Shown: piece by piece, positions 1 to 64,000 of the stretch | How positions within the stretch are numbered: the stretch's first letter is position 1 | Layout: the number at the start of each line of letters is the position of its first letter | Source: Promicromonospora umidemergens | Lineage (GTDB): Bacteria; Actinomycetota; Actinomycetes; Actinomycetales; Cellulomonadaceae | Length of the DNA stretch: 64,000 bases | Assembly (NCBI RefSeq): GCF_024171995.1 | Contig: NZ_JAMTCT010000012.1 | Span: forward strand, 120,780-184,779 | Reading direction: 5' to 3' | Position numbers and translations under genes: made by a program | Notes under the pieces: model-generated | Told to the model about the DNA's origin: nothing | The model's database searches: none | Seen by the model: only the letters and a program-made list of their open reading frames with translations

Positions 1-617
1 GCCTGGTTCCGCAGGCCCCGCATCATCCGCTCGGCGTAGGACGTGTGCCGCCGCAGCACCTCGGGCGGGGAGCCGATGAGCGCGACGTCGGTGTGGCCGG
101 CGCCGGCGAGGTGCCGCACGGCGAGCCGGCCCGCGGCCTCGAAGTCGAGGTCGACGCAGCTCAGCCCCTCCGGGTCCTCCGGCAGGCCGATGAGCACTGT
201 CGGCTGCTTGGCGGCCGCCACGAGGGGCACCCGCGGGTCGTCCGCCTCGATGTCCATCATCACCAGGGCGTCCACCATGGAGCCGCTGGTCACCCGGTCG
301 AGGCCGCTCACGTCGTCCTGGGTCAGGAGCAGGACGTCGTGGTCGAAGTCGCGCGCACGCGTCACCACGCCGGCGACGAACTGCATGATGACGGGCACGC
401 TCACCCCGACGCGCAGGGGTGCCATGAGCGCTATGACGTTGGTGCGGGACGAGGCCAGCGCCCGTGCCCCTGCGTGCGGCCGGTAGCCGAGCTTCTCGAT
501 GGCGCGCTCGACCCGGGCCCGCGTCGGCGCGGAGATGGGCCGCTTGCCCGACAGCACATAGGACACGGTCGAGGTCGAGACCCCCGCCGCCCTGGCGACG
601 TCGTCGATCGTAGCCAC
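1..617 (-). CDS. LacI-family transcriptional repressor (C-terminus beyond window)
   Basis: Probable sugar-responsive repressor of the divergent transport and glycosidase operon. The reverse strand opens with a LacI-type helix-turn-helix (ATIDDVARAAGVSTSTVSYV, then LSGKRPIS) followed by the start of a periplasmic-binding-protein-like sensor domain. About 205 residues are visible of a family norm near 330-350, so the gene runs off the left edge. I chose GTG at 617 because GAGGAG lies six bases upstream; an in-frame ATG at 629 would overlap that ribosome site. It is divergent from the binding-protein gene, and two LacI-type palindromes lie in the space between them. The ligand is not readable from sequence; a xyloglucan-derived sugar is inferred from the neighbouring enzymes. 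Confidence 0.9.
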   Translation of the reverse strand, partial: MATIDDVARAAGVSTSTVSYVLSGKRPISAPTRARVERAIEKLGYRPHAGARALASSRTNVIALMAPLRVGVSVPVIMQFVAGVVTRARDFDHDVLLLTQDDVSGLDRVTSGSMVDALVMMDIEADDPRVPLVAAAKQPTVLIGLPEDPEGLSCVDLDFEAAGRLAVRHLAGAGHTDVALIGSPPEVLRRHTSYAERMMRGLRNQ

Positions 618-711
618 AGAGCTCCTCATCTCATCGGTACCGCAGTGTGCCTGGTGCGGTGGCAGGTGGTGCGTGTGACGCGCCGGGCACACCAGTGTGC
701 CGCATGGCAGG

Positions 712-721
712 GAAGCGCTTC
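712..721. promoter_or_regulatory. LacI-type operator, copy 1
   Basis: GAAGCGCTTC is a perfect 10-bp palindrome with the central CG step typical of LacI/GalR-family operators. It lies in the gap between the repressor gene and the transporter operon, 78 bp upstream of a second, imperfect copy. Confidence 0.7.
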
Positions 722-789
722 GACAAAATGGTAGCGGATTTAATCTCCGATGGCACTGGACACTCGTGAGCGCGCGGGGTTAGCGTATT

Positions 790-799
790 GAAACGCTTC
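790..799. promoter_or_regulatory. LacI-type operator, copy 2
   Basis: GAAACGCTTC matches the first operator except at one position and, like it, is followed by GAC within a few bases. It sits about 75 bp before the binding-protein start, in or just after the expected promoter. Two sites 78 bp apart would allow looping by a dimer of dimers; this is inference. Confidence 0.65.
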
Positions 800-873
800 G
801 ACGATCCAGACGCAGATGTCTGGGCGCGGCCGCAAGGTGAGCCCTCTTGGGCTCTGCGAACCAAGGAGATGCG

Positions 874-2184
874 ATGAAGCACAGGCGGACCATGACTGCC
901 GCGGCGGCCGCGCTGGCCGGCGCCCTGGCGCTGACGGGCTGCACCGGTCAGAGCGGTGGCGGTGGCGGTGGCGACACCGACGCCAGCACGCTGACGATCT
1001 GGCACTACGAGAACGAGGACTCGGCGATGGGCAAGGCCTGGGCCGAGGCCATCACGATCTTCGAGGAGGAGAACCCCGACGTCACGGTCGACGTCGAGAA
1101 GCAGACGTTCGAGCAGATTCAGAAGAACGCCAAGATCGTGCTCACCGGCGACGACGTGCCTGACGTCATGGAGTTCAACAAGGGCAACGCGACGGCGGGC
1201 CAGCTCGCGGCGCAGGGCCTGCTGACCCCCCTGACCGACGCCGCGACCGAGCGCGGCTGGGACGAGAAGCTGACCGGCTCGCTGGCGACCACCGCCACGT
1301 ACGACGAGCAGGGGCTGATGGGCTCCGGTGAGTGGTACGGGGTGCCGAACTACGGCGAGTTCGTCGGCGTCTACTACAACAAGGACATGTTCGCCGAGCA
1401 CGGGCTCGAGGTGCCGACCAGCCTGGACGAGTTCGACGACGTCCTGGCCGCCTTCAAGGAGGAGGGCATCACGCCGCTGGCCGAGGCCGGCGCCGAGTAC
1501 CCGCTCGGCCAGCTCTGGTACGAGCTCGTGCTGGCCTACGGGGACCGCGCCCTGGTGGACGACTACCAGCTGTTCGCGAACGACGTCGACTTCCACAACG
1601 AGGCGATGACCAAGGCCACCGAGAAGCTCGACGAGTGGATCGAGAAGGGCTACATCGCCTCCGACTCGGCAGCGCTCACCGCCGAGGACATGGGCGTCTC
1701 GTTCATCGACGGCACCTACCCGCTCATGGTCAGCGGGTCCTGGTGGTTCGGCCGGCTCGCCACCGAGGTCGAGGCCGACTGGGGCCAGTTCAACTTCCCT
1801 GGCAACACGCTGCACACGGGTTCGTCGGGCAATCTCTGGGTGGTCCCGGCCAACGCCGACTCCCAGAGCCTCGCCGAGGAGTTCATCGACATCACGCTGC
1901 GGCCCGAGGTCCAGAACGTGCTGGCCGCAGAGGGTGGCCTGCCCGTCGCCGGCGACGCCTCGGTCATCGAGGACGAGCGCACGCGGGAGCTGACCGAGAA
2001 CTTCCAGGCGATCCTGGACGAGGACGGCCTGGCGTTCTACCCGGACTGGCCGGTGGCCGGCTACTACGACGTGATCGTCAGCGAGCTGCAGTCCCTGGTG
2101 AACCGGTCCAAGACCCCGGACGAGGTGCTGGACGGGCTGCAGAGCTCGTACGACGACGGCAAGGCCGACCTGCTCGATGGCTGA
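874..2184 (+). CDS. Sugar ABC transporter substrate-binding lipoprotein (CUT1 type)
   Basis: Extracytoplasmic solute-binding protein that would hand an oligosaccharide to the two permeases that follow. It has a lipoprotein signal peptide (KHRRT n-region, Ala/Leu core, lipobox LTGC with Cys at residue 23) and then a family 1 binding-protein fold of normal length (436 aa). I chose ATG 874 because AAGGAG ends about 5 bp before it and the signal peptide starts cleanly there; an upstream in-frame GTG at 847 lacks this. The stop overlaps the start of the next gene (ATGGCTGA), indicating translational coupling. Probably repressed by the divergent LacI protein. Confidence 0.92.
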   Translation: MKHRRTMTAAAAALAGALALTGCTGQSGGGGGGDTDASTLTIWHYENEDSAMGKAWAEAITIFEEENPDVTVDVEKQTFEQIQKNAKIVLTGDDVPDVMEFNKGNATAGQLAAQGLLTPLTDAATERGWDEKLTGSLATTATYDEQGLMGSGEWYGVPNYGEFVGVYYNKDMFAEHGLEVPTSLDEFDDVLAAFKEEGITPLAEAGAEYPLGQLWYELVLAYGDRALVDDYQLFANDVDFHNEAMTKATEKLDEWIEKGYIASDSAALTAEDMGVSFIDGTYPLMVSGSWWFGRLATEVEADWGQFNFPGNTLHTGSSGNLWVVPANADSQSLAEEFIDITLRPEVQNVLAAEGGLPVAGDASVIEDERTRELTENFQAILDEDGLAFYPDWPVAGYYDVIVSELQSLVNRSKTPDEVLDGLQSSYDDGKADLLDG

Positions 2185-3157
2185 CAGCACCCTGACCGAG
2201 GAGCGACCGCGGACGGCCGAGCGCCCGCGAGCCTCGCACGGGCCGCGCCGTCGTCGTCGGGCCCGGTGGGTGGGGTACCTGCCCTACCTGCTGCCCGGCG
2301 GGATCGCGTTCCTCGTGGTGATCGGGTACCCGCTCGTGACCAACGTGTACTTCAGCCTGTTCAAGTGGCGCGGCGGCATGGCGCCGCTGCGCTGGAACGG
2401 GCTGGGCAACTACGTGGACCTGATGGCCGACGACAAGTTCTGGACGTCGTTCGCCAACTCGGCGGCGATGATCGTCGCGATGGTCGTCGTGCCGACGCTC
2501 CTCGGGCTCGTGCTCGCCGCTGTGCTGTTCGACTATCTCGGCCGACGGTTCGGCGAGCGCGTCTCGTCGGTGCTGCGGGCCACCTACTACCTGCCGCAGA
2601 TCCTGCCCGTGGCCGTGGCGGGCGTCCTGTGGAACTGGATCCTGAACTCCCAGACCGGGGCGCTCAACGTGCTCCTGCGCGGGATCGGCATCGAGACGCC
2701 GCCCAACTGGCTCGGCGACCCGAGCACGGCCCTGCCGTCGGTGATGCTCGTGCTGATCTGGGTCCAGATGGGCTATCCGGTGGTCATCTTCATGGCGGCG
2801 CTGCAGCGGGTGGACCCTGAGCTCTACGAGGCGGCCGAGCTGGACGGCGCCGGCTGGTGGGACCGGTTCCGGGCCATCACGGTGCCCCAGATCCGGCCTG
2901 AGATCTTCGTGGTCACGCTGACCTGCACGGTCGCGGCGCTCAAGGTGTTCGGGCCCATCTACGTGCTGACGCGCGGCGGACCCGAGAGCTCGACCCTCGT
3001 GCCGAGCTACTACTCGTACCTGAGCTTCTTCGACAAGTCCCAGGTCGGCTACGGAGCCGCGATCGCCACGGTGCTCACGCTCGTGATCGTCGTGGTGGCC
3101 GTGATCATCCTCGGTCTGCAGGGCCGAGCGGAACGACGTGAGCGGGAGGGGACCTGA
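2177..3157 (+). CDS. Sugar ABC transporter permease, MalF-like
   Basis: First inner-membrane subunit of the CUT1 importer (326 aa). After a basic N-terminus of about 30 residues there are six predicted membrane spans. The EAA loop that docks the ATPase is visible as EAAELDGAGWWDRFRAITVP. It overlaps the binding-protein gene by 8 bp and the next permease follows at once. There is no ATPase gene in the operon; in actinobacteria such importers usually borrow a shared MsiK-type ATPase. Confidence 0.93.
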   Translation: MADSTLTEERPRTAERPRASHGPRRRRRARWVGYLPYLLPGGIAFLVVIGYPLVTNVYFSLFKWRGGMAPLRWNGLGNYVDLMADDKFWTSFANSAAMIVAMVVVPTLLGLVLAAVLFDYLGRRFGERVSSVLRATYYLPQILPVAVAGVLWNWILNSQTGALNVLLRGIGIETPPNWLGDPSTALPSVMLVLIWVQMGYPVVIFMAALQRVDPELYEAAELDGAGWWDRFRAITVPQIRPEIFVVTLTCTVAALKVFGPIYVLTRGGPESSTLVPSYYSYLSFFDKSQVGYGAAIATVLTLVIVVVAVIILGLQGRAERREREGT

Positions 3158-3158
3158 C

Positions 3159-4055
3159 ATGGCTGTCGCCACAGACGTGCGCGCGACCACACGAACGGCT
3201 CAGCTGCGCAGCACCGCCGTCGACACCCGGTACCGCCGCGGCGTCGGTCGCTGGCTCGTGCTGGCCGCCGCGGTGGTCGTGGGCCTCGCGGTCCTCGCGC
3301 CGTTCGGGATCATGCTGCTCAACGCGTTCAAGTCGCCGCAGGACTATGCGGCGAACGGGCCCCTGGCCCTGCCGTCCGGCCTCTACCTCGACGGGGTGGT
3401 GGCCTTCTGGGAGCGCACGGAGTTCCCGGTGAAGCTCTGGAACTCGTTCTTCATCTCGGCGGTCGTGGCCGTGCTCGCCGCGCTGCTGTCGCTGTTCAAC
3501 GCCTACGCGATCGGCATCGGCAGGGTGAAGGGGCGGCTGTGGATCGTCGCGCTGTTCCTGCTGGCGAACATGCTGCCGCAGGAGGCGCTGATCTACCCGC
3601 TGTTCACCATGGCGCAGGCGGTCGGGCTCTCGAACTCCCAGTGGTCGGTGATCATCATCTTCACCGTCATCCAGTCGGCGTTCGGCACCTACCTGCTGTC
3701 CTCGGTGCTCGGCACGTTCCCGCCGGCGCTCCTCGAGGCCGCCGCGCTCGACGGCGCCAGCCGGTGGCGCATCCTCTGGCAGGTCGTCTTCCCGATCGTG
3801 CGGCCGACGCTCTCGGTCCTGATGATCTTCTTCTTCATCTGGACCTGGAACGAGTTCTTCATCCCGCTGGTCATGCTGACCAGCAACGACACCCAGACCA
3901 TCCCCATCGCCCTTGCCTCGCTGCAGGGCGATCGCATGATGGACGCGCCGACGATCAACGCAGGCTCGCTCGTCTCCCTCGTGCCGGCCGTCGTGTTCTT
4001 CCTGATCTTCCAGCGCACCCTGACCCGTGGCGTGACGGCCGGAGCGATCAAGTGA
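3159..4055 (+). CDS. Sugar ABC transporter permease, MalG-like
   Basis: Second membrane subunit of the importer (298 aa), with six predicted spans and an EAA loop (EAAALDGASRWRILWQVVFP) followed by the usual MalG-type C-terminus. I chose ATG 3159, one base after the upstream stop, because GGGAGGGG precedes it at good spacing; an in-frame GTG at 3138 would lie inside the previous gene. A 46-bp gap separates it from the alpha-xylosidase gene, consistent with one transcript. Confidence 0.92.
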   Translation: MAVATDVRATTRTAQLRSTAVDTRYRRGVGRWLVLAAAVVVGLAVLAPFGIMLLNAFKSPQDYAANGPLALPSGLYLDGVVAFWERTEFPVKLWNSFFISAVVAVLAALLSLFNAYAIGIGRVKGRLWIVALFLLANMLPQEALIYPLFTMAQAVGLSNSQWSVIIIFTVIQSAFGTYLLSSVLGTFPPALLEAAALDGASRWRILWQVVFPIVRPTLSVLMIFFFIWTWNEFFIPLVMLTSNDTQTIPIALASLQGDRMMDAPTINAGSLVSLVPAVVFFLIFQRTLTRGVTAGAIK

Positions 4056-4101
4056 CCGCACCCCGCCCTGCCCACCACTACGCCGAGAGGTTTCACCAGC
4101 C

Positions 4102-6366
4102 ATGAGATTCACCGACGGCTACTGGCAGCTGCGACCCGGCGTCGAGATGCTTCGTCCCCGCGACATCGACTCGGTCGAGGCCGGCGACAACACCCTGACC
4201 GTCTTCGCACCCACCGCGCCGATCACGCGGCGGGGGGACACCCTGAACCGACCGGTCGTCACGGTCACGTTCGACGCCCCGGCGGACGACGTCATCGGGG
4301 TGCGCATCGAGCACCACCAGGGTCGCCGTGACCCCGGCCCGCACTTCGCCGTCAACCGGGAGCCGGGGGCGGTCAAGGTGGTCGTCCCCGAGTCCGGCCC
4401 GGCCGAGCTCACCTCCGGCGGGCTCACGGCCCGCGTCTCCACCGACGGCCCGTGGCACGTCGACTTCGTGGCCGACGGCGAGGTGCTCACCTCGTCGTCG
4501 GACCGGAGCGTCGGGATCGCGAGCACCCCGGACGGCGACTTCGTGCACGAGCAGCTCGGGCTCGGCGTCGGGGAGCACGTCTACGGCCTGGGTGAGCGGT
4601 TCGGCGCGTTCGTGAAGAACGGCCAGAGCGTCGACGTCTGGAACGAGGACGGCGGCACCGCGAGCGAGCAGGCCTACAAGAACGTGCCGTTCTACCTGAC
4701 GGACCGCGGCTACGGCGTGTTCGTTGCTCACCCCGAGCGGGTCTCGTTCGAGGTGGGCTCAGAGGCCGTCAGCCGCACCCAGTTCTCGGTGCCGGGGCAG
4801 TCGCTCCAGTACTACGTGATCCACGGGCCGACCCCCGCCGAGATCCTGCGCCGGTACACGGCCCTGACGGGGCGGCCCGCCGTCGTCCCTGCGTGGTCGT
4901 ACGGCCTGTGGCTCTCGACGTCGTTCACCACGAACTACTCCGAGGCCACCGTCACGAGCTTCATCGACGGCATGGCCGAGCGCGACATCCCGCTGTCGGT
5001 GTTCCACTTCGACTGCTTCTGGATGCGGCAGTTCCACTGGTGCGACTTCGTGTGGGACCCGGCGACGTTCCCCGACCCCGAGGGCATGCTGGCCCGGCTG
5101 CACGAACGCGACCTGAAGGTCTGCGTGTGGATCAACCCGTACATCGCCCAGCGCTCGCACCTGTTCCGTGAGGGCTCGGAGAAGGGCTACCTGGTCACCA
5201 CGGCGGCCGGCGACGTCTGGCAGTGGGACAAGTGGCAGGCCGGGATGGCCCTGGTCGACTTCACCAACCCCGACGCCGTCGCCTGGTACCAGGACAAGCT
5301 GCGCGTGCTCCTTGGCCAGGGTGTGGACAGCTTCAAGACGGACTTCGGGGAGCGCATCCCCACGGACGTCGTCTGGCACGACGGGTCCGACCCGCAGCGC
5401 ATGCACAACTACTACGCCAACCTCTACAACAAGGTCGTCTTCGAGCTGCTGGAGGAGGAGCGCGGGCGCGGCGAGGCGGTCGTCTTCGCCCGGTCCGCGA
5501 CAGCGGGCACGCAGGCCTACCCCGTGCACTGGGGCGGCGACTGCGAGTCCACCTTCGTCTCCATGGCGGAGTCCCTCCGTGGCGGCCTCTCGTTGTCGCT
5601 GTCCGGGTTCGGCTACTGGAGCCATGACATCGGTGGGTTCGAGGGCACGCCCGACCCCGCGGTGTTCAAACGGTGGGCCGCGTTCGGCCTGATGTCGTCG
5701 CACTCCCGGCTCCACGGGTCCAGCTCCTACCGCGTGCCGTGGGCGTTCGACGACGAGGCGGTCGACGTCACCAGGAAGTTCACCAGGCTGAAGCTGCGGC
5801 TCATGCCGTATCTCGGCGGGCTCGGCCTCGTCGCCGCGGAGGAGGGCATGCCCGTGATGCGCCCGATGGTGCTCCAGTTCCCCGACGACCGGACGGCGGC
5901 GTCCGTCGACACCCAGTACATGCTGGGGCCGTCGCTGCTGGTCGCGCCCGTCTTCCACGAGTCACGTGCGGAGTACTACGTGCCCGCTGGGGAGTGGACC
6001 CGGCTGCCGGACGTCGGGGCGGGCCAGGCTCCGACGGTCACCGGCCCGCGCTGGGTCGCCGAGGAGCACGGCTTCGACAGCCTGCCCCTGCTCGTCCGGC
6101 CCGGCACGGTGCTGCCGGTCGGAGCGCGCGACGACCGACCGGACTACGCGTGGGCCGATGGCGTGACGTTACGCTGCACCCGTCTGCCCGAAGGGTACGA
6201 CGAAGAAGTCCTGGTCCCGGGTGGCACGGGCGCGCCCGCGACGTTCCGCGTGCGGTGCGCCTCCGGCGTCGTGCAGGTGACCAGTGACGACGCTCCGGGT
6301 GAGTGGAGCGTCGAGAATGAAGGACGGACCGTTCGGGCCACGGGCCCAGGAGAGGTGACACTGTGA
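4102..6366 (+). CDS. yicI: GH31 alpha-xylosidase (YicI type)
   Basis: Intracellular glycosidase of family 31 that removes non-reducing alpha-1,6-linked xylose from xyloglucan oligosaccharides or isoprimeverose. The 754-aa length matches the YicI group. The nucleophile is Asp414 in FKTDFGE and the acid/base is Asp480 in WGGD, almost the same numbering as E. coli YicI (Asp416 and Asp482). There is no signal peptide, so it acts on imported sugar. GAGAGG before ATG 4102 is a modest ribosome site. The stop overlaps the GTG of the next gene. Alpha-glucosidase activity is the main alternative, but the YicI-like length and motif context favour xylosidase. Confidence 0.9.
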   Translation: MRFTDGYWQLRPGVEMLRPRDIDSVEAGDNTLTVFAPTAPITRRGDTLNRPVVTVTFDAPADDVIGVRIEHHQGRRDPGPHFAVNREPGAVKVVVPESGPAELTSGGLTARVSTDGPWHVDFVADGEVLTSSSDRSVGIASTPDGDFVHEQLGLGVGEHVYGLGERFGAFVKNGQSVDVWNEDGGTASEQAYKNVPFYLTDRGYGVFVAHPERVSFEVGSEAVSRTQFSVPGQSLQYYVIHGPTPAEILRRYTALTGRPAVVPAWSYGLWLSTSFTTNYSEATVTSFIDGMAERDIPLSVFHFDCFWMRQFHWCDFVWDPATFPDPEGMLARLHERDLKVCVWINPYIAQRSHLFREGSEKGYLVTTAAGDVWQWDKWQAGMALVDFTNPDAVAWYQDKLRVLLGQGVDSFKTDFGERIPTDVVWHDGSDPQRMHNYYANLYNKVVFELLEEERGRGEAVVFARSATAGTQAYPVHWGGDCESTFVSMAESLRGGLSLSLSGFGYWSHDIGGFEGTPDPAVFKRWAAFGLMSSHSRLHGSSSYRVPWAFDDEAVDVTRKFTRLKLRLMPYLGGLGLVAAEEGMPVMRPMVLQFPDDRTAASVDTQYMLGPSLLVAPVFHESRAEYYVPAGEWTRLPDVGAGQAPTVTGPRWVAEEHGFDSLPLLVRPGTVLPVGARDDRPDYAWADGVTLRCTRLPEGYDEEVLVPGGTGAPATFRVRCASGVVQVTSDDAPGEWSVENEGRTVRATGPGEVTL

Positions 6367-7799
6367 GTGCACGGAGTTTTCCCAGCGATTTCCTCTGGGG
6401 CTCGGCGACCGCGTCGTACCAGATCGAGGGCGGCGCGACCGAGGGTGGGCGGGGACCGTCCATCTGGGACACGTTCTCGCACACACCCGGCAAGACGCTG
6501 AACGGGGACACGGGCGACGTCGCTGACGACCACTTCCACCGGTGGCAGGAGGACGTCGAGCACATCAAGAACCTGGGCCTCGGCGCCTACCGGTTCTCCA
6601 TCTCGTGGTCGCGTGTGCAGCCGGGCGGCTCCGGCGACTTCAACGCCGAGGGCATCCGGTTCTACTCCGACCTCGTGGACGGGCTGCTCGCCGCGGGCGT
6701 GAAGCCCGTGGTGACGCTCTACCACTGGGACCTCCCGCAGGAGCTGGAGGACACCGGCGGCTGGACCAACCGCGACACGGCCTACGCCTTCGCCCGCTAC
6801 GCCCGGAAGATGGCCGAGGAGCTGGGGAGGCGCATCGACGTCTGGACCACCCTCAACGAGCCGTGGTGCACGGCATACCTTGGCTACGGCTCGGGCGTCC
6901 ACGCGCCGGGCCGCACGGAGGCCCTTGCCTCGCTGCAGGCCGTGCACCACCTGAACCTGGCGCACGGCCTCGCGGTCCAGCAGATCCGCGAGGTGCTCGG
7001 CGACTCCGCCAAGACGTCGATCACGCTGAACCTGCACGTCTTCCGGCCGGACGACCCGTCGTCCGCAGCCGACCAGGGCGCCGTCCGCAAGGTCGACGCG
7101 CTGGCCAACCGGGCGTTCCTCGGCCCGGTGCTCGACGGCGCGTACCCCGCCGACCTGCTGGAGAACACCGCCTCGGTCACCGACTGGTCGTTCGTGCAGG
7201 ACGGTGACCTGGAGATCATCAGGCAGCCGCTGGACGTGCTGGGCGTCAACTACTACTCGACGGCGCGGGTGCGCCATTTCGCGGGTGAGGGCGAGCGGCA
7301 GCAGGCCGACGGGCACAAGGACTCCGCCGGCACACCGTGGCCCGCGGCGGACGACGTCGAGTTCCTTCCCCAGCCTGGCCCGTACACCGCCATGGGCTGG
7401 AACATCGAGCCGGCCGGCCTGACGGACCTGCTGGTCTCGCTGCGCGACTCCTACCCGGACCAGCCGCTGATGGTCACGGAGAACGGCGCGGCGTTCGAGG
7501 ACACCGTGGTGGTCGAGGACGGCGTGGCGCGCGTGCACGACGTGGAGCGGGTGTCCTACCTGCACGACCACGTCGAGGCCCTGGGGCTCGCCCGCGACAA
7601 GGGCGTGGACGTGCGTGGGTACTTCGCGTGGTCGCTGCTCGACAACTTCGAGTGGGCCTACGGCTACGACCGGCGGTTCGGCATCATCCGCGTCGACTAC
7701 GGGACGCTGGAGCGCACCTGGAAGGACTCGGCGCACTGGTACCGCCGCCTGGCGACGACGAACACCCTCCCGCCGGTGACAGAGATCTCGCCGGCCTAG
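6363..7799 (+). CDS. GH1 beta-glucosidase
   Basis: Family 1 retaining beta-glycosidase (478 aa, normal length) that would split cello-type beta-1,4-glucosyl linkages in the cytoplasm. The acid/base is Glu166 in TLNEPWC and the nucleophile is Glu373 in TENGAAF. The N-terminal FPSDFLWGSATASYQIEG and the C-terminal YFAWSLLDNFEW are classic GH1 signatures. It begins with GTG inside the upstream stop (GTGA), so it is translationally coupled to the alpha-xylosidase. The pair would strip xylose and then glucose from xyloglucan fragments in turn. Confidence 0.95.
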   Translation: MSARSFPSDFLWGSATASYQIEGGATEGGRGPSIWDTFSHTPGKTLNGDTGDVADDHFHRWQEDVEHIKNLGLGAYRFSISWSRVQPGGSGDFNAEGIRFYSDLVDGLLAAGVKPVVTLYHWDLPQELEDTGGWTNRDTAYAFARYARKMAEELGRRIDVWTTLNEPWCTAYLGYGSGVHAPGRTEALASLQAVHHLNLAHGLAVQQIREVLGDSAKTSITLNLHVFRPDDPSSAADQGAVRKVDALANRAFLGPVLDGAYPADLLENTASVTDWSFVQDGDLEIIRQPLDVLGVNYYSTARVRHFAGEGERQQADGHKDSAGTPWPAADDVEFLPQPGPYTAMGWNIEPAGLTDLLVSLRDSYPDQPLMVTENGAAFEDTVVVEDGVARVHDVERVSYLHDHVEALGLARDKGVDVRGYFAWSLLDNFEWAYGYDRRFGIIRVDYGTLERTWKDSAHWYRRLATTNTLPPVTEISPA

Positions 7800-7813
7800 C
7801 GGGGCCTCTCTTC

Positions 7814-7887
7814 GCGGGTGGTCGGCAGAACGTCGCATGATCGGTAGCTCGGGCTGCCGAACACCTGACGTTCTACCGACCATCCGC
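7814..7887. repeat. Dispersed palindromic element, copy A (intergenic)
   Basis: An imperfect palindrome fills most of the gap between the beta-glucosidase and serine hydrolase genes. The left arm begins GCGGGTGGTCGGCAGAACGT and the right arm ends ACGTTCTACCGACCATCCGC. Its 63-bp core (7820-7882) aligns without gaps to 60992-61054 inside mshB, with about 52 of 63 positions identical by my count. It could act as a terminator for the sugar operon. Confidence 0.75.
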
Positions 7888-7913
7888 GCTGCGCTCCTCG
7901 GTACCTTGTGGGG

Positions 7914-9386
7914 GTGAGCAGAGCAGATCAGGTGATCGGGGCGGAGCTGCGCAGCGTGCTGCGGGGGCTGCGGGACGGTGGGCGGGTGCCTGCCCTGTCA
8001 GCGGCCGCGGGGCGCGGCGGCGAGGTGGTCTGGTCCGAGGTCGCCCACGCCCCCTGGGCAGGCACGCCGACGGCGGAGCACGCCTTCCGCATCGCATCCA
8101 TCACCAAGCCGATGCTCGCCGTGGCGGTCATGCGGCTCGTCGAGGAGGGCAAGGTGGCGCTGCACGACCCGATCGGCGCGCACCTGCCGGACGCTCCTGC
8201 GGCCGACGCCACGATCGCAGAGCTCCTGAGCCACACGAGCGGGCTGCCCGCCGAGCCGGCCGGAGCCTGGTGGGAACGGGCCGGCGGGTCGACCTGGGAG
8301 CAGATCGTCGCCTCCCGCCTGCCCCGGCTGGTCGCGCCCGGTATCCGGTACCACTATTCGAACGTGGGCTACGCGGTGCTCGGCCGGCTGGTCGAGGTGG
8401 CGCGTGGGCGGGCCTGGGACGAGGTGCTGCGCGACGAGCTCTGGACGCCGCTCGGGATGACTGCGACCGGACGGGTCCCGGTGGGGCCGCACGTACGGGG
8501 ATATGCGGTGCACCCGGACGCCGACCTGGTGCACGACGAGCCGGTCGCCGAGTACCTGGCCATGGGCCCGGCGGGCGAGCTGTGGTCCACCCCGGCGGAC
8601 CTCGTGCGATTCGGGGTGTGGCTGGCCGGCCACGACACGCTCGGTGCGGCCGGCGACGCCGTCCTGCCCGATGCCGCGCGCCGGCTCATGACGGCGCCCC
8701 GCGTGGTTGTCGACGAGCCCGGCGCCGCCTGGACCGGCACCTACGGCCTGGGCGTGCGGATCCGCAAGGACCTGGTGGACCTTCCGGGGACGGGCACGGT
8801 GCCGGTGCGCACGGTGGGCCACTCCGGTTCGGTGCCGGGCTTCACCGCGGACCTGCGGGTCGACGTCGAGACGGGCGACGCCGTGGCGGTCGTCGGCTCG
8901 AGCACCGGCGGGTTCGGGGACGGGACGGGCCTGCTCGCGGCCCTCCTGAGCGCGCGCCCCGCCGTCGTACGCGGGCCGTCCCCGGCGGGGCGGGCGAGTG
9001 CGGCCGGGGCACAGGGCGGCGCAGGCACGGGTTCGGCGTCGGGTGCAGTGCCGGGACCTGAGGAGAGTGTCGGTGCACGAGTCCTGGACGTGACCGGAAC
9101 CTGGTACTGGGGGCCCGTGCCGTACACGCTGCGCGCCGAGGACGGGCGGCTCGCGCTGACCGGGGCGGCTGGCCGCCGCAGCACCGAGTTCGCGCCGGGC
9201 GCCACGTCCGGAGAGTGGGTCGGCGTCACCGCGGGCTACTGGCACGGCGAGATCCTCCGGCCCGTCGAGCGGGACGGTCGGGTCGTGGCGCTCGACGTCG
9301 GGACCTTCTGCCTCACCCGGACCCCGTACGCCCCGGACGCCGAGATCCCGGGCGGGCACGACACGGCCGGCTGGTACCCGCTCTGA
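7914..9386 (+). CDS. Class C beta-lactamase-like serine hydrolase
   Basis: Serine hydrolase of the beta-lactamase/D-Ala-D-Ala peptidase superfamily (490 aa); substrate unknown, with esterase, D-aminopeptidase or cell-wall roles all possible. Catalytic motifs are present: SITK (Ser-x-x-Lys), YSN in YHYSNVGY, and HSG in VGHSGSVPGF. There is no signal peptide. The C-terminal 140 or so residues, after a Gly/Ala-rich linker, form a beta-rich extra domain common in actinobacterial members. I chose GTG 7914 because TACCTT (7902-7907) lies exactly six bases upstream, a leaderless arrangement; an in-frame GTG at 7908 is the alternative. Confidence 0.88.
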   Translation: MSRADQVIGAELRSVLRGLRDGGRVPALSAAAGRGGEVVWSEVAHAPWAGTPTAEHAFRIASITKPMLAVAVMRLVEEGKVALHDPIGAHLPDAPAADATIAELLSHTSGLPAEPAGAWWERAGGSTWEQIVASRLPRLVAPGIRYHYSNVGYAVLGRLVEVARGRAWDEVLRDELWTPLGMTATGRVPVGPHVRGYAVHPDADLVHDEPVAEYLAMGPAGELWSTPADLVRFGVWLAGHDTLGAAGDAVLPDAARRLMTAPRVVVDEPGAAWTGTYGLGVRIRKDLVDLPGTGTVPVRTVGHSGSVPGFTADLRVDVETGDAVAVVGSSTGGFGDGTGLLAALLSARPAVVRGPSPAGRASAAGAQGGAGTGSASGAVPGPEESVGARVLDVTGTWYWGPVPYTLRAEDGRLALTGAAGRRSTEFAPGATSGEWVGVTAGYWHGEILRPVERDGRVVALDVGTFCLTRTPYAPDAEIPGGHDTAGWYPL

Positions 9387-9645
9387 CCGGTCCGCTGTGA
9401 CCCGATTCACTGCGCCGGCCGGCGCTCGCGGGACACGCCCAACGGCCGCGACACGCCGCTGACTCAGATCACTTTTCGAGCCGTGGGGGCCGCGTGAGGT
9501 GCCCTTTCCCAAGCCCCCGCGCGATCGGGCCGGGGGCCGCGCGGGAAGTGGCGCACGCGGCCTCCCAGGCGGTGTCAGAGGCTCGTGGCAGCATGGTCCA
9601 TGAGGGTCGCGGACGGTTCCGGTGCAGTGCCCTGTTCGGCCCCAA

Positions 9646-9661
9646 CCACAACATGTCGTAA
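9646..9661. promoter_or_regulatory. NrdR box 1 (degenerate)
   Basis: CCACAACATGTCGTAA matches the NrdR-box pattern (ACACWATATATWGTGT) at the core positions. It starts exactly 31 bp before the stronger box, the three-helical-turn spacing known for paired NrdR sites. Confidence 0.6.
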
Positions 9662-9676
9662 GCGAGCGGGTGTCAG

Positions 9677-9692
9677 ACACTAGGTGTAGTGT
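9677..9692. promoter_or_regulatory. NrdR box 2
   Basis: ACACTAGGTGTAGTGT is a near-perfect match to the NrdR consensus and is itself palindromic at the outer ACAC/GTGT. It lies 84 bp before nrdH and overlaps a possible -10 (TAGTGT), so binding of the ATP-cone repressor NrdR would block nrdHIEF transcription. Confidence 0.82.
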
Positions 9693-9776
9693 TTGGTTCA
9701 GCGGGAGACACCGACCCGCAAACAAAGCACACCAACGTAACTTCACGGGTGTCCTTCGAGGTCAGAGGAGGCGGAC

Positions 9777-10019
9777 ATGAGCGTCACGGTCTACAGCAAG
9801 CCGGCGTGCGTCCAGTGCGACGCGACGTACCGAGCGCTGGATCGTAAGGGTGTCGAGTACACGGTCGTCGACATCACTGAGGACGCCGAGGCGCTCGAGA
9901 TGGTTCGCGGTCTCGGGTACCTCCAGGCACCGGTCGTCGTGGCCGGTGACACCCACTGGTCGGGCTTTCGCCCCGACCAGATCAGCGCGGTCGCCGCGCT
10001 TCAGGCCGCCTCGGCCTGA
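9777..10019 (+). CDS. nrdH: NrdH glutaredoxin-like electron donor
   Basis: Small redoxin (80 aa) that re-reduces class Ib ribonucleotide reductase, usually with thioredoxin reductase as electron source. The active site is C11-V-Q-C14 near the N-terminus, and the C-terminal WSGFRPDQI motif is the NrdH signature. GAGGAGG sits seven or so bases before the ATG. First gene of nrdHIEF, under the paired NrdR boxes. Confidence 0.96.
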   Translation: MSVTVYSKPACVQCDATYRALDRKGVEYTVVDITEDAEALEMVRGLGYLQAPVVVAGDTHWSGFRPDQISAVAALQAASA

Positions 10020-10054
10020 CCTGAACTACCGCAACGTCGGCAAGGAGGTGTGAC

Positions 10055-10489
10055 GTGGCTTCCCTCGTCTACTTCTCCAGCGTGTCGGAGTACACGCACC
10101 GGTTTGTCGGGAAGCTTGCTCTCGACGAGCTCGGGATGTCGGTGCACCGGATCCCGCTGCGCCCGGCCGACGGTTTTCTGCGCGTGGACGAGCCCTACGT
10201 CCTCATGGCCCCCACCTACGGTGGCGGCAACGAGGGCGGGGCTGTCCCACGGCAGGTGAGGAAGTTCCTCAACGACGAACACAACCGGTCGCTCATTCGC
10301 GGCGTCATCGCTGCGGGGAACACCAACTTCGGGGCTGCGTACTGCATCACCGGGGACATCATCGCTGCGAAGTGCGATGTCCCGTATCTGTACGCCTTCG
10401 AGCTCCTCGGTACAGCGGAGGACGTCACGCGCGTCCGCAACGGATTGGGACGATTTTGGCAGCAACAACTACAGAGCCTCTCCGCCTGA
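10055..10489 (+). CDS. nrdI: NrdI flavodoxin-like protein
   Basis: Flavoprotein (144 aa) that supplies oxidant for assembling the dimanganese-tyrosyl radical cofactor of NrdF. The FMN loops are visible as YFSSVSEYT near the N-terminus and [14 protein letters not shown] in the middle. The GTG start has AAGGAGG seven or so bases upstream. It lies 35 bp after nrdH and 20 bp before the chosen nrdE start. Confidence 0.95.
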
Positions 10490-10509
10490 ACGGTGAAGGG
10501 GTGAGCGAG

Positions 10510-13666
<3,157 letters not shown>

Positions 13667-13677
13667 GACTCCTCAGG

Positions 13678-13711
13678 AGCCCGGTAGGGCTGGTAGCCCG
13701 GTAGGGCTGGT
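13678..13711. repeat. 17-bp tandem duplication downstream of nrdF
   Basis: AGCCCGGTAGGGCTGGT occurs twice head to tail with no spacer. Each copy can fold into a small hairpin (AGCCC / GGGCT around GGTA), placed just ahead of the larger terminator stem. Confidence 0.85.
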
Positions 13712-13713
13712 GA

Positions 13714-13751
13714 GAGGCCCGGAACTGCAGATCCCTGCGGTTCCGGGCCTC
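13714..13751. terminator. Terminator of nrdHIEF
   Basis: GAGGCCCGGAAC pairs perfectly with GTTCCGGGCCTC around a 14-nt loop. No strong T-tract follows (TTCGTGTG). It lies between convergent genes and could stop both. Confidence 0.75.
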
Positions 13752-13797
13752 TTCGTGTGCCGAGTCCTCGTCAGCGCGGCGGTCACATCGGCCGGTG

Positions 13798-14640
13798 TCA
13801 GGACCGCGGGTCGGCTCCTTGGTACGGCCGAAAGCGGGCCGCGTGCTCCTGGGCCCACTGGGCGAAGGTGCGCCCGGGCCGACCCGTGATCTCCGGGACG
13901 GTGGGGAGCACCCGTCCCGCAGTCGCGGGTGGACTCGTCGCCAGCTGGATGCCGAACTCGACGTAGTCGTCGTCGTACCCGTACCCGCGCAGGCGGGCGC
14001 GCTCCTGCTCCGGCGTGAGCTGGACGAAGGTGAGGTCTCGGCCGGTCTCCTCCGCGAGGATGCGGATCCGTTCCCGCGGGGTGAGTGCTTCGGGGCCGGT
14101 CAGGGCATACGTCCGCCCCGCGTGCCCGCGCTCGGTGAGGGCATGGGCGGAGGCCGCCGCGATATCGGCTTCATGGATCATCGCGCTCGGATAGGTGGCG
14201 AGGGCCGACAGGGTGCCGCGGGTCGTGAGCTCGTCGGCCCACTCGAGCGTGTTGGCCATGAACTCGACCGGCTGCAGCAGGGTCCAGTCGATCCTGCTAC
14301 GTCTGAGCTCGGTCTCGACGCTGGTCGCGGACCAGCCGCCGAGCACCGTCGCGCGACGTACCCCGTTCTGCTCGGCCAGGTCGATGAGGTCCGCGCCGTT
14401 GGCGAGGTCGGCGAAGTCGTCCCCGCCGAAGGTGATGAAGTGGATCGCGTCGACGCCGTCGAAGGCGGAGCCGAGCGTCTCGAGCCGAGTGAGGTCGCCG
14501 CCTACTGCCTGCACGCCGTCGGGAAAGACGGCGTTGTCCGGATCTCGGGTCAGGGCACGAACCTCGTGCCGGCCCTGGTGCAGCTCTTCGACGAGGTGTC
14601 GGCCGACCTGTCCGGTCGCTCCGGTGACCAGGATGCGCAT
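13798..14640 (-). CDS. NmrA-like NAD(P)-binding oxidoreductase
   Basis: Atypical short-chain dehydrogenase (280 aa) with the dinucleotide-binding motif GATGQVG at residues 7-13 (VTGATGQVGRHLVEEL). It lacks the classical Tyr-x-x-x-Lys pair, as is usual in NmrA/HSCARG-type proteins, which act as redox sensors or quinone oxidoreductases; substrate unknown. AAAGGA lies upstream of the ATG. It follows the VOC gene on the same strand by 45 bp, probably one operon under the divergent WYL regulator. Confidence 0.85.
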   Translation of the reverse strand: MRILVTGATGQVGRHLVEELHQGRHEVRALTRDPDNAVFPDGVQAVGGDLTRLETLGSAFDGVDAIHFITFGGDDFADLANGADLIDLAEQNGVRRATVLGGWSATSVETELRRSRIDWTLLQPVEFMANTLEWADELTTRGTLSALATYPSAMIHEADIAAASAHALTERGHAGRTYALTGPEALTPRERIRILAEETGRDLTFVQLTPEQERARLRGYGYDDDYVEFGIQLATSPPATAGRVLPTVPEITGRPGRTFAQWAQEHAARFRPYQGADPRS

Positions 14641-14685
14641 GCTGACCGGTCCTTTCTCTTCTGGTCTGGCTTGTGGTCGGGTGGG

Positions 14686-15279
14686 TCAGCGGGTGCGGGG
14701 GTCTCGTAGCGAGGCCATCGCCTCCATGAGCGTGGTGTGGACGTAGGACAGCTCGGGCGTGACGAACGATTCCCAGGACTGCTCGTCCGCGCCGTCGGTG
14801 CCGCTCTCCGCGGGGTCACTCTCGGCGTCCTCCCAGGTGGTGGTGCTCGGGTTGTGCTGGTAGATCCACCACAGGTGCCCGAAGGGATCGGCGAAGCGCG
14901 CGAGCACGTCGCCCCAGAAGTTCGTCGGTTCGGTGACGATCCGCCCGCCGGCGGCAACGGCGCGCTCCAGCGTGGTGGCCGGGTCCTCGACGTAGACGCG
15001 AACGAAGGCCGGAGTGTAGGGCCAGCCGGGCTTGCGATCGGCGATGGTGAGGGTGGAGTCGCCGATCTGCAGCTCGGAGTGCAGGACGAGCCCGTCGGTG
15101 TCGGCCGTCCGGGCCTCGGGGACCTCGGTCGCCCCGAGCACGTCGACCAGGAAGCCGATCAGGCCGGGCGCGTCGTCGGTCCAGATGAAGGGATCGACGG
15201 TCGCCGACCCGGCGGGAGCAGCGGGAGCGGCGGGAGCGGCGGAGGGGGTGGGGACGGCGGAGGGTGTGGAAGCGGACAT
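14686..15279 (-). CDS. VOC-superfamily (glyoxalase-like) protein
   Basis: 197-aa protein with a vicinal-oxygen-chelate fold: paired beta-alpha-beta-beta-beta modules with FVRVYVEDPATTLERAVAAGG and FADPFGHLWWIYQH, the latter the usual VOC C-terminal strand. The N-terminal 27 residues are a low-complexity Ala/Pro run. Members include resistance and degradation enzymes; the substrate is not predictable. AAGGAGA lies five or so bases before the ATG. Divergent from the WYL regulator. Confidence 0.82.
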   Translation of the reverse strand: MSASTPSAVPTPSAAPAAPAAPAGSATVDPFIWTDDAPGLIGFLVDVLGATEVPEARTADTDGLVLHSELQIGDSTLTIADRKPGWPYTPAFVRVYVEDPATTLERAVAAGGRIVTEPTNFWGDVLARFADPFGHLWWIYQHNPSTTTWEDAESDPAESGTDGADEQSWESFVTPELSYVHTTLMEAMASLRDPRTR

Positions 15280-15360
15280 GGTTCTCCTTCGTGGTGCGCG
15301 GACTCTTCGTTCTTCGTTCGTGCTCCCACTCTTGCCTGGCTTCCGGTCACTATCTGGCCA

Positions 15361-15373
15361 CTAGTGAAACTAG
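15361..15373. promoter_or_regulatory. Candidate operator of the WYL regulator
   Basis: CTAGTGAAACTAG is a 5-3-5 inverted repeat covering the likely -10 of the regulator (TAGCCT, 15371-15376), in the 103-bp divergent gap. Autoregulation and control of the VOC/NmrA operon are inferred. Confidence 0.5.
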
Positions 15374-15382
15374 CCTGGCGAC

Positions 15383-16339
15383 ATGTCGACCAGCACCCGG
15401 GCCCTCGAGCTCCTCGGGCTCCTGCAAGGCCAGCGCCACTGGTCAGGGTCCGAGCTGGCGCGCCGGCTGAACGTCAGCCGGCGAACACTGCGCCGCGACG
15501 TCAACGGTCTGCAGCAGCTCGGCTACCCGATCGTCACCACCCGGGGGACCGGTGGTGGCTACCAGCTCAGCGCTGGGGCGTCCCTTCCGCCGTTGGTGCT
15601 CAGCGAGGACGAGGCCGCGGCCACGGTGCTCGGACTGAAGGAGATCGCCACGGGAGTCCATCCGGCCTCGGGGGAAGCCGCTGTCACCGCGATAGCGAAG
15701 ATCGTCCAGGTTCTCCCGGCCCGCATCAGAGGCCGGATCGACAGCCTCCGAGCGGTCGCGCTCCCTGTGGGAGGCGCCGAGAACCGCGCTGCCATCGGCG
15801 ACATCACCGCGCTCACCACGCTGGCGCTGGCCTGCCGTGACGCCGACGCGGTGGTGTTCGCCTATCGGTCGCGCACGGGGGAGCCGTCCCGACGGACGGC
15901 GCAACCGCATCGGATCGTGAACGTGGAGAACCGGCTCTACCTCGCCGCCTGGGACCTGGACCGCGCAGACTGGCGCACCTTCCGGGTCGACCGCATCACG
16001 CAGCCCTGCCGTACCGGCAACCGGTTCGCGCGGCGTCGTCTGCCCGACGACGACCCCGTGACCTACGTGCGTGCGCAGCTCGGCGACCTGCCGTCGCGCT
16101 ATCGCGTGCTTGCGACCGTGCACGCACCTGCCGACCGGATCCGGGAGGAGATCGTGCACTATGGAACTGTCCGGCCCGTGGACGACGCCTCGTGCGATGT
16201 GGAGATCGCCGCCGAGTCGCTGGACTGGGCGGCCTTCTGCCTTGTTGCGATCGGCGCCCCGTTCGTCGTGCACGGACCGGTCGAGGCTGTCGACTACATG
16301 CGGGCCTGGGGGCGCCGACTCGTCGAGGCCACCTCCTGA
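15383..16339 (+). CDS. WYL-domain HTH transcriptional regulator
   Basis: YafY/PafC-like regulator (318 aa). The N-terminal winged helix (ELARRLNVSRRTLRRDVNGL) is followed by the wing GTGGGYQL, a central WYL domain of about 80 residues (including ENRLYLAAWDLDRADWRTFRVDRI) and a C-terminal WCX-type extension. Such proteins bind a ligand or nucleic acid through the WYL fold. TAGCCT is six bases upstream of the ATG, suggesting a leaderless transcript. The divergent VOC and NmrA genes are the likely targets. Confidence 0.9.
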   Translation: MSTSTRALELLGLLQGQRHWSGSELARRLNVSRRTLRRDVNGLQQLGYPIVTTRGTGGGYQLSAGASLPPLVLSEDEAAATVLGLKEIATGVHPASGEAAVTAIAKIVQVLPARIRGRIDSLRAVALPVGGAENRAAIGDITALTTLALACRDADAVVFAYRSRTGEPSRRTAQPHRIVNVENRLYLAAWDLDRADWRTFRVDRITQPCRTGNRFARRRLPDDDPVTYVRAQLGDLPSRYRVLATVHAPADRIREEIVHYGTVRPVDDASCDVEIAAESLDWAAFCLVAIGAPFVVHGPVEAVDYMRAWGRRLVEATS

Positions 16340-16371
16340 TCGACGGCGAGCCCGTCGACCGGTTCTTCCGG

Positions 16372-17049
16372 CTACTGCTGCGCCGTCCTTGCCTGCGCGG
16401 CGATCAAGGCGGCCTCGACCCGGTTGCGTGCACCTGTCGTCCGCAGGATCGAGGTGACGTGCACCTTGACCGTGCCCTCGGCGAGATGGAGGCGCTCCGC
16501 GATCTCGGGGTTCGGCAGGCCGTCTCCCAGCAGTGCCAGCACCTCCTGCTCACGCGGGGTGAGGCGCTCGAACCGCTCCCTGGCGTCCTGCTGCGCGACG
16601 AACCGCGTGCCAAGTCCAGTCTGTAGCAGGCGCCGCGATATGGCGGGCGAGAAGTAGGCACCGCCCGACGCCGCAGCGTGCACCGCGAACAGCAGCTCGC
16701 GCGGATCGCCAGCCTTCAGCACGAACCCGTCGGCGCCCAGCCGGATCGCCTCCGCGAGGTACTCGTCCTCACCGAATGTCGTGACCATGACACATGGCAG
16801 GGGTCCGGCTGTGCGCCGGATCTCCGCGAGAGCCTCTAGGCCGCCCATCGTCCCCATGCGCACGTCCAGCAGCACGACGTCCGGTCGGTGCGCCCGCACC
16901 GCGGCCAGCGCCTCCTGACCCGACGACGCCTGGGCGACGACCTGCACACCGTCATCCGTCTGGAGGATCCCGGCGAGTCCCGCGCGGACCAGGGGCTCGT
17001 CGTCGGCGAGGACCACTCGGAGCGCCCCGGAGGCATCCGGCCGATTCAT
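16372..17049 (-). CDS. NarL/LuxR-type response regulator
   Basis: Two-domain response regulator (225 aa). The receiver domain has the acidic pair Asp16-Asp17, phosphoacceptor Asp62 in VVLLDVRM and a conserved Lys in VLKAGD. The C-terminal LuxR helix-turn-helix spans LTPREQEVLALLGDGLPNPE onward. Its ATG overlaps the stop of the histidine kinase gene (ATGA), so the two are translationally coupled partners. Confidence 0.95.
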   Translation of the reverse strand: MNRPDASGALRVVLADDEPLVRAGLAGILQTDDGVQVVAQASSGQEALAAVRAHRPDVVLLDVRMGTMGGLEALAEIRRTAGPLPCVMVTTFGEDEYLAEAIRLGADGFVLKAGDPRELLFAVHAAASGGAYFSPAISRRLLQTGLGTRFVAQQDARERFERLTPREQEVLALLGDGLPNPEIAERLHLAEGTVKVHVTSILRTTGARNRVEAALIAAQARTAQQ

Positions 17050-18632
17050 TGCGCTCCTCCGACCACGAGGTCTGTCGAGGAGACGCGGTCGGCCGCCCAG
17101 CAGATCCGATAGGCGTCACCGGACGCGTCATCGAGCGAGTCCACCGTGACAGAGTAGTAGTCGCACTCCGGGTCAGCGCCAGAGGGCGGATCGAGGGTGG
17201 CCGCAGGAAGCAGCGGCTGAACGCGCGACCGAGCGTCGCCGACCGAGATGCGCGCGAAGGCCGCCGGGTCGATCAGCGCGCGTCGTGCATCGAGGTGGTC
17301 CGCGAGCTGGATCGCTGCCGCCACCGCTACCAGCGCGGCGGTCGGCACGAGCACCGCGGCCAGCAGCAGTGCCCCGCCGCGACGCCGGGCGCGGGTCAGC
17401 CCGTGGGTCACCGTGCGCGCATCCCTGGCTGTCTCCCCGCGCGACGCCGTGCCCGAGGCCGTCGTGCCCCGGCTCGTCGCGTCCAGGGGCCGCGGCGCGG
17501 CAGCGGCACCGCCGTGTTCGTCCGGCGCAGTGATCGGGGTGCCGGCCGGATCCTCGGACACGGGGCGCAGCTCGGCGCGCAGCACGAAGTCGCCATCGTC
17601 GGGGCCCGCCTGGACCGATCCGCCCGCGGCGTGCACATGCTCGATCAGCGACCGGATGCCCGTGCCGCCGACCGTGGCAGTCGGCTCATCGCCAGGCAGC
17701 GCCCCGTGCACGGGTCCGAACAGCTGCCCGGGCAGCGGACTGCGCACCGTCACGACGAGCCGATCGGGCCCCCCGGCCAGCGCCACGCGGACCGGCTGGC
17801 CCGCAGCGTGCTTGAGCGCGTTCGTCAGCCCTTCCTGGACCACTCGGACGACGGCGGGACCGAAGTGCGCCAGGTGGTCACGCCTGGGCGAGCCGGTGAG
17901 CTCGACGTCGGCGCCCGCAAGGCGTGCGTCGCGCACGAGCGCGTCGAGGTCCGCCTGGACCGCCGCCAGAGGGATGTCGTCGGCCAGGCCGGTACGAAGA
18001 GTCTGGACGGACGCGCCCAGGCGGGCGACCGCGTCGGAGACCTGGCGCCGTGCGAGCCCGACGGACTCCCGTGCGGATGCGGCGCCGGGCTGGTCCTGGG
18101 TCCCCGTGCTCCGCTCCAGCTCGAGCTCCAGCCGGCCGAGGTTGACCGCGACGAGGCTGAGGGCGTGTCCCAGGTCGTCGTGCAAGCTCCCGGCGAGGCG
18201 CAGGCGCTGCCGGGCGAGGTCGGTCTCGGCGCGCATCCGCTGGGCGTCCTGCTCCCGGAGGAGCGCCATCGCCGCGTCGGCCTCGCCGGCCCGGCGGGCG
18301 CGCCACGCGATGGCTACGGACCAGGGCAGCACCCCGGTGACGACACCGCGTGCGACGGCGACGAGCACCTCACGCAGGTCCGCCCAGCCGGCCAGGACCG
18401 CAACGGCACCGGTTCCCGCCGCGACGGCCATGGCGATGACGCCCAGCCGAGCACCACTCGGAGACAGCCCGAGGGGCGCTGCCGCGGCGGCCAGCACGAG
18501 CATCCACCAGGGGCTGACGCCGGCGAGCACCAGCAGCACCGCGAACGCGACAGCGACGAGCACGTGGGCGGGCCGCACAGCGACGCTCTCAACGGTGTGC
18601 TCGGTATGGGTGATCTCGGACGGCTGGGTCAC
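17046..18632 (-). CDS. HisKA_3 sensor histidine kinase with C-terminal transmembrane extension
   Basis: NarL-type sensor kinase (about 528 aa). The N-terminal third holds four or five predicted membrane spans. The dimerisation helix has the phosphoacceptor motif HDDLGH, followed by an HATPase domain with the N-box EGLTNALKH and a G-box GGTGIRSL. Unusually, the chain continues for about 200 residues: a Pro/Ala/Thr linker, another membrane span (GGALLLAAVLVPTAALVAVA) and a C-terminal domain with two cysteines (ECDYYSV, YRICW). GTG 18632 is the likeliest start but has only a weak ribosome site. The response regulator follows with a 4-bp overlap. Confidence 0.85.
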   Translation of the reverse strand: MTQPSEITHTEHTVESVAVRPAHVLVAVAFAVLLVLAGVSPWWMLVLAAAAAPLGLSPSGARLGVIAMAVAAGTGAVAVLAGWADLREVLVAVARGVVTGVLPWSVAIAWRARRAGEADAAMALLREQDAQRMRAETDLARQRLRLAGSLHDDLGHALSLVAVNLGRLELELERSTGTQDQPGAASARESVGLARRQVSDAVARLGASVQTLRTGLADDIPLAAVQADLDALVRDARLAGADVELTGSPRRDHLAHFGPAVVRVVQEGLTNALKHAAGQPVRVALAGGPDRLVVTVRSPLPGQLFGPVHGALPGDEPTATVGGTGIRSLIEHVHAAGGSVQAGPDDGDFVLRAELRPVSEDPAGTPITAPDEHGGAAAAPRPLDATSRGTTASGTASRGETARDARTVTHGLTRARRRGGALLLAAVLVPTAALVAVAAAIQLADHLDARRALIDPAAFARISVGDARSRVQPLLPAATLDPPSGADPECDYYSVTVDSLDDASGDAYRICWAADRVSSTDLVVGGAQ

Positions 18633-18774
18633 CCGACCATCGTCGCCGACGGGCGGCGGTGCGCGCTTCCCGCCCAGGTCTGATCTTCGCGGCGGCCCAG
18701 TAAGACCGAGGTCATAGACAGCTACTGACCTACGCCAGATCCGCTCACCCTCGGTGATTTCTAGCGTTCTCGGC

Positions 18775-19488
18775 ATGACCACTACACGCCATGCACCAGC
18801 AGCGAACCGTCCGGCCTCGCCGACCCGGAGCCCTGTCCCGCGCGTTGTCCTGCCAGCGGCGCTCAGCACGGTCCTTGGCCTGACCCTCACCGCACTCCTG
18901 GCCTGGCCCGCACGCGAGAGGCTCTTCGAGGGCGTCGCCGGAGGGACCGCCCGTTCGTCCCTGGCCGGCTTCGCGGGGCTGGTCGCCGACAAGGGCCTGT
19001 TGATGCTCGTCGCGGTCACGGCCTGCCTCGCGCTGTTCACCTGGCTTCGCGACCGCTTCCGGTTCGCGCTGCTCGCCGCCACGGGGGTCGGGACGCTCGG
19101 TGCGTACGCGGTGAGCGAGGTGGTCAAGCTCGTGGTCACCGAGGAACGGCCATGCCGCGTCGTCGACATCGCCACGGTCCTGACCTGCCCGGCACCGGGC
19201 GACTGGTCCTGGCCCAGCAACCACTCGACCATCGCGGGTGCCCTGGCGGTGGCGTGCCTGTTCGTCGCGCCCCGGCTCTGGCCGGCGGTGGTACCGCTGG
19301 CGCTTGCGGTTGCCGGCGCCCGCGTCGCCGCGGGCGTCCACTACGTGCACGACGTCGCCTCAGGCCTGGCCCTTGGCGTCCTGGTGACGTGCCTGGTGGG
19401 CCTGGGCGTCCACGCGGGCGTTCAGCGGGTCACGCGTCGATCGACTTCGCGCCGGTCACCGGAGGCTCGGCGGACCACGGGAAGGTGA
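18775..19488 (+). CDS. PAP2-superfamily membrane phosphatase
   Basis: Integral membrane phosphatase (237 aa) of the type that dephosphorylates phosphatidic acid or undecaprenyl diphosphate. The three PAP2 motifs are present in variant form: KLVVTEERP, PSNHST and RVAAGVHYVHDVASG, the last with catalytic His and Asp. Five or six membrane spans are predicted. TAGCGT (18762-18767) lies seven bases upstream of the ATG, a leaderless arrangement. Its last 59 bp overlap the convergent phosphoribosyltransferase gene. Confidence 0.88.
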   Translation: MTTTRHAPAANRPASPTRSPVPRVVLPAALSTVLGLTLTALLAWPARERLFEGVAGGTARSSLAGFAGLVADKGLLMLVAVTACLALFTWLRDRFRFALLAATGVGTLGAYAVSEVVKLVVTEERPCRVVDIATVLTCPAPGDWSWPSNHSTIAGALAVACLFVAPRLWPAVVPLALAVAGARVAAGVHYVHDVASGLALGVLVTCLVGLGVHAGVQRVTRRSTSRRSPEARRTTGR

Positions 19489-19957
19489 TCCACAGGTCGG
19501 TGTCCTTCCAGGAGTAGTCGGGCTGGATGATCGTGCGCGGCTTGGTGAACAGCACGGCCGATCGGGCCTCGGCGCCCTGCTTCTCCAGGAGGTCCATCAC
19601 CAGGGCCAGGGTGCGGCCGGAGTCGGCGACGTCGTCCACCACCAGGACCTTGGCGCCAGGGAGCTCGGACGTGTCCATGAGGGGCGGCAGCACGCGAGGG
19701 TCGTCCAGCGTCTTGCCGATGTCCGTGTAGAACTCGACGTTCAAAGTCCCGACGCCCTTGGTGCCGAGCGCGTACGCCATGGCACCGCCGGGGACCAGGC
19801 CACCACGCGCGACGGCGATCACCACCTCGGGTACGAACCCGCTGTCCACCACCTTGTGGGCGAGGTCGCGCACCGCATCGGGAAAGGTCTCCCAGGTGAG
19901 CACCTCGCGCTCCGGCACAGGAACGGACTCAGTGGTCGGGAGCTCTGTCGACGTCAT
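19430..19957 (-). CDS. Purine-type phosphoribosyltransferase
   Basis: Type I phosphoribosyltransferase (175 aa) with the PRPP loop VLVVDDVADSGRT and an N-terminal VIAVARGGLVPG hood segment, as in hypoxanthine/xanthine/guanine enzymes of the Gpt group. It would transfer ribose phosphate to a purine base in salvage; exact base specificity is not readable. TAGTGT on the reverse strand (19964-19969) lies six bases before the ATG, suggesting leaderless transcription. Confidence 0.88.
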   Translation of the reverse strand: MTSTELPTTESVPVPEREVLTWETFPDAVRDLAHKVVDSGFVPEVVIAVARGGLVPGGAMAYALGTKGVGTLNVEFYTDIGKTLDDPRVLPPLMDTSELPGAKVLVVDDVADSGRTLALVMDLLEKQGAEARSAVLFTKPRTIIQPDYSWKDTDLWITFPWSAEPPVTGAKSIDA

Positions 19958-20087
19958 GGGAAGACACTACGAGACGTGGCGGGCACCCGGCTCGGGTACC
20001 CGCCACGTCAATGCCGTGACCAGCGGCGATGCGCACGTCGAGTGCGCTAGATCTCAGCCGTTCCGCTGGGCGGGCCTGCCGAGAGGG

Positions 20088-21074
20088 TCAGGCGGCCTTC
20101 GCCTCGAGGATGTCGACCACGAACACGAGCGTCGAGTTCGCGGGGATCGCGCCGTTCGCCTGGTCGCCGTAGCCCTGGTCCGCCGGGACGACGAGCAGCA
20201 CCTGGCTGCCGACCTTCTGGCCGGCGATGCCGTTGGTCCAGCCCGGGATCACGCCGTTGAGCGGGAACGACGTCGGGGTGCCGCGGCTCCAGGAGGAGTC
20301 GAACGACGTGCCGTCGAGCAGGCAGCCCGCGTACTGGACGGTGACCGTCTGGTCCTTGGTGACCTCGGCGCCGTCACCCTCGATGAGGGGCTGCACCACG
20401 AGGTCGGTGGGCTCCTCGAAGCCCTCGGGGATGGTGACGGTCGGCTGGCCGTCGTCGGCGAGCTCGACGGCGGGCATGCCCTCCTTCGGCGCGACCTCGG
20501 TGCCCTCCGCACGGGTCGGGGTCTCCTTGGGAGCCGCGACCTTGGCGACCTCGACCATCGTGACCTGGATGGACTGGTCCATCGCGGTGCTGGCCATGAG
20601 CAGTCGTGCGCCGACCTTCTGACCGATGAGCTGGTCGTTCAGGAGGTCGTACTGCGCGTCGCCGAGCTCGAACGTCTCGGGCTCCTTGGTCTTCCAGGTG
20701 GAAGCGGCCTGCGAGCCGTCCTTGCCCGCTACGACCACGTAGTCGATGGTGACCTGGTCCTTCTCCTTGAGCTCGTCGCCCGTGCCCTCGTCGACCACGC
20801 GGAACGTCGGCGCGCTGACCTCGAGCGGGGTCTTGAAGGAGACCTTCGGCTCCTTGCCGACCGGGCCGGAGACCTCGATCGCGTCGACGGCCTTGACGTC
20901 CGCGTCGGACGGGCTCGGTGCGGGCGACGGCTCAGCGGCCGGTGTCACCTCGCAGACATTTCCGTTGGAGGCGGCAGCACTGCCGTCCGCGGTGTCGTCG
21001 CCGCTTGCGCAGCCGGTGAGCGCGATGGATGCCAGCGCGACGGCTGCCAGGCCGGCAGTGGTGCGGTGCTTCAC
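20088..21074 (-). CDS. FKBP-type peptidyl-prolyl isomerase lipoprotein
   Basis: Surface-anchored peptidyl-prolyl cis-trans isomerase (328 aa). The lipobox is LTGC in the first 25 residues. The C-terminal 110 residues are a canonical FKBP domain (VTVQYAGCLLDGTSFDSSW, then VIPGWTNGIAGQKVGSQ and VFVVDILEAK). The middle is a second, degenerate FKBP-like repeat (QVTIDYVVVAGKDG through IGQKVGARLLM). I chose GTG 21074 because GAAGGA lies upstream and the signal peptide starts there; the frame is open further upstream without a signal sequence. Confidence 0.92.
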   Translation of the reverse strand: MKHRTTAGLAAVALASIALTGCASGDDTADGSAAASNGNVCEVTPAAEPSPAPSPSDADVKAVDAIEVSGPVGKEPKVSFKTPLEVSAPTFRVVDEGTGDELKEKDQVTIDYVVVAGKDGSQAASTWKTKEPETFELGDAQYDLLNDQLIGQKVGARLLMASTAMDQSIQVTMVEVAKVAAPKETPTRAEGTEVAPKEGMPAVELADDGQPTVTIPEGFEEPTDLVVQPLIEGDGAEVTKDQTVTVQYAGCLLDGTSFDSSWSRGTPTSFPLNGVIPGWTNGIAGQKVGSQVLLVVPADQGYGDQANGAIPANSTLVFVVDILEAKAA

Positions 21075-21202
21075 GAGTAGTCCTTCGGTCGGGTTTTCGC
21101 CTTGCTGGGGACCGCCACACTCTAGCGGGCGGAAATGAGTGTGGCTCCCAGGTTCTGGGCAGGTTCGGGTCATCACCTCTGCCCTGCGGAAGAATAGGTG
21201 CC

Positions 21203-21502
21203 ATGCCGTCGAAGCGCCGCTCCAGCAAGCGTCCGTATGCCGCGGACCACGTTCCCCTCGATGTCGATCGGGCCACGGGCGGCCGCCGCAGCGAGTCCGC
21301 GGCCGACGGCGAGTGGGTGGTCCAGCGGATCCGGTCGTCGGACAAGACCTACGTCTGCCCGGCCTGCCGCCAGGAGGTCACGCCAGGCACCGCGCACGTC
21401 GTCGCCTGGCGGACGGACGGGCTCGGCGGACCCGGTGCCGGTCTGGACGGCCGTCGGCACTGGCACAACAGCTGCTGGCAGCGCCGCGCCAACCTCCATT
21501 GA
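21203..21502 (+). CDS. Small conserved protein with possible zinc site
   Basis: 99-residue protein with a basic N-terminus (MPSKRRSSKRPY), a WVVQRIRSSDKTYVCPACRQ segment and a C-terminal RRHWHNSCW. The CPAC pair plus the later His and Cys could bind one zinc ion. I know similar short proteins in actinobacterial genomes only as uncharacterised. It precedes two alpha/beta hydrolase genes on the same strand, 38 bp before the first. A ribosome site is not obvious. Confidence 0.78.
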   Translation: MPSKRRSSKRPYAADHVPLDVDRATGGRRSESAADGEWVVQRIRSSDKTYVCPACRQEVTPGTAHVVAWRTDGLGGPGAGLDGRRHWHNSCWQRRANLH

Positions 21503-21540
21503 GTCCTCCATTGAGCCCGGCGTCGGCAACGAGGGAGACA

Positions 21541-22323
21541 ATGGGACCGATGACCACCGAAGCGACGCCGGACGAGGCCTCCGGCCAGACGACCCATCAG
21601 ATCCGCTCGCTCACCGTCCTGCCCGCGCAGCGCGAGGACGTCGAGCTGCACACCGCCGACGGCCTGACGCTCGTCGGTGACCTGTCGCTGCCCGCGGACA
21701 GTGAGCCGTCGGCCACACTGCTGACGCTCCATCCACTGCCGACGCACGGCGGTTTCATGGATTCCCACGTGTACCGCAAGGCGGCCTGGCGCCTGCCCGC
21801 GCTGGCTGACCTCGCGGTACTGCGGTTCAACACGCGCGGCACGTCGTCACCGCGGGGCACGAGCGAGGGCGCGTTCGACGGCGGAGAGGCGGAGCGCTAC
21901 GACGTCGCGGCCGCGATCGAGCTCGCCGAGTTCCGCGGGCTGCCACAGCCGTGGCTGGTCGGCTGGTCGTTCGGCAGCGAGCTGGTGCTCAAGCACGGCG
22001 CCGACCCGAGCATCGAGGGAGCGATCCTGCTGTCGCCGCCGCTGCACCGAGCGACCGACGACGACCTGGACCGCTGGGCGGCGTTCGGCAAGCCGCTCGT
22101 CGTCCTGGTGCCCGAGCTCGACGACTACCTACGGCCCGACGAGGCCCGCCGGCGCTTCGCGCGCGTGCCGCAGGCCGAGGTGATCGGTGTCGACGGTGCG
22201 AAGCACCTGTGGGTCGGCGAGCCGGCGGTCGCCCGCGTGCTCAACGAGGTGGTGGCTCATGTGCTGCCCGACCACCCGCTACCGCTGCCGACGCACTGGG
22301 ACGGTCCACTGGGCGATTCCTGA
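21541..22323 (+). CDS. Alpha/beta hydrolase
   Basis: Serine hydrolase (260 aa) with nucleophile elbow GWSFGSE, a likely acid in PELDDYLRPDE and catalytic His in GAKHLWVG. The early LHPLPTHGG and RFNTRGTSSPRG resemble dienelactone-hydrolase/YfhR-type proteins acting on acyl esters; the substrate is unknown. GAGGGAG lies just before ATG 21541; an in-frame ATG at 21550 gives a better spacing and cannot be excluded. Confidence 0.85.
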   Translation: MGPMTTEATPDEASGQTTHQIRSLTVLPAQREDVELHTADGLTLVGDLSLPADSEPSATLLTLHPLPTHGGFMDSHVYRKAAWRLPALADLAVLRFNTRGTSSPRGTSEGAFDGGEAERYDVAAAIELAEFRGLPQPWLVGWSFGSELVLKHGADPSIEGAILLSPPLHRATDDDLDRWAAFGKPLVVLVPELDDYLRPDEARRRFARVPQAEVIGVDGAKHLWVGEPAVARVLNEVVAHVLPDHPLPLPTHWDGPLGDS

Positions 22324-22351
22324 GCACCCCACCACCCACAGGAGGACGACG

Positions 22352-23170
22352 ATGACCTCATCAGCCCTAGCCACCTTCACGCTGCACGACGGCGGCGGAG
22401 TGCCGCTCGTGCTGCTGCACGGCTTCCCGCTCGACCACCGTATGTGGGCGGCCTGCGCCGAGCACCTGCCCCCGGGCATCCGTGCCATCGGAGTGGACCT
22501 GCCGGGAGCCGGGCACAGCGACCTGGACGGTTTCCAGCCCAGCATCGAGCACACCGCCGACCGGGTGTACCGGACCATGGTCGCCGGTGGTGAGGGCAAT
22601 GCCGTGGTCGTCGGGCACTCGATGGGCGGGTACGTCGCGCTCGCCCTCGCCGAACGGCACCCGGGGTTCGTCGCCGGCCTCGGGCTCGTGAACACCAAGT
22701 CCACGGCGGACACCGAGCAAGCACACGCCAAGCGACTCCGGGTCGCCGCTGCTGCCGAGTCCGACCAGACCGTTGACGCCGTGCTCGGTATGCCCGCCGA
22801 CCTGGTCGGCGGCACGAGCGCGAAGCACCGACGGCACCTGTTTCCCCTGCTGGACTCGTGGATCCGTGCGCAGTCGCCCGCAGGTGTCGCGTGGGCGCAA
22901 CGGGCGATGGCGGCCCGCCCCGACCGGACGGCGGTGCTGGAGCAGTTCGACGCGCCGGTCGCCGTCGTGGTGGGCGCCGAGGACACCATCACTCCGCTGG
23001 CCGAGGCCGAGCACATGGTGCGGGCAGCCGGGAGGCCCTCGCACTTCTCCGCCGGAGACGCCGCACTCACGATCGTGCCTGGCGCGGGCCACCTGAGCGT
23101 CGTCGAGGATCCGCAGGCCGCCGCCGCGGCACTGGGCCTGCTGCACGCCCAGGTGGTGGCTCACCACTGA
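22352..23170 (+). CDS. Alpha/beta hydrolase (3-oxoadipate enol-lactonase-like fold)
   Basis: Second alpha/beta hydrolase of the pair (272 aa). The catalytic set is visible: Ser in VVGHSMGGY, Asp in VGAEDTITP and His in PGAGHLSV, with the oxyanion loop LLHGFPLDHRMW. It belongs to the broad lactonase/haloperoxidase/esterase group; specificity cannot be read. AGGAGGA precedes the ATG by about 6 bp. It lies 28 bp after the previous hydrolase, probably one transcript ending at the strong hairpin downstream. Confidence 0.87.
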   Translation: MTSSALATFTLHDGGGVPLVLLHGFPLDHRMWAACAEHLPPGIRAIGVDLPGAGHSDLDGFQPSIEHTADRVYRTMVAGGEGNAVVVGHSMGGYVALALAERHPGFVAGLGLVNTKSTADTEQAHAKRLRVAAAAESDQTVDAVLGMPADLVGGTSAKHRRHLFPLLDSWIRAQSPAGVAWAQRAMAARPDRTAVLEQFDAPVAVVVGAEDTITPLAEAEHMVRAAGRPSHFSAGDAALTIVPGAGHLSVVEDPQAAAAALGLLHAQVVAHH

Positions 23171-23229
23171 CCGGGGCCGCACCACGACGACCCGGCCACC
23201 GACTCTGACCGGCCGAACAGAGCGGACAG

Positions 23230-23270
23230 ACCGACGGCGGCCCTCCCTGCACGGGAGGGCCGCCGTCGGT
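23230..23270. terminator. Bidirectional terminator hairpin
   Basis: An 18-bp perfect stem (ACCGACGGCGGCCCTCCC with its complement) around a 5-nt loop lies between the convergent hydrolase and coiled-coil genes. There is no T-tract, so any factor-independent action would rest on stem strength. Confidence 0.85.
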
Positions 23271-23291
23271 GCGTCGGACTGACTCAGCGGA

Positions 23292-24872
23292 TCAGCTGGA
23301 CGCTCGAGCCTTCTCGGAGACGGACTCCTCGACGTCGTCGCTCTCCGCGGGAGAGGAGACCGAGTCGGCGGCGTTCTGGCCGGCCTTGGTACCCGCCTTG
23401 GTCCCCTTGACCGACGGGATGACGACGGTGGCCGTGCCGACGGGAACAGGCGTCGGGTTGCTCGGCGGGATCGACGCGGGCATCGATCCCGTGTCCGTCG
23501 ACTCGGCGACGTCGGGCTCGGCCTCGGTGCCGTCACCGACGACGGCGAAGCGGGCCTGCTGTGCGGGGGTCGCGCCCGACATGCTCTTCGGCTTGGCCGG
23601 CGGGCTGGGCACCGGGGCCGGCGCGGCGCCCGGAGTGGCCGCGGCGCCCGGAGGGGCCGGTGTGCCGAGCATCCCGCGCAGCTCGTCCAGGTAGGAGTTG
23701 ATCGAGTCGTGCTGACGCGTCAGGTCCTCGAGCTGGTGCTGCGCGGCCGACCGGCTCGACTCGGCCTCTGCGCGGGCGTCGTCGATGGTCTGCTCCGCGA
23801 ACTCCCTGGCCTCGGCCACGATCCGGTCCGCGGACTTGCGGGCGTCGGCAACGAGGTCCTTGACGTAGACGTCGGACTCGGACCGGATCTTCTCCGACTG
23901 CTCGAGGGCCACGGCCACGCGCTTCTCTGCCTCTGCTGCGTGCTCCTCCGCCGTGCTGACCAGCTTGGCCGTCTCGGCCTTCGCCGTCTCGTGCCGCTCG
24001 GCGAGCTCCTTCTCGACGCTCTCCTTGCGTGTGACGATGTCGAGCTCGGCCTGGGCGAGCGCCGCACGAGCCTGCTCGCGCAGGTCCTCCATCTCGCTGG
24101 TGACGGCGTTGGCCGCCTCGGCTGCCTGGCGGCGTGCCTCGGAGAGGATCTGCTCGGCCTCGGCCCGCGCGCTGGCCAGCATCGCGGACGCGTCACGCTC
24201 GGCGGTCTCGCGCTGCTCCGTGGTCTGCGTGCTGACCTCGCCGCGAAGCTTGGCGGCATCGCGCTCGGTGTTCACCCGCAGCTCGGTGGTCTCCCGCTCG
24301 ACCGTGGAGCGCAGGGTGCCGAGCTCGCGCTCCAGGCTGGCCCGGCGCTCGCTCTCCTCAGCACTGATGGCGCTCGCGATCTGCGCGGACTCGCGCTCGG
24401 CGGAGCCGACGAGCTCCTCGGCGCGGCGCTGGGCGGCGAGCAGATGGCCCTCCGCCTCCGCGGACGTGGTGGTGCGGATCTCCTCGGCCTCACGACGGGC
24501 GCTGGCGAGCATCTCGGCGACCTCGGACTCGGCGCGCGACCGCACCTGCCCGCCGGACAGCTTCGCCCGTGCCATGATGTCCGCGGCCTGCTGGTTGGCC
24601 TGGTTGATGATGTCTGTCGACTGGTCCTCGGCTGAGCGCAGCAGCAGCTCGATACGGGAGCCGAGGCCGGCGTACGACGGCTTCTCCGTCTCACGTAGGT
24701 TGCGCTTGGCGTCAGTGAGATCCTGCGTGAGCTGCATGGCGCGGCCGTCGGAGGCCTCGACCTGGCGACGTGCCTCTTCAAGGGCGTGGTTCAGTCGATC
24801 CAGGTGAGCGTGCACCTGGTCGCGGTCGTATCCGCGCATGGCAGTCGGAAAGAGCGAGCGCTCGTCGGACAC
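23292..24872 (-). CDS. DivIVA-domain long coiled-coil protein
   Basis: 526-aa protein beginning with a DivIVA-type membrane-tip motif (FPTAMRGYDRDQVHAHLDRL). An almost unbroken Ala/Glu/Arg-rich coiled coil runs to about residue 390, followed by a flexible Pro/Ala/Ser tail. The layout resembles actinobacterial polar scaffold proteins such as Scy/FilP and Wag31 relatives. A role in polar growth or envelope organisation is inferred. The GTG start has GGAGGT seven bases upstream. It is divergent from a block of envelope genes. Confidence 0.88.
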   Translation of the reverse strand: MSDERSLFPTAMRGYDRDQVHAHLDRLNHALEEARRQVEASDGRAMQLTQDLTDAKRNLRETEKPSYAGLGSRIELLLRSAEDQSTDIINQANQQAADIMARAKLSGGQVRSRAESEVAEMLASARREAEEIRTTTSAEAEGHLLAAQRRAEELVGSAERESAQIASAISAEESERRASLERELGTLRSTVERETTELRVNTERDAAKLRGEVSTQTTEQRETAERDASAMLASARAEAEQILSEARRQAAEAANAVTSEMEDLREQARAALAQAELDIVTRKESVEKELAERHETAKAETAKLVSTAEEHAAEAEKRVAVALEQSEKIRSESDVYVKDLVADARKSADRIVAEAREFAEQTIDDARAEAESSRSAAQHQLEDLTRQHDSINSYLDELRGMLGTPAPPGAAATPGAAPAPVPSPPAKPKSMSGATPAQQARFAVVGDGTEAEPDVAESTDTGSMPASIPPSNPTPVPVGTATVVIPSVKGTKAGTKAGQNAADSVSSPAESDDVEESVSEKARASS

Positions 24873-25214
24873 GGTGCAGACCTCCAGTGTCGGGACTTGG
24901 TGAGGCGCGGGTCAGGCTCCCCCCTTGCGGACGCCGTACATACGGCTCGTCCGGCGCCCAGGATACGTGCCTTGTGCGGATGTGGATACTCCGCGACGGG
25001 ATGCAATGTACGTAATGCCTGGGATACTCTCCGCTGGCTCATGCGACCCGGGACCATGGTGGCGGTTCAGGCACACCTCGGTGAAGGAAGGGTGAGAATC
25101 CCGACCGAACCGCACAAGCACGCCCGTCATTGGACAGTGCTCCTCGTTCGGTCCCTATGCTGGAACATCCACCTGATCGACGGGCACGCGCCCAATATTC
25201 GAAGGGAATCGGTG
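24873..25214. other. 342-bp divergent intergenic region
   Basis: No gene is supported. It must hold promoters for the coiled-coil gene and the rightward envelope genes. GGATACTC occurs twice (24984-24991 and 25022-25029), giving two -10-like GATACT boxes in the forward direction, and TATGCT at 25156-25161 is a third -10 candidate. None has a convincing -35 at normal spacing. Confidence 0.4.
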
Positions 25215-26591
25215 GTGCAACGCATTCTGGCGACTCTCCTGATCCTTGCCGGGCTCGGCGGGATCGGTTACGGGGTCGCGACGGCGACCGTGCTACGCGA
25301 GTCCGACACGGTCGTCGCGACCGCGACCCCCAGCGGCGACGGAACGATGGTTGTCACAGAGCCTGGCGTGCTCGGCCTGGTCGACGACCAGGTGACCGTG
25401 CGAGCCACTGTCCCGGAGGGACAGAAGGTCACGCTCGCGCTCGGGTCCGACGTCGACGTGCTCGGCTGGGTCGGCGACGACCCCTACGACTCGGTGACCG
25501 GCCTGTCCTCCTGGGAGACGCTGAGCGTCGCACCGGGTACCGCTGCCGCGACCGAGGAGGAAGCGGCCGACGGCGAGGAGACGGACGATGCGCCGGCTGA
25601 GAAGCCGGCCTCCGGACCCGACCCTGCCGGCTCCGACATGTGGATCTCCGAGGTCAGCGGCGAGACGACCGTCTCCCTGCGCTGGACCGAGGAGCCCGGT
25701 CGCGTGGTCCTGCTGGCCGCCGGCGTCGGAAAGGACGCGGAGGCGCCGACGCTCGAGCTCACCTGGCCCCGTCCGGTGACCACGCCGTACCTGTGGCCGG
25801 GGGTGCTGGGCGGCAGCTTCCTCCTGATTCTCGGTGTCTTCATCGCCATCGGCGCACGCCGCAAGAAGAACCGCGGCAACAAGGGGCGGACGCCGTCAGC
25901 GGTCCGTACCCGTCAGCCCGACTCCGAGCTGCCGCGTCGCGACGCGGTCTTCGAGGTGGACGGCGAGCAGTCGAGCCCGTCCGCGCACGAGCCCGGCGGC
26001 GGGCTCCCACCCGCGCTCGGCGACCCGGTCGAGGGCGGGACTGCGGTCCTCCCGCCGGCGAGCCCGGCGCGGCCGGGCCGCGGACAGGCGGCCCAGAGCA
26101 CGCCCGAGCCCGAGCAGGACCAGACGCGGTCCTGGGGCGCACCCGCTTCGTTCGGTGGCGCGGCCCCGATCACCCCGCCGCCGGCGGTCGAGCCGGCTCC
26201 TGGACCGGTCGCCGCCCCGGCGGCGTCCATCCGCGGGATCCGCCGCCGCCGTGGGCAGGGCTCCGGCGCACCCGCTGATCCCGCCCAGCCCCCGGCCCAG
26301 CCGACGCCGTTCGGCGGCGCCGCACCAGCACGGGCACCGATGGCGCCCGGGACGCCGGATCCTGCCCAGGCAGCCCCGCCCGCAGCCGCGGCGTCGGACA
26401 AGCCGATGACACGGCGCGAGATGCGTATGCGCGACCAGGCGCAGCGCAGGGCCGCGACAGGCGCGATGCCCACCGTGCCCGCGTCCGAACCAGAGCCCGA
26501 GCCCGAGGCTGAGCAGCCGGAGACACCCAGCAGTCGTGCTGCGGCGTGGCGCCAGACCTGGGGCGTCACCGGGAACGACGGAGGTAACTGA
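25215..26591 (+). CDS. Two-TM envelope protein with proline-rich cytoplasmic tail
   Basis: 458-aa protein that I do not recognise by name. A membrane span at about residues 4-26 is followed by a roughly 160-residue outside domain with beta-rich character and an acidic EEEAADGEE insert. A second span lies near residues 190-215, then a basic stop-transfer (ARRKKNRGNK) and about 235 residues of Pro/Ala-rich tail. GAAGGGA precedes GTG 25215 by seven bases; GTG 25212 is possible. The stop overlaps the next start by one base, so it is coupled to the lipoprotein gene. Confidence 0.8.
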   Translation: MQRILATLLILAGLGGIGYGVATATVLRESDTVVATATPSGDGTMVVTEPGVLGLVDDQVTVRATVPEGQKVTLALGSDVDVLGWVGDDPYDSVTGLSSWETLSVAPGTAAATEEEAADGEETDDAPAEKPASGPDPAGSDMWISEVSGETTVSLRWTEEPGRVVLLAAGVGKDAEAPTLELTWPRPVTTPYLWPGVLGGSFLLILGVFIAIGARRKKNRGNKGRTPSAVRTRQPDSELPRRDAVFEVDGEQSSPSAHEPGGGLPPALGDPVEGGTAVLPPASPARPGRGQAAQSTPEPEQDQTRSWGAPASFGGAAPITPPPAVEPAPGPVAAPAASIRGIRRRRGQGSGAPADPAQPPAQPTPFGGAAPARAPMAPGTPDPAQAAPPAAAASDKPMTRREMRMRDQAQRRAATGAMPTVPASEPEPEPEAEQPETPSSRAAAWRQTWGVTGNDGGN

Positions 26592-27601
26592 TGAAGCGCA
26601 CCACGACCACCCGCACCACGGCCGTGGTAGCAACCGTGCTCGCCACGGGTCTGCTCGCCGGCTGTGCCGAGGAGCTCCCGACGCCCAAGCCGGAGGCGCC
26701 CGTCGCGGCGGCGGTCGTCACCCAGTCCCAGGAACGCGAGATCCTGGACAAGGTGGCGGAAGTCGTCGGCAAGGTCGAGAAGTCCCGCGACGCCGACTCG
26801 CTCGCTGCCCGGCTGGACGGCCCAGCGCTCTCGATCCGCGAGACCCAGCTCGAGGTCGCCGACGCGCGCGGTGACAAGGAGCCGCTGACGGACCTGGCCA
26901 TGGAGATGCAGCAGGTGATCCTGCCGTCGGACCAGGACTGGCCGCGCAGCAGCTTTGCGATCACGGTGCAGCCCAAGGACCTCACCACGCCGGTGCTCAT
27001 GGCCTTCGACCAGGCCACCGCGCGTGACCAGTACAAGCTGTGGGGCTGGGTGCGCCTGCTGCCGGGGGTGACCATGCCGCAGTTCGCGGAGGCCGACCTG
27101 GGCAGCCCCGCCGTGCCGGAGGACGACGAGAGCCTGAAGGTGACGCCGGAGGACGCGATCAAGCAGTACGCGTCGGTGCTCACCGTCGACAAGGACTCGA
27201 AGTACGCCGAGAACTTCGCCGACGACGACCTGCGCCAGTTCTTCCGGGACTACGGCAAGCTCCAGGTCGATGCGATCAACAAGGAAGAGTGCGGTGGCTC
27301 CTTCGAGGTCGAGTACGAACCGACCAAGGACCCGGTGAAAGCCGTTCGCACGGCTGACGGCGGAGCCCTCGTGCTCGCCTCGATGATCAGCCAGGAGACG
27401 ATCACGGCCAAGGAGGAGGGCTGCGAGATCGGCCCGCCGACCAAGACGACCAAGGCACTCTGGGGCGATACCGAGGTCAGCAACGTGGTCGAGGTCAACT
27501 ACGAGGACATGGTGGCGATGTACGTGCCGCCCAAGGACTCGGAGGACGAGATCAGCCTGGTCGGCTACGAGCACGTCCCGAGCTCGGTCTCGAACGGCTG
27601 A
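26591..27601 (+). CDS. Conserved lipoprotein, paralogue 1
   Basis: 336-aa predicted lipoprotein (lipobox LAGC at residues 22-25 after a Thr/Arg-rich n-region). The mature part has no catalytic motif I recognise. It shares order and phrases with the next gene: QEREILDKVAE, ARLDGPALSIREAQL-like text, QQVILPSDQDWPR, DQYKLWG and AVRTADGGALVLA. The two therefore arose by tandem duplication. It is translationally coupled to the upstream membrane protein, so a joint role at the cell surface is likely. Confidence 0.82.
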   Translation: MKRTTTTRTTAVVATVLATGLLAGCAEELPTPKPEAPVAAAVVTQSQEREILDKVAEVVGKVEKSRDADSLAARLDGPALSIRETQLEVADARGDKEPLTDLAMEMQQVILPSDQDWPRSSFAITVQPKDLTTPVLMAFDQATARDQYKLWGWVRLLPGVTMPQFAEADLGSPAVPEDDESLKVTPEDAIKQYASVLTVDKDSKYAENFADDDLRQFFRDYGKLQVDAINKEECGGSFEVEYEPTKDPVKAVRTADGGALVLASMISQETITAKEEGCEIGPPTKTTKALWGDTEVSNVVEVNYEDMVAMYVPPKDSEDEISLVGYEHVPSSVSNG

Positions 27602-27643
27602 CCTCTCCGATCGACCCGTCGTCCCGCCGCTAGGGTGGCCCCC

Positions 27644-28705
27644 GTGAACCTACGGAGGCCACCCTTGCTTCGTCCCGACGTCTCGTCCGCGGCCCGACGA
27701 CGAGGCGCCGGCTGCCTCGCCGCGGTCGGGGTCGTCTCGGTCCTGCTCGCCGGCTGCACGGTCGAACCGCCCACCCCCGCACCGGACGCACCAGCGATCG
27801 CGGCGGTGGTCAGCGAGCCGCAGGAACGCAAGATCCTGGACGCGGTCGCCACCTCCATCGCCAAGCACGACAACGTGTCGGCGGCCGACGGGCTACGAGC
27901 TCGCATGACCGGGCCCGCGCTGTCGATGCGGGAGGCGGAGCTCCGTCTCGCCGAGGACACGGGCGAGGAGAGGTGGCGCACCGACCTGTCGATGCAGACG
28001 CAGCAGACAGTTCTGCCGTCCGACCAGAGCTGGCCACGGACGAGCTACGCGGTCCAGGCCCAGCCGGCCGACACGCACACCCCGGCCCTCATGGTGTTCG
28101 ACCAGGCCTCAGCCCGAGAGCAGTACAAGCTCTGGGGCTACGTGAACCTGGTGCCGGGCGCGAGCCTGCCGCCGTTCGCGCAGCCAGAGCTTGGCAGCGC
28201 GGCCGTGGCACCGGACGACGACACGTCGCTGGTCCGGTCGCCGCAGGACGCGCTCGCCGAGTACGCGGAGGTGCTGAGCGAGGACTCGGACGCGAAGGGC
28301 ACAGGAGCGTTCGCCGACGACCGGCTACGGCAGGACCTGCGCGCCATCGAGAAGTCGCAGACCGGTGTCGCCGACTGGGCGGAGACCAAGGGCAAGTACT
28401 CCTTCACCGCAGAGGTCGAGCCGAGCCTTGGCCTACGGGCGGTACGCACAGCGGACGGCGGCGCGCTGGTGCTGGGCGGGCTCACGGGTACCCAGACGAT
28501 CGAGGTCGGCCAGAAGGGCGCCAAGATCAACACGGACGCGCTCCCGTCCGCGCAGCAGGTCCTGTTCGGCGACGAGGCGGAGACCAACCGGCTGCGCACC
28601 CGCTACCACGACTTCGTCGCCCTCTACGTGCCGTCGGCCGGCTCGGCGCACAAGATCACGCTGGTGGGCTTCCGACACATCCCGATCGACGTGTCCGGCG
28701 AGTAA
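27644..28705 (+). CDS. Conserved lipoprotein, paralogue 2
   Basis: Second copy of the tandem lipoprotein pair (about 353 aa from this start), with lipobox LAGC and the same internal landmarks (QERKILDAVA, LPSDQSWPRTSYAV, EQYKLWGY, AVRTADGGALVLGG). The start is ambiguous: GTG 27644 has TAGGGT seven bases upstream (leaderless), while TTG 27665 has GGAGG six bases upstream and would give a shorter signal peptide. Function unknown. Confidence 0.8.
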   Translation: MNLRRPPLLRPDVSSAARRRGAGCLAAVGVVSVLLAGCTVEPPTPAPDAPAIAAVVSEPQERKILDAVATSIAKHDNVSAADGLRARMTGPALSMREAELRLAEDTGEERWRTDLSMQTQQTVLPSDQSWPRTSYAVQAQPADTHTPALMVFDQASAREQYKLWGYVNLVPGASLPPFAQPELGSAAVAPDDDTSLVRSPQDALAEYAEVLSEDSDAKGTGAFADDRLRQDLRAIEKSQTGVADWAETKGKYSFTAEVEPSLGLRAVRTADGGALVLGGLTGTQTIEVGQKGAKINTDALPSAQQVLFGDEAETNRLRTRYHDFVALYVPSAGSAHKITLVGFRHIPIDVSGE

Positions 28706-28732
28706 CCACCGTCGAGTCACTAGGATTACCCC

Positions 28733-29695
28733 ATGAGCAGTACGTCCCCTCAGCCCGGGCCCGCCCGGAGCGCCCAGCCCGAGTTCGCGGTGCGCGGCGC
28801 CGTCGACCTGTCCGCCCTCAACCGCCCTCAGGCACCACCGCCTGGTGAACCCGGTGGCGCACCCGAAGCCGGCGGCTTCGTGGTGGACGTCAGCGAGACG
28901 AACTTCGAACAGCTGATTCGCGACTCGTCCACCTACCCGGTGGTGATGCTGGTCTGGATCCCGACCGACCAGGCGAACGCCGAGCTCGGCGCTACGCTGG
29001 GTCGCCTCGCCGAGGAGTACGGCGGGCGGTTCGTCCTGGGGCGCGTCGACGCGCAGGCCTCGCCGCAGGTCGCCGCCGCGTTCCAGGTGCAGGGCGTGCC
29101 CACCGTCGTCGCGGTGCTGCAGGGCCAGCCCCTGCCCCTGTTCCAGGGTGCCGCAGACGAGCAGCAGATCCGCGACGTGCTGGACCAGGTGCTGGCCGCC
29201 GCCGAGCAGAACGGCGTCACGGGCCGTGCCCCTGGCGCGGTGCCGGCCGCCGACGAGCCGGAGGCCGAGGCCGAGCAGCCCCTGCCGCCGCTGCACCAGG
29301 AGGCGTACGACGCGATCGAGCGCGACGACCTGGACGCCGCGGCGGACGCCTACGCCAAGGCTCTGCGCCAGGATCCCAAGGACTCCGACGCGACCGCCGG
29401 ACTCGCGCAGGTGCGCCTCATGCAGCGCACGCACGACGCTGACCTCGCCACGGTGCGCCAGGCCGCGGCGGCCGCGCCGTCCGACGTCGACGCCGCGCTC
29501 GCCGTCGCCGACCTGGACATGCTGGGCGGCAAGGTGGACGACGCGTTCGCGCGCCTGCTCGACCTGCTGCCCGACGCCGACGCCGAGGGCAAGGAGAAGC
29601 TCCGCGTCCGGCTGCTCGACCTCTTCGAGGTGGCCGGCACGACGGACCCGCGGGTGAGCAAGGCCCGCAAGCGCCTGGCGCTCAGCCTGTACTGA
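28733..29695 (+). CDS. Thioredoxin-like/TPR protein (YbbN/CnoX-like)
   Basis: 320-aa cytoplasmic protein. A Pro-rich leader is followed by a thioredoxin fold (FEQLIRDSSTYPVVMLVWIPT, cis-Pro in VQGVPTVVAV) in which the usual WCxxC is replaced by WIPTD, so it cannot do dithiol exchange. The C-terminal 130 residues are TPR-like helices (AADAYAKALRQDPKDSDATA). This matches the YbbN/CnoX co-chaperone layout. TAGGAT lies six bases before the ATG, a leaderless start. Confidence 0.9.
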   Translation: MSSTSPQPGPARSAQPEFAVRGAVDLSALNRPQAPPPGEPGGAPEAGGFVVDVSETNFEQLIRDSSTYPVVMLVWIPTDQANAELGATLGRLAEEYGGRFVLGRVDAQASPQVAAAFQVQGVPTVVAVLQGQPLPLFQGAADEQQIRDVLDQVLAAAEQNGVTGRAPGAVPAADEPEAEAEQPLPPLHQEAYDAIERDDLDAAADAYAKALRQDPKDSDATAGLAQVRLMQRTHDADLATVRQAAAAAPSDVDAALAVADLDMLGGKVDDAFARLLDLLPDADAEGKEKLRVRLLDLFEVAGTTDPRVSKARKRLALSLY

Positions 29696-29705
29696 CTCCT
29701 GACAC

Positions 29706-29785
29706 CCCTCTCCCCTTCGAGGCCTAAGTTACTTCGCTTTCAGGCGGTTCAAAGCGAAGCAACTTAGGCCTCGAAGGAGAGAGGG
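29706..29785. terminator. Long bidirectional hairpin between convergent genes
   Basis: Arms 29706-29740 and 29751-29785 pair over 35 bp with only two mismatches, around the 10-nt loop CAGGCGGTTC. It occupies nearly the whole gap between the thioredoxin-like gene and glgB and can stop both directions. The stem is much longer than an ordinary intrinsic terminator and contains the AT-richer patch TAAGTTACTTCGCTTT. Confidence 0.85.
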
Positions 29786-29791
29786 CCGCCG

Positions 29792-32065
29792 CTAGCTGCG
29801 GTCGGCCGGGACGAGGACCAGCGCGGCCAGGGGCGGGATCCGGACTACGGCCGACCACGCGCGGCCGTGGTGCGGTACCGGCTCCGCCTGTACACGGCCC
29901 ATGTTCCCCACGCCGGACCCGCCGTACACACCTGCGTCGGTGTTCAGCGCCTCCCGCCACACGGACGACACGGTCGCCGTGCTCGTCGGCGCCCCGGTCC
30001 CGACGGGTGCGACCACCAGGTCGGGCTCGACCAGCGGCAGCGTCGGCAGCGGCAGCCGGTACCCCTCGTGCGGCACACCGGCGAAGTTCACGATCACCAC
30101 GACCGGGTCGCCCGAGCGTGACCGGCGCACGTAGGCCAGCACGTTGTGGTCGGCGTCGTCACCCTCGAGCCACTCGAACCCGGTGTGGTCGAAGTCCAGC
30201 TCCCACAGCGCCGGCGTCCCGCGGTAGAGCGCGTTCAGGTCCCGGACCAGGTGCTGCACGCCGGCGTGCCCGGCATCGCCGAGCAGGTGCCAGGGCAGCC
30301 CGTCCGACTCGGACCACTCGGACTCCTGCGCGAACTCGCACCCCATGAACAGCAGCTGCTTGCCGGGGTGGGTCCACTGGTAGGCGAGGAAGGACCGTAC
30401 GCCTGCGAGCTGCTGCCACCGGTCGCCGGGCATCTTGCCCAGCAAGGACCCCTTGCCGTGGACCACCTCGTCGTGGCTGATCGGCAGCACGAACTGCTCG
30501 GTGAACGCGTACACGAGCGAGAACGTGAGCTCGCCGTGGTGGTAGCGCCGGTTGTACGGGTCCTCCGCGAGGTAGCGGAGCGAGTCGTTCATCCAGCCCA
30601 TGTTCCACTTCAGGCCGAAGCCCAGCCCCCCGCTCGACGTCGGGCCCGTGACCCGGGGGAACGCCGTCGACTCCTCGGCGATCATCATGACGCCGGGGGT
30701 GCGGCGGTACGCGGTGGCGTTCGCCTCCTGGAGGAACGCGATGGCCTCGAGGTTCTCCCGCCCGCCGTGCATGTTGGGTGTCCACTCCCCGTCCTTGCGG
30801 GAGTAGTCGAGGTAGAGCATGGAGGCGACGGCGTCGACGCGCAGCGCGTCGACGTGGAACTCCTCGAACCAGTAGGTCGCGTTCGCCACCAGAAAGTTGC
30901 GCACCTCGCGCCGGCCGAAGTCGAAGATCAGCGTGCCCCAGTCCTGCTGCTCTCCGCGCCGGGGGTCGGGGTGCTCGTACAGCGGCGCGCCGTCGAACCG
31001 GGACAGCGCGAACTCGTCGCGCGGGAAGTGCGCGGGAACCCAGTCGAGGATGATGCCGATCCCGGCCTGGTGGAGCCGGTCCACGAGGTACCGGAAGTCG
31101 TCGGGCGAGCCGAACCGCGCGGTCGGCGCGTAGTAGCTGGTGACCTGGTAGCCCCAGGACCCGCCGTACGGGTGCTCCGCGACGGGCATCAGCTCGACGT
31201 GCGTGAACCCCTGCTCCGTGACGTACGCCGTCAGCTGCTCCGCGAGCTCGCGGTAGCCGAGGCCCGGCCGCCACGAGCCCAGGTGCACCTCGTAGACGCT
31301 CAACGGCGCGGAGTGCGGGTCGGTGGCCGTCCGGGCGGTGAGCCACGCCTCGTCGTGCCACTCGTGGACCGAGTCCGTCACGACGCTCGCGGTCGCGGGC
31401 GGCTCTTCCGTCGCCTTGGCGAGGGGGTCGGCCTTGGCCCGCCAGACGCCGTCGGCCCCCAGGATCTCGTACTTGTACCGCAGGCCAGGGCCGACGTCCG
31501 GGACGAAGAGCTCCCAGACGCCCGTGGAACCCAGCGACCGCATGGGGTGCGTGCCGCCCCAGCCGTTGTGGTCGCCCACGAGCCGTACGCCCCGCGCGTT
31601 CGGCGCCCACACGGCGAAGGCGACGCCGGCGATGTCGCCGGTCGCACTCGGATACCGGTGCAGATTGGCGCCGAGCACCTGCCAGAGCTGCTCGTGCCGC
31701 CCCTCGCCGATCAGGTGCAGGTCGACCTCACCAAGGGTGGGCAGGAACCGGTACGGATCGTCAGAGGTCCAGGCATGTGTGCCCGACCGGGTGCGGATGC
31801 GGTAGTCGGGCGCGTGCCGGGACCCGTCGGGACCCTCGGTGGCCGGCACGGCGGCCGCCCACACCCCCGCGCCCTGGTGGGTCGCGCTCACCTCGCCGCC
31901 CGAGGTGGTCACCATCACCACCTCGTCGGCGAGCGGGCGCAGGGCACGCACCACGGTCCAGGGCCCGTCGAGCAGATGGGGGCCGAGCACGGTGTGCGGA
32001 TCATGGTGGGTTCCGGACGCGATAGCTGTCAGGACCTCGAGGTCGACGTCGGGCAGGTCTGCCAT
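29792..32065 (-). CDS. glgB: 1,4-alpha-glucan branching enzyme
   Basis: GH13 enzyme that introduces alpha-1,6 branches into linear alpha-glucan (757 aa). The N-terminal carbohydrate module includes [13 protein letters not shown]. The catalytic nucleophile lies in [12 protein letters not shown], the acid/base in IAEESTAFP and the transition-state Asp in [16 protein letters not shown] 32065 has AAGGTGAG upstream. Last gene of glgE-treS-mak-glgB, where it branches the chains made by GlgE. Confidence 0.96.
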
Positions 32066-32121
32066 GGGCTCACCTTTCCATGGGGGGCAGGTGACGTGCG
32101 ACACGTCGGGGCTGGTAGAGG

Positions 32122-33629
32122 TCACGAGCTGAGCACGCGTTCGACGGCGGTCAGTGGGATGTGCATCCACGCGGGACGGTGCCGGAACTCGTAGACCACC
32201 TCGTAGAGCGCTTTGTCCACGACGAGCGCGCGCAGGAGCAGCTCGGCGGTAGCGACATCGAGCTCGCTACCGGACGTGGCCGCCCCCGCCACCGCGTGCA
32301 CCGGCCCGCCGTGCGTCTCGCCGCTGGCCTGGCGGTACCCCTCGAGAAAGCTGACCTGCGCGTGCGAGACCCAGTGCGGATCGGTGGCCCGCCCGACGGC
32401 GGCCGCGTAGTCCAGCGAGCGGAGCATCCCTGCGACGTCGCGCAGCGGCAGGTCGGGCGCTACGCGTTCGGCGACGGGGCGCTGCGGCTCGCCCTCGAAG
32501 TCGAGGATCTTCCAGCCGCCGGGCGCGTGCAGGGCCTGGCCGAGGTGCAGGTCACCGTGGATCGGCTGCAGCGGCACCATGCCGCCTGTGCGCTCGGCGA
32601 CGGCGGCAAGGCGCGTGCTGACGGCGTCGAACAGGGCGGAGACCCCGGCGCGCTGCGGTGCCAGGTCCGGTACGTCGGCGAAGGCTTCGGCGGCGCGGCG
32701 GCGCAGCACTCCCATGAAGCCGGCGGGCTCGAGCGCCGGGCCGGGACCCAGCGCCTGGCGCAGGACCGCGTGCAGGTGGGCGACGGCGGCGCCGAGCTCA
32801 GCGGCTCGCTCGCCGAAGTCCTCGTCACGCTCGGCGTACGCGCAGGCCAGCTCGAACCCGTCGGTGGCGTCCGCGACGAGCTCGGACAGCACGGCGAGGT
32901 GGGCCAGGGGCCCGCCGGTCTTGCCCCACGACGGGTCCTCGGTGCGCGGTGGGACGTCGCGGGGCTCCCGGGGGTCGGCCACGGCATCGGGCGCGGGCAG
33001 CTCGACGGCGCCGAGGAAGCGGGGGACTCCGGCCCAGGCGGCCTTGGTCAGGGCCGCCGGGATCACGACGTCGGGGTGCGGGCCCAGCGCGACGGTCCGC
33101 AGGATCTTCAGCATCCCGCCCCGCCCGGTGCCGTGGTTCATGGCCGGGAGCATGACCGAGGTGTTCGACTGCTCCCCGGAGATCCGCCGCGCTCCGGCCA
33201 GCTTGTCGCAGACCTCTGGTCCGCCGGCGTCGGGGAGCGCCGTGGCGAGGTAGGCGTGCCAGGCGGCGGGGTGGGCACCGCCGTCGTGCACCGTGACGGT
33301 GCCCGACGCCGTCGCCACGGTGCCGATCAGGCCTGCGGCCTCCGTGTCGGCGGTGTCGGCCGTCGGCTCCGCGGTGGGGGTGAGCACCAGCGGCACCTGG
33401 ATCACCAGCGACTCGTCGCCGGTGGCCAGGCCGGGGCCGTGCAGCCGCAGGAGCGCGACGACGACGTCGGCCACGCCGGGGAACGTGACGGTGAGCCACG
33501 GCTCGTGCGCCACACCTTCTGTGGGTACCGGGTACCAGCGCTGCTCGGGCAGCCACACGTCCAGCAGCCGCAGCACCTCGGGGGTGAGGTGCGCGGCGCC
33601 GGGAGAGACGTGGACGTGTCGCGCCGGGC

Positions 33630-33633
<4 letters not shown>
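32122..33633 (-). CDS. mak: Maltokinase
   Basis: ATP-dependent kinase that phosphorylates maltose to maltose-1-phosphate, the GlgE donor (503 aa). The kinase-like catalytic loop is HGDLHLGQ and the metal site is ILDFEGEP, both typical of Pep2/Mak. The N-terminus has the usual [13 protein letters not shown] cap. GTG 33633 overlaps the treS stop (GTGA) and has GAGAGG upstream; the frame is open further upstream but inside treS. Confidence 0.93.
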
Positions 33634-35488
<1,855 letters not shown>

Positions 35489-35492
<4 letters not shown>

Positions 35493-37594
35493 GCCGGACC
35501 GACCTGGAGGACGTGGGCCACGCGAACCTGCGGGTCGAGCCGGACCCAGGGATGTGCTCCCCAGCCGAAGGTCTCGCCGGACAACAGGTCGTGTGCCACG
35601 AAGAAGGGGGCGTTCTCGTCGCCCTCGGGAGCACTGAGGCCGAGGGCGGAAAGGTCCAGGTGCACTACTGACTCCTGTACGTTCCGCGGGTCCAGGTTCA
35701 GCACGACCACGATCACGTCGTCGTGCCGCGGGGCACGCCGGTCGTTACCCCCTGCTCTCATGGTGCGGCCCTGCGGCGCCGCTGTCGCGCGCGACGCGTG
35801 ATCGGCCGAGATTCGGCGGGAGAAGGCGAGCACGTGGCTGTTCGTCGTGGGATGGACCGTCAGGTTCCGGAGCTGCGTCAGGGCGGGGTGCGCGCGGCGC
35901 ACCTCGTTCAGCTTGCCCAGCAGGAGCGCTATCCCGTACTCGTCGGCGGCCGCCCAGTCCCGGGGCCGGTACTCGTACTTCTCGTTGTCGATCTGCTCCT
36001 CGGCGCCGGGCCGGGGAGTGCTCTCCACGAGCTCGTAGCCCGAGTAGATGCCCCACGTGGGCGAACCGGTGGCGGCCAGCACCGCCCGCACGGCGAACGC
36101 CGCGACGCCGCCGTCGGTCAGGTAGGGCGGCAGGATGTCGTGGGTGGTGGGCCAGAAGGACGGGCGCAGCACCGAGCCCTGCGGCCCGCTCACCTCGGTC
36201 AGGTACTCCGCGATCTCCTCCTTGGTGTTGCGCCAGGTGAAGTAGGTGTACGACTGGTGGAAGCCGATCCGCGCCAGCGTCTGCATCATCGCCGGCTTGG
36301 TGAACGCCTCCGAGAGGAAGATGACCTCCGGGTTGGTCGCGTGCACCTCCGCGAGGAGCCACTCCCAGAAGTCCAGGGGCTTGGTGTGCGGGTTGTCGAC
36401 CCGGAACAAGGTGACGCCCCGGTCGATCCACGTGCGGATCACGTCCAGCACCGCCACGTACAGGCCCTCAGGGTCGGTGTCGAAGCTGAGCGGGTAGATG
36501 TCCTGGTACTTCTTGGGCGGGTTCTCCGCGTACGCGATGGACCCGTCCGCGCGCACCACGAACCACTCGGGATGCTCGGTGACCCAGGGATGGTCGGGGG
36601 AGCACTGCAGCGCGATGTCGAGCGCCACCTCTAGGCCCTGGGCGCGGGCCGCCGCCACGAAGCGCCGGAAGCTCTTCTCCGTGCCCAGGTCGGGGTGGAT
36701 CGCGTCGTGCCCGCCGTCCGCCGACCCGATCGCGTACGGGCTGCCCGGGTCGCCCGGCTGCGCGTCGAGCGAGTTGTTGCGCCCCTTGCGGAACGTCGTG
36801 CCGATGGGGGAGACCGGCGTCAGGTAGACGACGTCGAACCCCATCGCGGCGATGCCCGGCAGCCGCTTCGCCGCCGTCGTGAACGTGCCGGACACCCACG
36901 TGCCGTCCTTCTTCCGGTACGCGCCCTCCGAGCGGGGGAACATCTCGTACCAGGACCCGGCCAGCGCCAGTCGCCGCGACACCCGCAGCGGGTAGGTGTC
37001 CGACGCCGAGACGAGCTCGCGCAGGGGCGCGCGCCGCAGGGCCTCGGTAACCTCGGGCGACGTCGCCGCCGCGAACCGGGCCTGCGCCGGCCGGGTGGCG
37101 TCACCGAGGGCCCGCCGCGCCGCCGTCAGGGCACGCGCGGCGCGAGTGGTCCGGCCCGGAGCGACCAGTGCGTCCTCCGGCACCAGGCGGCAGATCCTGT
37201 CGAACAGCCGCACCCCTTCCGCGAGCATCAGCTCGGTGTCGATGTCTGCGCCGATCTTGATCCCGGCGTCGTGCACCCAGGTGGCGTAGGGGTCGGACCA
37301 GCCCTCGACCCGGAACGACCAGTCACCCTCGGCGTCGGGCTGCAGAAAACCGCGGAAGTGGTCCAGGCCGGGAGAGATATCGGTCATCGGCGCCCACGCG
37401 TGGTCCGAGCCGTCCGGGGCGACGAGCACGGCCGTGGCGGAGACGGCGTCGTGCCCCTCGCGGAAGACCGTGGCGTCGATCGGCACCACCTCGCCGACGG
37501 CGGCTTTCGCCGGCCACCGACCGCCCTCGACCACGGGTGCGACCTCGAGAACGGGGATGCGGCTGATCTGGCCGGGTGTCGTGTGCTGGCTCAC
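35489..37594 (-). CDS. glgE: GlgE alpha-1,4-glucan:maltose-1-phosphate maltosyltransferase
   Basis: GH13_3 enzyme that extends alpha-1,4-glucan with maltosyl units from maltose-1-phosphate (701 aa). Visible motifs are the N-terminal [47 protein letters not shown], nucleophile Asp in [11 protein letters not shown] and acid/base Glu in [13 protein letters not shown] basic, low-complexity stretch near the C-terminus ([20 protein letters not shown]) looks like an insertion in a surface loop. I chose GTG 37594 because TAGCGT on the reverse strand lies seven bases upstream (leaderless); GTG 37603 is the alternative. Confidence 0.96.
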
Positions 37595-37730
37595 CCGGAC
37601 CACGCTATCGACCGGTCAGGGGGACTCGCCTTTCGGGCGCGCCGAGGTTCCGGTGAACGTCGTCGGACGGGTCGGTGAAGCCCTCGACAACAGGTGTGCC
37701 CGCCCGGACATGTGCGTAGTCTTCACTCCC

Positions 37731-40316
37731 GTGAGAGCGATCCGCAGATTCACCGTCCGCACGGTCCTCCCCGAGCAGCTCGTGGCGCTCGACGAGCTGG
37801 CCCAGAACCTTCGCTGGTCCTGGCACGCGCCCACGCGCGAGCTGTTCGAGAGCATCGACCCGGAGCTCTGGGCCGACGTCCGCGGTGACCCTGTCGCCCT
37901 GCTCGCCGCGCTCGGGTCCGACCGCCTCGCGGCGCTCGCGGCCTCCGACGAGTTCACGGGCCGCGTGCATGCCCTGTCCGACGACCTGCACCACTACCTG
38001 CGGGACCCGCAGTGGTACCAGGGTCGGCCGACGGCGTCGGGCGGCGAGCTGCCGCGTGCGATCGCCTACTTCTCCCCGGAGTTCGGCATCACCTCGGTGC
38101 TGCCGCAGTACTCGGGCGGTCTCGGCATCCTCGCCGGCGACCACCTGAAGAGCGCCTCCGACATGGGTGTGCCCATCGTCGGCGTGGGCCTGCTCTACGG
38201 CGCCGGCTACTTTCGGCAGTCGCTCACCCGCGACGCCTGGCAGGTGGAGACCTACCCCCTGCTCGACCCGGACGGGCTGCCGCTCGCGGTCCTGCGCGAG
38301 GAGGACGGCACACCCGCCGTCATCTCGCTCGACCTGCCCGGGGGACGCACGCTGCACGCGCACGTCTGGGTGGCCGCCGTCGGCCGCGTGCCGCTGCTGC
38401 TGCTCGACTCGAACGTGCAGGAGAACGACGAGGCCGCCCGCAAGGTGACCGACCGGCTCTACGGGGGCGGCGGGGAGCACCGCCTGCAGCAGGAGCTGCT
38501 GCTCGGCGTCGGAGGCGTGCGGGCGCTGCGTGCCTGGTCCCGCCTCACCGGTGCGCCGGAGCCGGAGGTCTACCACACCAACGAGGGGCATGCGGGCTTC
38601 CTCGGCGTGGAGCGCATCCGTGAGCTCGTCGGGTCGGGTCTGAGCGTCGGCGAGGCGCACGAGGCCGTGCGTGCCGCCACGGTCTTCACCACACACACGC
38701 CAGTCCCCGCCGGCATCGACCGGTTCCCGAAGGACCTGGTCAGCGCGTACTTCGGCGGCGACAACATGATGGACGGCGTGCCGCTGGAGAGCGTGCTGGC
38801 GCTCGGCTCGGAGGACTACGACGGTGGTGACCCCACCGTGTTCAACATGGCCGTGATGGGCCTGCGGCTCGGTGGCCGGGCGAACGGTGTCTCGCTCCTG
38901 CACGGCCAGGTCTCGCGGGAGATGTTCGAGGGCCTGTGGCCCGGCTTCGACGCGCGCGAGGTGCCGATCACGTCGGTCACCAACGGCGTGCACTCGCCCA
39001 CGTGGGTCGCTCCGCGGCTGGCCGCCGTGGAGGCGGAGCGGATGGGGCTGGACCAGCTCACGGCGCCCGAGGCGTCGTCGGGCTGGCTGGACGCGAGCAA
39101 CGTGTCCGACGCCGAGCTGTGGGCCCTGCGCGGCGAGATGCGCGGCGAGCTCGTGGCCGAGGCTCGGCGCCGGGTGCGCAAGTCCTGGCGCGAGCGCGGT
39201 GCGTCCCCCGCCGAGCTCGGCTGGGTGGACGACGTCCTGTCACCTGACGTGCTCACCATCGGCTTCGCCCGGCGGGTGCCCACCTACAAGCGGCTCACGC
39301 TCATGCTGCGCGACCAGGACCGCCTCAAGGCGCTCCTGCTGCACCCCGAGCGGCCGGTGCAGCTGATCGTGGCGGGCAAGTCGCACCCGGCCGACGACTC
39401 CGGCAAGCGGCTCATCCAGCAGTTGGTCCGGTTCGCCGACGACCCTGAGGTGCGCCACCGCATCGTGTTCCTGCCGAACTACGACATCGGCATGGCGCAG
39501 TCCCTGTACCCGGGCTGCGACGTCTGGCTGAACAACCCGCTGCGCCCGCTGGAGGCGTCCGGGACCTCCGGGATGAAGAGCGCGCTCAACGGCGGCCTGA
39601 ACCTCTCGATCGAGGACGGCTGGTGGGCCGAGTGGTACGACGACGAGAACGGCTGGGGCATCCCGACGGCCGACGGCGTCGAGGACGCCGACCGCCGCGA
39701 CGACCTGGAAGCTGCCGCGCTGTACGACCTCGTCGAGTCCCAGGTGGCGCCCGCGTTCTACGACCGGTCCGCTGACGGCGTGCCCGGCCGGTGGCTCGAG
39801 ATGGTGCGGCACACGCTGGCCACGCTCGGCCCGAAGGTCCAGGCCACGCGCATGGTCTCCGAGTACGTGCACGGGCTGTACGCACCGGCGGCCGAGGCCG
39901 GCCGCACCCTCCTGGCCGACGGGTTCGCCGCGGCGAAGGACCTGGCGGGCTGGAAGGCCCATGTGCGCAGCTCCTGGTCCCAGGTGCGTGTGGACCACGT
40001 GGAGTCGGCGGGCATCGGCGAGGCGGTCCAGGTCGGCGACCGGCTCACGGTGCGCGCCTACGTCTCGCTCGGGGACCTGTCGCCCGACGACGTCGCCGTG
40101 CAGGTGGTGCACGGTCGGGTCACGGAGGCCGACGTGATCGAGGAGTTCGCCGCCGAGCAGCTCGCGTTCACCGAGTCCTACGAGGCGGGGCGGCACGCGT
40201 TCGGCGGGGAGGTCGACCTGGACACGTCCGGGCCGTTCGGCTACACCGTCCGGATCGTGCCGAAGCACCCGCACCTGACGAGCGTCGCGGAGCTGGGCCT
40301 GGTGGCCAACGCCTGA
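37731..40316 (+). CDS. glgP: Alpha-glucan phosphorylase
   Basis: Pyridoxal-phosphate enzyme that releases glucose-1-phosphate from alpha-glucan (861 aa). It belongs to the short bacterial GlgP group: N-terminal DUF3417-like ELAQNLRWSWHAPTRELFE, FSPEFGITSVLPQYSGGLG, HTNEGHAGF and the PLP-site region RPLEASGTSGMKSALNGGLN. GTG 37731 has TAGTCT eight bases upstream, while an in-frame ATG at 37710 would add seven residues. Divergent from the glgE operon, so synthesis and breakdown share a 136-bp control region. Confidence 0.94.
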   Translation: MRAIRRFTVRTVLPEQLVALDELAQNLRWSWHAPTRELFESIDPELWADVRGDPVALLAALGSDRLAALAASDEFTGRVHALSDDLHHYLRDPQWYQGRPTASGGELPRAIAYFSPEFGITSVLPQYSGGLGILAGDHLKSASDMGVPIVGVGLLYGAGYFRQSLTRDAWQVETYPLLDPDGLPLAVLREEDGTPAVISLDLPGGRTLHAHVWVAAVGRVPLLLLDSNVQENDEAARKVTDRLYGGGGEHRLQQELLLGVGGVRALRAWSRLTGAPEPEVYHTNEGHAGFLGVERIRELVGSGLSVGEAHEAVRAATVFTTHTPVPAGIDRFPKDLVSAYFGGDNMMDGVPLESVLALGSEDYDGGDPTVFNMAVMGLRLGGRANGVSLLHGQVSREMFEGLWPGFDAREVPITSVTNGVHSPTWVAPRLAAVEAERMGLDQLTAPEASSGWLDASNVSDAELWALRGEMRGELVAEARRRVRKSWRERGASPAELGWVDDVLSPDVLTIGFARRVPTYKRLTLMLRDQDRLKALLLHPERPVQLIVAGKSHPADDSGKRLIQQLVRFADDPEVRHRIVFLPNYDIGMAQSLYPGCDVWLNNPLRPLEASGTSGMKSALNGGLNLSIEDGWWAEWYDDENGWGIPTADGVEDADRRDDLEAAALYDLVESQVAPAFYDRSADGVPGRWLEMVRHTLATLGPKVQATRMVSEYVHGLYAPAAEAGRTLLADGFAAAKDLAGWKAHVRSSWSQVRVDHVESAGIGEAVQVGDRLTVRAYVSLGDLSPDDVAVQVVHGRVTEADVIEEFAAEQLAFTESYEAGRHAFGGEVDLDTSGPFGYTVRIVPKHPHLTSVAELGLVANA

Positions 40317-40745
40317 CCGAGGCTCGCTCCGGGCGGTGGACTGTTCGGTGTCGAGGCGCAGGTTGGTTGTCGGGCTGGGTGTCGAGGCGCAGGTTGGCTG
40401 TGGAGCCGGACGCCGAACCGCAACGGAGCCGTCAATCAAGGCCCGGATAGACGTGCAGCCTTCGGTTCGGCGCCTGCGGCAACGTCGAACTTGCGGTTCG
40501 GCGGCCGGTCCCACGACCAACTTGCGGTTCGGCGCCAGCCGCCCGGCTAACTTGCGGTTCGGCGGCCACCAGGACGAACAAATTGCGGTTCGACGTCGGT
40601 CCGGGCTGCCTGGCACGCAGCCAGCCTGCGGTTCGGCCCCCGGCCCCCGACGTCGGTATCCCGGCGCACTCGAGCGGTGTCCTCCAGGACGGCCCACTGG
40701 CGGTTCGATTAGGCGAACTGCCCCTCGGGTGGGAAGAGTGGACCC
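40317..40745. other. 429-bp intergenic field holding a periodic repeat array
   Basis: No credible gene. Nearly all of it is taken up by degenerate 31-bp repeats, described in the next entry. The 3' edge (CGATTAGGCGAAC, then GGGAAGAG) probably supplies the promoter and ribosome site for the ferredoxin gene. An open frame across the region encodes only repeat-derived NLRFG-type phrases. Confidence 0.7.
40347..40707. repeat. Converging arrays of degenerate 31-bp units
   Basis: About ten units share a core close to AACTTGCGGTTCGGCG. Three are in reverse orientation, with their CGCA cores at 40357, 40388 and 40419, exactly 31 bp apart. Seven are forward, with TGCG-equivalent positions at 40461 (degenerate), 40492, 40523, 40553, 40584 and 40627, and a last partial CGGTTCG at 40700; the spacing is 31, 31, 30, 31, 43 and about 73. 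The sequence between cores varies. The two blocks face each other around 40440, forming a large imperfect inverted repeat. Confidence 0.85.
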
Positions 40746-40943
40746 ATGAAGATCAATGTGGACCGTGACGCCTGCTGTGGCGCCGGCCAGTGCGCACTGC
40801 TCGCTCCCGACGTGTTCGGGCAGGACGAGGACGACCGGGTCATCCTGCTCGACGAGCGGCCGGGCCCGGAGCTCGACTTCGCGGTGCAGGAGGCAGTGAG
40901 CATGTGCCCGACCGGCGTCATCTGGGTGGACCAGAACGCCTGA
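40746..40943 (+). CDS. Small single-cluster ferredoxin
   Basis: 65-residue ferredoxin of the type often paired with cytochromes P450 in actinobacteria. Cluster ligands are in DRDACCGAGQC near residues 7-15 and SMCPTGVI near residue 54. The pattern C-x5-C with a distant CP and no fourth close cysteine favours a 3Fe-4S cluster. GGGAAGAG precedes the ATG. No P450 or reductase is nearby, so its partner is unknown. Confidence 0.9.
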   Translation: MKINVDRDACCGAGQCALLAPDVFGQDEDDRVILLDERPGPELDFAVQEAVSMCPTGVIWVDQNA

Positions 40944-41220
40944 CGGGCCTCGGGGGGATCGGCTTGGCGGTCTCGATGTCGGCGGCCGCGACGGAGACCT
41001 CCCGCGGCTCCCCGCGGCCGGGCACCGGGTCGGTGCGCAGCCGCAGCCCGGCGTCGGACACCTCCACGATAAAGCCGATCAGGTCCGTCCAGCGGTACGC
41101 CGTGCCGCCGTTGGACACGACAGGGCCCGCTGGCGCGAGCCGGAGCCGGACCACCACCCGGGTTCCGGGCCGGAGGGCGCGCCAACCGCCCGCCGGGACC
41201 GGCGGTGTAGCGAACGTCAC
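40918..41220 (-). CDS. Small conserved protein, SH3-like, resembling a GNAT N-terminal region
   Basis: 100-residue protein with RVVVRLRLAP, RWTDLIGFIVEVSDAGLRLRT and VSVAAADIETAKPIPPRP. These phrases recall the small beta-barrel that precedes the acetyltransferase domain in some actinobacterial GNAT proteins found next to fdxA, so this may be a stand-alone or truncated version; this is recall, not proof. AAGGAG lies upstream of GTG 41220. It is divergent from fdxA, and its end overlaps the 3' end of the small ferredoxin by 26 bp. Confidence 0.68.
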   Translation of the reverse strand: MTFATPPVPAGGWRALRPGTRVVVRLRLAPAGPVVSNGGTAYRWTDLIGFIVEVSDAGLRLRTDPVPGRGEPREVSVAAADIETAKPIPPRPVRRSGPPR

Positions 41221-41360
41221 GTCGATTCTCCTTCCGCTGCGTGAGACCGGTGGGGATCTGACGGTCTTCCGGGAGATACTAGGATCGCGCCGCCGGGTTC
41301 GTCCCGCGGACCGCATCGTGCATGACCCCCCCAGTCCGGACGTGGAAGGACACCCTCGAA

Positions 41361-41678
41361 GTGACCTACGTGATCGCTCAGCCGTGCGTCGACCTCAAGG
41401 ACAAGGCGTGCATCGAGGAGTGTCCCGTGGACTGCATCTACGAGGGCAGCCGCTCCCTGTACATCCACCCGGACGAGTGCGTGGACTGCGGCGCGTGCGA
41501 GCCGGTCTGCCCGGTCGAGGCCATCTACTACGAGGACGACGTCCCCGATGAGTGGAAGGACTACTACCGCGCGAACGTCGAGTTCTTCGACGACCTCGGG
41601 TCGCCCGGCGGTGCCGCGAAGATGGGCATCATCGAGAAGGACGACCCGATGATCGCGGCTCTCCCGCCCCAGGCCTGA
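41361..41678 (+). CDS. fdxA: Seven-iron ferredoxin FdxA
   Basis: 105-residue 3Fe-4S/4Fe-4S ferredoxin. The first cluster region is [20 protein letters not shown] and the second is [20 protein letters not shown]. The C-terminal tail ([18 protein letters not shown]) is typical of the actinobacterial FdxA group. GTG 41361 matches the conserved start (TYVIAQPC) and has GAAGGA about ten bases upstream. dapC follows one base after the stop. Confidence 0.96.
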
Positions 41679-41679
41679 C

Positions 41680-42822
41680 GTGGGCCTGCACGACCTCTCC
41701 GACCTGTCGTACCCCTGGGACTCGATCGCCGGCATCGCGGCGACCGCCAGAGCCCATCCGGGCGGGCTGGTCGACCTCTCCATGGGCACGCCCGTGGACC
41801 CGACACCAGAGGTCGTGCGGCACGCGCTCGAAGCGGCGTCGGACGCGCCTGGCTACCCGATGACGGCGGGCACACCCGCGCTGCGGCAGGCCGTCGCCGA
41901 CTGGTTCGCCCGGCGCCGGGGCGTGCCCGGTCTCGACCCAGCCGCCGTGGTGCCGACTATCGGCTCCAAGGAGCTGGTCGGTCTGCTGCCCTCGCTGCTG
42001 CACCTCGGCCCGGGTGACGTCGTGGTGCATCCGGCCGTCGCCTACCCGACGTACGTGGCGGGCATCCGTGCGGCCGGCGCCACGCCGCTCGGGTGCGACG
42101 ACGTCGCCGACTGGGCCGGCCGGGACGACGTCAGGATGGTCTGGGTGAACAGCCCGGGCAACCCCACCGGTCGCGTGCTGGACGTCGAGGCCCTGCGCGC
42201 TGTGGTGGAGGCCGCGCGCGCCATCGGCGCAGTGGTCGTGTCCGACGAGTGCTATGCGGAGCTGGCCTGGGAGGCGCCGTGGGTCGCGGACCCTGGCGCA
42301 GGGCCGGGTCACGGCGGTGTCCCGTCGGTGCTCGACCCGCGCGTGTGCGGCGGTTCCCACGAGGGCCTGCTCGCGGCGTACTCGCTCTCGAAGCAGTCCA
42401 GCATCGCCGGCTACCGCGCGGCGTTCCTGGCGGGCGACGCCGCGGTGATCGCCGAGCTCACGCAGATCCGCAAGCACCTGGGCCTCATCGTGCCCGCCCC
42501 GGTGCAGGCGGCGATGACGGCGGCCCTGTCCGATGACGAGCACGTCGCCGCCCAGCGCGCGACCTACGGTGCCCGGCGTCGGGCGCTCGCCGCCGCGCTC
42601 GCCGCCGCGGGGCTCACCGTGGACGAGTCGGGTGCCGGTCTGTACCTCTGGGTGGCGGCCCGGGACGGCCGCTCCGGGCAGCAGCTCGCCGAATGGTTCG
42701 CCGAGCGCGGCATCCTGACTGCGCCAGGACACTTGTACGGCGACGACAAGCACACGCGAGTGGCGCTCACCGCCACTGACGCGCAGATTGCCGACGCTGT
42801 GTCACGCCTCACAGAGGCTTGA
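41680..42822 (+). CDS. dapC: N-succinyldiaminopimelate aminotransferase
   Basis: Class I PLP-dependent aminotransferase (380 aa) for lysine and meso-diaminopimelate synthesis. The PLP lysine is in YSLSKQSSIAGYR, with the substrate-phosphate Arg close by, WVNSPGNPTGRVL and SDECYAEL. The fdxA-dapC order is a conserved actinobacterial pairing, which supports dapC over other class I members. GTG starts one base after fdxA, so it is presumably translated by coupling. Confidence 0.92.
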   Translation: MGLHDLSDLSYPWDSIAGIAATARAHPGGLVDLSMGTPVDPTPEVVRHALEAASDAPGYPMTAGTPALRQAVADWFARRRGVPGLDPAAVVPTIGSKELVGLLPSLLHLGPGDVVVHPAVAYPTYVAGIRAAGATPLGCDDVADWAGRDDVRMVWVNSPGNPTGRVLDVEALRAVVEAARAIGAVVVSDECYAELAWEAPWVADPGAGPGHGGVPSVLDPRVCGGSHEGLLAAYSLSKQSSIAGYRAAFLAGDAAVIAELTQIRKHLGLIVPAPVQAAMTAALSDDEHVAAQRATYGARRRALAAALAAAGLTVDESGAGLYLWVAARDGRSGQQLAEWFAERGILTAPGHLYGDDKHTRVALTATDAQIADAVSRLTEA

Positions 42823-42830
42823 CCGACGGA

Positions 42831-42859
42831 TTGGAAAAACAAGAGCTGGGCGCGATACT
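42831..42859 (+). promoter_or_regulatory. Sigma-70-type promoter of gltA
   Basis: TTGGAA (42831-42836) and GATACT (42854-42859) are separated by exactly 17 bp, with 74 bp from the -10 to the gltA start. It is the clearest classical promoter in the window and lies directly after dapC. Confidence 0.7.
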
Positions 42860-42933
42860 GTCGTGCCCCAGGTCGACGCTGCCCGACTGCTTTCTTCAGC
42901 AGCGTCCCTCGTGCGCCATTCAGGAAGGAAGAC

Positions 42934-44241
42934 ATGACCTCCACACCGGTGGACGGCTCGAGCCGCGTCGAGCTCGCCGTCAACGGAACCTCTCACACCC
43001 TGCCTGTCGTCGCCGCGAGCGAGGGCAATGACGGCATCGTCGTGTCGTCGCTGCTCAAGGACACCGGCCTGGTCACGGTCGATCCGGGCTTCATGAACAC
43101 GGCGTCGTGCGAATCGGCGATCACGTATATCGACGGCGATGCCGGCATCCTGCGCTACCGCGGGTACCCGATCGACCAGCTCGCTTCTGGCTCGGGTTTT
43201 CTCGAGGTGTCCTACCTCCTCATCTACGGAGAGCTGCCGAGCCCCGCGGAGCTCGACACGTTCACCGAGCGGGTCAACCGCCACACGCTGGTGCACGAGG
43301 ACTTCCGCACGTTCATGGGCACCTTCCCCCGGAACGCGCACCCGATGGCCGTGCTCGCGTCCGCGGTGAACGCGCTCTCCACGTTCTACCCGGAGTCGCT
43401 CGACCCGGCGGACGACGACCAGGTCGACCTGGCCACCGTGCTGCTGCTCGCCAAGACGCGGACCATCACGTCCTACCTGCACCGACGTCGTGTGGGTGAG
43501 CCGCTGCTCTACCCGGACTACTCACGCGGGTACGTCGAGGACTTCCTGCGGATGACGTTCGCGACGCCGTACGAGGCCTACGAGGCCGACCCGATGATCG
43601 TCGACGCCCTCGAGAAGCTGCTCGTGCTCCACGCGGACCACGAGCAGAACTGCTCCACGTCCACCGTGCGCGTCGTCGGCTCGTCCAACGCGACGCTGTA
43701 CGCCTCGGTCGCCGCGGGCGTGAACGCCCTGTCCGGCCCCGCGCACGGCGGCGCCAACGAGGCGGTCCTGTCGATGCTCGAGAAGATTCGCTCGGGCGGC
43801 GAGACGGTCGAGACCTTTATGGAAAAGGTCAAGAACAAGCAGGACGGCGTGCGCCTGATGGGCTTCGGCCACCGCGTGTACAAGTCCTACGACCCGCGCG
43901 CCGCGATCGTGAAGAAGTCGGCCGACGAGGTGCTCGACAAGCTCGGCGCCAAGGACGAGCTGCTCGACATCGCGCGCGGGCTCGAGGAGATCGCCCTCTC
44001 GGACGACTACTTCGTGGAGCGCAAGCTCTACCCGAACGTCGACTTCTACACGGGCCTCATCTACAAGGCCATGGGCTTCGAGCCGGCCATGTTCACGCCG
44101 CTGTTCGCACTGGGCCGCATGCCCGGCTGGATCGCCCAGTGGCGCGAGATGATCAAGGACCCGCAGACGAAGATCGGCCGCCCGCGCCAGGTCTACACCG
44201 GCGCGACCGAGCGCCCGTACGTCCCGGGGTCCAGGCGCTGA
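42934..44241 (+). CDS. gltA: Citrate synthase
   Basis: Type II citrate synthase (435 aa) that condenses acetyl-CoA and oxaloacetate at the entry of the TCA cycle. Catalytic regions are GPAHGGANEAV, MGFGHRVYKSYDPRA and the Asp-containing NVDFYTGLIYKAMG. The N-terminal ITYIDGDAGILRYRGYPI is standard. AGGAAGGAAG precedes the ATG. Monocistronic, between its own promoter and a strong hairpin. Confidence 0.97.
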   Translation: MTSTPVDGSSRVELAVNGTSHTLPVVAASEGNDGIVVSSLLKDTGLVTVDPGFMNTASCESAITYIDGDAGILRYRGYPIDQLASGSGFLEVSYLLIYGELPSPAELDTFTERVNRHTLVHEDFRTFMGTFPRNAHPMAVLASAVNALSTFYPESLDPADDDQVDLATVLLLAKTRTITSYLHRRRVGEPLLYPDYSRGYVEDFLRMTFATPYEAYEADPMIVDALEKLLVLHADHEQNCSTSTVRVVGSSNATLYASVAAGVNALSGPAHGGANEAVLSMLEKIRSGGETVETFMEKVKNKQDGVRLMGFGHRVYKSYDPRAAIVKKSADEVLDKLGAKDELLDIARGLEEIALSDDYFVERKLYPNVDFYTGLIYKAMGFEPAMFTPLFALGRMPGWIAQWREMIKDPQTKIGRPRQVYTGATERPYVPGSRR

Positions 44242-44280
44242 TTTCGGTCGGCTGTCGCTAGTCGCCCCTGAGAGGTGCGC

Positions 44281-44338
44281 TCTACCCAGGGATCGGGCCC
44301 GGAACTGACGTCAGTTCCGGGCCCGGTCCCTGGGTAGA
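44281..44338. terminator. Loopless 29-bp palindrome after gltA
   Basis: Arms 44281-44309 and 44310-44338 are complementary over 29 bp with one mismatch and no spacer; the centre is TGACGTCA. As RNA it would form a very stable hairpin and serve as the gltA terminator. As DNA it could extrude a cruciform. Confidence 0.85.
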
Positions 44339-44440
44339 CGCGCATGGTGGCTGGTTCGCATGCTGCTGCGTGATCGGATCGTTGCCCTGGGCGTCACTAG
44401 TTTCGTCGTCCGTGTCACAGGGCAGGGCTAGTTTGGGCCC

Positions 44441-47400
44441 GTGAGTCGAGCCACCCTCCTTGCCCGCCGGTCGACGGCGCACCGCGGGCTGCTCGCGCTC
44501 GTGTGGCTGCTGGTCGCGGTGCTGACCGGCGCCCTTGGTGTGACCGTCGGCTGGACGCAGGCCGCCGCAACGGCGGAAGCCCGCGACGGGTTCGCGGACG
44601 CCGAGCCGTCGGCCCGGGCGGTGCAGCTCGCCACCCGCCTGGCGGACGAGGGCGAGGCCGACGCCCAGGACACCCACGTCCAGCAGGTGCTCGCCGACCT
44701 GCTCGGGAGCGTGCCGCACCACGTCGCCTACGACGTGCGGACCGAGCCGCAGTACACGCGAGGCAGCGCGGGGGAGGACCTGGGCCGCTGGCCGGTGGCG
44801 CTCCTGCCCGCCCCGTCGCGCGCGGAGGTGCTGGCGGGGGAAGGCGCGGCTGGTGTCACCGTCGTGGAAGGGGCCTGGCCCACCGACGCCTCAGATGCCG
44901 CGGTACAGGCCGATGCCGCGGAGGCAGCCGGCCTCACGGTCGGCGACACGATCCGCCTGGGCGTGGATCCCGATGCCCCGACGACCACGGGGACGCCCCT
45001 CGTCATCGCGGCGACGTGGCGCGTCACGGACCCTGACGCCGCCGTCTGGCTCGGGGACCCCGCTGCGCTGACCGGGGCCGACGGCGCCCATCCCGGCCCG
45101 GTGGTCGTGAGCCAGGAAGTCGTCACAGGCCTGGACACCGACCCGTTCGCGCGCTGGACCGTTGTGCCCGACCGCACCGCGCTGACTCCCGCGCACCTGC
45201 CCGCACTGGCGGCGCTCACCGCCGAGGTCGAGCGCGGCCTGGGCGAGGACGACTCCGTCGCGCCGCGCGGGCTGACCGTCACGGGCACGCTCAGCACGAC
45301 GGCCGCCGATCTCGAGGCCGCGCTGCGTGCGGCGGACGCCGTGGCCCTGGTGCCGCTCTGCCTCCTGGCGCTCGTGGGTCTGGTCGCACTGGTACAGGTG
45401 GCGCGTCTGCTGGCCGCCACCCGTGAGGCGGAGGTCGCGCTGCTCGTCTCGCGCGGGGCCGCGCCCGGGACGGTCGCGGCGGCAGCCCTCGTGGAGGGGG
45501 TGCTGCTCGCACTGACCGCAGCGGCGGCAGGGGGCGGCGCGGCCTGGGCGGCGCTGCGGCTGGTCACCCGGGCGGACGCCGGTGCAGCCGTCCCCGCCGC
45601 GACGCCCCTGGCCGTGGCGCTGGCGGTCGCGGTCGTGGCGGCCGCGACACTCATGCTGGTCGCGGCGCTGCAGGCGCAGGCAGCGGCGCGGCGACAGGTG
45701 ACCGACCGCTCGGGGCGGGTGCGCCAGGTGGCGGCCCTCGGCACGGTGGTGCTGACGGTGGCCGCCGCCGCGGTGAGCGTCACGCAGCTGCTGCGCTACG
45801 GCTCACCGCTGCTGGCCACGCCGGACGGTCCCCGGATCGATCCGACGGCCGCTGCGGCTCCTGCGCTCGCCCTCGCAGCCCTCGCCGTCGCCGCGATGGT
45901 GGTCCTCGGCCCGGCCACCCGCCTGTGGGCCGGGCTCGCCGGCCGGTCGCGCGGCGTCGTCGGACCGCTGGCGGCGCGGCAGGTGGCCCGACGGCTCGTC
46001 GTCTACGTGGTACCGGTGGTCCTGCTCGTGCTCGCGGGCGGCGCCGCGACGCTCGCGGGCGGCTACGCGGGTACCGCCGAACGGCTGCGGGCCGACGTCG
46101 ACGTGCTCGCCAACGGTGCCGACGTGCGGGTCACGGCACCGGAGAGCGGACGTCTCGACCCGACGCCGTACCTGGAGGGCGGTGCCGAAACCGGGGGGCC
46201 GGGTCCGGACGCCGTCGCCGCGGCGCCCGTCCTCTCCGCTACGGCGTACTCCGACGGGCTCCCGGTCACGATGCTGGCGCTGCCGGCGGCCGCGGCACCA
46301 GCGGTGATGCGTGCACCGGCGGAGGTGCTCGACGTCGGGCGGCTGGCCGACGACCTGGCGAGCGACGCCTTTGCCACGGCGCCGGCCCTGCCCGACGGCG
46401 CGCGCGACGTCGGCCTCACGATGAGCGGCAGCATCCGCCCGACGACCGATATGCCGCTGCCGGCGGGTGCGCCCGGGCACCGGCTCGACGTGTCGGTCGT
46501 GCTCGCGACGCCCGACGGCACGCTGGCCACGGTCGACCTCGGGCAGCTGAGCGAGGGCGACGGGACCGGCGACACCCTCGGGGCAGACCTGACCACCCAC
46601 GAGCTGTCGGGAGCTGTTCCACCACCGCCGGAAGGCCAGACCTGGCGGGTCGCCGCTCTGGACGTGGGTACCTTGCCCGGCTGGTCGACGGCTCAGGCGT
46701 CGCTGTCCGTGGTCGGCCTCACCGCGGACGGAGCGCCCGTCGACGGTGCGGAGTGGACCCTGTCGGAGACCATGGACGGCGCCGACGGCCTGGAGCTGGG
46801 AACGGAGACACTGCCCGGCCAGGTCGAGCTCACCATGCAGCTCGCCAACGACGCGACGGCAGCCAGCAGGCTCCGCCTCCTGACCACGCCCGACGCCGGG
46901 CCCGTCCCGCTGCTCGCCTCGGCGTCGCTGTTCAGCGCCCTGGGCATAGCCACGGCGGACACCTTCGAGCTGACCCTCGGTGGAACGCGGCTGCCGGTGG
47001 TCGCCGTCGCGTCGTCGGGCACGGTGCCCGGGGCGCTCGAGCCGTACGCAGCCCTGCTGGACCGCGGAGCGCTCGCCACCGTGCTCGTCCGCGAGGTGAG
47101 TGACCCGGTCCTGACGAGCGAGGTCTGGCTGGCCGCGGGCCCGCCCGGTGCCAGTGCTCCGGCCGACGCCGTGACCCGCCTCGCCAGTGCGACGACCGCC
47201 GTCGCGGAGGCCACCGGCGAGAGCAGCCGCGAGCGGCCGACCGTCACGACACCCGGCTACGGCTCTACGGACACCGCCGCCCCGGTACGCGTCTCGTTCT
47301 GGCTCGCGGCCGCCGGCACAACGGTGCTCGCCCTGGCCGGCGTGCTCGCCGTCGCCGTGGCGACCCTGCGCGAGCGGCGCGGCGAGGTCATCGTGCTGCG

Positions 47401-47710
47401 CGCAGTGGGTCTCGGTCCTGTGGCGCAGGCCAGGGCGCGGTCCACCGAGCTGATCGCGGTCGGCTCGGTGGCGCTCGCGGTGGGCGCCGTCGCGGGATGG
47501 GCCGTCGCGCGGTTCACCGCCGGCGGGCTTGCCGGCGCGACGCTCACGGGCATCGACGCCGCACCACCTGCCCAGTTCGTCGTGGAGACCGCGGGGACCG
47601 GCCTGGTGCTGGCCGTGGCCGTGGCAGGTCTCGTCCTGGTCGCGATCGGGGTCGGCGGGCGCGTCGCCGCACAGGCCCGCGACACCACCTACCGCGAGGA
47701 GGTCCGCTGA
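44441..47710 (+). CDS. Large FtsX/MacB-type ABC permease 1
   Basis: 1089-aa membrane protein with an N-terminal span, a roughly 250-residue outside domain, a central cluster of membrane spans, a second large outside domain and a final group of three spans with the FtsX-like signature (VATLRERRGEVIVLRAVGLG). The doubled layout is typical of type VII (mechanotransmission) ABC systems for lipids, peptides or antibiotics. TAGTTT lies six bases before GTG 44441, a leaderless start. It is coupled to permease 2 by a one-base overlap. Confidence 0.9.
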   Translation: MSRATLLARRSTAHRGLLALVWLLVAVLTGALGVTVGWTQAAATAEARDGFADAEPSARAVQLATRLADEGEADAQDTHVQQVLADLLGSVPHHVAYDVRTEPQYTRGSAGEDLGRWPVALLPAPSRAEVLAGEGAAGVTVVEGAWPTDASDAAVQADAAEAAGLTVGDTIRLGVDPDAPTTTGTPLVIAATWRVTDPDAAVWLGDPAALTGADGAHPGPVVVSQEVVTGLDTDPFARWTVVPDRTALTPAHLPALAALTAEVERGLGEDDSVAPRGLTVTGTLSTTAADLEAALRAADAVALVPLCLLALVGLVALVQVARLLAATREAEVALLVSRGAAPGTVAAAALVEGVLLALTAAAAGGGAAWAALRLVTRADAGAAVPAATPLAVALAVAVVAAATLMLVAALQAQAAARRQVTDRSGRVRQVAALGTVVLTVAAAAVSVTQLLRYGSPLLATPDGPRIDPTAAAAPALALAALAVAAMVVLGPATRLWAGLAGRSRGVVGPLAARQVARRLVVYVVPVVLLVLAGGAATLAGGYAGTAERLRADVDVLANGADVRVTAPESGRLDPTPYLEGGAETGGPGPDAVAAAPVLSATAYSDGLPVTMLALPAAAAPAVMRAPAEVLDVGRLADDLASDAFATAPALPDGARDVGLTMSGSIRPTTDMPLPAGAPGHRLDVSVVLATPDGTLATVDLGQLSEGDGTGDTLGADLTTHELSGAVPPPPEGQTWRVAALDVGTLPGWSTAQASLSVVGLTADGAPVDGAEWTLSETMDGADGLELGTETLPGQVELTMQLANDATAASRLRLLTTPDAGPVPLLASASLFSALGIATADTFELTLGGTRLPVVAVASSGTVPGALEPYAALLDRGALATVLVREVSDPVLTSEVWLAAGPPGASAPADAVTRLASATTAVAEATGESSRERPTVTTPGYGSTDTAAPVRVSFWLAAAGTTVLALAGVLAVAVATLRERRGEVIVLRAVGLGPVAQARARSTELIAVGSVALAVGAVAGWAVARFTAGGLAGATLTGIDAAPPAQFVVETAGTGLVLAVAVAGLVLVAIGVGGRVAAQARDTTYREEVR

Positions 47711-50505
47711 TGGGGGCGCTGTCCGGGCTGGGCCTGCTCGCGCGGCGGCAGCTGCGCACGTCCTGGGGTGCCACCGCGACGCTCGGCGTCGTCGCGTTCC
47801 TCGCGGCCGGTGTGCTGTCGACCGCACCGCGCGCGATCGCGACGATGCACGCGGACCAGGTGACCTATGAGACGGCGGCGGCCTCGGGACCGGCACGTGA
47901 CGTGGTCTCGGTCGCCGGAGCGATCCCCGGGGAGCCGCCCGGTGGGATCTACGGCTACGAATCGCCCGACGTCGGAGGTGGCGTCCCCGCCGAGCCCGAC
48001 TGGGCACCGTTCCTCGCGAACCTGGACACCGTGCGCACCGAGACAGAGGATCCGCTGCGTTCGGTGATGGGTGCCCCGCACTTCCACGTGACCTCGGCGG
48101 AGCCCGCGTACACCGAACCGGTACCCAGCTCCCAGCTGGCCGAGGCCAAGGTCTTTCTCCGCTCGGCCACCGACCTTGCGGAGAACAGCGAGCTCCTCGA
48201 GGGCCGGTGGCCCGGTGCGACCCCAGCGCCGGCGTTCGAGGTCGCCGTCTCGCGCGCCGTCGCGGAGACGTACGGCTGGGAGCTCGGCGGCCGGTACGAC
48301 AATCTCGGCGGCTCCGGCATCATCGCCCTGGCCGAGCGCTACCCCGCCCTCGTCGTGACAGGGATCTTCGAGGCCGGCGACCCGGACACCGACTACTGGC
48401 TGCACCACAGCCTGGCGGCCAGGGCATCGGTGATCACCGACCCGAACCGCGGCCTTCTCGGCACCGCTTCCGTCTACATCAGCCCGGCGATGATCACGCC
48501 GGTCACCCTGGGTATCGGGCAGACCCGCGTCTGGTATCCGGTGGACACCGACGGCGTGACCGCTGCCGACGTGCCGCTGCTCCTGGCCCAGGCCAACGGC
48601 CAGTCGGCCCAGACGTTCCGCGTCCCGGCGGGCCCCGACGACCCCGTGCCGATGGAGCTGCGCCCCAGCACCCGCCTCAGCGAGATCCTTGAACGCCTGC
48701 TCGCGCAGCGGACCGGCGTCGACGCGATAGTCGCGGTGCTCGCCGTCGGGCCGCTCGGCGCCACCGTCGCGGTGCTCGCCCTCGGCGCCCGGCTCGTCGT
48801 CGACCGCCGGCGCTCGGCGCTCGCCCTGCTCCGCGCCCGTGGGGCGTCCGGGACACAGCTCCGCCTGCTCATGGGCGGCGAGGGCCTCGTCGTGGGGCTC
48901 GGATCTGCGGTGGCGGGGTTCGCGGCCGGGCTCGCGCTCTCTGCCGGTCTCGGCCTCGACGCGCCGGTCACCGTGAGCCAGGTGGCCTTCGCCCTCGCCG
49001 CGGGTCTCGCGCCCGCGACCGCACTGGCCCTCGCCACCTCACCGGCCGGCCTGCGAACCGCCCGCGCCGACCTCGCCCCCCGCTCGCGCAGCCGCGTGCG
49101 GTGGGTGCTCGAGGTGCTGGTCGTCGCGAGCGCGGCGCTGGCGACCTGGTTGCTGCTCTCGCGCGGTGTCGTCGCGGGCTCGGGTGCCGGCACGGGCGTC
49201 GACCCGCTGGTCGCCGCCGCGCCGCTGCTGATCTCCCTCGCCCTCACCCTGCTCGCCGTGCGTGCCTACCCCTGGCTCGCGCTCGCGCTCGAACGGGCGC
49301 TCGCGCCCCGGCTCGACCTCGTCCCGTTCCTCGGCGCAGCGCGCGCCACGCGTGACCCGGCCGGCGGGCCCGTCCCGGCGGTGGCGCTCGTGCTGGCCGT
49401 GGCCGTCGCGGCGACGTCGGCGGTGCTCTACTCGACGGTCTCCGGTGGCGTGGTCCGCGAGGCGTGGCGAGCCACCGGCTCCGACCTGCGTATCTCCGGC
49501 CCGATCATCGACGAGCCGGTGGCCGAGCAGCTCGCCGCGATCGAGGGGGTCGAGGCGGTGACCGCGGTCGCCGACGTTGGTGACGCCGTGCTGCAGGGCA
49601 CGGCATCGTCCCCGCGGACCGAGGTGTACTCCGTCGACGCCGCGGCGCTCGCCCTGGTCCAGGAGGACGTGACCGGGGCGGCGCCCGAGACGCTCCGCGA
49701 GCTGGTCCGAGCACCGGCCGGTGGGGCGGACGACGCGTTGCCCGTGATCCTCACCGAGTCGGCCGCCGGTCCCGGTGTCGCCGCGGGGAGCACGGGGATC
49801 ACCCTCGCGACGCAGGAGGGCGAGGTCCCGGTCCGCGTGGTCGACGTGGTCGACACGCTGCCTGGCCTGCCCGCCGGCCGCGCGCTCGTCCTGGCAGACA
49901 CGGAGCTGCTCACCGCGAGCACCGGCGAGACCAGCTTCGCGCGGCTCTCGCTCGTCGGCCTGGCCGACGACGCGGATCGCGCGGCGGTGACCACCGAGAT
50001 CTCGCAGGTGCTGCCGTCCGCACTGGTGGAGGACCCGGACCAGGAGGCGGCCACCATGCTCGCCGCGCCCGTCTCGGGCGGGCTGGTGATCGCCTTCGTG
50101 CTGGCCGTGCTGCTCGCGGGGCTGCTCTGTGCGGCGGCCGTGGTGATGACGCTCATGCTGGCCGCACCCGCCAGGGCCCGGCTGCTCGCCGTGCTGCAGA
50201 CGCTCGGCCTGTCGCCGCGCCAGGGACGCGGGCTCGTCGGCTGGGAGATCGGGCCGTGGGCGGTGGTGGCGCTGGTGGTGGGCGCGGTGCTGGGTGTGGC
50301 CGTGCCGTCGCTCGTGCTGGCAGCTGTGGACGTCACGGCCCTGACCGGCGGCGTCACGCAGCCGGCCCCGGAGTACGACCCGCTGCTGCTCGGTGCGGCC
50401 GCCGCGGGCTTCGTCGCCGTGGTGCTGGCCGCAGTGGGCGTCGCCGCGGCGCTGAGCAGGCGCGGCGAGGTAGCCGCCCAGCTCCGGATGGGCAGCAACG
50501 ACTGA
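47710..50505 (+). CDS. Large FtsX/MacB-type ABC permease 2
   Basis: 931-aa partner permease with a first span (TATLGVVAFLAAGVLSTAP), an outside domain of about 300 residues, a central cluster of spans (VAVLALGARLVVDRRRSALA region) and a C-terminal FtsX-like block (ARLLAVLQTLGLSPRQGRGL). ATG 47710 uses the last base of the upstream stop. The two permeases probably form a heterodimer with the two ATPases encoded next; the substrate is unknown. Confidence 0.9.
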   Translation: MGALSGLGLLARRQLRTSWGATATLGVVAFLAAGVLSTAPRAIATMHADQVTYETAAASGPARDVVSVAGAIPGEPPGGIYGYESPDVGGGVPAEPDWAPFLANLDTVRTETEDPLRSVMGAPHFHVTSAEPAYTEPVPSSQLAEAKVFLRSATDLAENSELLEGRWPGATPAPAFEVAVSRAVAETYGWELGGRYDNLGGSGIIALAERYPALVVTGIFEAGDPDTDYWLHHSLAARASVITDPNRGLLGTASVYISPAMITPVTLGIGQTRVWYPVDTDGVTAADVPLLLAQANGQSAQTFRVPAGPDDPVPMELRPSTRLSEILERLLAQRTGVDAIVAVLAVGPLGATVAVLALGARLVVDRRRSALALLRARGASGTQLRLLMGGEGLVVGLGSAVAGFAAGLALSAGLGLDAPVTVSQVAFALAAGLAPATALALATSPAGLRTARADLAPRSRSRVRWVLEVLVVASAALATWLLLSRGVVAGSGAGTGVDPLVAAAPLLISLALTLLAVRAYPWLALALERALAPRLDLVPFLGAARATRDPAGGPVPAVALVLAVAVAATSAVLYSTVSGGVVREAWRATGSDLRISGPIIDEPVAEQLAAIEGVEAVTAVADVGDAVLQGTASSPRTEVYSVDAAALALVQEDVTGAAPETLRELVRAPAGGADDALPVILTESAAGPGVAAGSTGITLATQEGEVPVRVVDVVDTLPGLPAGRALVLADTELLTASTGETSFARLSLVGLADDADRAAVTTEISQVLPSALVEDPDQEAATMLAAPVSGGLVIAFVLAVLLAGLLCAAAVVMTLMLAAPARARLLAVLQTLGLSPRQGRGLVGWEIGPWAVVALVVGAVLGVAVPSLVLAAVDVTALTGGVTQPAPEYDPLLLGAAAAGFVAVVLAAVGVAAALSRRGEVAAQLRMGSND

Positions 50506-50544
50506 CATGACGACCGCGGACCCAGGCGTTCGAGAGGAGACCCG

Positions 50545-51537
50545 ATGAGCACGACCATCGAGCTGACGGACGGCGGCGCGCCCGCGTCGGCCGGGCCGCC
50601 GCAGGACGGCGGCGAGATCCGGTGCGGCGACCTGGTCCGGATCTTCGCCACGGACGGCGTGGAGGTGCAGGCGCTGCAGGGCCTCACGCTGAGCGTCGAC
50701 CCGGGGGAGATCGTCGCCGTCGTCGGCGCGTCCGGTTCCGGGAAGTCCACGCTGCTGACGATCCTCTCCGGCCTGGACACGCCGACGGGCGGGTCCGCCG
50801 TGGTGGCGGGCACGGACCTGCTGACCATGGGACACGCCGAGCGGGTGCGGTACCAGCGCTCCACCGTCGGCTTCGTGTGGCAGCAGACCTCGCGCAACCT
50901 CCTGCCGTACCTGACGGCGAGCGAGAACGTCCGGCTCCCGCTGGAGCTGGCGAACACGCTGCCGCGGCGTGAGCGGCGGCGTCGCGTCGAGGAGCTGCTC
51001 GAACTGCTGGAGGTGGGCCACGTGGCCGGCCGGCGACCGGGCCAGATGTCCGGCGGCGAGCAGCAGCGGACGGCGATAGCGGTCGCCGTGGCCAACAGCC
51101 CGCGCGTGCTGCTGGCGGACGAGCCCACCGGCGAGCTCGACGAGGCCACCTCCGCCGAGGTGCTGGAAGCCCTGCGCGGCGTGAACCGGGAGACCGGCGT
51201 GACCACCCTGATCGTCACGCACGACCCGACGGTGTCCGAGCACGTGGCGCGCACCGTCCAGATCCGCGACGGCCGGACCTCGACGGAGACGCTGCGGCGC
51301 ACGGAGACCGATGAGCACGGCCGGGCACGGCATGTGTCGGAGGAGTTCGCGGTGCTCGACCGGGTGGGCCGCCTGCAGCTGCCGCAGGACTTCGTGCACG
51401 CGCTCGACCTGCGGGACCGCGTCCGCTTGGCCCTCGAGCCGGACCACGTGAGCGTCTGGTCGGCGACGCCGGGCTCGTCGGCCGAGCCGAGCCCGGTGGC
51501 CGATCCTGTCGAGATCCCGACCGAGGAGGACCGATGA
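50545..51537 (+). CDS. ABC ATPase with AbrB-like C-terminal extension
   Basis: 330-aa ATP-binding subunit of the MacB/LolD class. Walker A is GASGSGKST, the signature is MSGGEQQRTAIA and Walker B is VLLADEPTGELDE. Beyond the usual 220-230 residues there is an extension of about 90 residues containing GRLQLPQDFVHALDLRDRVR, which reads like a SpoVT/AbrB-type swapped-hairpin segment. Its stop overlaps the start of the second ATPase (ATGA). Confidence 0.92.
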   Translation: MSTTIELTDGGAPASAGPPQDGGEIRCGDLVRIFATDGVEVQALQGLTLSVDPGEIVAVVGASGSGKSTLLTILSGLDTPTGGSAVVAGTDLLTMGHAERVRYQRSTVGFVWQQTSRNLLPYLTASENVRLPLELANTLPRRERRRRVEELLELLEVGHVAGRRPGQMSGGEQQRTAIAVAVANSPRVLLADEPTGELDEATSAEVLEALRGVNRETGVTTLIVTHDPTVSEHVARTVQIRDGRTSTETLRRTETDEHGRARHVSEEFAVLDRVGRLQLPQDFVHALDLRDRVRLALEPDHVSVWSATPGSSAEPSPVADPVEIPTEEDR

Positions 51538-52226
51538 CCGCCACCGCTCCGGCGCGCACCGTGCTGCGTGCCCAGGGCCTCACCCGGGTGTTCGGGACCG
51601 GTGCCGGCGAGGTGCGCGCCCTGACGGACGCCGCGCTGCAGGTCGCGGCGGGCGAGCTGCTCGTGGTGCGCGGCCCGTCCGGCTCTGGCAAGACGACGCT
51701 GCTGAACCTGCTCGGTGCCCTGGACCGCCCGACGTCGGGCAGCGTGTGGCTGGGCGACGCCGAGCTGACCGCACTGGGGGAGAAGGCGGTCCTCACGGCC
51801 CGGCGGGAGCGGATCGGCTACGTGTTCCAGTCGTTCGGGCTGGTGCCCGTCCTGTCGGCGGCGGAGAACGTGGAGGTACCGCTGCGGCTGCGGCGCACCC
51901 CACCGGCCGAGCGGGCGGAACGGGTGGCGGCGGCGCTGGACGCGGTCGGGCTCTCCGGGCATGCGAAGCAGCGGCCCTACGAGCTGTCGGGCGGCCAGCA
52001 GCAGCGCGTGGGCATCGCCAGGGCCCTCGTCGCGGAGCCCGAGGTGCTGCTCGCCGACGAGCCCACCGGACAGCTCGACTCGGGGACTGCCGCCGTGGTG
52101 ATGGACCTGCTCGCGCGGGTCGCGCACGAGCGCGGCGTGGCCGCCGTCGTCTCGACGCACGACCCCGAGCTGATGGCCCGCGCCGACCGCGTGGTCGAGC
52201 TGCACGACGGGCAGGTGATGGACTGA
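51534..52226 (+). CDS. ABC ATPase, MacB/LolD class
   Basis: 230-aa ATP-binding subunit of ordinary length with Walker A GPSGSGKTT, Q-loop FQSFGLVPVL, signature LSGGQQQRVGIARAL and Walker B VLLADEPTGQLDSG. Together with the longer ATPase upstream it would power the two FtsX-type permeases. Last gene of the four-gene operon. Confidence 0.94.
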   Translation: MTATAPARTVLRAQGLTRVFGTGAGEVRALTDAALQVAAGELLVVRGPSGSGKTTLLNLLGALDRPTSGSVWLGDAELTALGEKAVLTARRERIGYVFQSFGLVPVLSAAENVEVPLRLRRTPPAERAERVAAALDAVGLSGHAKQRPYELSGGQQQRVGIARALVAEPEVLLADEPTGQLDSGTAAVVMDLLARVAHERGVAAVVSTHDPELMARADRVVELHDGQVMD

Positions 52227-52488
52227 GGCAACAGGGTGAATTTCCTGGTGAACGCCCTCTCGGCGCGATTGTTACGGCTGTGAGAACCACCTGGTCAGAA
52301 CTGTTACCTGGTGTTACTCCCACATACCGAGATGGTCACAACTCGGTGGAGTTTCCCTTACGGTGGTCATCGGCATCTGCGTGGAGCGACTACGTTAGGT
52401 CTGTTATCACTGGGCGCAAAGAAGCGTCCGCATCGCTCCGGAGGACAACTCCGTCGGACGGAGTGGGCACAACGAACCAGGAGGACAC
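52227..52488. promoter_or_regulatory. Control region of the peptide transporter operon
   Basis: 262 bp with no gene. GTTAC occurs three times (52271, 52303 and 52313) and GGTCACAACTC at 52333, a cluster that could bind a regulator. TACGTT near 52391 is a possible -10. GGAGGA sits before the GTG of the binding protein. Confidence 0.4.
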
Positions 52489-54165
52489 GTGACACCTCGA
52501 AAGCGACTCATGGGAGTGGGAGCCTTTACGCTCGCCACGGCTCTGGTGCTCTCGGCCTGTGGTGGCGGCGGCAGCGGCGACGACGATGCGAGCGGCGACA
52601 ACGCGGCCATCGTGACCGTCGGTAGCGGCGAGCCGCAGAACCCGCTGATCCCGACGATGACCAACGAGGTCTACGGCGGACTCGTCGTCAGGAACATCTT
52701 CGCCGGCCTCGTTCGCTATGACGAGAACGGTGGCATCGAGAACGAGGTTGCCGCGTCCATCGAGTCCGAGGACAACAAGGTCTGGAACATCACCCTCAAC
52801 GAGGGCTGGGAGTTCTCCGACGGCACCCCGGTGACGGCACAGAGCTTCGTCGACGGCTGGAACTACGGCGCCTACGGTCCCAACGGACAGAACCTGAGCT
52901 ACTTCTTCACCCCGATCGAGGGGTTCGAGGACGTGCAGCTCGCCGAGGACCAGCTGAACGAGGACGGCACGCCCAAGGAGGGCGAGGTGCCGAAGGCCGA
53001 GACCCTGTCCGGCCTCGAGGTCGTCAGCGACACCGAGTTCACGGTCACCCTCACTCAGCCGGAGTCGGACTTCCCCGTGCGCCTCGGCTACGCCGCGTTC
53101 TTCCCGGTGCCCGAGTCGTTCAACGAGGACCCGGAAGCCTTCGGTGAGAACCCGATCGGCAACGGCCCGTACACGCTGGCGAACTGGGAGCACGACTCCG
53201 TCCTCGAGCTGCGTCCCAACGAGTCCTACGCGGGTGGCAACACCGTCGAGAACGACGGCGTCGACCTCCTCGCGTACACGCAGGAGGACGCCGCGTACAA
53301 CGAGCTGCTCGACGGCAACCTCGACATCGTCATCAACATCCCGTCGTCGGCCTTCGGCACCTTCGAGGAGCAGCTGGGCGAGCGCGCGGTCAACCAGCCG
53401 GCCGCGGTGATCCAGGTCATCAACGTCCCGGAGTACAACGAGAAGTTCTCCGGTGAGGCGGGCCTCCTGCGCCGTCAGGCGATCTCCATGGCCATCGACC
53501 GTGAGGCGATCACCGAGACCGTCTACCACGGTGCTCGCACGCCGGCCACCGACTTCACCTCGCCGGTGATCAACGGCTGGACCGAGGACCTCGAGGGCAA
53601 CGAGGTGCTGCAGTACAACCCGGAGGAGGCCAAGAAGCTCTGGGACGAGGCCGAGGAGATCGAGCCGTGGGGTGACGAGCCGTTCTACATCTCGTCCAAC
53701 GCGGACAGCGACCACCAGTCCTGGATCGACCCGACCTGCAACGGCATCCGCGACGTGCTCGGGATCGAGTGCGAGTTCGACCAGTACCCGGTGTTCGACG
53801 AGTTCCTCGACGCTCGTGACAACGAGACGCTCCCGGCGACGGCCATGTTCCGTGGTGGCTGGCAGGCGGACTACCCGTCCATGGGTAACTTCCTCGGCCC
53901 GATCTACGGCACCGGTGCCGGCTCGAACGACATGAACTACTCGAACGAGGAGTTCGACGCCAAGCTCGACGAGGCGGCCGGCGCTGCGACTCCGGAGGAG
54001 GCCACCGAGCTGTACAAGGAGGCCCAGACCATCCTCCTCGAGGACCTGCCGGGCATCCCGCTCTGGTACCAGAACGCCACCGGTGGCCACTCCGAGGCGG
54101 TCGACAACGTGGCGTTCGGCTGGGACAGCGACCCCATCCTGACGCAGGTGACCAAGTCGGAGTGA
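52489..54165 (+). CDS. Peptide ABC transporter substrate-binding lipoprotein
   Basis: 558-aa family 5 (OppA/DppA) binding protein. The lipobox is LSAC, followed by a Gly/Asp-rich spacer. Family phrases include WNITLNEGWEFSDGTPVTAQSFVDGW and GPYTLANWEHDS. It would deliver oligopeptides to the DppBC-like permeases downstream. AGGAGGA lies three to eight bases before the GTG. A hairpin separates it from the permease genes, a common way to give the binding protein higher expression. Confidence 0.95.
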   Translation: MTPRKRLMGVGAFTLATALVLSACGGGGSGDDDASGDNAAIVTVGSGEPQNPLIPTMTNEVYGGLVVRNIFAGLVRYDENGGIENEVAASIESEDNKVWNITLNEGWEFSDGTPVTAQSFVDGWNYGAYGPNGQNLSYFFTPIEGFEDVQLAEDQLNEDGTPKEGEVPKAETLSGLEVVSDTEFTVTLTQPESDFPVRLGYAAFFPVPESFNEDPEAFGENPIGNGPYTLANWEHDSVLELRPNESYAGGNTVENDGVDLLAYTQEDAAYNELLDGNLDIVINIPSSAFGTFEEQLGERAVNQPAAVIQVINVPEYNEKFSGEAGLLRRQAISMAIDREAITETVYHGARTPATDFTSPVINGWTEDLEGNEVLQYNPEEAKKLWDEAEEIEPWGDEPFYISSNADSDHQSWIDPTCNGIRDVLGIECEFDQYPVFDEFLDARDNETLPATAMFRGGWQADYPSMGNFLGPIYGTGAGSNDMNYSNEEFDAKLDEAAGAATPEEATELYKEAQTILLEDLPGIPLWYQNATGGHSEAVDNVAFGWDSDPILTQVTKSE

Positions 54166-54209
54166 TGGTGATGACGTCCGGTCGCCGGACGTAGCCCATC
54201 ACCCCAGAT

Positions 54210-54247
54210 GGGAGGCGGGGCGTGCAACACTGCACGCTCCGCCTCCC
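54210..54247 (+). terminator. Intra-operon hairpin after the binding-protein gene
   Basis: GGGAGGCGGGGCGTGCA pairs with TGCACGCTCCGCCTCCC around ACAC, a 17-bp stem with one G-T step. It lies in the 153-bp gap before the permease and probably ends or stabilises most binding-protein transcripts. Confidence 0.8.
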
Positions 54248-54318
54248 CTGTGCCGTGTCCTGGCTCTCGGAAGGTTCCGGGATAATGGGCGGCGGAAACT
54301 TACCAAGGAGATTTAACG

Positions 54319-55245
54319 ATGCTCTGGTACATCGGACGCCGACTGATCCAGGTGATCCCCGTGTTCCTCGGTGCCACGCTGCTGCTGTACGCGCTGGTGT
54401 TCCTGCGACCCGGTGATCCCGTCGCGGCGCTGGGCGGTGAACGAGGCCTGCCCGAAGCCGTACAGGCCCAGATCCGCGAGCAGTTCCACCTCAACGAGCC
54501 GTTCATCATGCAGTACTTCTACTTCCTCAAGGGCGTCGTCACCTTCGACATGGGGAACGACTTCACGGGGCAGCCGGTGGCGGAGACCATCGCGAACGCG
54601 CTGCCCGTGACCTTCCAGCTGGCCATGATGGCCATCGTGATCGAGGCCGTGCTCGGCATCGCCTTCGGCCTGTGGGCCGGCATGCGCAAGGGCAAGCTCT
54701 TCGACTCCGTCGTACTCGTGTGGAGCCTGCTGCTCATCTCGGTCCCCACGTTCGTGACCGGTCTGCTGCTGCAGATCATCGTGGGAGTCCAGCTCGACTG
54801 GCTGCCCGTCACCGCGGGACGAGATCCGAACTTCTACAGCCTCCTGCTGCCCTCGATCGTGCTGGCCGCCACCTCGTTCGCCTACGTGCTGCGGCTGACG
54901 CGCACGTCGGTCTTCGAGAACATCACCGCTGACTTCGTGCGCACCGCGCGGGCCAAGGGCCTGTCCCGCGCCTTGGTGACGCGGCGACACGTGCTGCGCA
55001 ACTCCCTCATCCCCGTGGTCACGTTCATCGGTGTCGACCTGGGCAACCTCATGACCGGATCGATCGTGACCGAGGGCATCTTCAACATCAACGGCGTGGG
55101 TGGCACCCTCTTCGAGGCGATCCAGCGTGGCGAGAACACGACGGTCGTCGCGCTGTCCACGGTGCTCGTGATCGTCTACATCGGAGCCAACCTGCTCGTG
55201 GACCTGCTGTACGCCGTTCTGGACCCGAGGATCCGTTATGCCTGA
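54319..55245 (+). CDS. dppB: Peptide ABC transporter permease, DppB-like
   Basis: 308-aa inner-membrane subunit with six predicted spans. The N-terminal MLWYIGRRLIQVIPVFLGAT and the EAA region (VRTARAKGLSRALVTRRHVLRNSL) are typical of DppB/OppB. AAGGAG lies before the ATG. The next permease begins 8 bp before its stop. Confidence 0.94.
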   Translation: MLWYIGRRLIQVIPVFLGATLLLYALVFLRPGDPVAALGGERGLPEAVQAQIREQFHLNEPFIMQYFYFLKGVVTFDMGNDFTGQPVAETIANALPVTFQLAMMAIVIEAVLGIAFGLWAGMRKGKLFDSVVLVWSLLLISVPTFVTGLLLQIIVGVQLDWLPVTAGRDPNFYSLLLPSIVLAATSFAYVLRLTRTSVFENITADFVRTARAKGLSRALVTRRHVLRNSLIPVVTFIGVDLGNLMTGSIVTEGIFNINGVGGTLFEAIQRGENTTVVALSTVLVIVYIGANLLVDLLYAVLDPRIRYA

Positions 55246-56197
55246 GAACACCCGACCAAACCCCCGTCCGGGCCAGGAGCACTTCGTCGCCGGGCCCGAC
55301 GTGGTCCAGCTCCAGGTCATCGACTCCGTCGACACCAGCGAGGCGCCGTCGAGCATGTGGCGCGACGCCTGGAACGAGATGCGCCGCCGCCCGATGTTCT
55401 GGGTCTCGGCGGTGATGATCGTCGTGGTCATCATCGTGTCCATCATTCCCGGCGTGTTCACGACCGCGCTGCCGCGCTCGGGCTGCGACCTCGGCAACGC
55501 GTTCGCATCACCGTCGGGCGAGCACCCGTTCGGCACCAACCAGAACGGGTGCGACATCTACGCCCGGACCCTGTTCGGCGCCAGGTCCTCGGTGCTCGTG
55601 GGCACGCTGACCACCACGTTCGTGGTGATCCTCGGTACCGCCATCGGGGCGATCGCCGGCTACTACGGCGGGTGGCTCGACACCATCCTGTCGCGGCTCA
55701 CCGACGTCTTCTTCGCCGTGCCGTTCGTGCTGGCCGCCATCGTGATCCTGAGCCTGGCGGAGGAGCGCACGGAACTGACCGTCGCGGTCGTGCTGGCTGC
55801 CTTCGGGTGGACGTCGATCGCCCGGATCGCCCGTGGCTCCGTGCTCAGCGTGAAGAACAACGAGTTCGTCACTGCTGCCAAGGCGCTCGGCATGGGCCGG
55901 TTCGCCATCATGGTGCGGCACGCGCTGCCCAACGCCGCCGCCCCGATCATCGTGTACGCGACGGTGGCCCTCGGTACGTTCATCGTGGCCGAGGCCACGC
56001 TGACGTTCCTCGGCATCGGCCTGGACCCGTCCACGGTCTCGTGGGGCGGCGACCTGTCCACCGGGCAGAGCGCGCTCCGCTCCAACCCCGAGATCATGTT
56101 CTACCCGGCTGCGGCGCTCGGCTTCACCGTGCTCGGCTTCATCCTGCTGGGTGACGTCGTCCGTGACGCCCTGGACCCGAAGGCGAGGAAGCGATGA
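55238..56197 (+). CDS. dppC: Peptide ABC transporter permease, DppC-like
   Basis: 319-aa partner permease. A cytoplasmic N-terminus of about 45 residues precedes a first span (MFWVSAVMIVVVIIVSIIPG). The family segment HPFGTNQNGCDIYARTLFGA and the EAA loop (TAAKALGMGRFAIMVRHALP) follow. It overlaps dppB by 8 bp and the ATPase gene by 4 bp. Confidence 0.94.
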   Translation: MPENTRPNPRPGQEHFVAGPDVVQLQVIDSVDTSEAPSSMWRDAWNEMRRRPMFWVSAVMIVVVIIVSIIPGVFTTALPRSGCDLGNAFASPSGEHPFGTNQNGCDIYARTLFGARSSVLVGTLTTTFVVILGTAIGAIAGYYGGWLDTILSRLTDVFFAVPFVLAAIVILSLAEERTELTVAVVLAAFGWTSIARIARGSVLSVKNNEFVTAAKALGMGRFAIMVRHALPNAAAPIIVYATVALGTFIVAEATLTFLGIGLDPSTVSWGGDLSTGQSALRSNPEIMFYPAAALGFTVLGFILLGDVVRDALDPKARKR

Positions 56198-57936
56198 GCA
56201 CCACCGTCTCCCTGAACGACGCCGTCGAGCAAGAGCCGGAGCGCTGGGAGTCCCAGGACGCGTCGACGCCGCTGCTCGAGATCAAGGACCTGCACATCGG
56301 GTTCACCACGGGGCAGGGCGTTGTGCAGGCCGTGCGCGGCGTGGACCTCAACGTCTACCCGGGGCAGTCCGTCGCGATCGTGGGCGAGTCCGGTTCGGGC
56401 AAGTCCACCACTGCCCACGCGATCATCGACCTGCTGCCGGGCACCGGCAAGGTGACCGGCGGATCCATCAAGTTCGGCGGACGTGAGCTCGTCGGGCTGG
56501 GCCGTCGGCAGACCGAGGACCTGCGGGGCCGGGAGATCGGCCTCGTGCCGCAGGACCCGATGTCGAACCTGAACCCCGTGTGGCGCGTGGGCACGCAGAT
56601 CGACGAGGCCCTCGTGGCCAACGGCTTCCAGGGCGACCGGGCGGCGCGCAAGGCGCGCGTCGTCGAGCTGCTCGGGGAGGCCGGGCTGCCGGACGCCGAG
56701 GTGCGGGCCAGGCAGTACCCGCACGAGTTCTCCGGCGGTATGCGCCAGCGCGCGCTCATCGCGATCGGCCTGGCCTCGCGGCCCAAGCTGCTCATCGCGG
56801 ACGAGCCGACGTCGGCGCTCGACGTGACGGTCCAGAAGAAGATCTTGGACCACCTGGAGGGTCTCACCAAGGAGCTGGGTACGGCCGTCCTGTTCATCAC
56901 GCACGATCTGGGCCTGGCCGCCGAGCGCGCCGAGCACCTCGTGGTGATGTACAAGGGCAAGGTCGTGGAGTCCGGCCCGGCGCGACAGATCCTGCAGGAC
57001 CCGCAGCACGAGTACACCAGGCGGCTGGTCGCCTCGGCGCCGTCGCTGGCCTCTCGCCGCATCCAGTCCGCGCACGAGCGGGGCAAGCAGACCGACGAGC
57101 AGCTCGCCGCCCACGCGGACGAGACCGCGAAGGCCGCACCCGACGTCGTCGTGGCGAAGGACCTGACCAAGGTGTTCCGGCTCCGCGGTGCGCGTCCTGG
57201 TACGCACACGGACTTCACCGCGGTCGACAACATCTCGTTCACCCTGCCGAAGGGCCGCACGATCGCCCTGGTGGGCGAGTCCGGTTCGGGCAAGTCCACC
57301 GCTGCCAACATGGTGCTGGGGCTCCTGGAGCCGACGTCGGGGGTCGTGACCATCAACGACCAGGACATGGCCACGATGTCGGGCAAGCAGTCGTTCGCGA
57401 TGCGCCGCCGGGTGCAGCCGGTGTTCCAGAACCCTTACGGGTCCCTGGACCCCATGTTCTCGGTGTTCTCCTCGATCGAGGAGCCGCTGCGGCTGCACCG
57501 GGTGGGTGACCGGAAGTCCCGCGAGGTGCGCGTGCGTGAGCTGCTCGACATGGTGTCGCTCCCGCAGGCGACCATGCGCCGGTTCCCGAACGAGCTGTCG
57601 GGCGGCCAGCGGCAGCGCATCGCCATCGCGCGTGCGCTGGCGCTCAAGCCAGAGGTGCTCGTGCTCGACGAGGCCGTCTCGGCACTCGACGTGCTGGTCC
57701 AGGCGCAGATCCTGACGCTGCTCAACGACCTGCAGGCCGAGCTGGGGCTGTCCTACCTGTTCATCACGCACGACCTCGCGGTCGTGCGGCAGATCGCCGA
57801 CCTGGTGGCCGTGATGAAGGACGGCAGCATCGTGGAGCACGCGACCACCGACGAGGTGTTCGACAACCCGCAGCAGGAGTACACGCGGGATCTCCTGGCG
57901 GCCATCCCGGGCGCAAGCCTGGAGATCGGCGGCTGA
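56194..57936 (+). CDS. Fused DppD-DppF peptide transporter ATPase
   Basis: 580-aa protein with two complete ABC domains in one chain. Domain 1 has Walker A GESGSGKST, signature FSGGMRQRALIAIGLAS and Walker B LLIADEPTSALD. Domain 2 has GESGSGKST, LSGGQRQRIAIARAL and VLVLDEAVSALD. A charged linker (AHERGKQTDEQLAAHADETA) joins them. The fusion replaces the usual separate dppD and dppF. It ends the operon before a strong hairpin. Confidence 0.95.
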   Translation: MSTTVSLNDAVEQEPERWESQDASTPLLEIKDLHIGFTTGQGVVQAVRGVDLNVYPGQSVAIVGESGSGKSTTAHAIIDLLPGTGKVTGGSIKFGGRELVGLGRRQTEDLRGREIGLVPQDPMSNLNPVWRVGTQIDEALVANGFQGDRAARKARVVELLGEAGLPDAEVRARQYPHEFSGGMRQRALIAIGLASRPKLLIADEPTSALDVTVQKKILDHLEGLTKELGTAVLFITHDLGLAAERAEHLVVMYKGKVVESGPARQILQDPQHEYTRRLVASAPSLASRRIQSAHERGKQTDEQLAAHADETAKAAPDVVVAKDLTKVFRLRGARPGTHTDFTAVDNISFTLPKGRTIALVGESGSGKSTAANMVLGLLEPTSGVVTINDQDMATMSGKQSFAMRRRVQPVFQNPYGSLDPMFSVFSSIEEPLRLHRVGDRKSREVRVRELLDMVSLPQATMRRFPNELSGGQRQRIAIARALALKPEVLVLDEAVSALDVLVQAQILTLLNDLQAELGLSYLFITHDLAVVRQIADLVAVMKDGSIVEHATTDEVFDNPQQEYTRDLLAAIPGASLEIGG

Positions 57937-57957
57937 CCTCCGCGCTCGCGCGAACCG

Positions 57958-58017
57958 GCGACCTCGTCGGTCGTGCCGTCAGGACCTGGGTCCTGACGGC
58001 ACGACCGACGAGGTCGC
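57958..58017. terminator. 29-bp perfect hairpin after the peptide transporter operon
   Basis: Arms 57958-57986 and 57989-58017 are exactly complementary over 29 bp with only TG between them. It begins 21 bp after the stop codon and is the natural terminator, though it is far longer than needed. Confidence 0.88.
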
Positions 58018-58072
58018 TTCGTCGTTCATCGAAGAGTGACACGGACGACACCTGAGGATTTCGAATCCCGGG

Positions 58073-58078
58073 TAAGAT
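58073..58078 (+). promoter_or_regulatory. -10 box of typA
   Basis: TAAGAT is a close match to the housekeeping -10 and lies 75 bp before the typA start. No good -35 is visible 17 bp upstream. Confidence 0.5.
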
Positions 58079-58152
58079 AGTGCTGCCGCGAGACCGGTCC
58101 TTTCGGATCAGCGTCCGCGCACCTTGACTCCCCTTCTGGAAATGAGTGCTCC

Positions 58153-60096
58153 GTGACCGTGCCTGCAACCGCGCCGACCTCGGTCCGTGCGACCCGTTCC
58201 GACCTGCGAAACGTCGCGATCGTGGCCCACGTCGACCATGGCAAGACCACGCTTGTGGACGCCATGCTGCGGCAGTCCGGATCCTTTGGCGCCCGCCAGC
58301 ACCTCGAGGACCGCGTGATGGACTCGGGCGACCTGGAGCGTGAGAAGGGCATCACGATCCTCGCCAAGAACACCGCCATCCGGTACTCCGGCCCGGCGGC
58401 GGCGGCGAACGGTGAGCCCGACGGCATCACGATCAACGTGATCGACACCCCTGGCCACGCCGACTTCGGTGGTGAGGTCGAGCGCGGCCTGTCGATGGTC
58501 GACGGCGTCGTGCTGCTCGTCGACGCGTCCGAGGGCCCGCTGCCCCAGACGCGGTTCGTGCTGCGCAAGGCGCTGGCCGCGAAGCTGCCCGTCATCGTCG
58601 TGGTGAACAAGGTGGACCGTCCGGACGCACGCATCACCGAGGTCGTCGCCGAGACCACCGACCTGCTGCTCGGTCTGGCCAGCGACCTGTCCGACGAGGT
58701 CGAGGACCTCGACCTGGACGCCATCCTCGACGTCCCCGTCGTGTACGCGTCGGCGAAGGCCGGCCGCGCCTCCACCGAGCAGCCGGCTGACGGTGGCCTG
58801 CCCGACAGCGAGGACCTCGAGCCGCTGTTCGCGACCATCCTCGAGAAGACCCCCGCGCCGACCTACGAGGAGGACATGCCGCTGCAGGCGCACGTCACCA
58901 ACCTCGACGCGTCGCCGTTCCTCGGTCGTCTCGCCCTGCTGCGCATCCACAACGGGACCCTGGTCAAGGGCCAGAACGTCGCGTGGGCCCGGCACGACGG
59001 CTCGCTGCAGACCGTGAAGATCACCGAGCTGCTGGAGACGAAGGCGCTCGACCGCGTGCCGACCGACAAGGCTGGCCCCGGCGAGATCGTCGCCGTCGCA
59101 GGCATCGCCGACATCATGATCGGCGAGACCCTCACCGACATCGACGACCCGCGCCCGCTGCCGCTCATCGCTGTCGACGACCCCGCGATCTCGATGACCA
59201 TCGGTATCAACACCGCGCCGCTCGCCGGCAAGGGCGGCAAGGGCCACAAGGTCACCGCCCGACAGGTGAAGGACCGCCTCGACGCCGAGCTCGTCGGCAA
59301 CGTGTCGCTCAAGGTGCTCCCGACCGAGCGTCCCGACGCGTGGGAGGTGCAGGGCCGTGGCGAGCTGGCCCTGGCGATCCTCGTCGAGCAGATGCGCCGC
59401 GAGGGCTTCGAGCTGACGGTGGGCAAGCCGCAGGTCGTCACCAAGACGGTCGACGGCAAGATCCACGAGCCGATGGAGCGCATGACCATCGACGTGCCCG
59501 AGGAGTACCTCGGCTCCGTCACGCAGCTCCTGGCGCAGCGCAAGGGCCGCATGGAGACCATGACGAACCACGGCACCGGCTGGGTCCGCATGGAGTTCAT
59601 GGTTCCGGCACGTGGCCTCATCGGCTTCCGCACGCAGTTCCTCACGGACACCCGCGGCACCGGTATCGCGGCGTCGATCGGTGACGGTTACGAGCCCTGG
59701 CACGGCCCGATCGAGTCGCGCATGACCGGCTCGCTCGTCTCCGACCGCGCCGGCAAGGTCACGCCGTTCGCCATGATCAACCTGCAGGAGCGCGGCTCCT
59801 TCTTCGTGGACCCCACGCAGGAGGTGTACGAGGGCATGATCGTCGGCGAGAACTCGCGCAACGAGGACATGGACGTCAACATCACCAAGGAAAAGAAGCT
59901 GACGAACATGCGGTCGGCGAGCGCCGACAACTTCGAGAACCTGATCCCGCCGCGCAAGCTCACCCTCGAGGAGTCCCTGGAGTTCGCCCAGGAGGACGAG
60001 TGCGTCGAGGTGACCCCCGAGGTCGTCCGCATCCGCAAGGTCCTGCTCAACGCGACGGACCGCGCCCGCGCCACGGCCCGCGCCAAGCGTTCCTGA
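58153..60096 (+). CDS. typA: Ribosome-associated translational GTPase TypA/BipA
   Basis: GTPase of the EF-G-like family (647 aa) that acts on ribosomes in assembly and stress. The G motifs are [23 protein letters not shown] and NKVDRPDAR. The C-terminal half has the TypA-specific [20 protein letters not shown] and [17 protein letters not shown]. The start is GTG 58153, with GTG 58159 also possible; the ribosome site (GGAAATGAG) is weak. mshB follows, a common actinobacterial neighbour. Confidence 0.96.
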
Positions 60097-60109
60097 TCGA
60101 CCCCTTCCG

Positions 60110-60168
60110 CCGAGTGCTGGATCTTCGCCCATGAACGATCGTTCTGAGGGCCAAGATCCAGCACTCGG
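60110..60168. repeat. Hairpin spanning the typA-mshB junction, with the mshB ATG in its loop
   Basis: Arms 60110-60130 and 60148-60168 pair over 21 bp with one mismatch (outer 16 bp perfect: CCGAGTGCTGGATCTT). The loop 60131-60147 begins with the mshB ATG and contains AACGATCGTT. It can terminate typA, but it also supplies codons 1-13 of mshB. Confidence 0.8.
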
Positions 60169-61260
60169 TGCGTTCGGGGGGCTGCTCGCCGTGCATGCGC
60201 ATCCTGACGACGAGACCTTGGCCACCGGGGGGCTGCTCGCCACCTTCGCCGCGGCCGGTCGGCCGGTCTGCGTCGTCACCTGCACGCGCGGAGAACGTGG
60301 CGAGGTCATCGCCCTTCCGGGCACGACGTCGGAGGGGCTGGCCGGCCTCGAGGGCGACCGGCCGGCGCTGGGCGCCTACCGGGAGACCGAGCTGGCGGGG
60401 GCGCTGACTCGACTGGCCGGCGGCGTCGCCGATGCGGTCGAGCACGCGTTCCTCGACACTCTCCCGCTGTCGGACCCTCAGGTCAGCATGGTGACCCATA
60501 CGTCTGGCACGTCGGGTGAAGTGCGGTACGAGGACTCGGGGATGGCCTGGGTGGCGCCGGGTGTTGCCGGCCCCGCCCCGGACTCCCCGCCGACGGCGTT
60601 CGCCCGGGTGCCGCTCGACGAGTCCGCCGGCCGGCTCGCTGGGCTGGTCCGCGCGCGGCGCCCGGTCGTCGTCGCCACCTACGAGCCCGGTGGCGGCTAC
60701 GGGCACCCGGACCACGTGCGCGCGCACCAGGTGACGGTCCGTGCGCTCGAGCTCGCGGCGGACCCGGCCTGGCGGCCGACGGCGGAGGCGTGCCGGCGGG
60801 GGAGGGCGAGCCGGGCGCCGCCGTCGGACGGTGGGACGAGCCATGGGCCGGTGCCGAGCTGTGGCAGGCCGTCGTCCCGGCCGCGGAGCTGCGCGAGGCG
60901 CGGGCGAGGCTCTCCGCGATACCGGAGGCACGTGCGCTCGCCGCGGCCGAGAACCTGACGTTCGCAGCCCCGGAGCGAGGCCTGACCATGCGGTCGGCAG
61001 AACGTCAGGAGATCGGCAGCTCGGGCTACCGATCTCCTGACGAACTACCGATCACACGCTCCGGCCAGGTGGTCCGGGTGCGGACCGGGGGCGTGGTCGG
61101 GCGGGTGGTGGGGGCGTTGCGGGCTCATGCGACGCAGGTGCAGCACGCGACCGAGCTCGCGCGTCCCGATGGGGCGGTCGCCGGGTGGTACGCGCTGTCC
61201 AACGATGTGCTGGCTCCGATCCTCACCGTCGAGACCTACCTCGCCGTAGAGGTCGGATAG
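60131..61260 (+). pseudogene. mshB: mshB (mycothiol deacetylase) with apparent frameshift
   Basis: PIG-L-family zinc deacetylase that removes acetate from GlcNAc-inositol in mycothiol synthesis. The first frame (60131 to about 60800) carries the metal motif AVHAHPDDE, TCTRGERGEV, YEDSGMAW and YGHPDHVRAH. The rest of the protein (WDEPWAGAELWQAVVPAAEL through ALRAHATQV and WYALSN) lies in another frame from about 60800 to 61260. One extra base near the G5 run 60798-60802 would restore a single protein of about 376 aa. A 21-codon palindromic element also sits in the second part. No ribosome site is visible before the ATG. Sequencing error or true mutation cannot be told apart here. Confidence 0.82.
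60992..61054. repeat. Dispersed palindromic element, copy B (inside mshB)
   Basis: A 63-bp near-perfect palindrome, with arms reading TCGG-C/T-AG-AA/TT-CGTCAGGAGATCGG. It aligns without gaps to 7820-7882. Being 63 bp long it adds exactly 21 codons, read as SAERQEIGSSGYRSPDELPI, between FAAPERGLTM and the conserved C-terminal part of MshB. Confidence 0.82.
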
Positions 61261-61298
61261 GAGCAGAACGGCTGGAGCGGGCGGGGACCGGTGCGGGG

Positions 61299-61868
61299 TC
61301 AGCGCTCCTGGAGGGCGTCCAGGCCGATCGACATCGCGGCCACGAGCCGACGGTCGAGCCGCGGGTCCTGGATGTTCACGACGTACCGGTCGCGAAGACC
61401 CCACTTCTTCTCCACGGAGAAGGCCGGCTGGCCGTCGATCAGGAAGTCGAAGTGGTACGGCAGCCAGGCTGCCTCGACGAGCCGGCGGAGGATGGCGACC
61501 GTCATGTTGCGCTCGGCCCCGGTGGCCGTGCCCAGCTCCGGCTGCTCCACGTGCCAGGTGCTGCGCAGCAGCGACTTGGCGAAGTCCTTGCGGAACGAGC
61601 CGATCGGGCTGCCGCCCGCGTCGACGACGTCGTAGGTGGCGCCAAGGTCCATCACCTGACGAGCCTTGAACCCGAGGACGGGCTCCTGCTTGGTGTCGTC
61701 GGTGTAGAGCGTGACCTGTTCGCGGAAGGCCATCCGCTTCTGCTGAGCAAACGCGTAGAGCTCGCCCTCGGAGCCGTCCGGCTGCGCGCCGCGGACCTCG
61801 TACTGGTTGACCATCAAGCGGATGCGCTGTCGAACGATGAGCTGCGTCTGTGCCTGGAGGGTATTCAC
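61299..61868 (-). CDS. LURP-one/YxjI-like (Tubby-C-like) protein
   Basis: 189-aa protein resembling the LOR/scramblase-related family: VRQRIRLMVNQYEVRG, then LYAFAQQKRMAFREQVTLYTDD, GFKARQVMDLGATYDVVDAGG and IGSFRKDFAKSLLRSTW. The fold is a beta barrel around a central helix; a membrane or lipid role is suggested for relatives but not established. I chose GTG 61868 because family proteins begin just before the first strand; its ribosome site is poor. Convergent with mshB. Confidence 0.8.
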   Translation of the reverse strand: MNTLQAQTQLIVRQRIRLMVNQYEVRGAQPDGSEGELYAFAQQKRMAFREQVTLYTDDTKQEPVLGFKARQVMDLGATYDVVDAGGSPIGSFRKDFAKSLLRSTWHVEQPELGTATGAERNMTVAILRRLVEAAWLPYHFDFLIDGQPAFSVEKKWGLRDRYVVNIQDPRLDRRLVAAMSIGLDALQER

Positions 61869-61926
61869 CCGCCGGAGTGTTGCACATTCGCAGTCTCCTC
61901 CCAGGTGAATGCTGGACAATGGCTGG

Positions 61927-62325
61927 GTGAACTCACCCGGACGACACCTCGGACGAACGATCGTGCGCACCTTGCTGGCCGTGCTGCTCGGCGTGGTCAT
62001 GGGCGGACTCGGGACAGTGGTGCACCGGTTCGGCGACGATTCCTGGTACCTCGGCCTGCTCCTCGCGCTGGCTCTGACGGCTGCGGCGGGTGTGCTCGCG
62101 CGTGCCTGGGCCGGCTACGGCACGCTGCTCGGATTCGGTGTGGGCTGGGTCGCCATGGTGCAGGCCTTGTCGCTGCCGGGGTCCGGTGGCGACGTCGTGG
62201 TCCCGGCAGGTGTGCTGGGCATGGTCTGGTCGTACGTGGGGGTGGCGGTCGTGGCAGTCGTCGCGTTTCTGCCGCGGTCATGGTTCGCAGAGGTCCCAGC
62301 ACGCCGACATCGGCCTGCTGCCTGA
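61927..62325 (+). CDS. Small four-TM membrane protein (possibly DUF6113)
   Basis: 132-aa integral membrane protein with four predicted spans, beginning TIVRTLLAVLLGVVMGGLGT and ending VGVAVVAVVAFLPRSWF. A small membrane protein of this kind is often found near mshB in Micrococcales, where I recall it as DUF6113; that name is from memory. GACAAT lies six bases before GTG 61927, suggesting a leaderless start; an ATG at 61909 is the alternative. Divergent from the LURP-one-like gene. Confidence 0.75.
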   Translation: MNSPGRHLGRTIVRTLLAVLLGVVMGGLGTVVHRFGDDSWYLGLLLALALTAAAGVLARAWAGYGTLLGFGVGWVAMVQALSLPGSGGDVVVPAGVLGMVWSYVGVAVVAVVAFLPRSWFAEVPARRHRPAA

Positions 62326-62537
62326 GGTCTGCGGTCCTTCGCAGACTGGTTCAGGATGGGGTGAAGGATTGATACACAACCTCCACCTCGGGGCGCCCGA
62401 TACGCGGCCTTGGGCATGATTCCGGCTGGATAGGATGCCCGGCAGGGCCGCCGCGTCCGGCGGAATCGCCGCAGGTCAGGTACGCCCTTGGGGGACGCGG
62501 AGAGCCCGCGTCTCGGGTAGTTGCACGGAGCGTGCCG

Positions 62538-64000
62538 ATGGGTCAGCCGACCGAGCGTGACGAACCGCTCGAGCCGACGTCAGACGAGAACGCCGGGGCA
62601 CGACCTGCCCCGGTAACACCTCCCCGCTTGTCCCAGTCACGCCCTGGCAGCGTGCCGAGACAGGTGGCGAAGCCCCCGATGCGGCCGACGGACCCCGGGG
62701 CAGCGCAATCTTCAGTACCGGCCGGTCACCCGACCGCTCAGCCGGCCCCCAGATCCCCAGAGAAGGCCCAGCCAGTGACCCCTTCGGAGCAGTCCGAGGC
62801 CCCCCAGGCCCCGCGCCCGCCCGTCGTGCCGCCCGCAGCAGCGCCCGCGGCAGCCGAGAGCGCCCCCAGGAGCACGGGAGCGGGCGCCGGAGTGCCGGAC
62901 GGCACTCCGAGCAAGCCCGAGCCGTCGACCCCGCCAGTGCCAACGACCAAGCCTGAGCCCCCGAAGAGCGCGACCGGTCCGGACAAGGACGGTCCCGACC
63001 CGGTTGAGGTGCTGCAGACCGTCGTGGAGAAGCTCGCGACGCCCTCGGCCAAGGCACCAACGGCGCCGAGGAACGGTTACACGCCGCGCGTCTTCGCGTT
63101 CGACCGTCCGCCAAAGACCGCACCCGCGGCAAAGAGCGCCGAGAGCCCGAGCGCGGGGCCGCAGAGCCCTGCGACGCCGGCCGCGCCACCGGCCGCCTCG
63201 CCGGCGCCGGCGTCGGCGCCGGTCACCCCCAAGGTAGACCGGCCGGTCCCTGCGACGGGCCAGAGCACCTCCCCCGAGCAGGTGGCGCCACCGGCCACGG
63301 CACGATCGGCGTCGAACGCGCCTGCACCCGCAGCGACGACACCCAGCCCTTCGACGCCCGCAGCGGCGCCGTCCAGCCCCTCGACGCCCGCAGCCGGTGC
63401 GGCAGGAGCGGCCGCGGTAGGAGCAGGTGCGGCGGCCGCCGCAGGTGCGGTAGCTGCTACGGCAGCCCAGGCTCCCGCTGTCCCTGGTTCCGCGCCTACT
63501 GGCCCTGCCCCTGCGAGCGGGCCTGCCCCTGCGAGCGGCCCCAGCCGCGCAGGCTCTGCGCCTGCGAGCGGGCCTGCCCCCGCGGGCTCTGCGCCCGTTG
63601 GGTCCGCGTCCGCAGATTCTGTGGGTGCCGCAGGCCCAGGTCCTGTGCCCGTTGGTCCCGCTGCTTCCGCTGCTCCCGCGGCCTCAGGCCCTGCGCCCGT
63701 TGCTCCCGCAGCTCCGGCGCCTGTCAGCTCTGCGCCTGTCGGCCCTCCGCCCGCTGGTCGTGCGCCTGCCGGCCCTCCGGCCGTGGCAGCCTCGTCCGCC
63801 GGTCCCGCCGCCTCGAACACTGGCTCGTCCGACGGCGCGGCGCGCCCGACCGCTCCGGACACCGCACCCGGCTCCGTAGGCCCGGCCGGGGCGGCGTCGA
63901 GTACGGCACCCGAGAGGCCTGCACCCGAGAGGCCTGCACCCGAGAGGCCTGCACCCGAGAGGCCTGCACCCGAGAGGCCTGCACCCGAGAGGCCTGCACC
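62538..64000 (+). CDS. Pro/Ala-rich protein with APERP repeats (C-terminus beyond window)
   Basis: Open frame running off the right edge (487 codons visible). It begins [20 protein letters not shown] and is dominated by Pro, Ala, Ser and Gly, broken by short ordered-looking stretches such as [20 protein letters not shown] and [16 protein letters not shown]. It ends here in at least six tandem APERP repeats. GGAG lies seven bases before the ATG, and TAGGAT at 62431-62436 is a possible -10. No signal peptide or membrane span is visible so far. It may be the disordered N-terminal arm of an envelope or LCP-type protein whose functional domain lies beyond the window; function unknown. Confidence 0.7.
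63906..64000 (+). repeat. 15-bp tandem repeat encoding APERP
   Basis: GCACCCGAGAGGCCT repeats six times with no change from 63906 to 63995, and a seventh copy begins at the window edge. Perfect identity at the DNA level, including third codon positions, shows recent expansion or active homogenisation. Confidence 0.95.

Follow-up and report, generated by a model that had tools for sequence, protein, structure and literature searches.

An array of helically phased units downstream of a glgP-like gene in Promicromonospora umidemergens belongs to a dispersed, possibly REPIN/BIME-like family

Within the 64,000-nucleotide stretch of Promicromonospora umidemergens DNA analysed here (the window), a glgP-like gene for alpha-glucan phosphorylase and a small ferredoxin gene are separated by a gap with short related units that recur at nearly constant distances, which raises the question of what kind of element this is and what keeps its units in phase. 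Using a position weight matrix (PWM) built from the copies found in the same genome (G000), we detected nine units in this gap (40347-40640; 3 reverse and 6 forward), each about 25 bp long, with the consensus GACGnGCAACTTGCGGTTCGGCGCC. The array and its neighbours are as follows.

37434..40316, plus strand: alpha-glucan phosphorylase gene (glgP-like), upstream neighbour (TIGR02094, 765.5 bits; PF00343, PF11897); start of the ORF set mechanically
40347..40371, minus strand: outer reverse unit rev3 (PWM 19.5 bits)
40378..40402, minus strand: reverse unit rev2, 31 bp from rev3 (PWM 15.0 bits)
40409..40433, minus strand: inner reverse unit rev1, left half of the dyad (PWM 20.2 bits)
40434..40449, no strand: 16-bp dyad centre AATCAAGGCCCGGATA, read from the sequence
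40450..40474, plus strand: inner forward unit fwd1, right half of the dyad, 41 bp from rev1 (PWM 29.7 bits)
40481..40505, plus strand: forward unit fwd2, 31 bp after fwd1 (PWM 30.4 bits)
40512..40536, plus strand: forward unit fwd3, 31 bp after fwd2 (PWM 35.6 bits)
40542..40566, plus strand: forward unit fwd4, 30 bp after fwd3 (PWM 26.2 bits)
40573..40597, plus strand: forward unit fwd5, 31 bp after fwd4 (PWM 31.7 bits)
40616..40640, plus strand: forward unit fwd6, 43 bp after fwd5 (PWM 15.9 bits)
40688..40712, plus strand: last forward unit of the original prediction, left out of the count (PWM 1.8 bits)
40746..40943, plus strand: small 4Fe-4S ferredoxin gene, downstream neighbour (PF13459, PF13370)

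The stop codon of the glgP-like gene lies 30 bp ahead of the array, and the spacings read, in order, 31, 31, 41 (the dyad), 31, 31, 30, 31 and 43 bp. The original prediction, made from the letters of the window, had placed phased units between these two genes, which proved correct, and had described them as ten units of 16 bp, three reverse and seven forward, facing each other at a recurrence of about 31 bp. The three reverse units and the 31-bp steps stand; the forward units number six and the total nine, steps of 41 bp occur as well, the unit measures about 25 bp, and the units point apart, with their GACG ends towards the centre and their GTTCGGCG ends outward. As for the tenth unit (40688-40712), it stands 72 bp (31 + 41) past the last clear unit and is thus in phase, and its right end (CGATTAG) overlaps the leader of the ferredoxin gene, which is also present in species without the array; it was left out because of its score of 1.8 bits and this overlap with a conserved leader. 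A search of positions 39500-41500 of the window against Rfam returned no match at E values up to 1. Elsewhere in the window, a perfect 15-bp tandem repeat (GCACCCGAGAGGCCT, 6.3 copies) occupies positions 63906-64000 and continues into the window end.

The array is one of a large family. With up to 2 mismatches allowed, the 16-base core matched the genome 158 times, against 11 matches for a reversed control pattern, and two cores 30-42 bp apart were found 35 times, against none for the control, which argues that the array is not a product of chance. We fetched 39 loci of this genome, 35 from the core matches listed (the array of the window being L043) and 4 by a model search; 33 of them had three or more units (252 units), so that the genome holds at least 33 arrays. 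At three loci (L040, L041 and L042, on contigs C35, C46 and C47) the core match falls inside an IS3-family transposase gene and there is no array, the family assignment resting on a scan with NF033516 in L040 and on the same protein start being shared by L041 and L042. In a search of open-licence literature, a description of such arrays was not found among listings that give the starts of abstracts.

These arrays follow one plan: reverse units on the left, then a dyad in which a reverse unit is followed at 41 bp by a forward one (66 bp in total), then forward units on the right. The first outward step is mostly 31 bp on either side, and later steps are 31 or 41 bp, that is, three or four helical turns. 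Spacings between the 160 same-strand neighbours of the first 35 loci fell at 30-33 bp in 85 cases, at 39-44 bp in 69 and elsewhere in 6, and the 29 dyads measured 41 bp (n = 23), 42 bp (n = 1) or 72 bp (n = 5), the last being 31 + 41 bp with one unit under threshold. When same-strand spacings of up to 80 bp in the fetched loci were scored as in phase at 30-32 or 40-43 bp, this held for 175/184 spacings in P. umidemergens, 69/77 in G002, 8/8 in G003 and G004 together, and 20/27 in G008, whose arms are less strictly phased. The genome-wide search for the core and for its periodicity, proposed along with the original prediction, thus bore it out. In 61 single arrays AT content is periodic at 10.33-10.5 bp (power 0.56-0.57 versus about 0.22 +/- 0.03 after shuffling), partly because of the unit consensus, and over 62 dyads the commonest bases of the dyad centre form a palindrome (approximately sATCnGGGCCCnGATs). 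Left and right arms are often unequal in unit number and spacing, and some arms (e.g., in L176, L078 and L010) contain nearly identical tandem units. As had been foreseen, the degeneracy of the units, the switch of orientation and the two step lengths are those of neither CRISPR nor a simple tandem repeat, and both were rejected. Nested insertion of dyad into dyad was rejected by reasoning, the inner layer summing to 31 + 31 bp and the next often to 41 + 41 bp.

How far the phase survives divergence was read from 14 orthologous groups comprising 33 loci, in which dyads were sought in a 39-43 bp window. All 31 dyads found were exactly 41 bp, and three of the 33 loci (L222, L215 and L227) had no dyad in that search window. 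Across 11 orthologous pairs, limited to loci where both dyads were recognisable and using the closer dyad at loci with two, we counted 210 substitutions and zero length changes between the 66-bp dyads; other alignable intergenic DNA of the same loci shows 20 indel events per 260 substitutions (0.077 each), a rate that predicts about 16 length changes in the dyads, against the 0 observed. The expectation that phase is kept despite divergence was therefore supported. In 19 orthologous comparisons conservation is lower in the 16-bp centre (58%) than in the units (75%). Many arrays occupy orthologous places in two or three species, and the number of units varies freely among species (e.g., 8, 8 and 3 in the L031 group). 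At variable positions, neighbouring units have an identity of 0.46, compared with 0.36 for units of unrelated loci; this slight likeness suggests that the arms grow by duplication and that part of the phasing is inherited. Judged from the sequences, the phased arms are nevertheless more than decay, as most of the likeness between neighbouring units is gone while the phase is kept. Of the earlier proposal of a nest of decayed palindromes, there remains the nucleus, a dyad that in some genomes is a single near-perfect palindrome; the arms are not mere decay.

We then considered where the arrays lie, using those of at least three units among the first 35 loci with both neighbours called by a codon-usage script, three contig-edge arrays being dropped. 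The 27 arrays of this sample lie between tandem (n = 14), convergent (n = 9) or divergent (n = 4) genes, whereas the 42 gaps of the window are tandem, convergent and divergent in 32, 5 and 5 cases, respectively, indicating that convergent gaps are over-represented and divergent gaps tolerated. The median distance to a gene stop is 59 bp (14 of the 32 distances do not exceed 35 bp, one being to an IS30 fragment), and that to a gene start is 114.5 bp (none of 22 is 50 bp or shorter); this bias could merely reflect promoters needing room. The neighbours scanned are functionally unrelated and include menB, era, glmS, a diacylglycerol (lipid) kinase gene, and sugar porter, TauE-type and ArsR-type genes. 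A gene family common to array neighbours across genera, which could have been a candidate for the binding protein, was sought among 359 called genes and nothing convincing emerged; neighbours common within the genus are explained by the orthology of the loci, and the menB area of G025, a genome of another genus of the family, has its array in another gap.

At given loci the element comes and goes. At the 3' end of menB, a gene whose identity was confirmed and which was compared in 13 genomes, G000 and G002 have arrays, G003 and G012 have a two-unit dyad only, and nine have no unit in the scanned stretch, which after the stop is short in G001. The gap ahead of the ferredoxin gene contains a lone dyad in G003 (20.0 and 11.9 bits, 41 bp) and a weak one in G012 (7.6 and 8.3 bits, 42 bp), the latter also found by the model search; zero units were detected there in G001, G002, G004, G008 and G011, more than 1 kb separates the end of glgP from the ferredoxin gene downstream in G005, G006, G009 and G010, and a ferredoxin match was not found in G007. 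Being absent from many congeners at a given locus, the element is dispensable there. The original prediction had looked to relatives for loss of the array or random spacing of its units as signs of a chance by-product: random spacing was absent, while the array is lacking in some relatives. The menB gaps of G010 (L230), G005 (L239) and G006 (L234) contain, by eye, unrelated palindromes of the GGTCTCGACAAGCTCGACC and GCCGAGTCAGTCGG types, as though species-specific palindromes found a niche at the 3' ends of genes. The menB match of G001 came in two pieces (L241/L242), possibly through a frameshift or an assembly error.

Beyond this species, a genome-wide pattern scan yielded 28 stretches, 18 from P. 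soli, P. iranensis, P. panici and Promicromonospora sp. AC04, and 10 from unrelated organisms with zero dyads and at most 2 units each. Searched with a model of the central block, 10 of the genus's 13 genomes gave matches (E up to 0.01), P. umidemergens among them; the most matches, both strands counted, were in G000 (at least 146), G002 (at least 134) and G008 (at least 54), and four of the ten had one or two weak matches. The family-wide search with the model reported 28 of 200 genomes, an overcount, since 6 of the 13 loci inspected outside the genus, one per genome, were unconvincing; the seven convincing ones (G025, G098, G076, G104, G144, G147 and G080) represent four genera. The middle of the unit is genus-specific (TTGC, ATGC/CTGC, GTCC, CGCC or CCGG, with few loci for some genera), and GTTCGGCG is constant. 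A strict palindrome pattern was found in 2 of 396 genomes of the phylum and 3 of 396 of the order, with many sites only in G618, a genome from another family of the order; this pattern undercounts, as P. umidemergens itself has 0 such sites. G025 keeps the plan with a different core: it has 25 dyads with a single spacing, 50 of the 53 matches to its inner motif ACGATTCA belong to a dyad (control, 0), and its outer units step mostly by 31-32 bp. Seventeen of these 25 dyads lie within 0.8 Mb of the gyrA-bearing contig end (P = 0.0005, with a radius chosen after the data were seen; Kolmogorov-Smirnov P = 0.004), which we take to be the origin region. The G025 dyads crowd 0.3-0.8 Mb either side of coordinate 0, and eight lie at 4.147-4.311 Mb.

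The arrays of P. umidemergens are also associated with an insertion sequence. An IS30-family element (NF033563) is represented by 3 left and 4 right ends, all near contig ends (L243-L249, at the ends of C3, C7, C11, C13, C19, C25 and C31), and all seven detected ends adjoin array units, the C25 end adjoining a single unit. If the element begins at CCCGTTG, six ends lie 9-10 bp from the GACG end of the unit, as expected for insertion in the dyad centre, and the seventh abuts the unit. The C11 and C13 ends stand on either side of a single array, which is intact in G002 as the orthologue L207, and show a possible 3-bp repeat. The element thus appears to aim at the centre of the array.

One reading is that the dyad works as RNA, forming a hairpin in either direction that would terminate transcription or shield the 3' ends of mRNAs, with the outer units as by-products of duplication; we regard this as unlikely, although it is a live rival. 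It would suit the closeness of the arrays to gene 3' ends and the unrelated hairpin-like inverted repeats that G002 and G008 have, by eye, at the same glgP 3' end. Within Promicromonospora, however, covariation between the arms was absent in 62 dyads of five genomes (z = 0.44; 1.19 and 0.85 with G-U pairs) and z was -2.06 for the G008 dyads alone, and symmetry without covariation fits two half-sites of a protein dimer. RNAalifold applied to 38 blocks predicted 8 pairs, only 2 with any compensatory change (covariation term +0.15), which counts against an RNA fold of the 128-bp block; moreover, the unequal arms leave many outer units without a partner at the mirrored distance, 4 of the 27 arrays lie between divergent genes, and a hairpin has no need of helical phasing. 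The relatives speak for RNA: the arms of the 25 G025 dyads covary (z = 5.96 at three variable positions, 0 of 5000 shuffles), and a strict 62-bp palindromic pattern (CGCCGAAC...GTTCGGCG) occurs at 20 sites in G618. In five of these that were read (L164-L168), 24-29 of 31 mirrored positions are paired, part of which is fixed by the pattern itself; L204 of G002 is likewise a near-perfect palindromic dyad, and such palindromes fit a hairpin better than two independent half-sites. Taken together, the G025 covariation and the G618 palindromes suggest that a hairpin stage or role exists in relatives. One of the five G618 sites sits in a local cluster.

A selfish or neutral repeat, with dyads spread by some transposase, arms formed by tandem duplication and a 31/41-bp phase that is merely inherited, would account for the strongly differing match numbers among congeners (all lower bounds for the highest counts), for presence and absence at menB and glgP, for the nearly identical tandem units of L176, L078 and L010, and for each of the genera looked at having its own core. 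We nonetheless hold it to be doubtful, since dyad length is frozen while the sequence changes, steps of 31 and 41 bp dominate though the variable positions have largely decayed, many arrays are placed orthologously in two or three species, and a Y1 transposase match was found in none of the 13 genomes of the genus. A large operator for glgP or the ferredoxin gene, as the original prediction had also suggested, would explain why the array fills the gap between the two, but is very improbable: at least 33 arrays lie beside unrelated genes, among them menB, era, glmS and the diacylglycerol kinase gene, they avoid gene starts, and the five congeners named above have no unit ahead of the ferredoxin gene.

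Our preferred reading, to which we give about an even chance, is that the array is a copy of a dispersed REPIN/BIME-like element whose dyad and phased units are likely bound by a putative dimeric, cooperatively spreading, chromosome-organising protein. A protein dimer would nucleate on the dyad, further copies would line up head to tail along one face of the helix, and the bound protein may wrap or mark the intergenic DNA in the manner of gyrase at BIME-2 sites. Tandem duplication probably lengthens and shortens the arms, with selection then holding the phase. A wider version is more speculative, and we put it forward only tentatively: that in Cellulomonadaceae the arrays are chromosome-wide loading sites of a putative new DNA-organising protein, a dimer that would nucleate on the rigid dyad and spread along phased half-sites, with sites crowded at the origin in one genus, co-evolving with the protein by genus and providing a dedicated IS30-family element with a landing pad. 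Where dispersed bacterial palindromes have been explained at all, the usual account is copying (REPIN/RAYT). A rigid dyad with arrays in helical-turn steps makes the role of such repeats for the chromosome testable, the question being what binds an array of 300 bp. A dedicated protein, if there is one, would represent a new nucleoid or topology system of Actinobacteria, accompanied by an insertion sequence apparently aiming at its centre.

Several known systems resemble the arrays in part. Partition centromeres such as ParR-parC and SopB-sopC consist of direct repeats, oriented and in phase, on which a protein polymerises or from which it spreads. The arrays share the oriented phased repeats, and the G025 dyads crowd near the gyrA end, but here dozens of copies are dispersed over the chromosome. 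Like BIMEs, the arrays are oriented mosaics of REP-like units, intergenic and near gene 3' ends (4 of the 27 arrays lying between divergent genes). BIME-2 elements of E. coli are gyrase sites, and the gyrase motif spans 130 bp, is symmetric and is periodic at 10.75 bp in GC (PMC6379681). The symmetry and the 128-bp core block found here are close to that motif; in contrast, the motif here is strongly sequence-specific, with one central dyad and outward direct repeats in arrays longer than 130 bp, and its period of 10.33-10.5 bp led us to reject the exact gyrase motif. The insertion sequences that target REPs, for which the families IS3, IS110, IS4, IS256 and IS5 are named (PMC1525189), recall the present case in that every detected copy lies inside the repeat, as in the type 1 associations described there; the element here is of the IS30 family. 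Closest, together with BIMEs, are REPINs, defined in PMC8049555 as inverted REP doublets. The 66-bp dyad is an inverted doublet with a short variable spacer, as in a REPIN, and the dozens of intergenic copies, the lineage-specific core and the vertical inheritance are also alike (PMC8049555). The differences are that the Promicromonospora arms do not covary, that polar arms are phased at 31/41 bp, and that a search for the Y1 transposase (PF01797) was negative in all 13 genomes of the genus, P. umidemergens included, and positive in 5 of 14 control genomes, on which ground a RAYT-driven REPIN was rejected. The lack of a Y1 match, the rigid dyad length with drifting sequence and the polar arms in helical steps together point to a dispersed element that has probably been turned into phased, protein-binding arrays.
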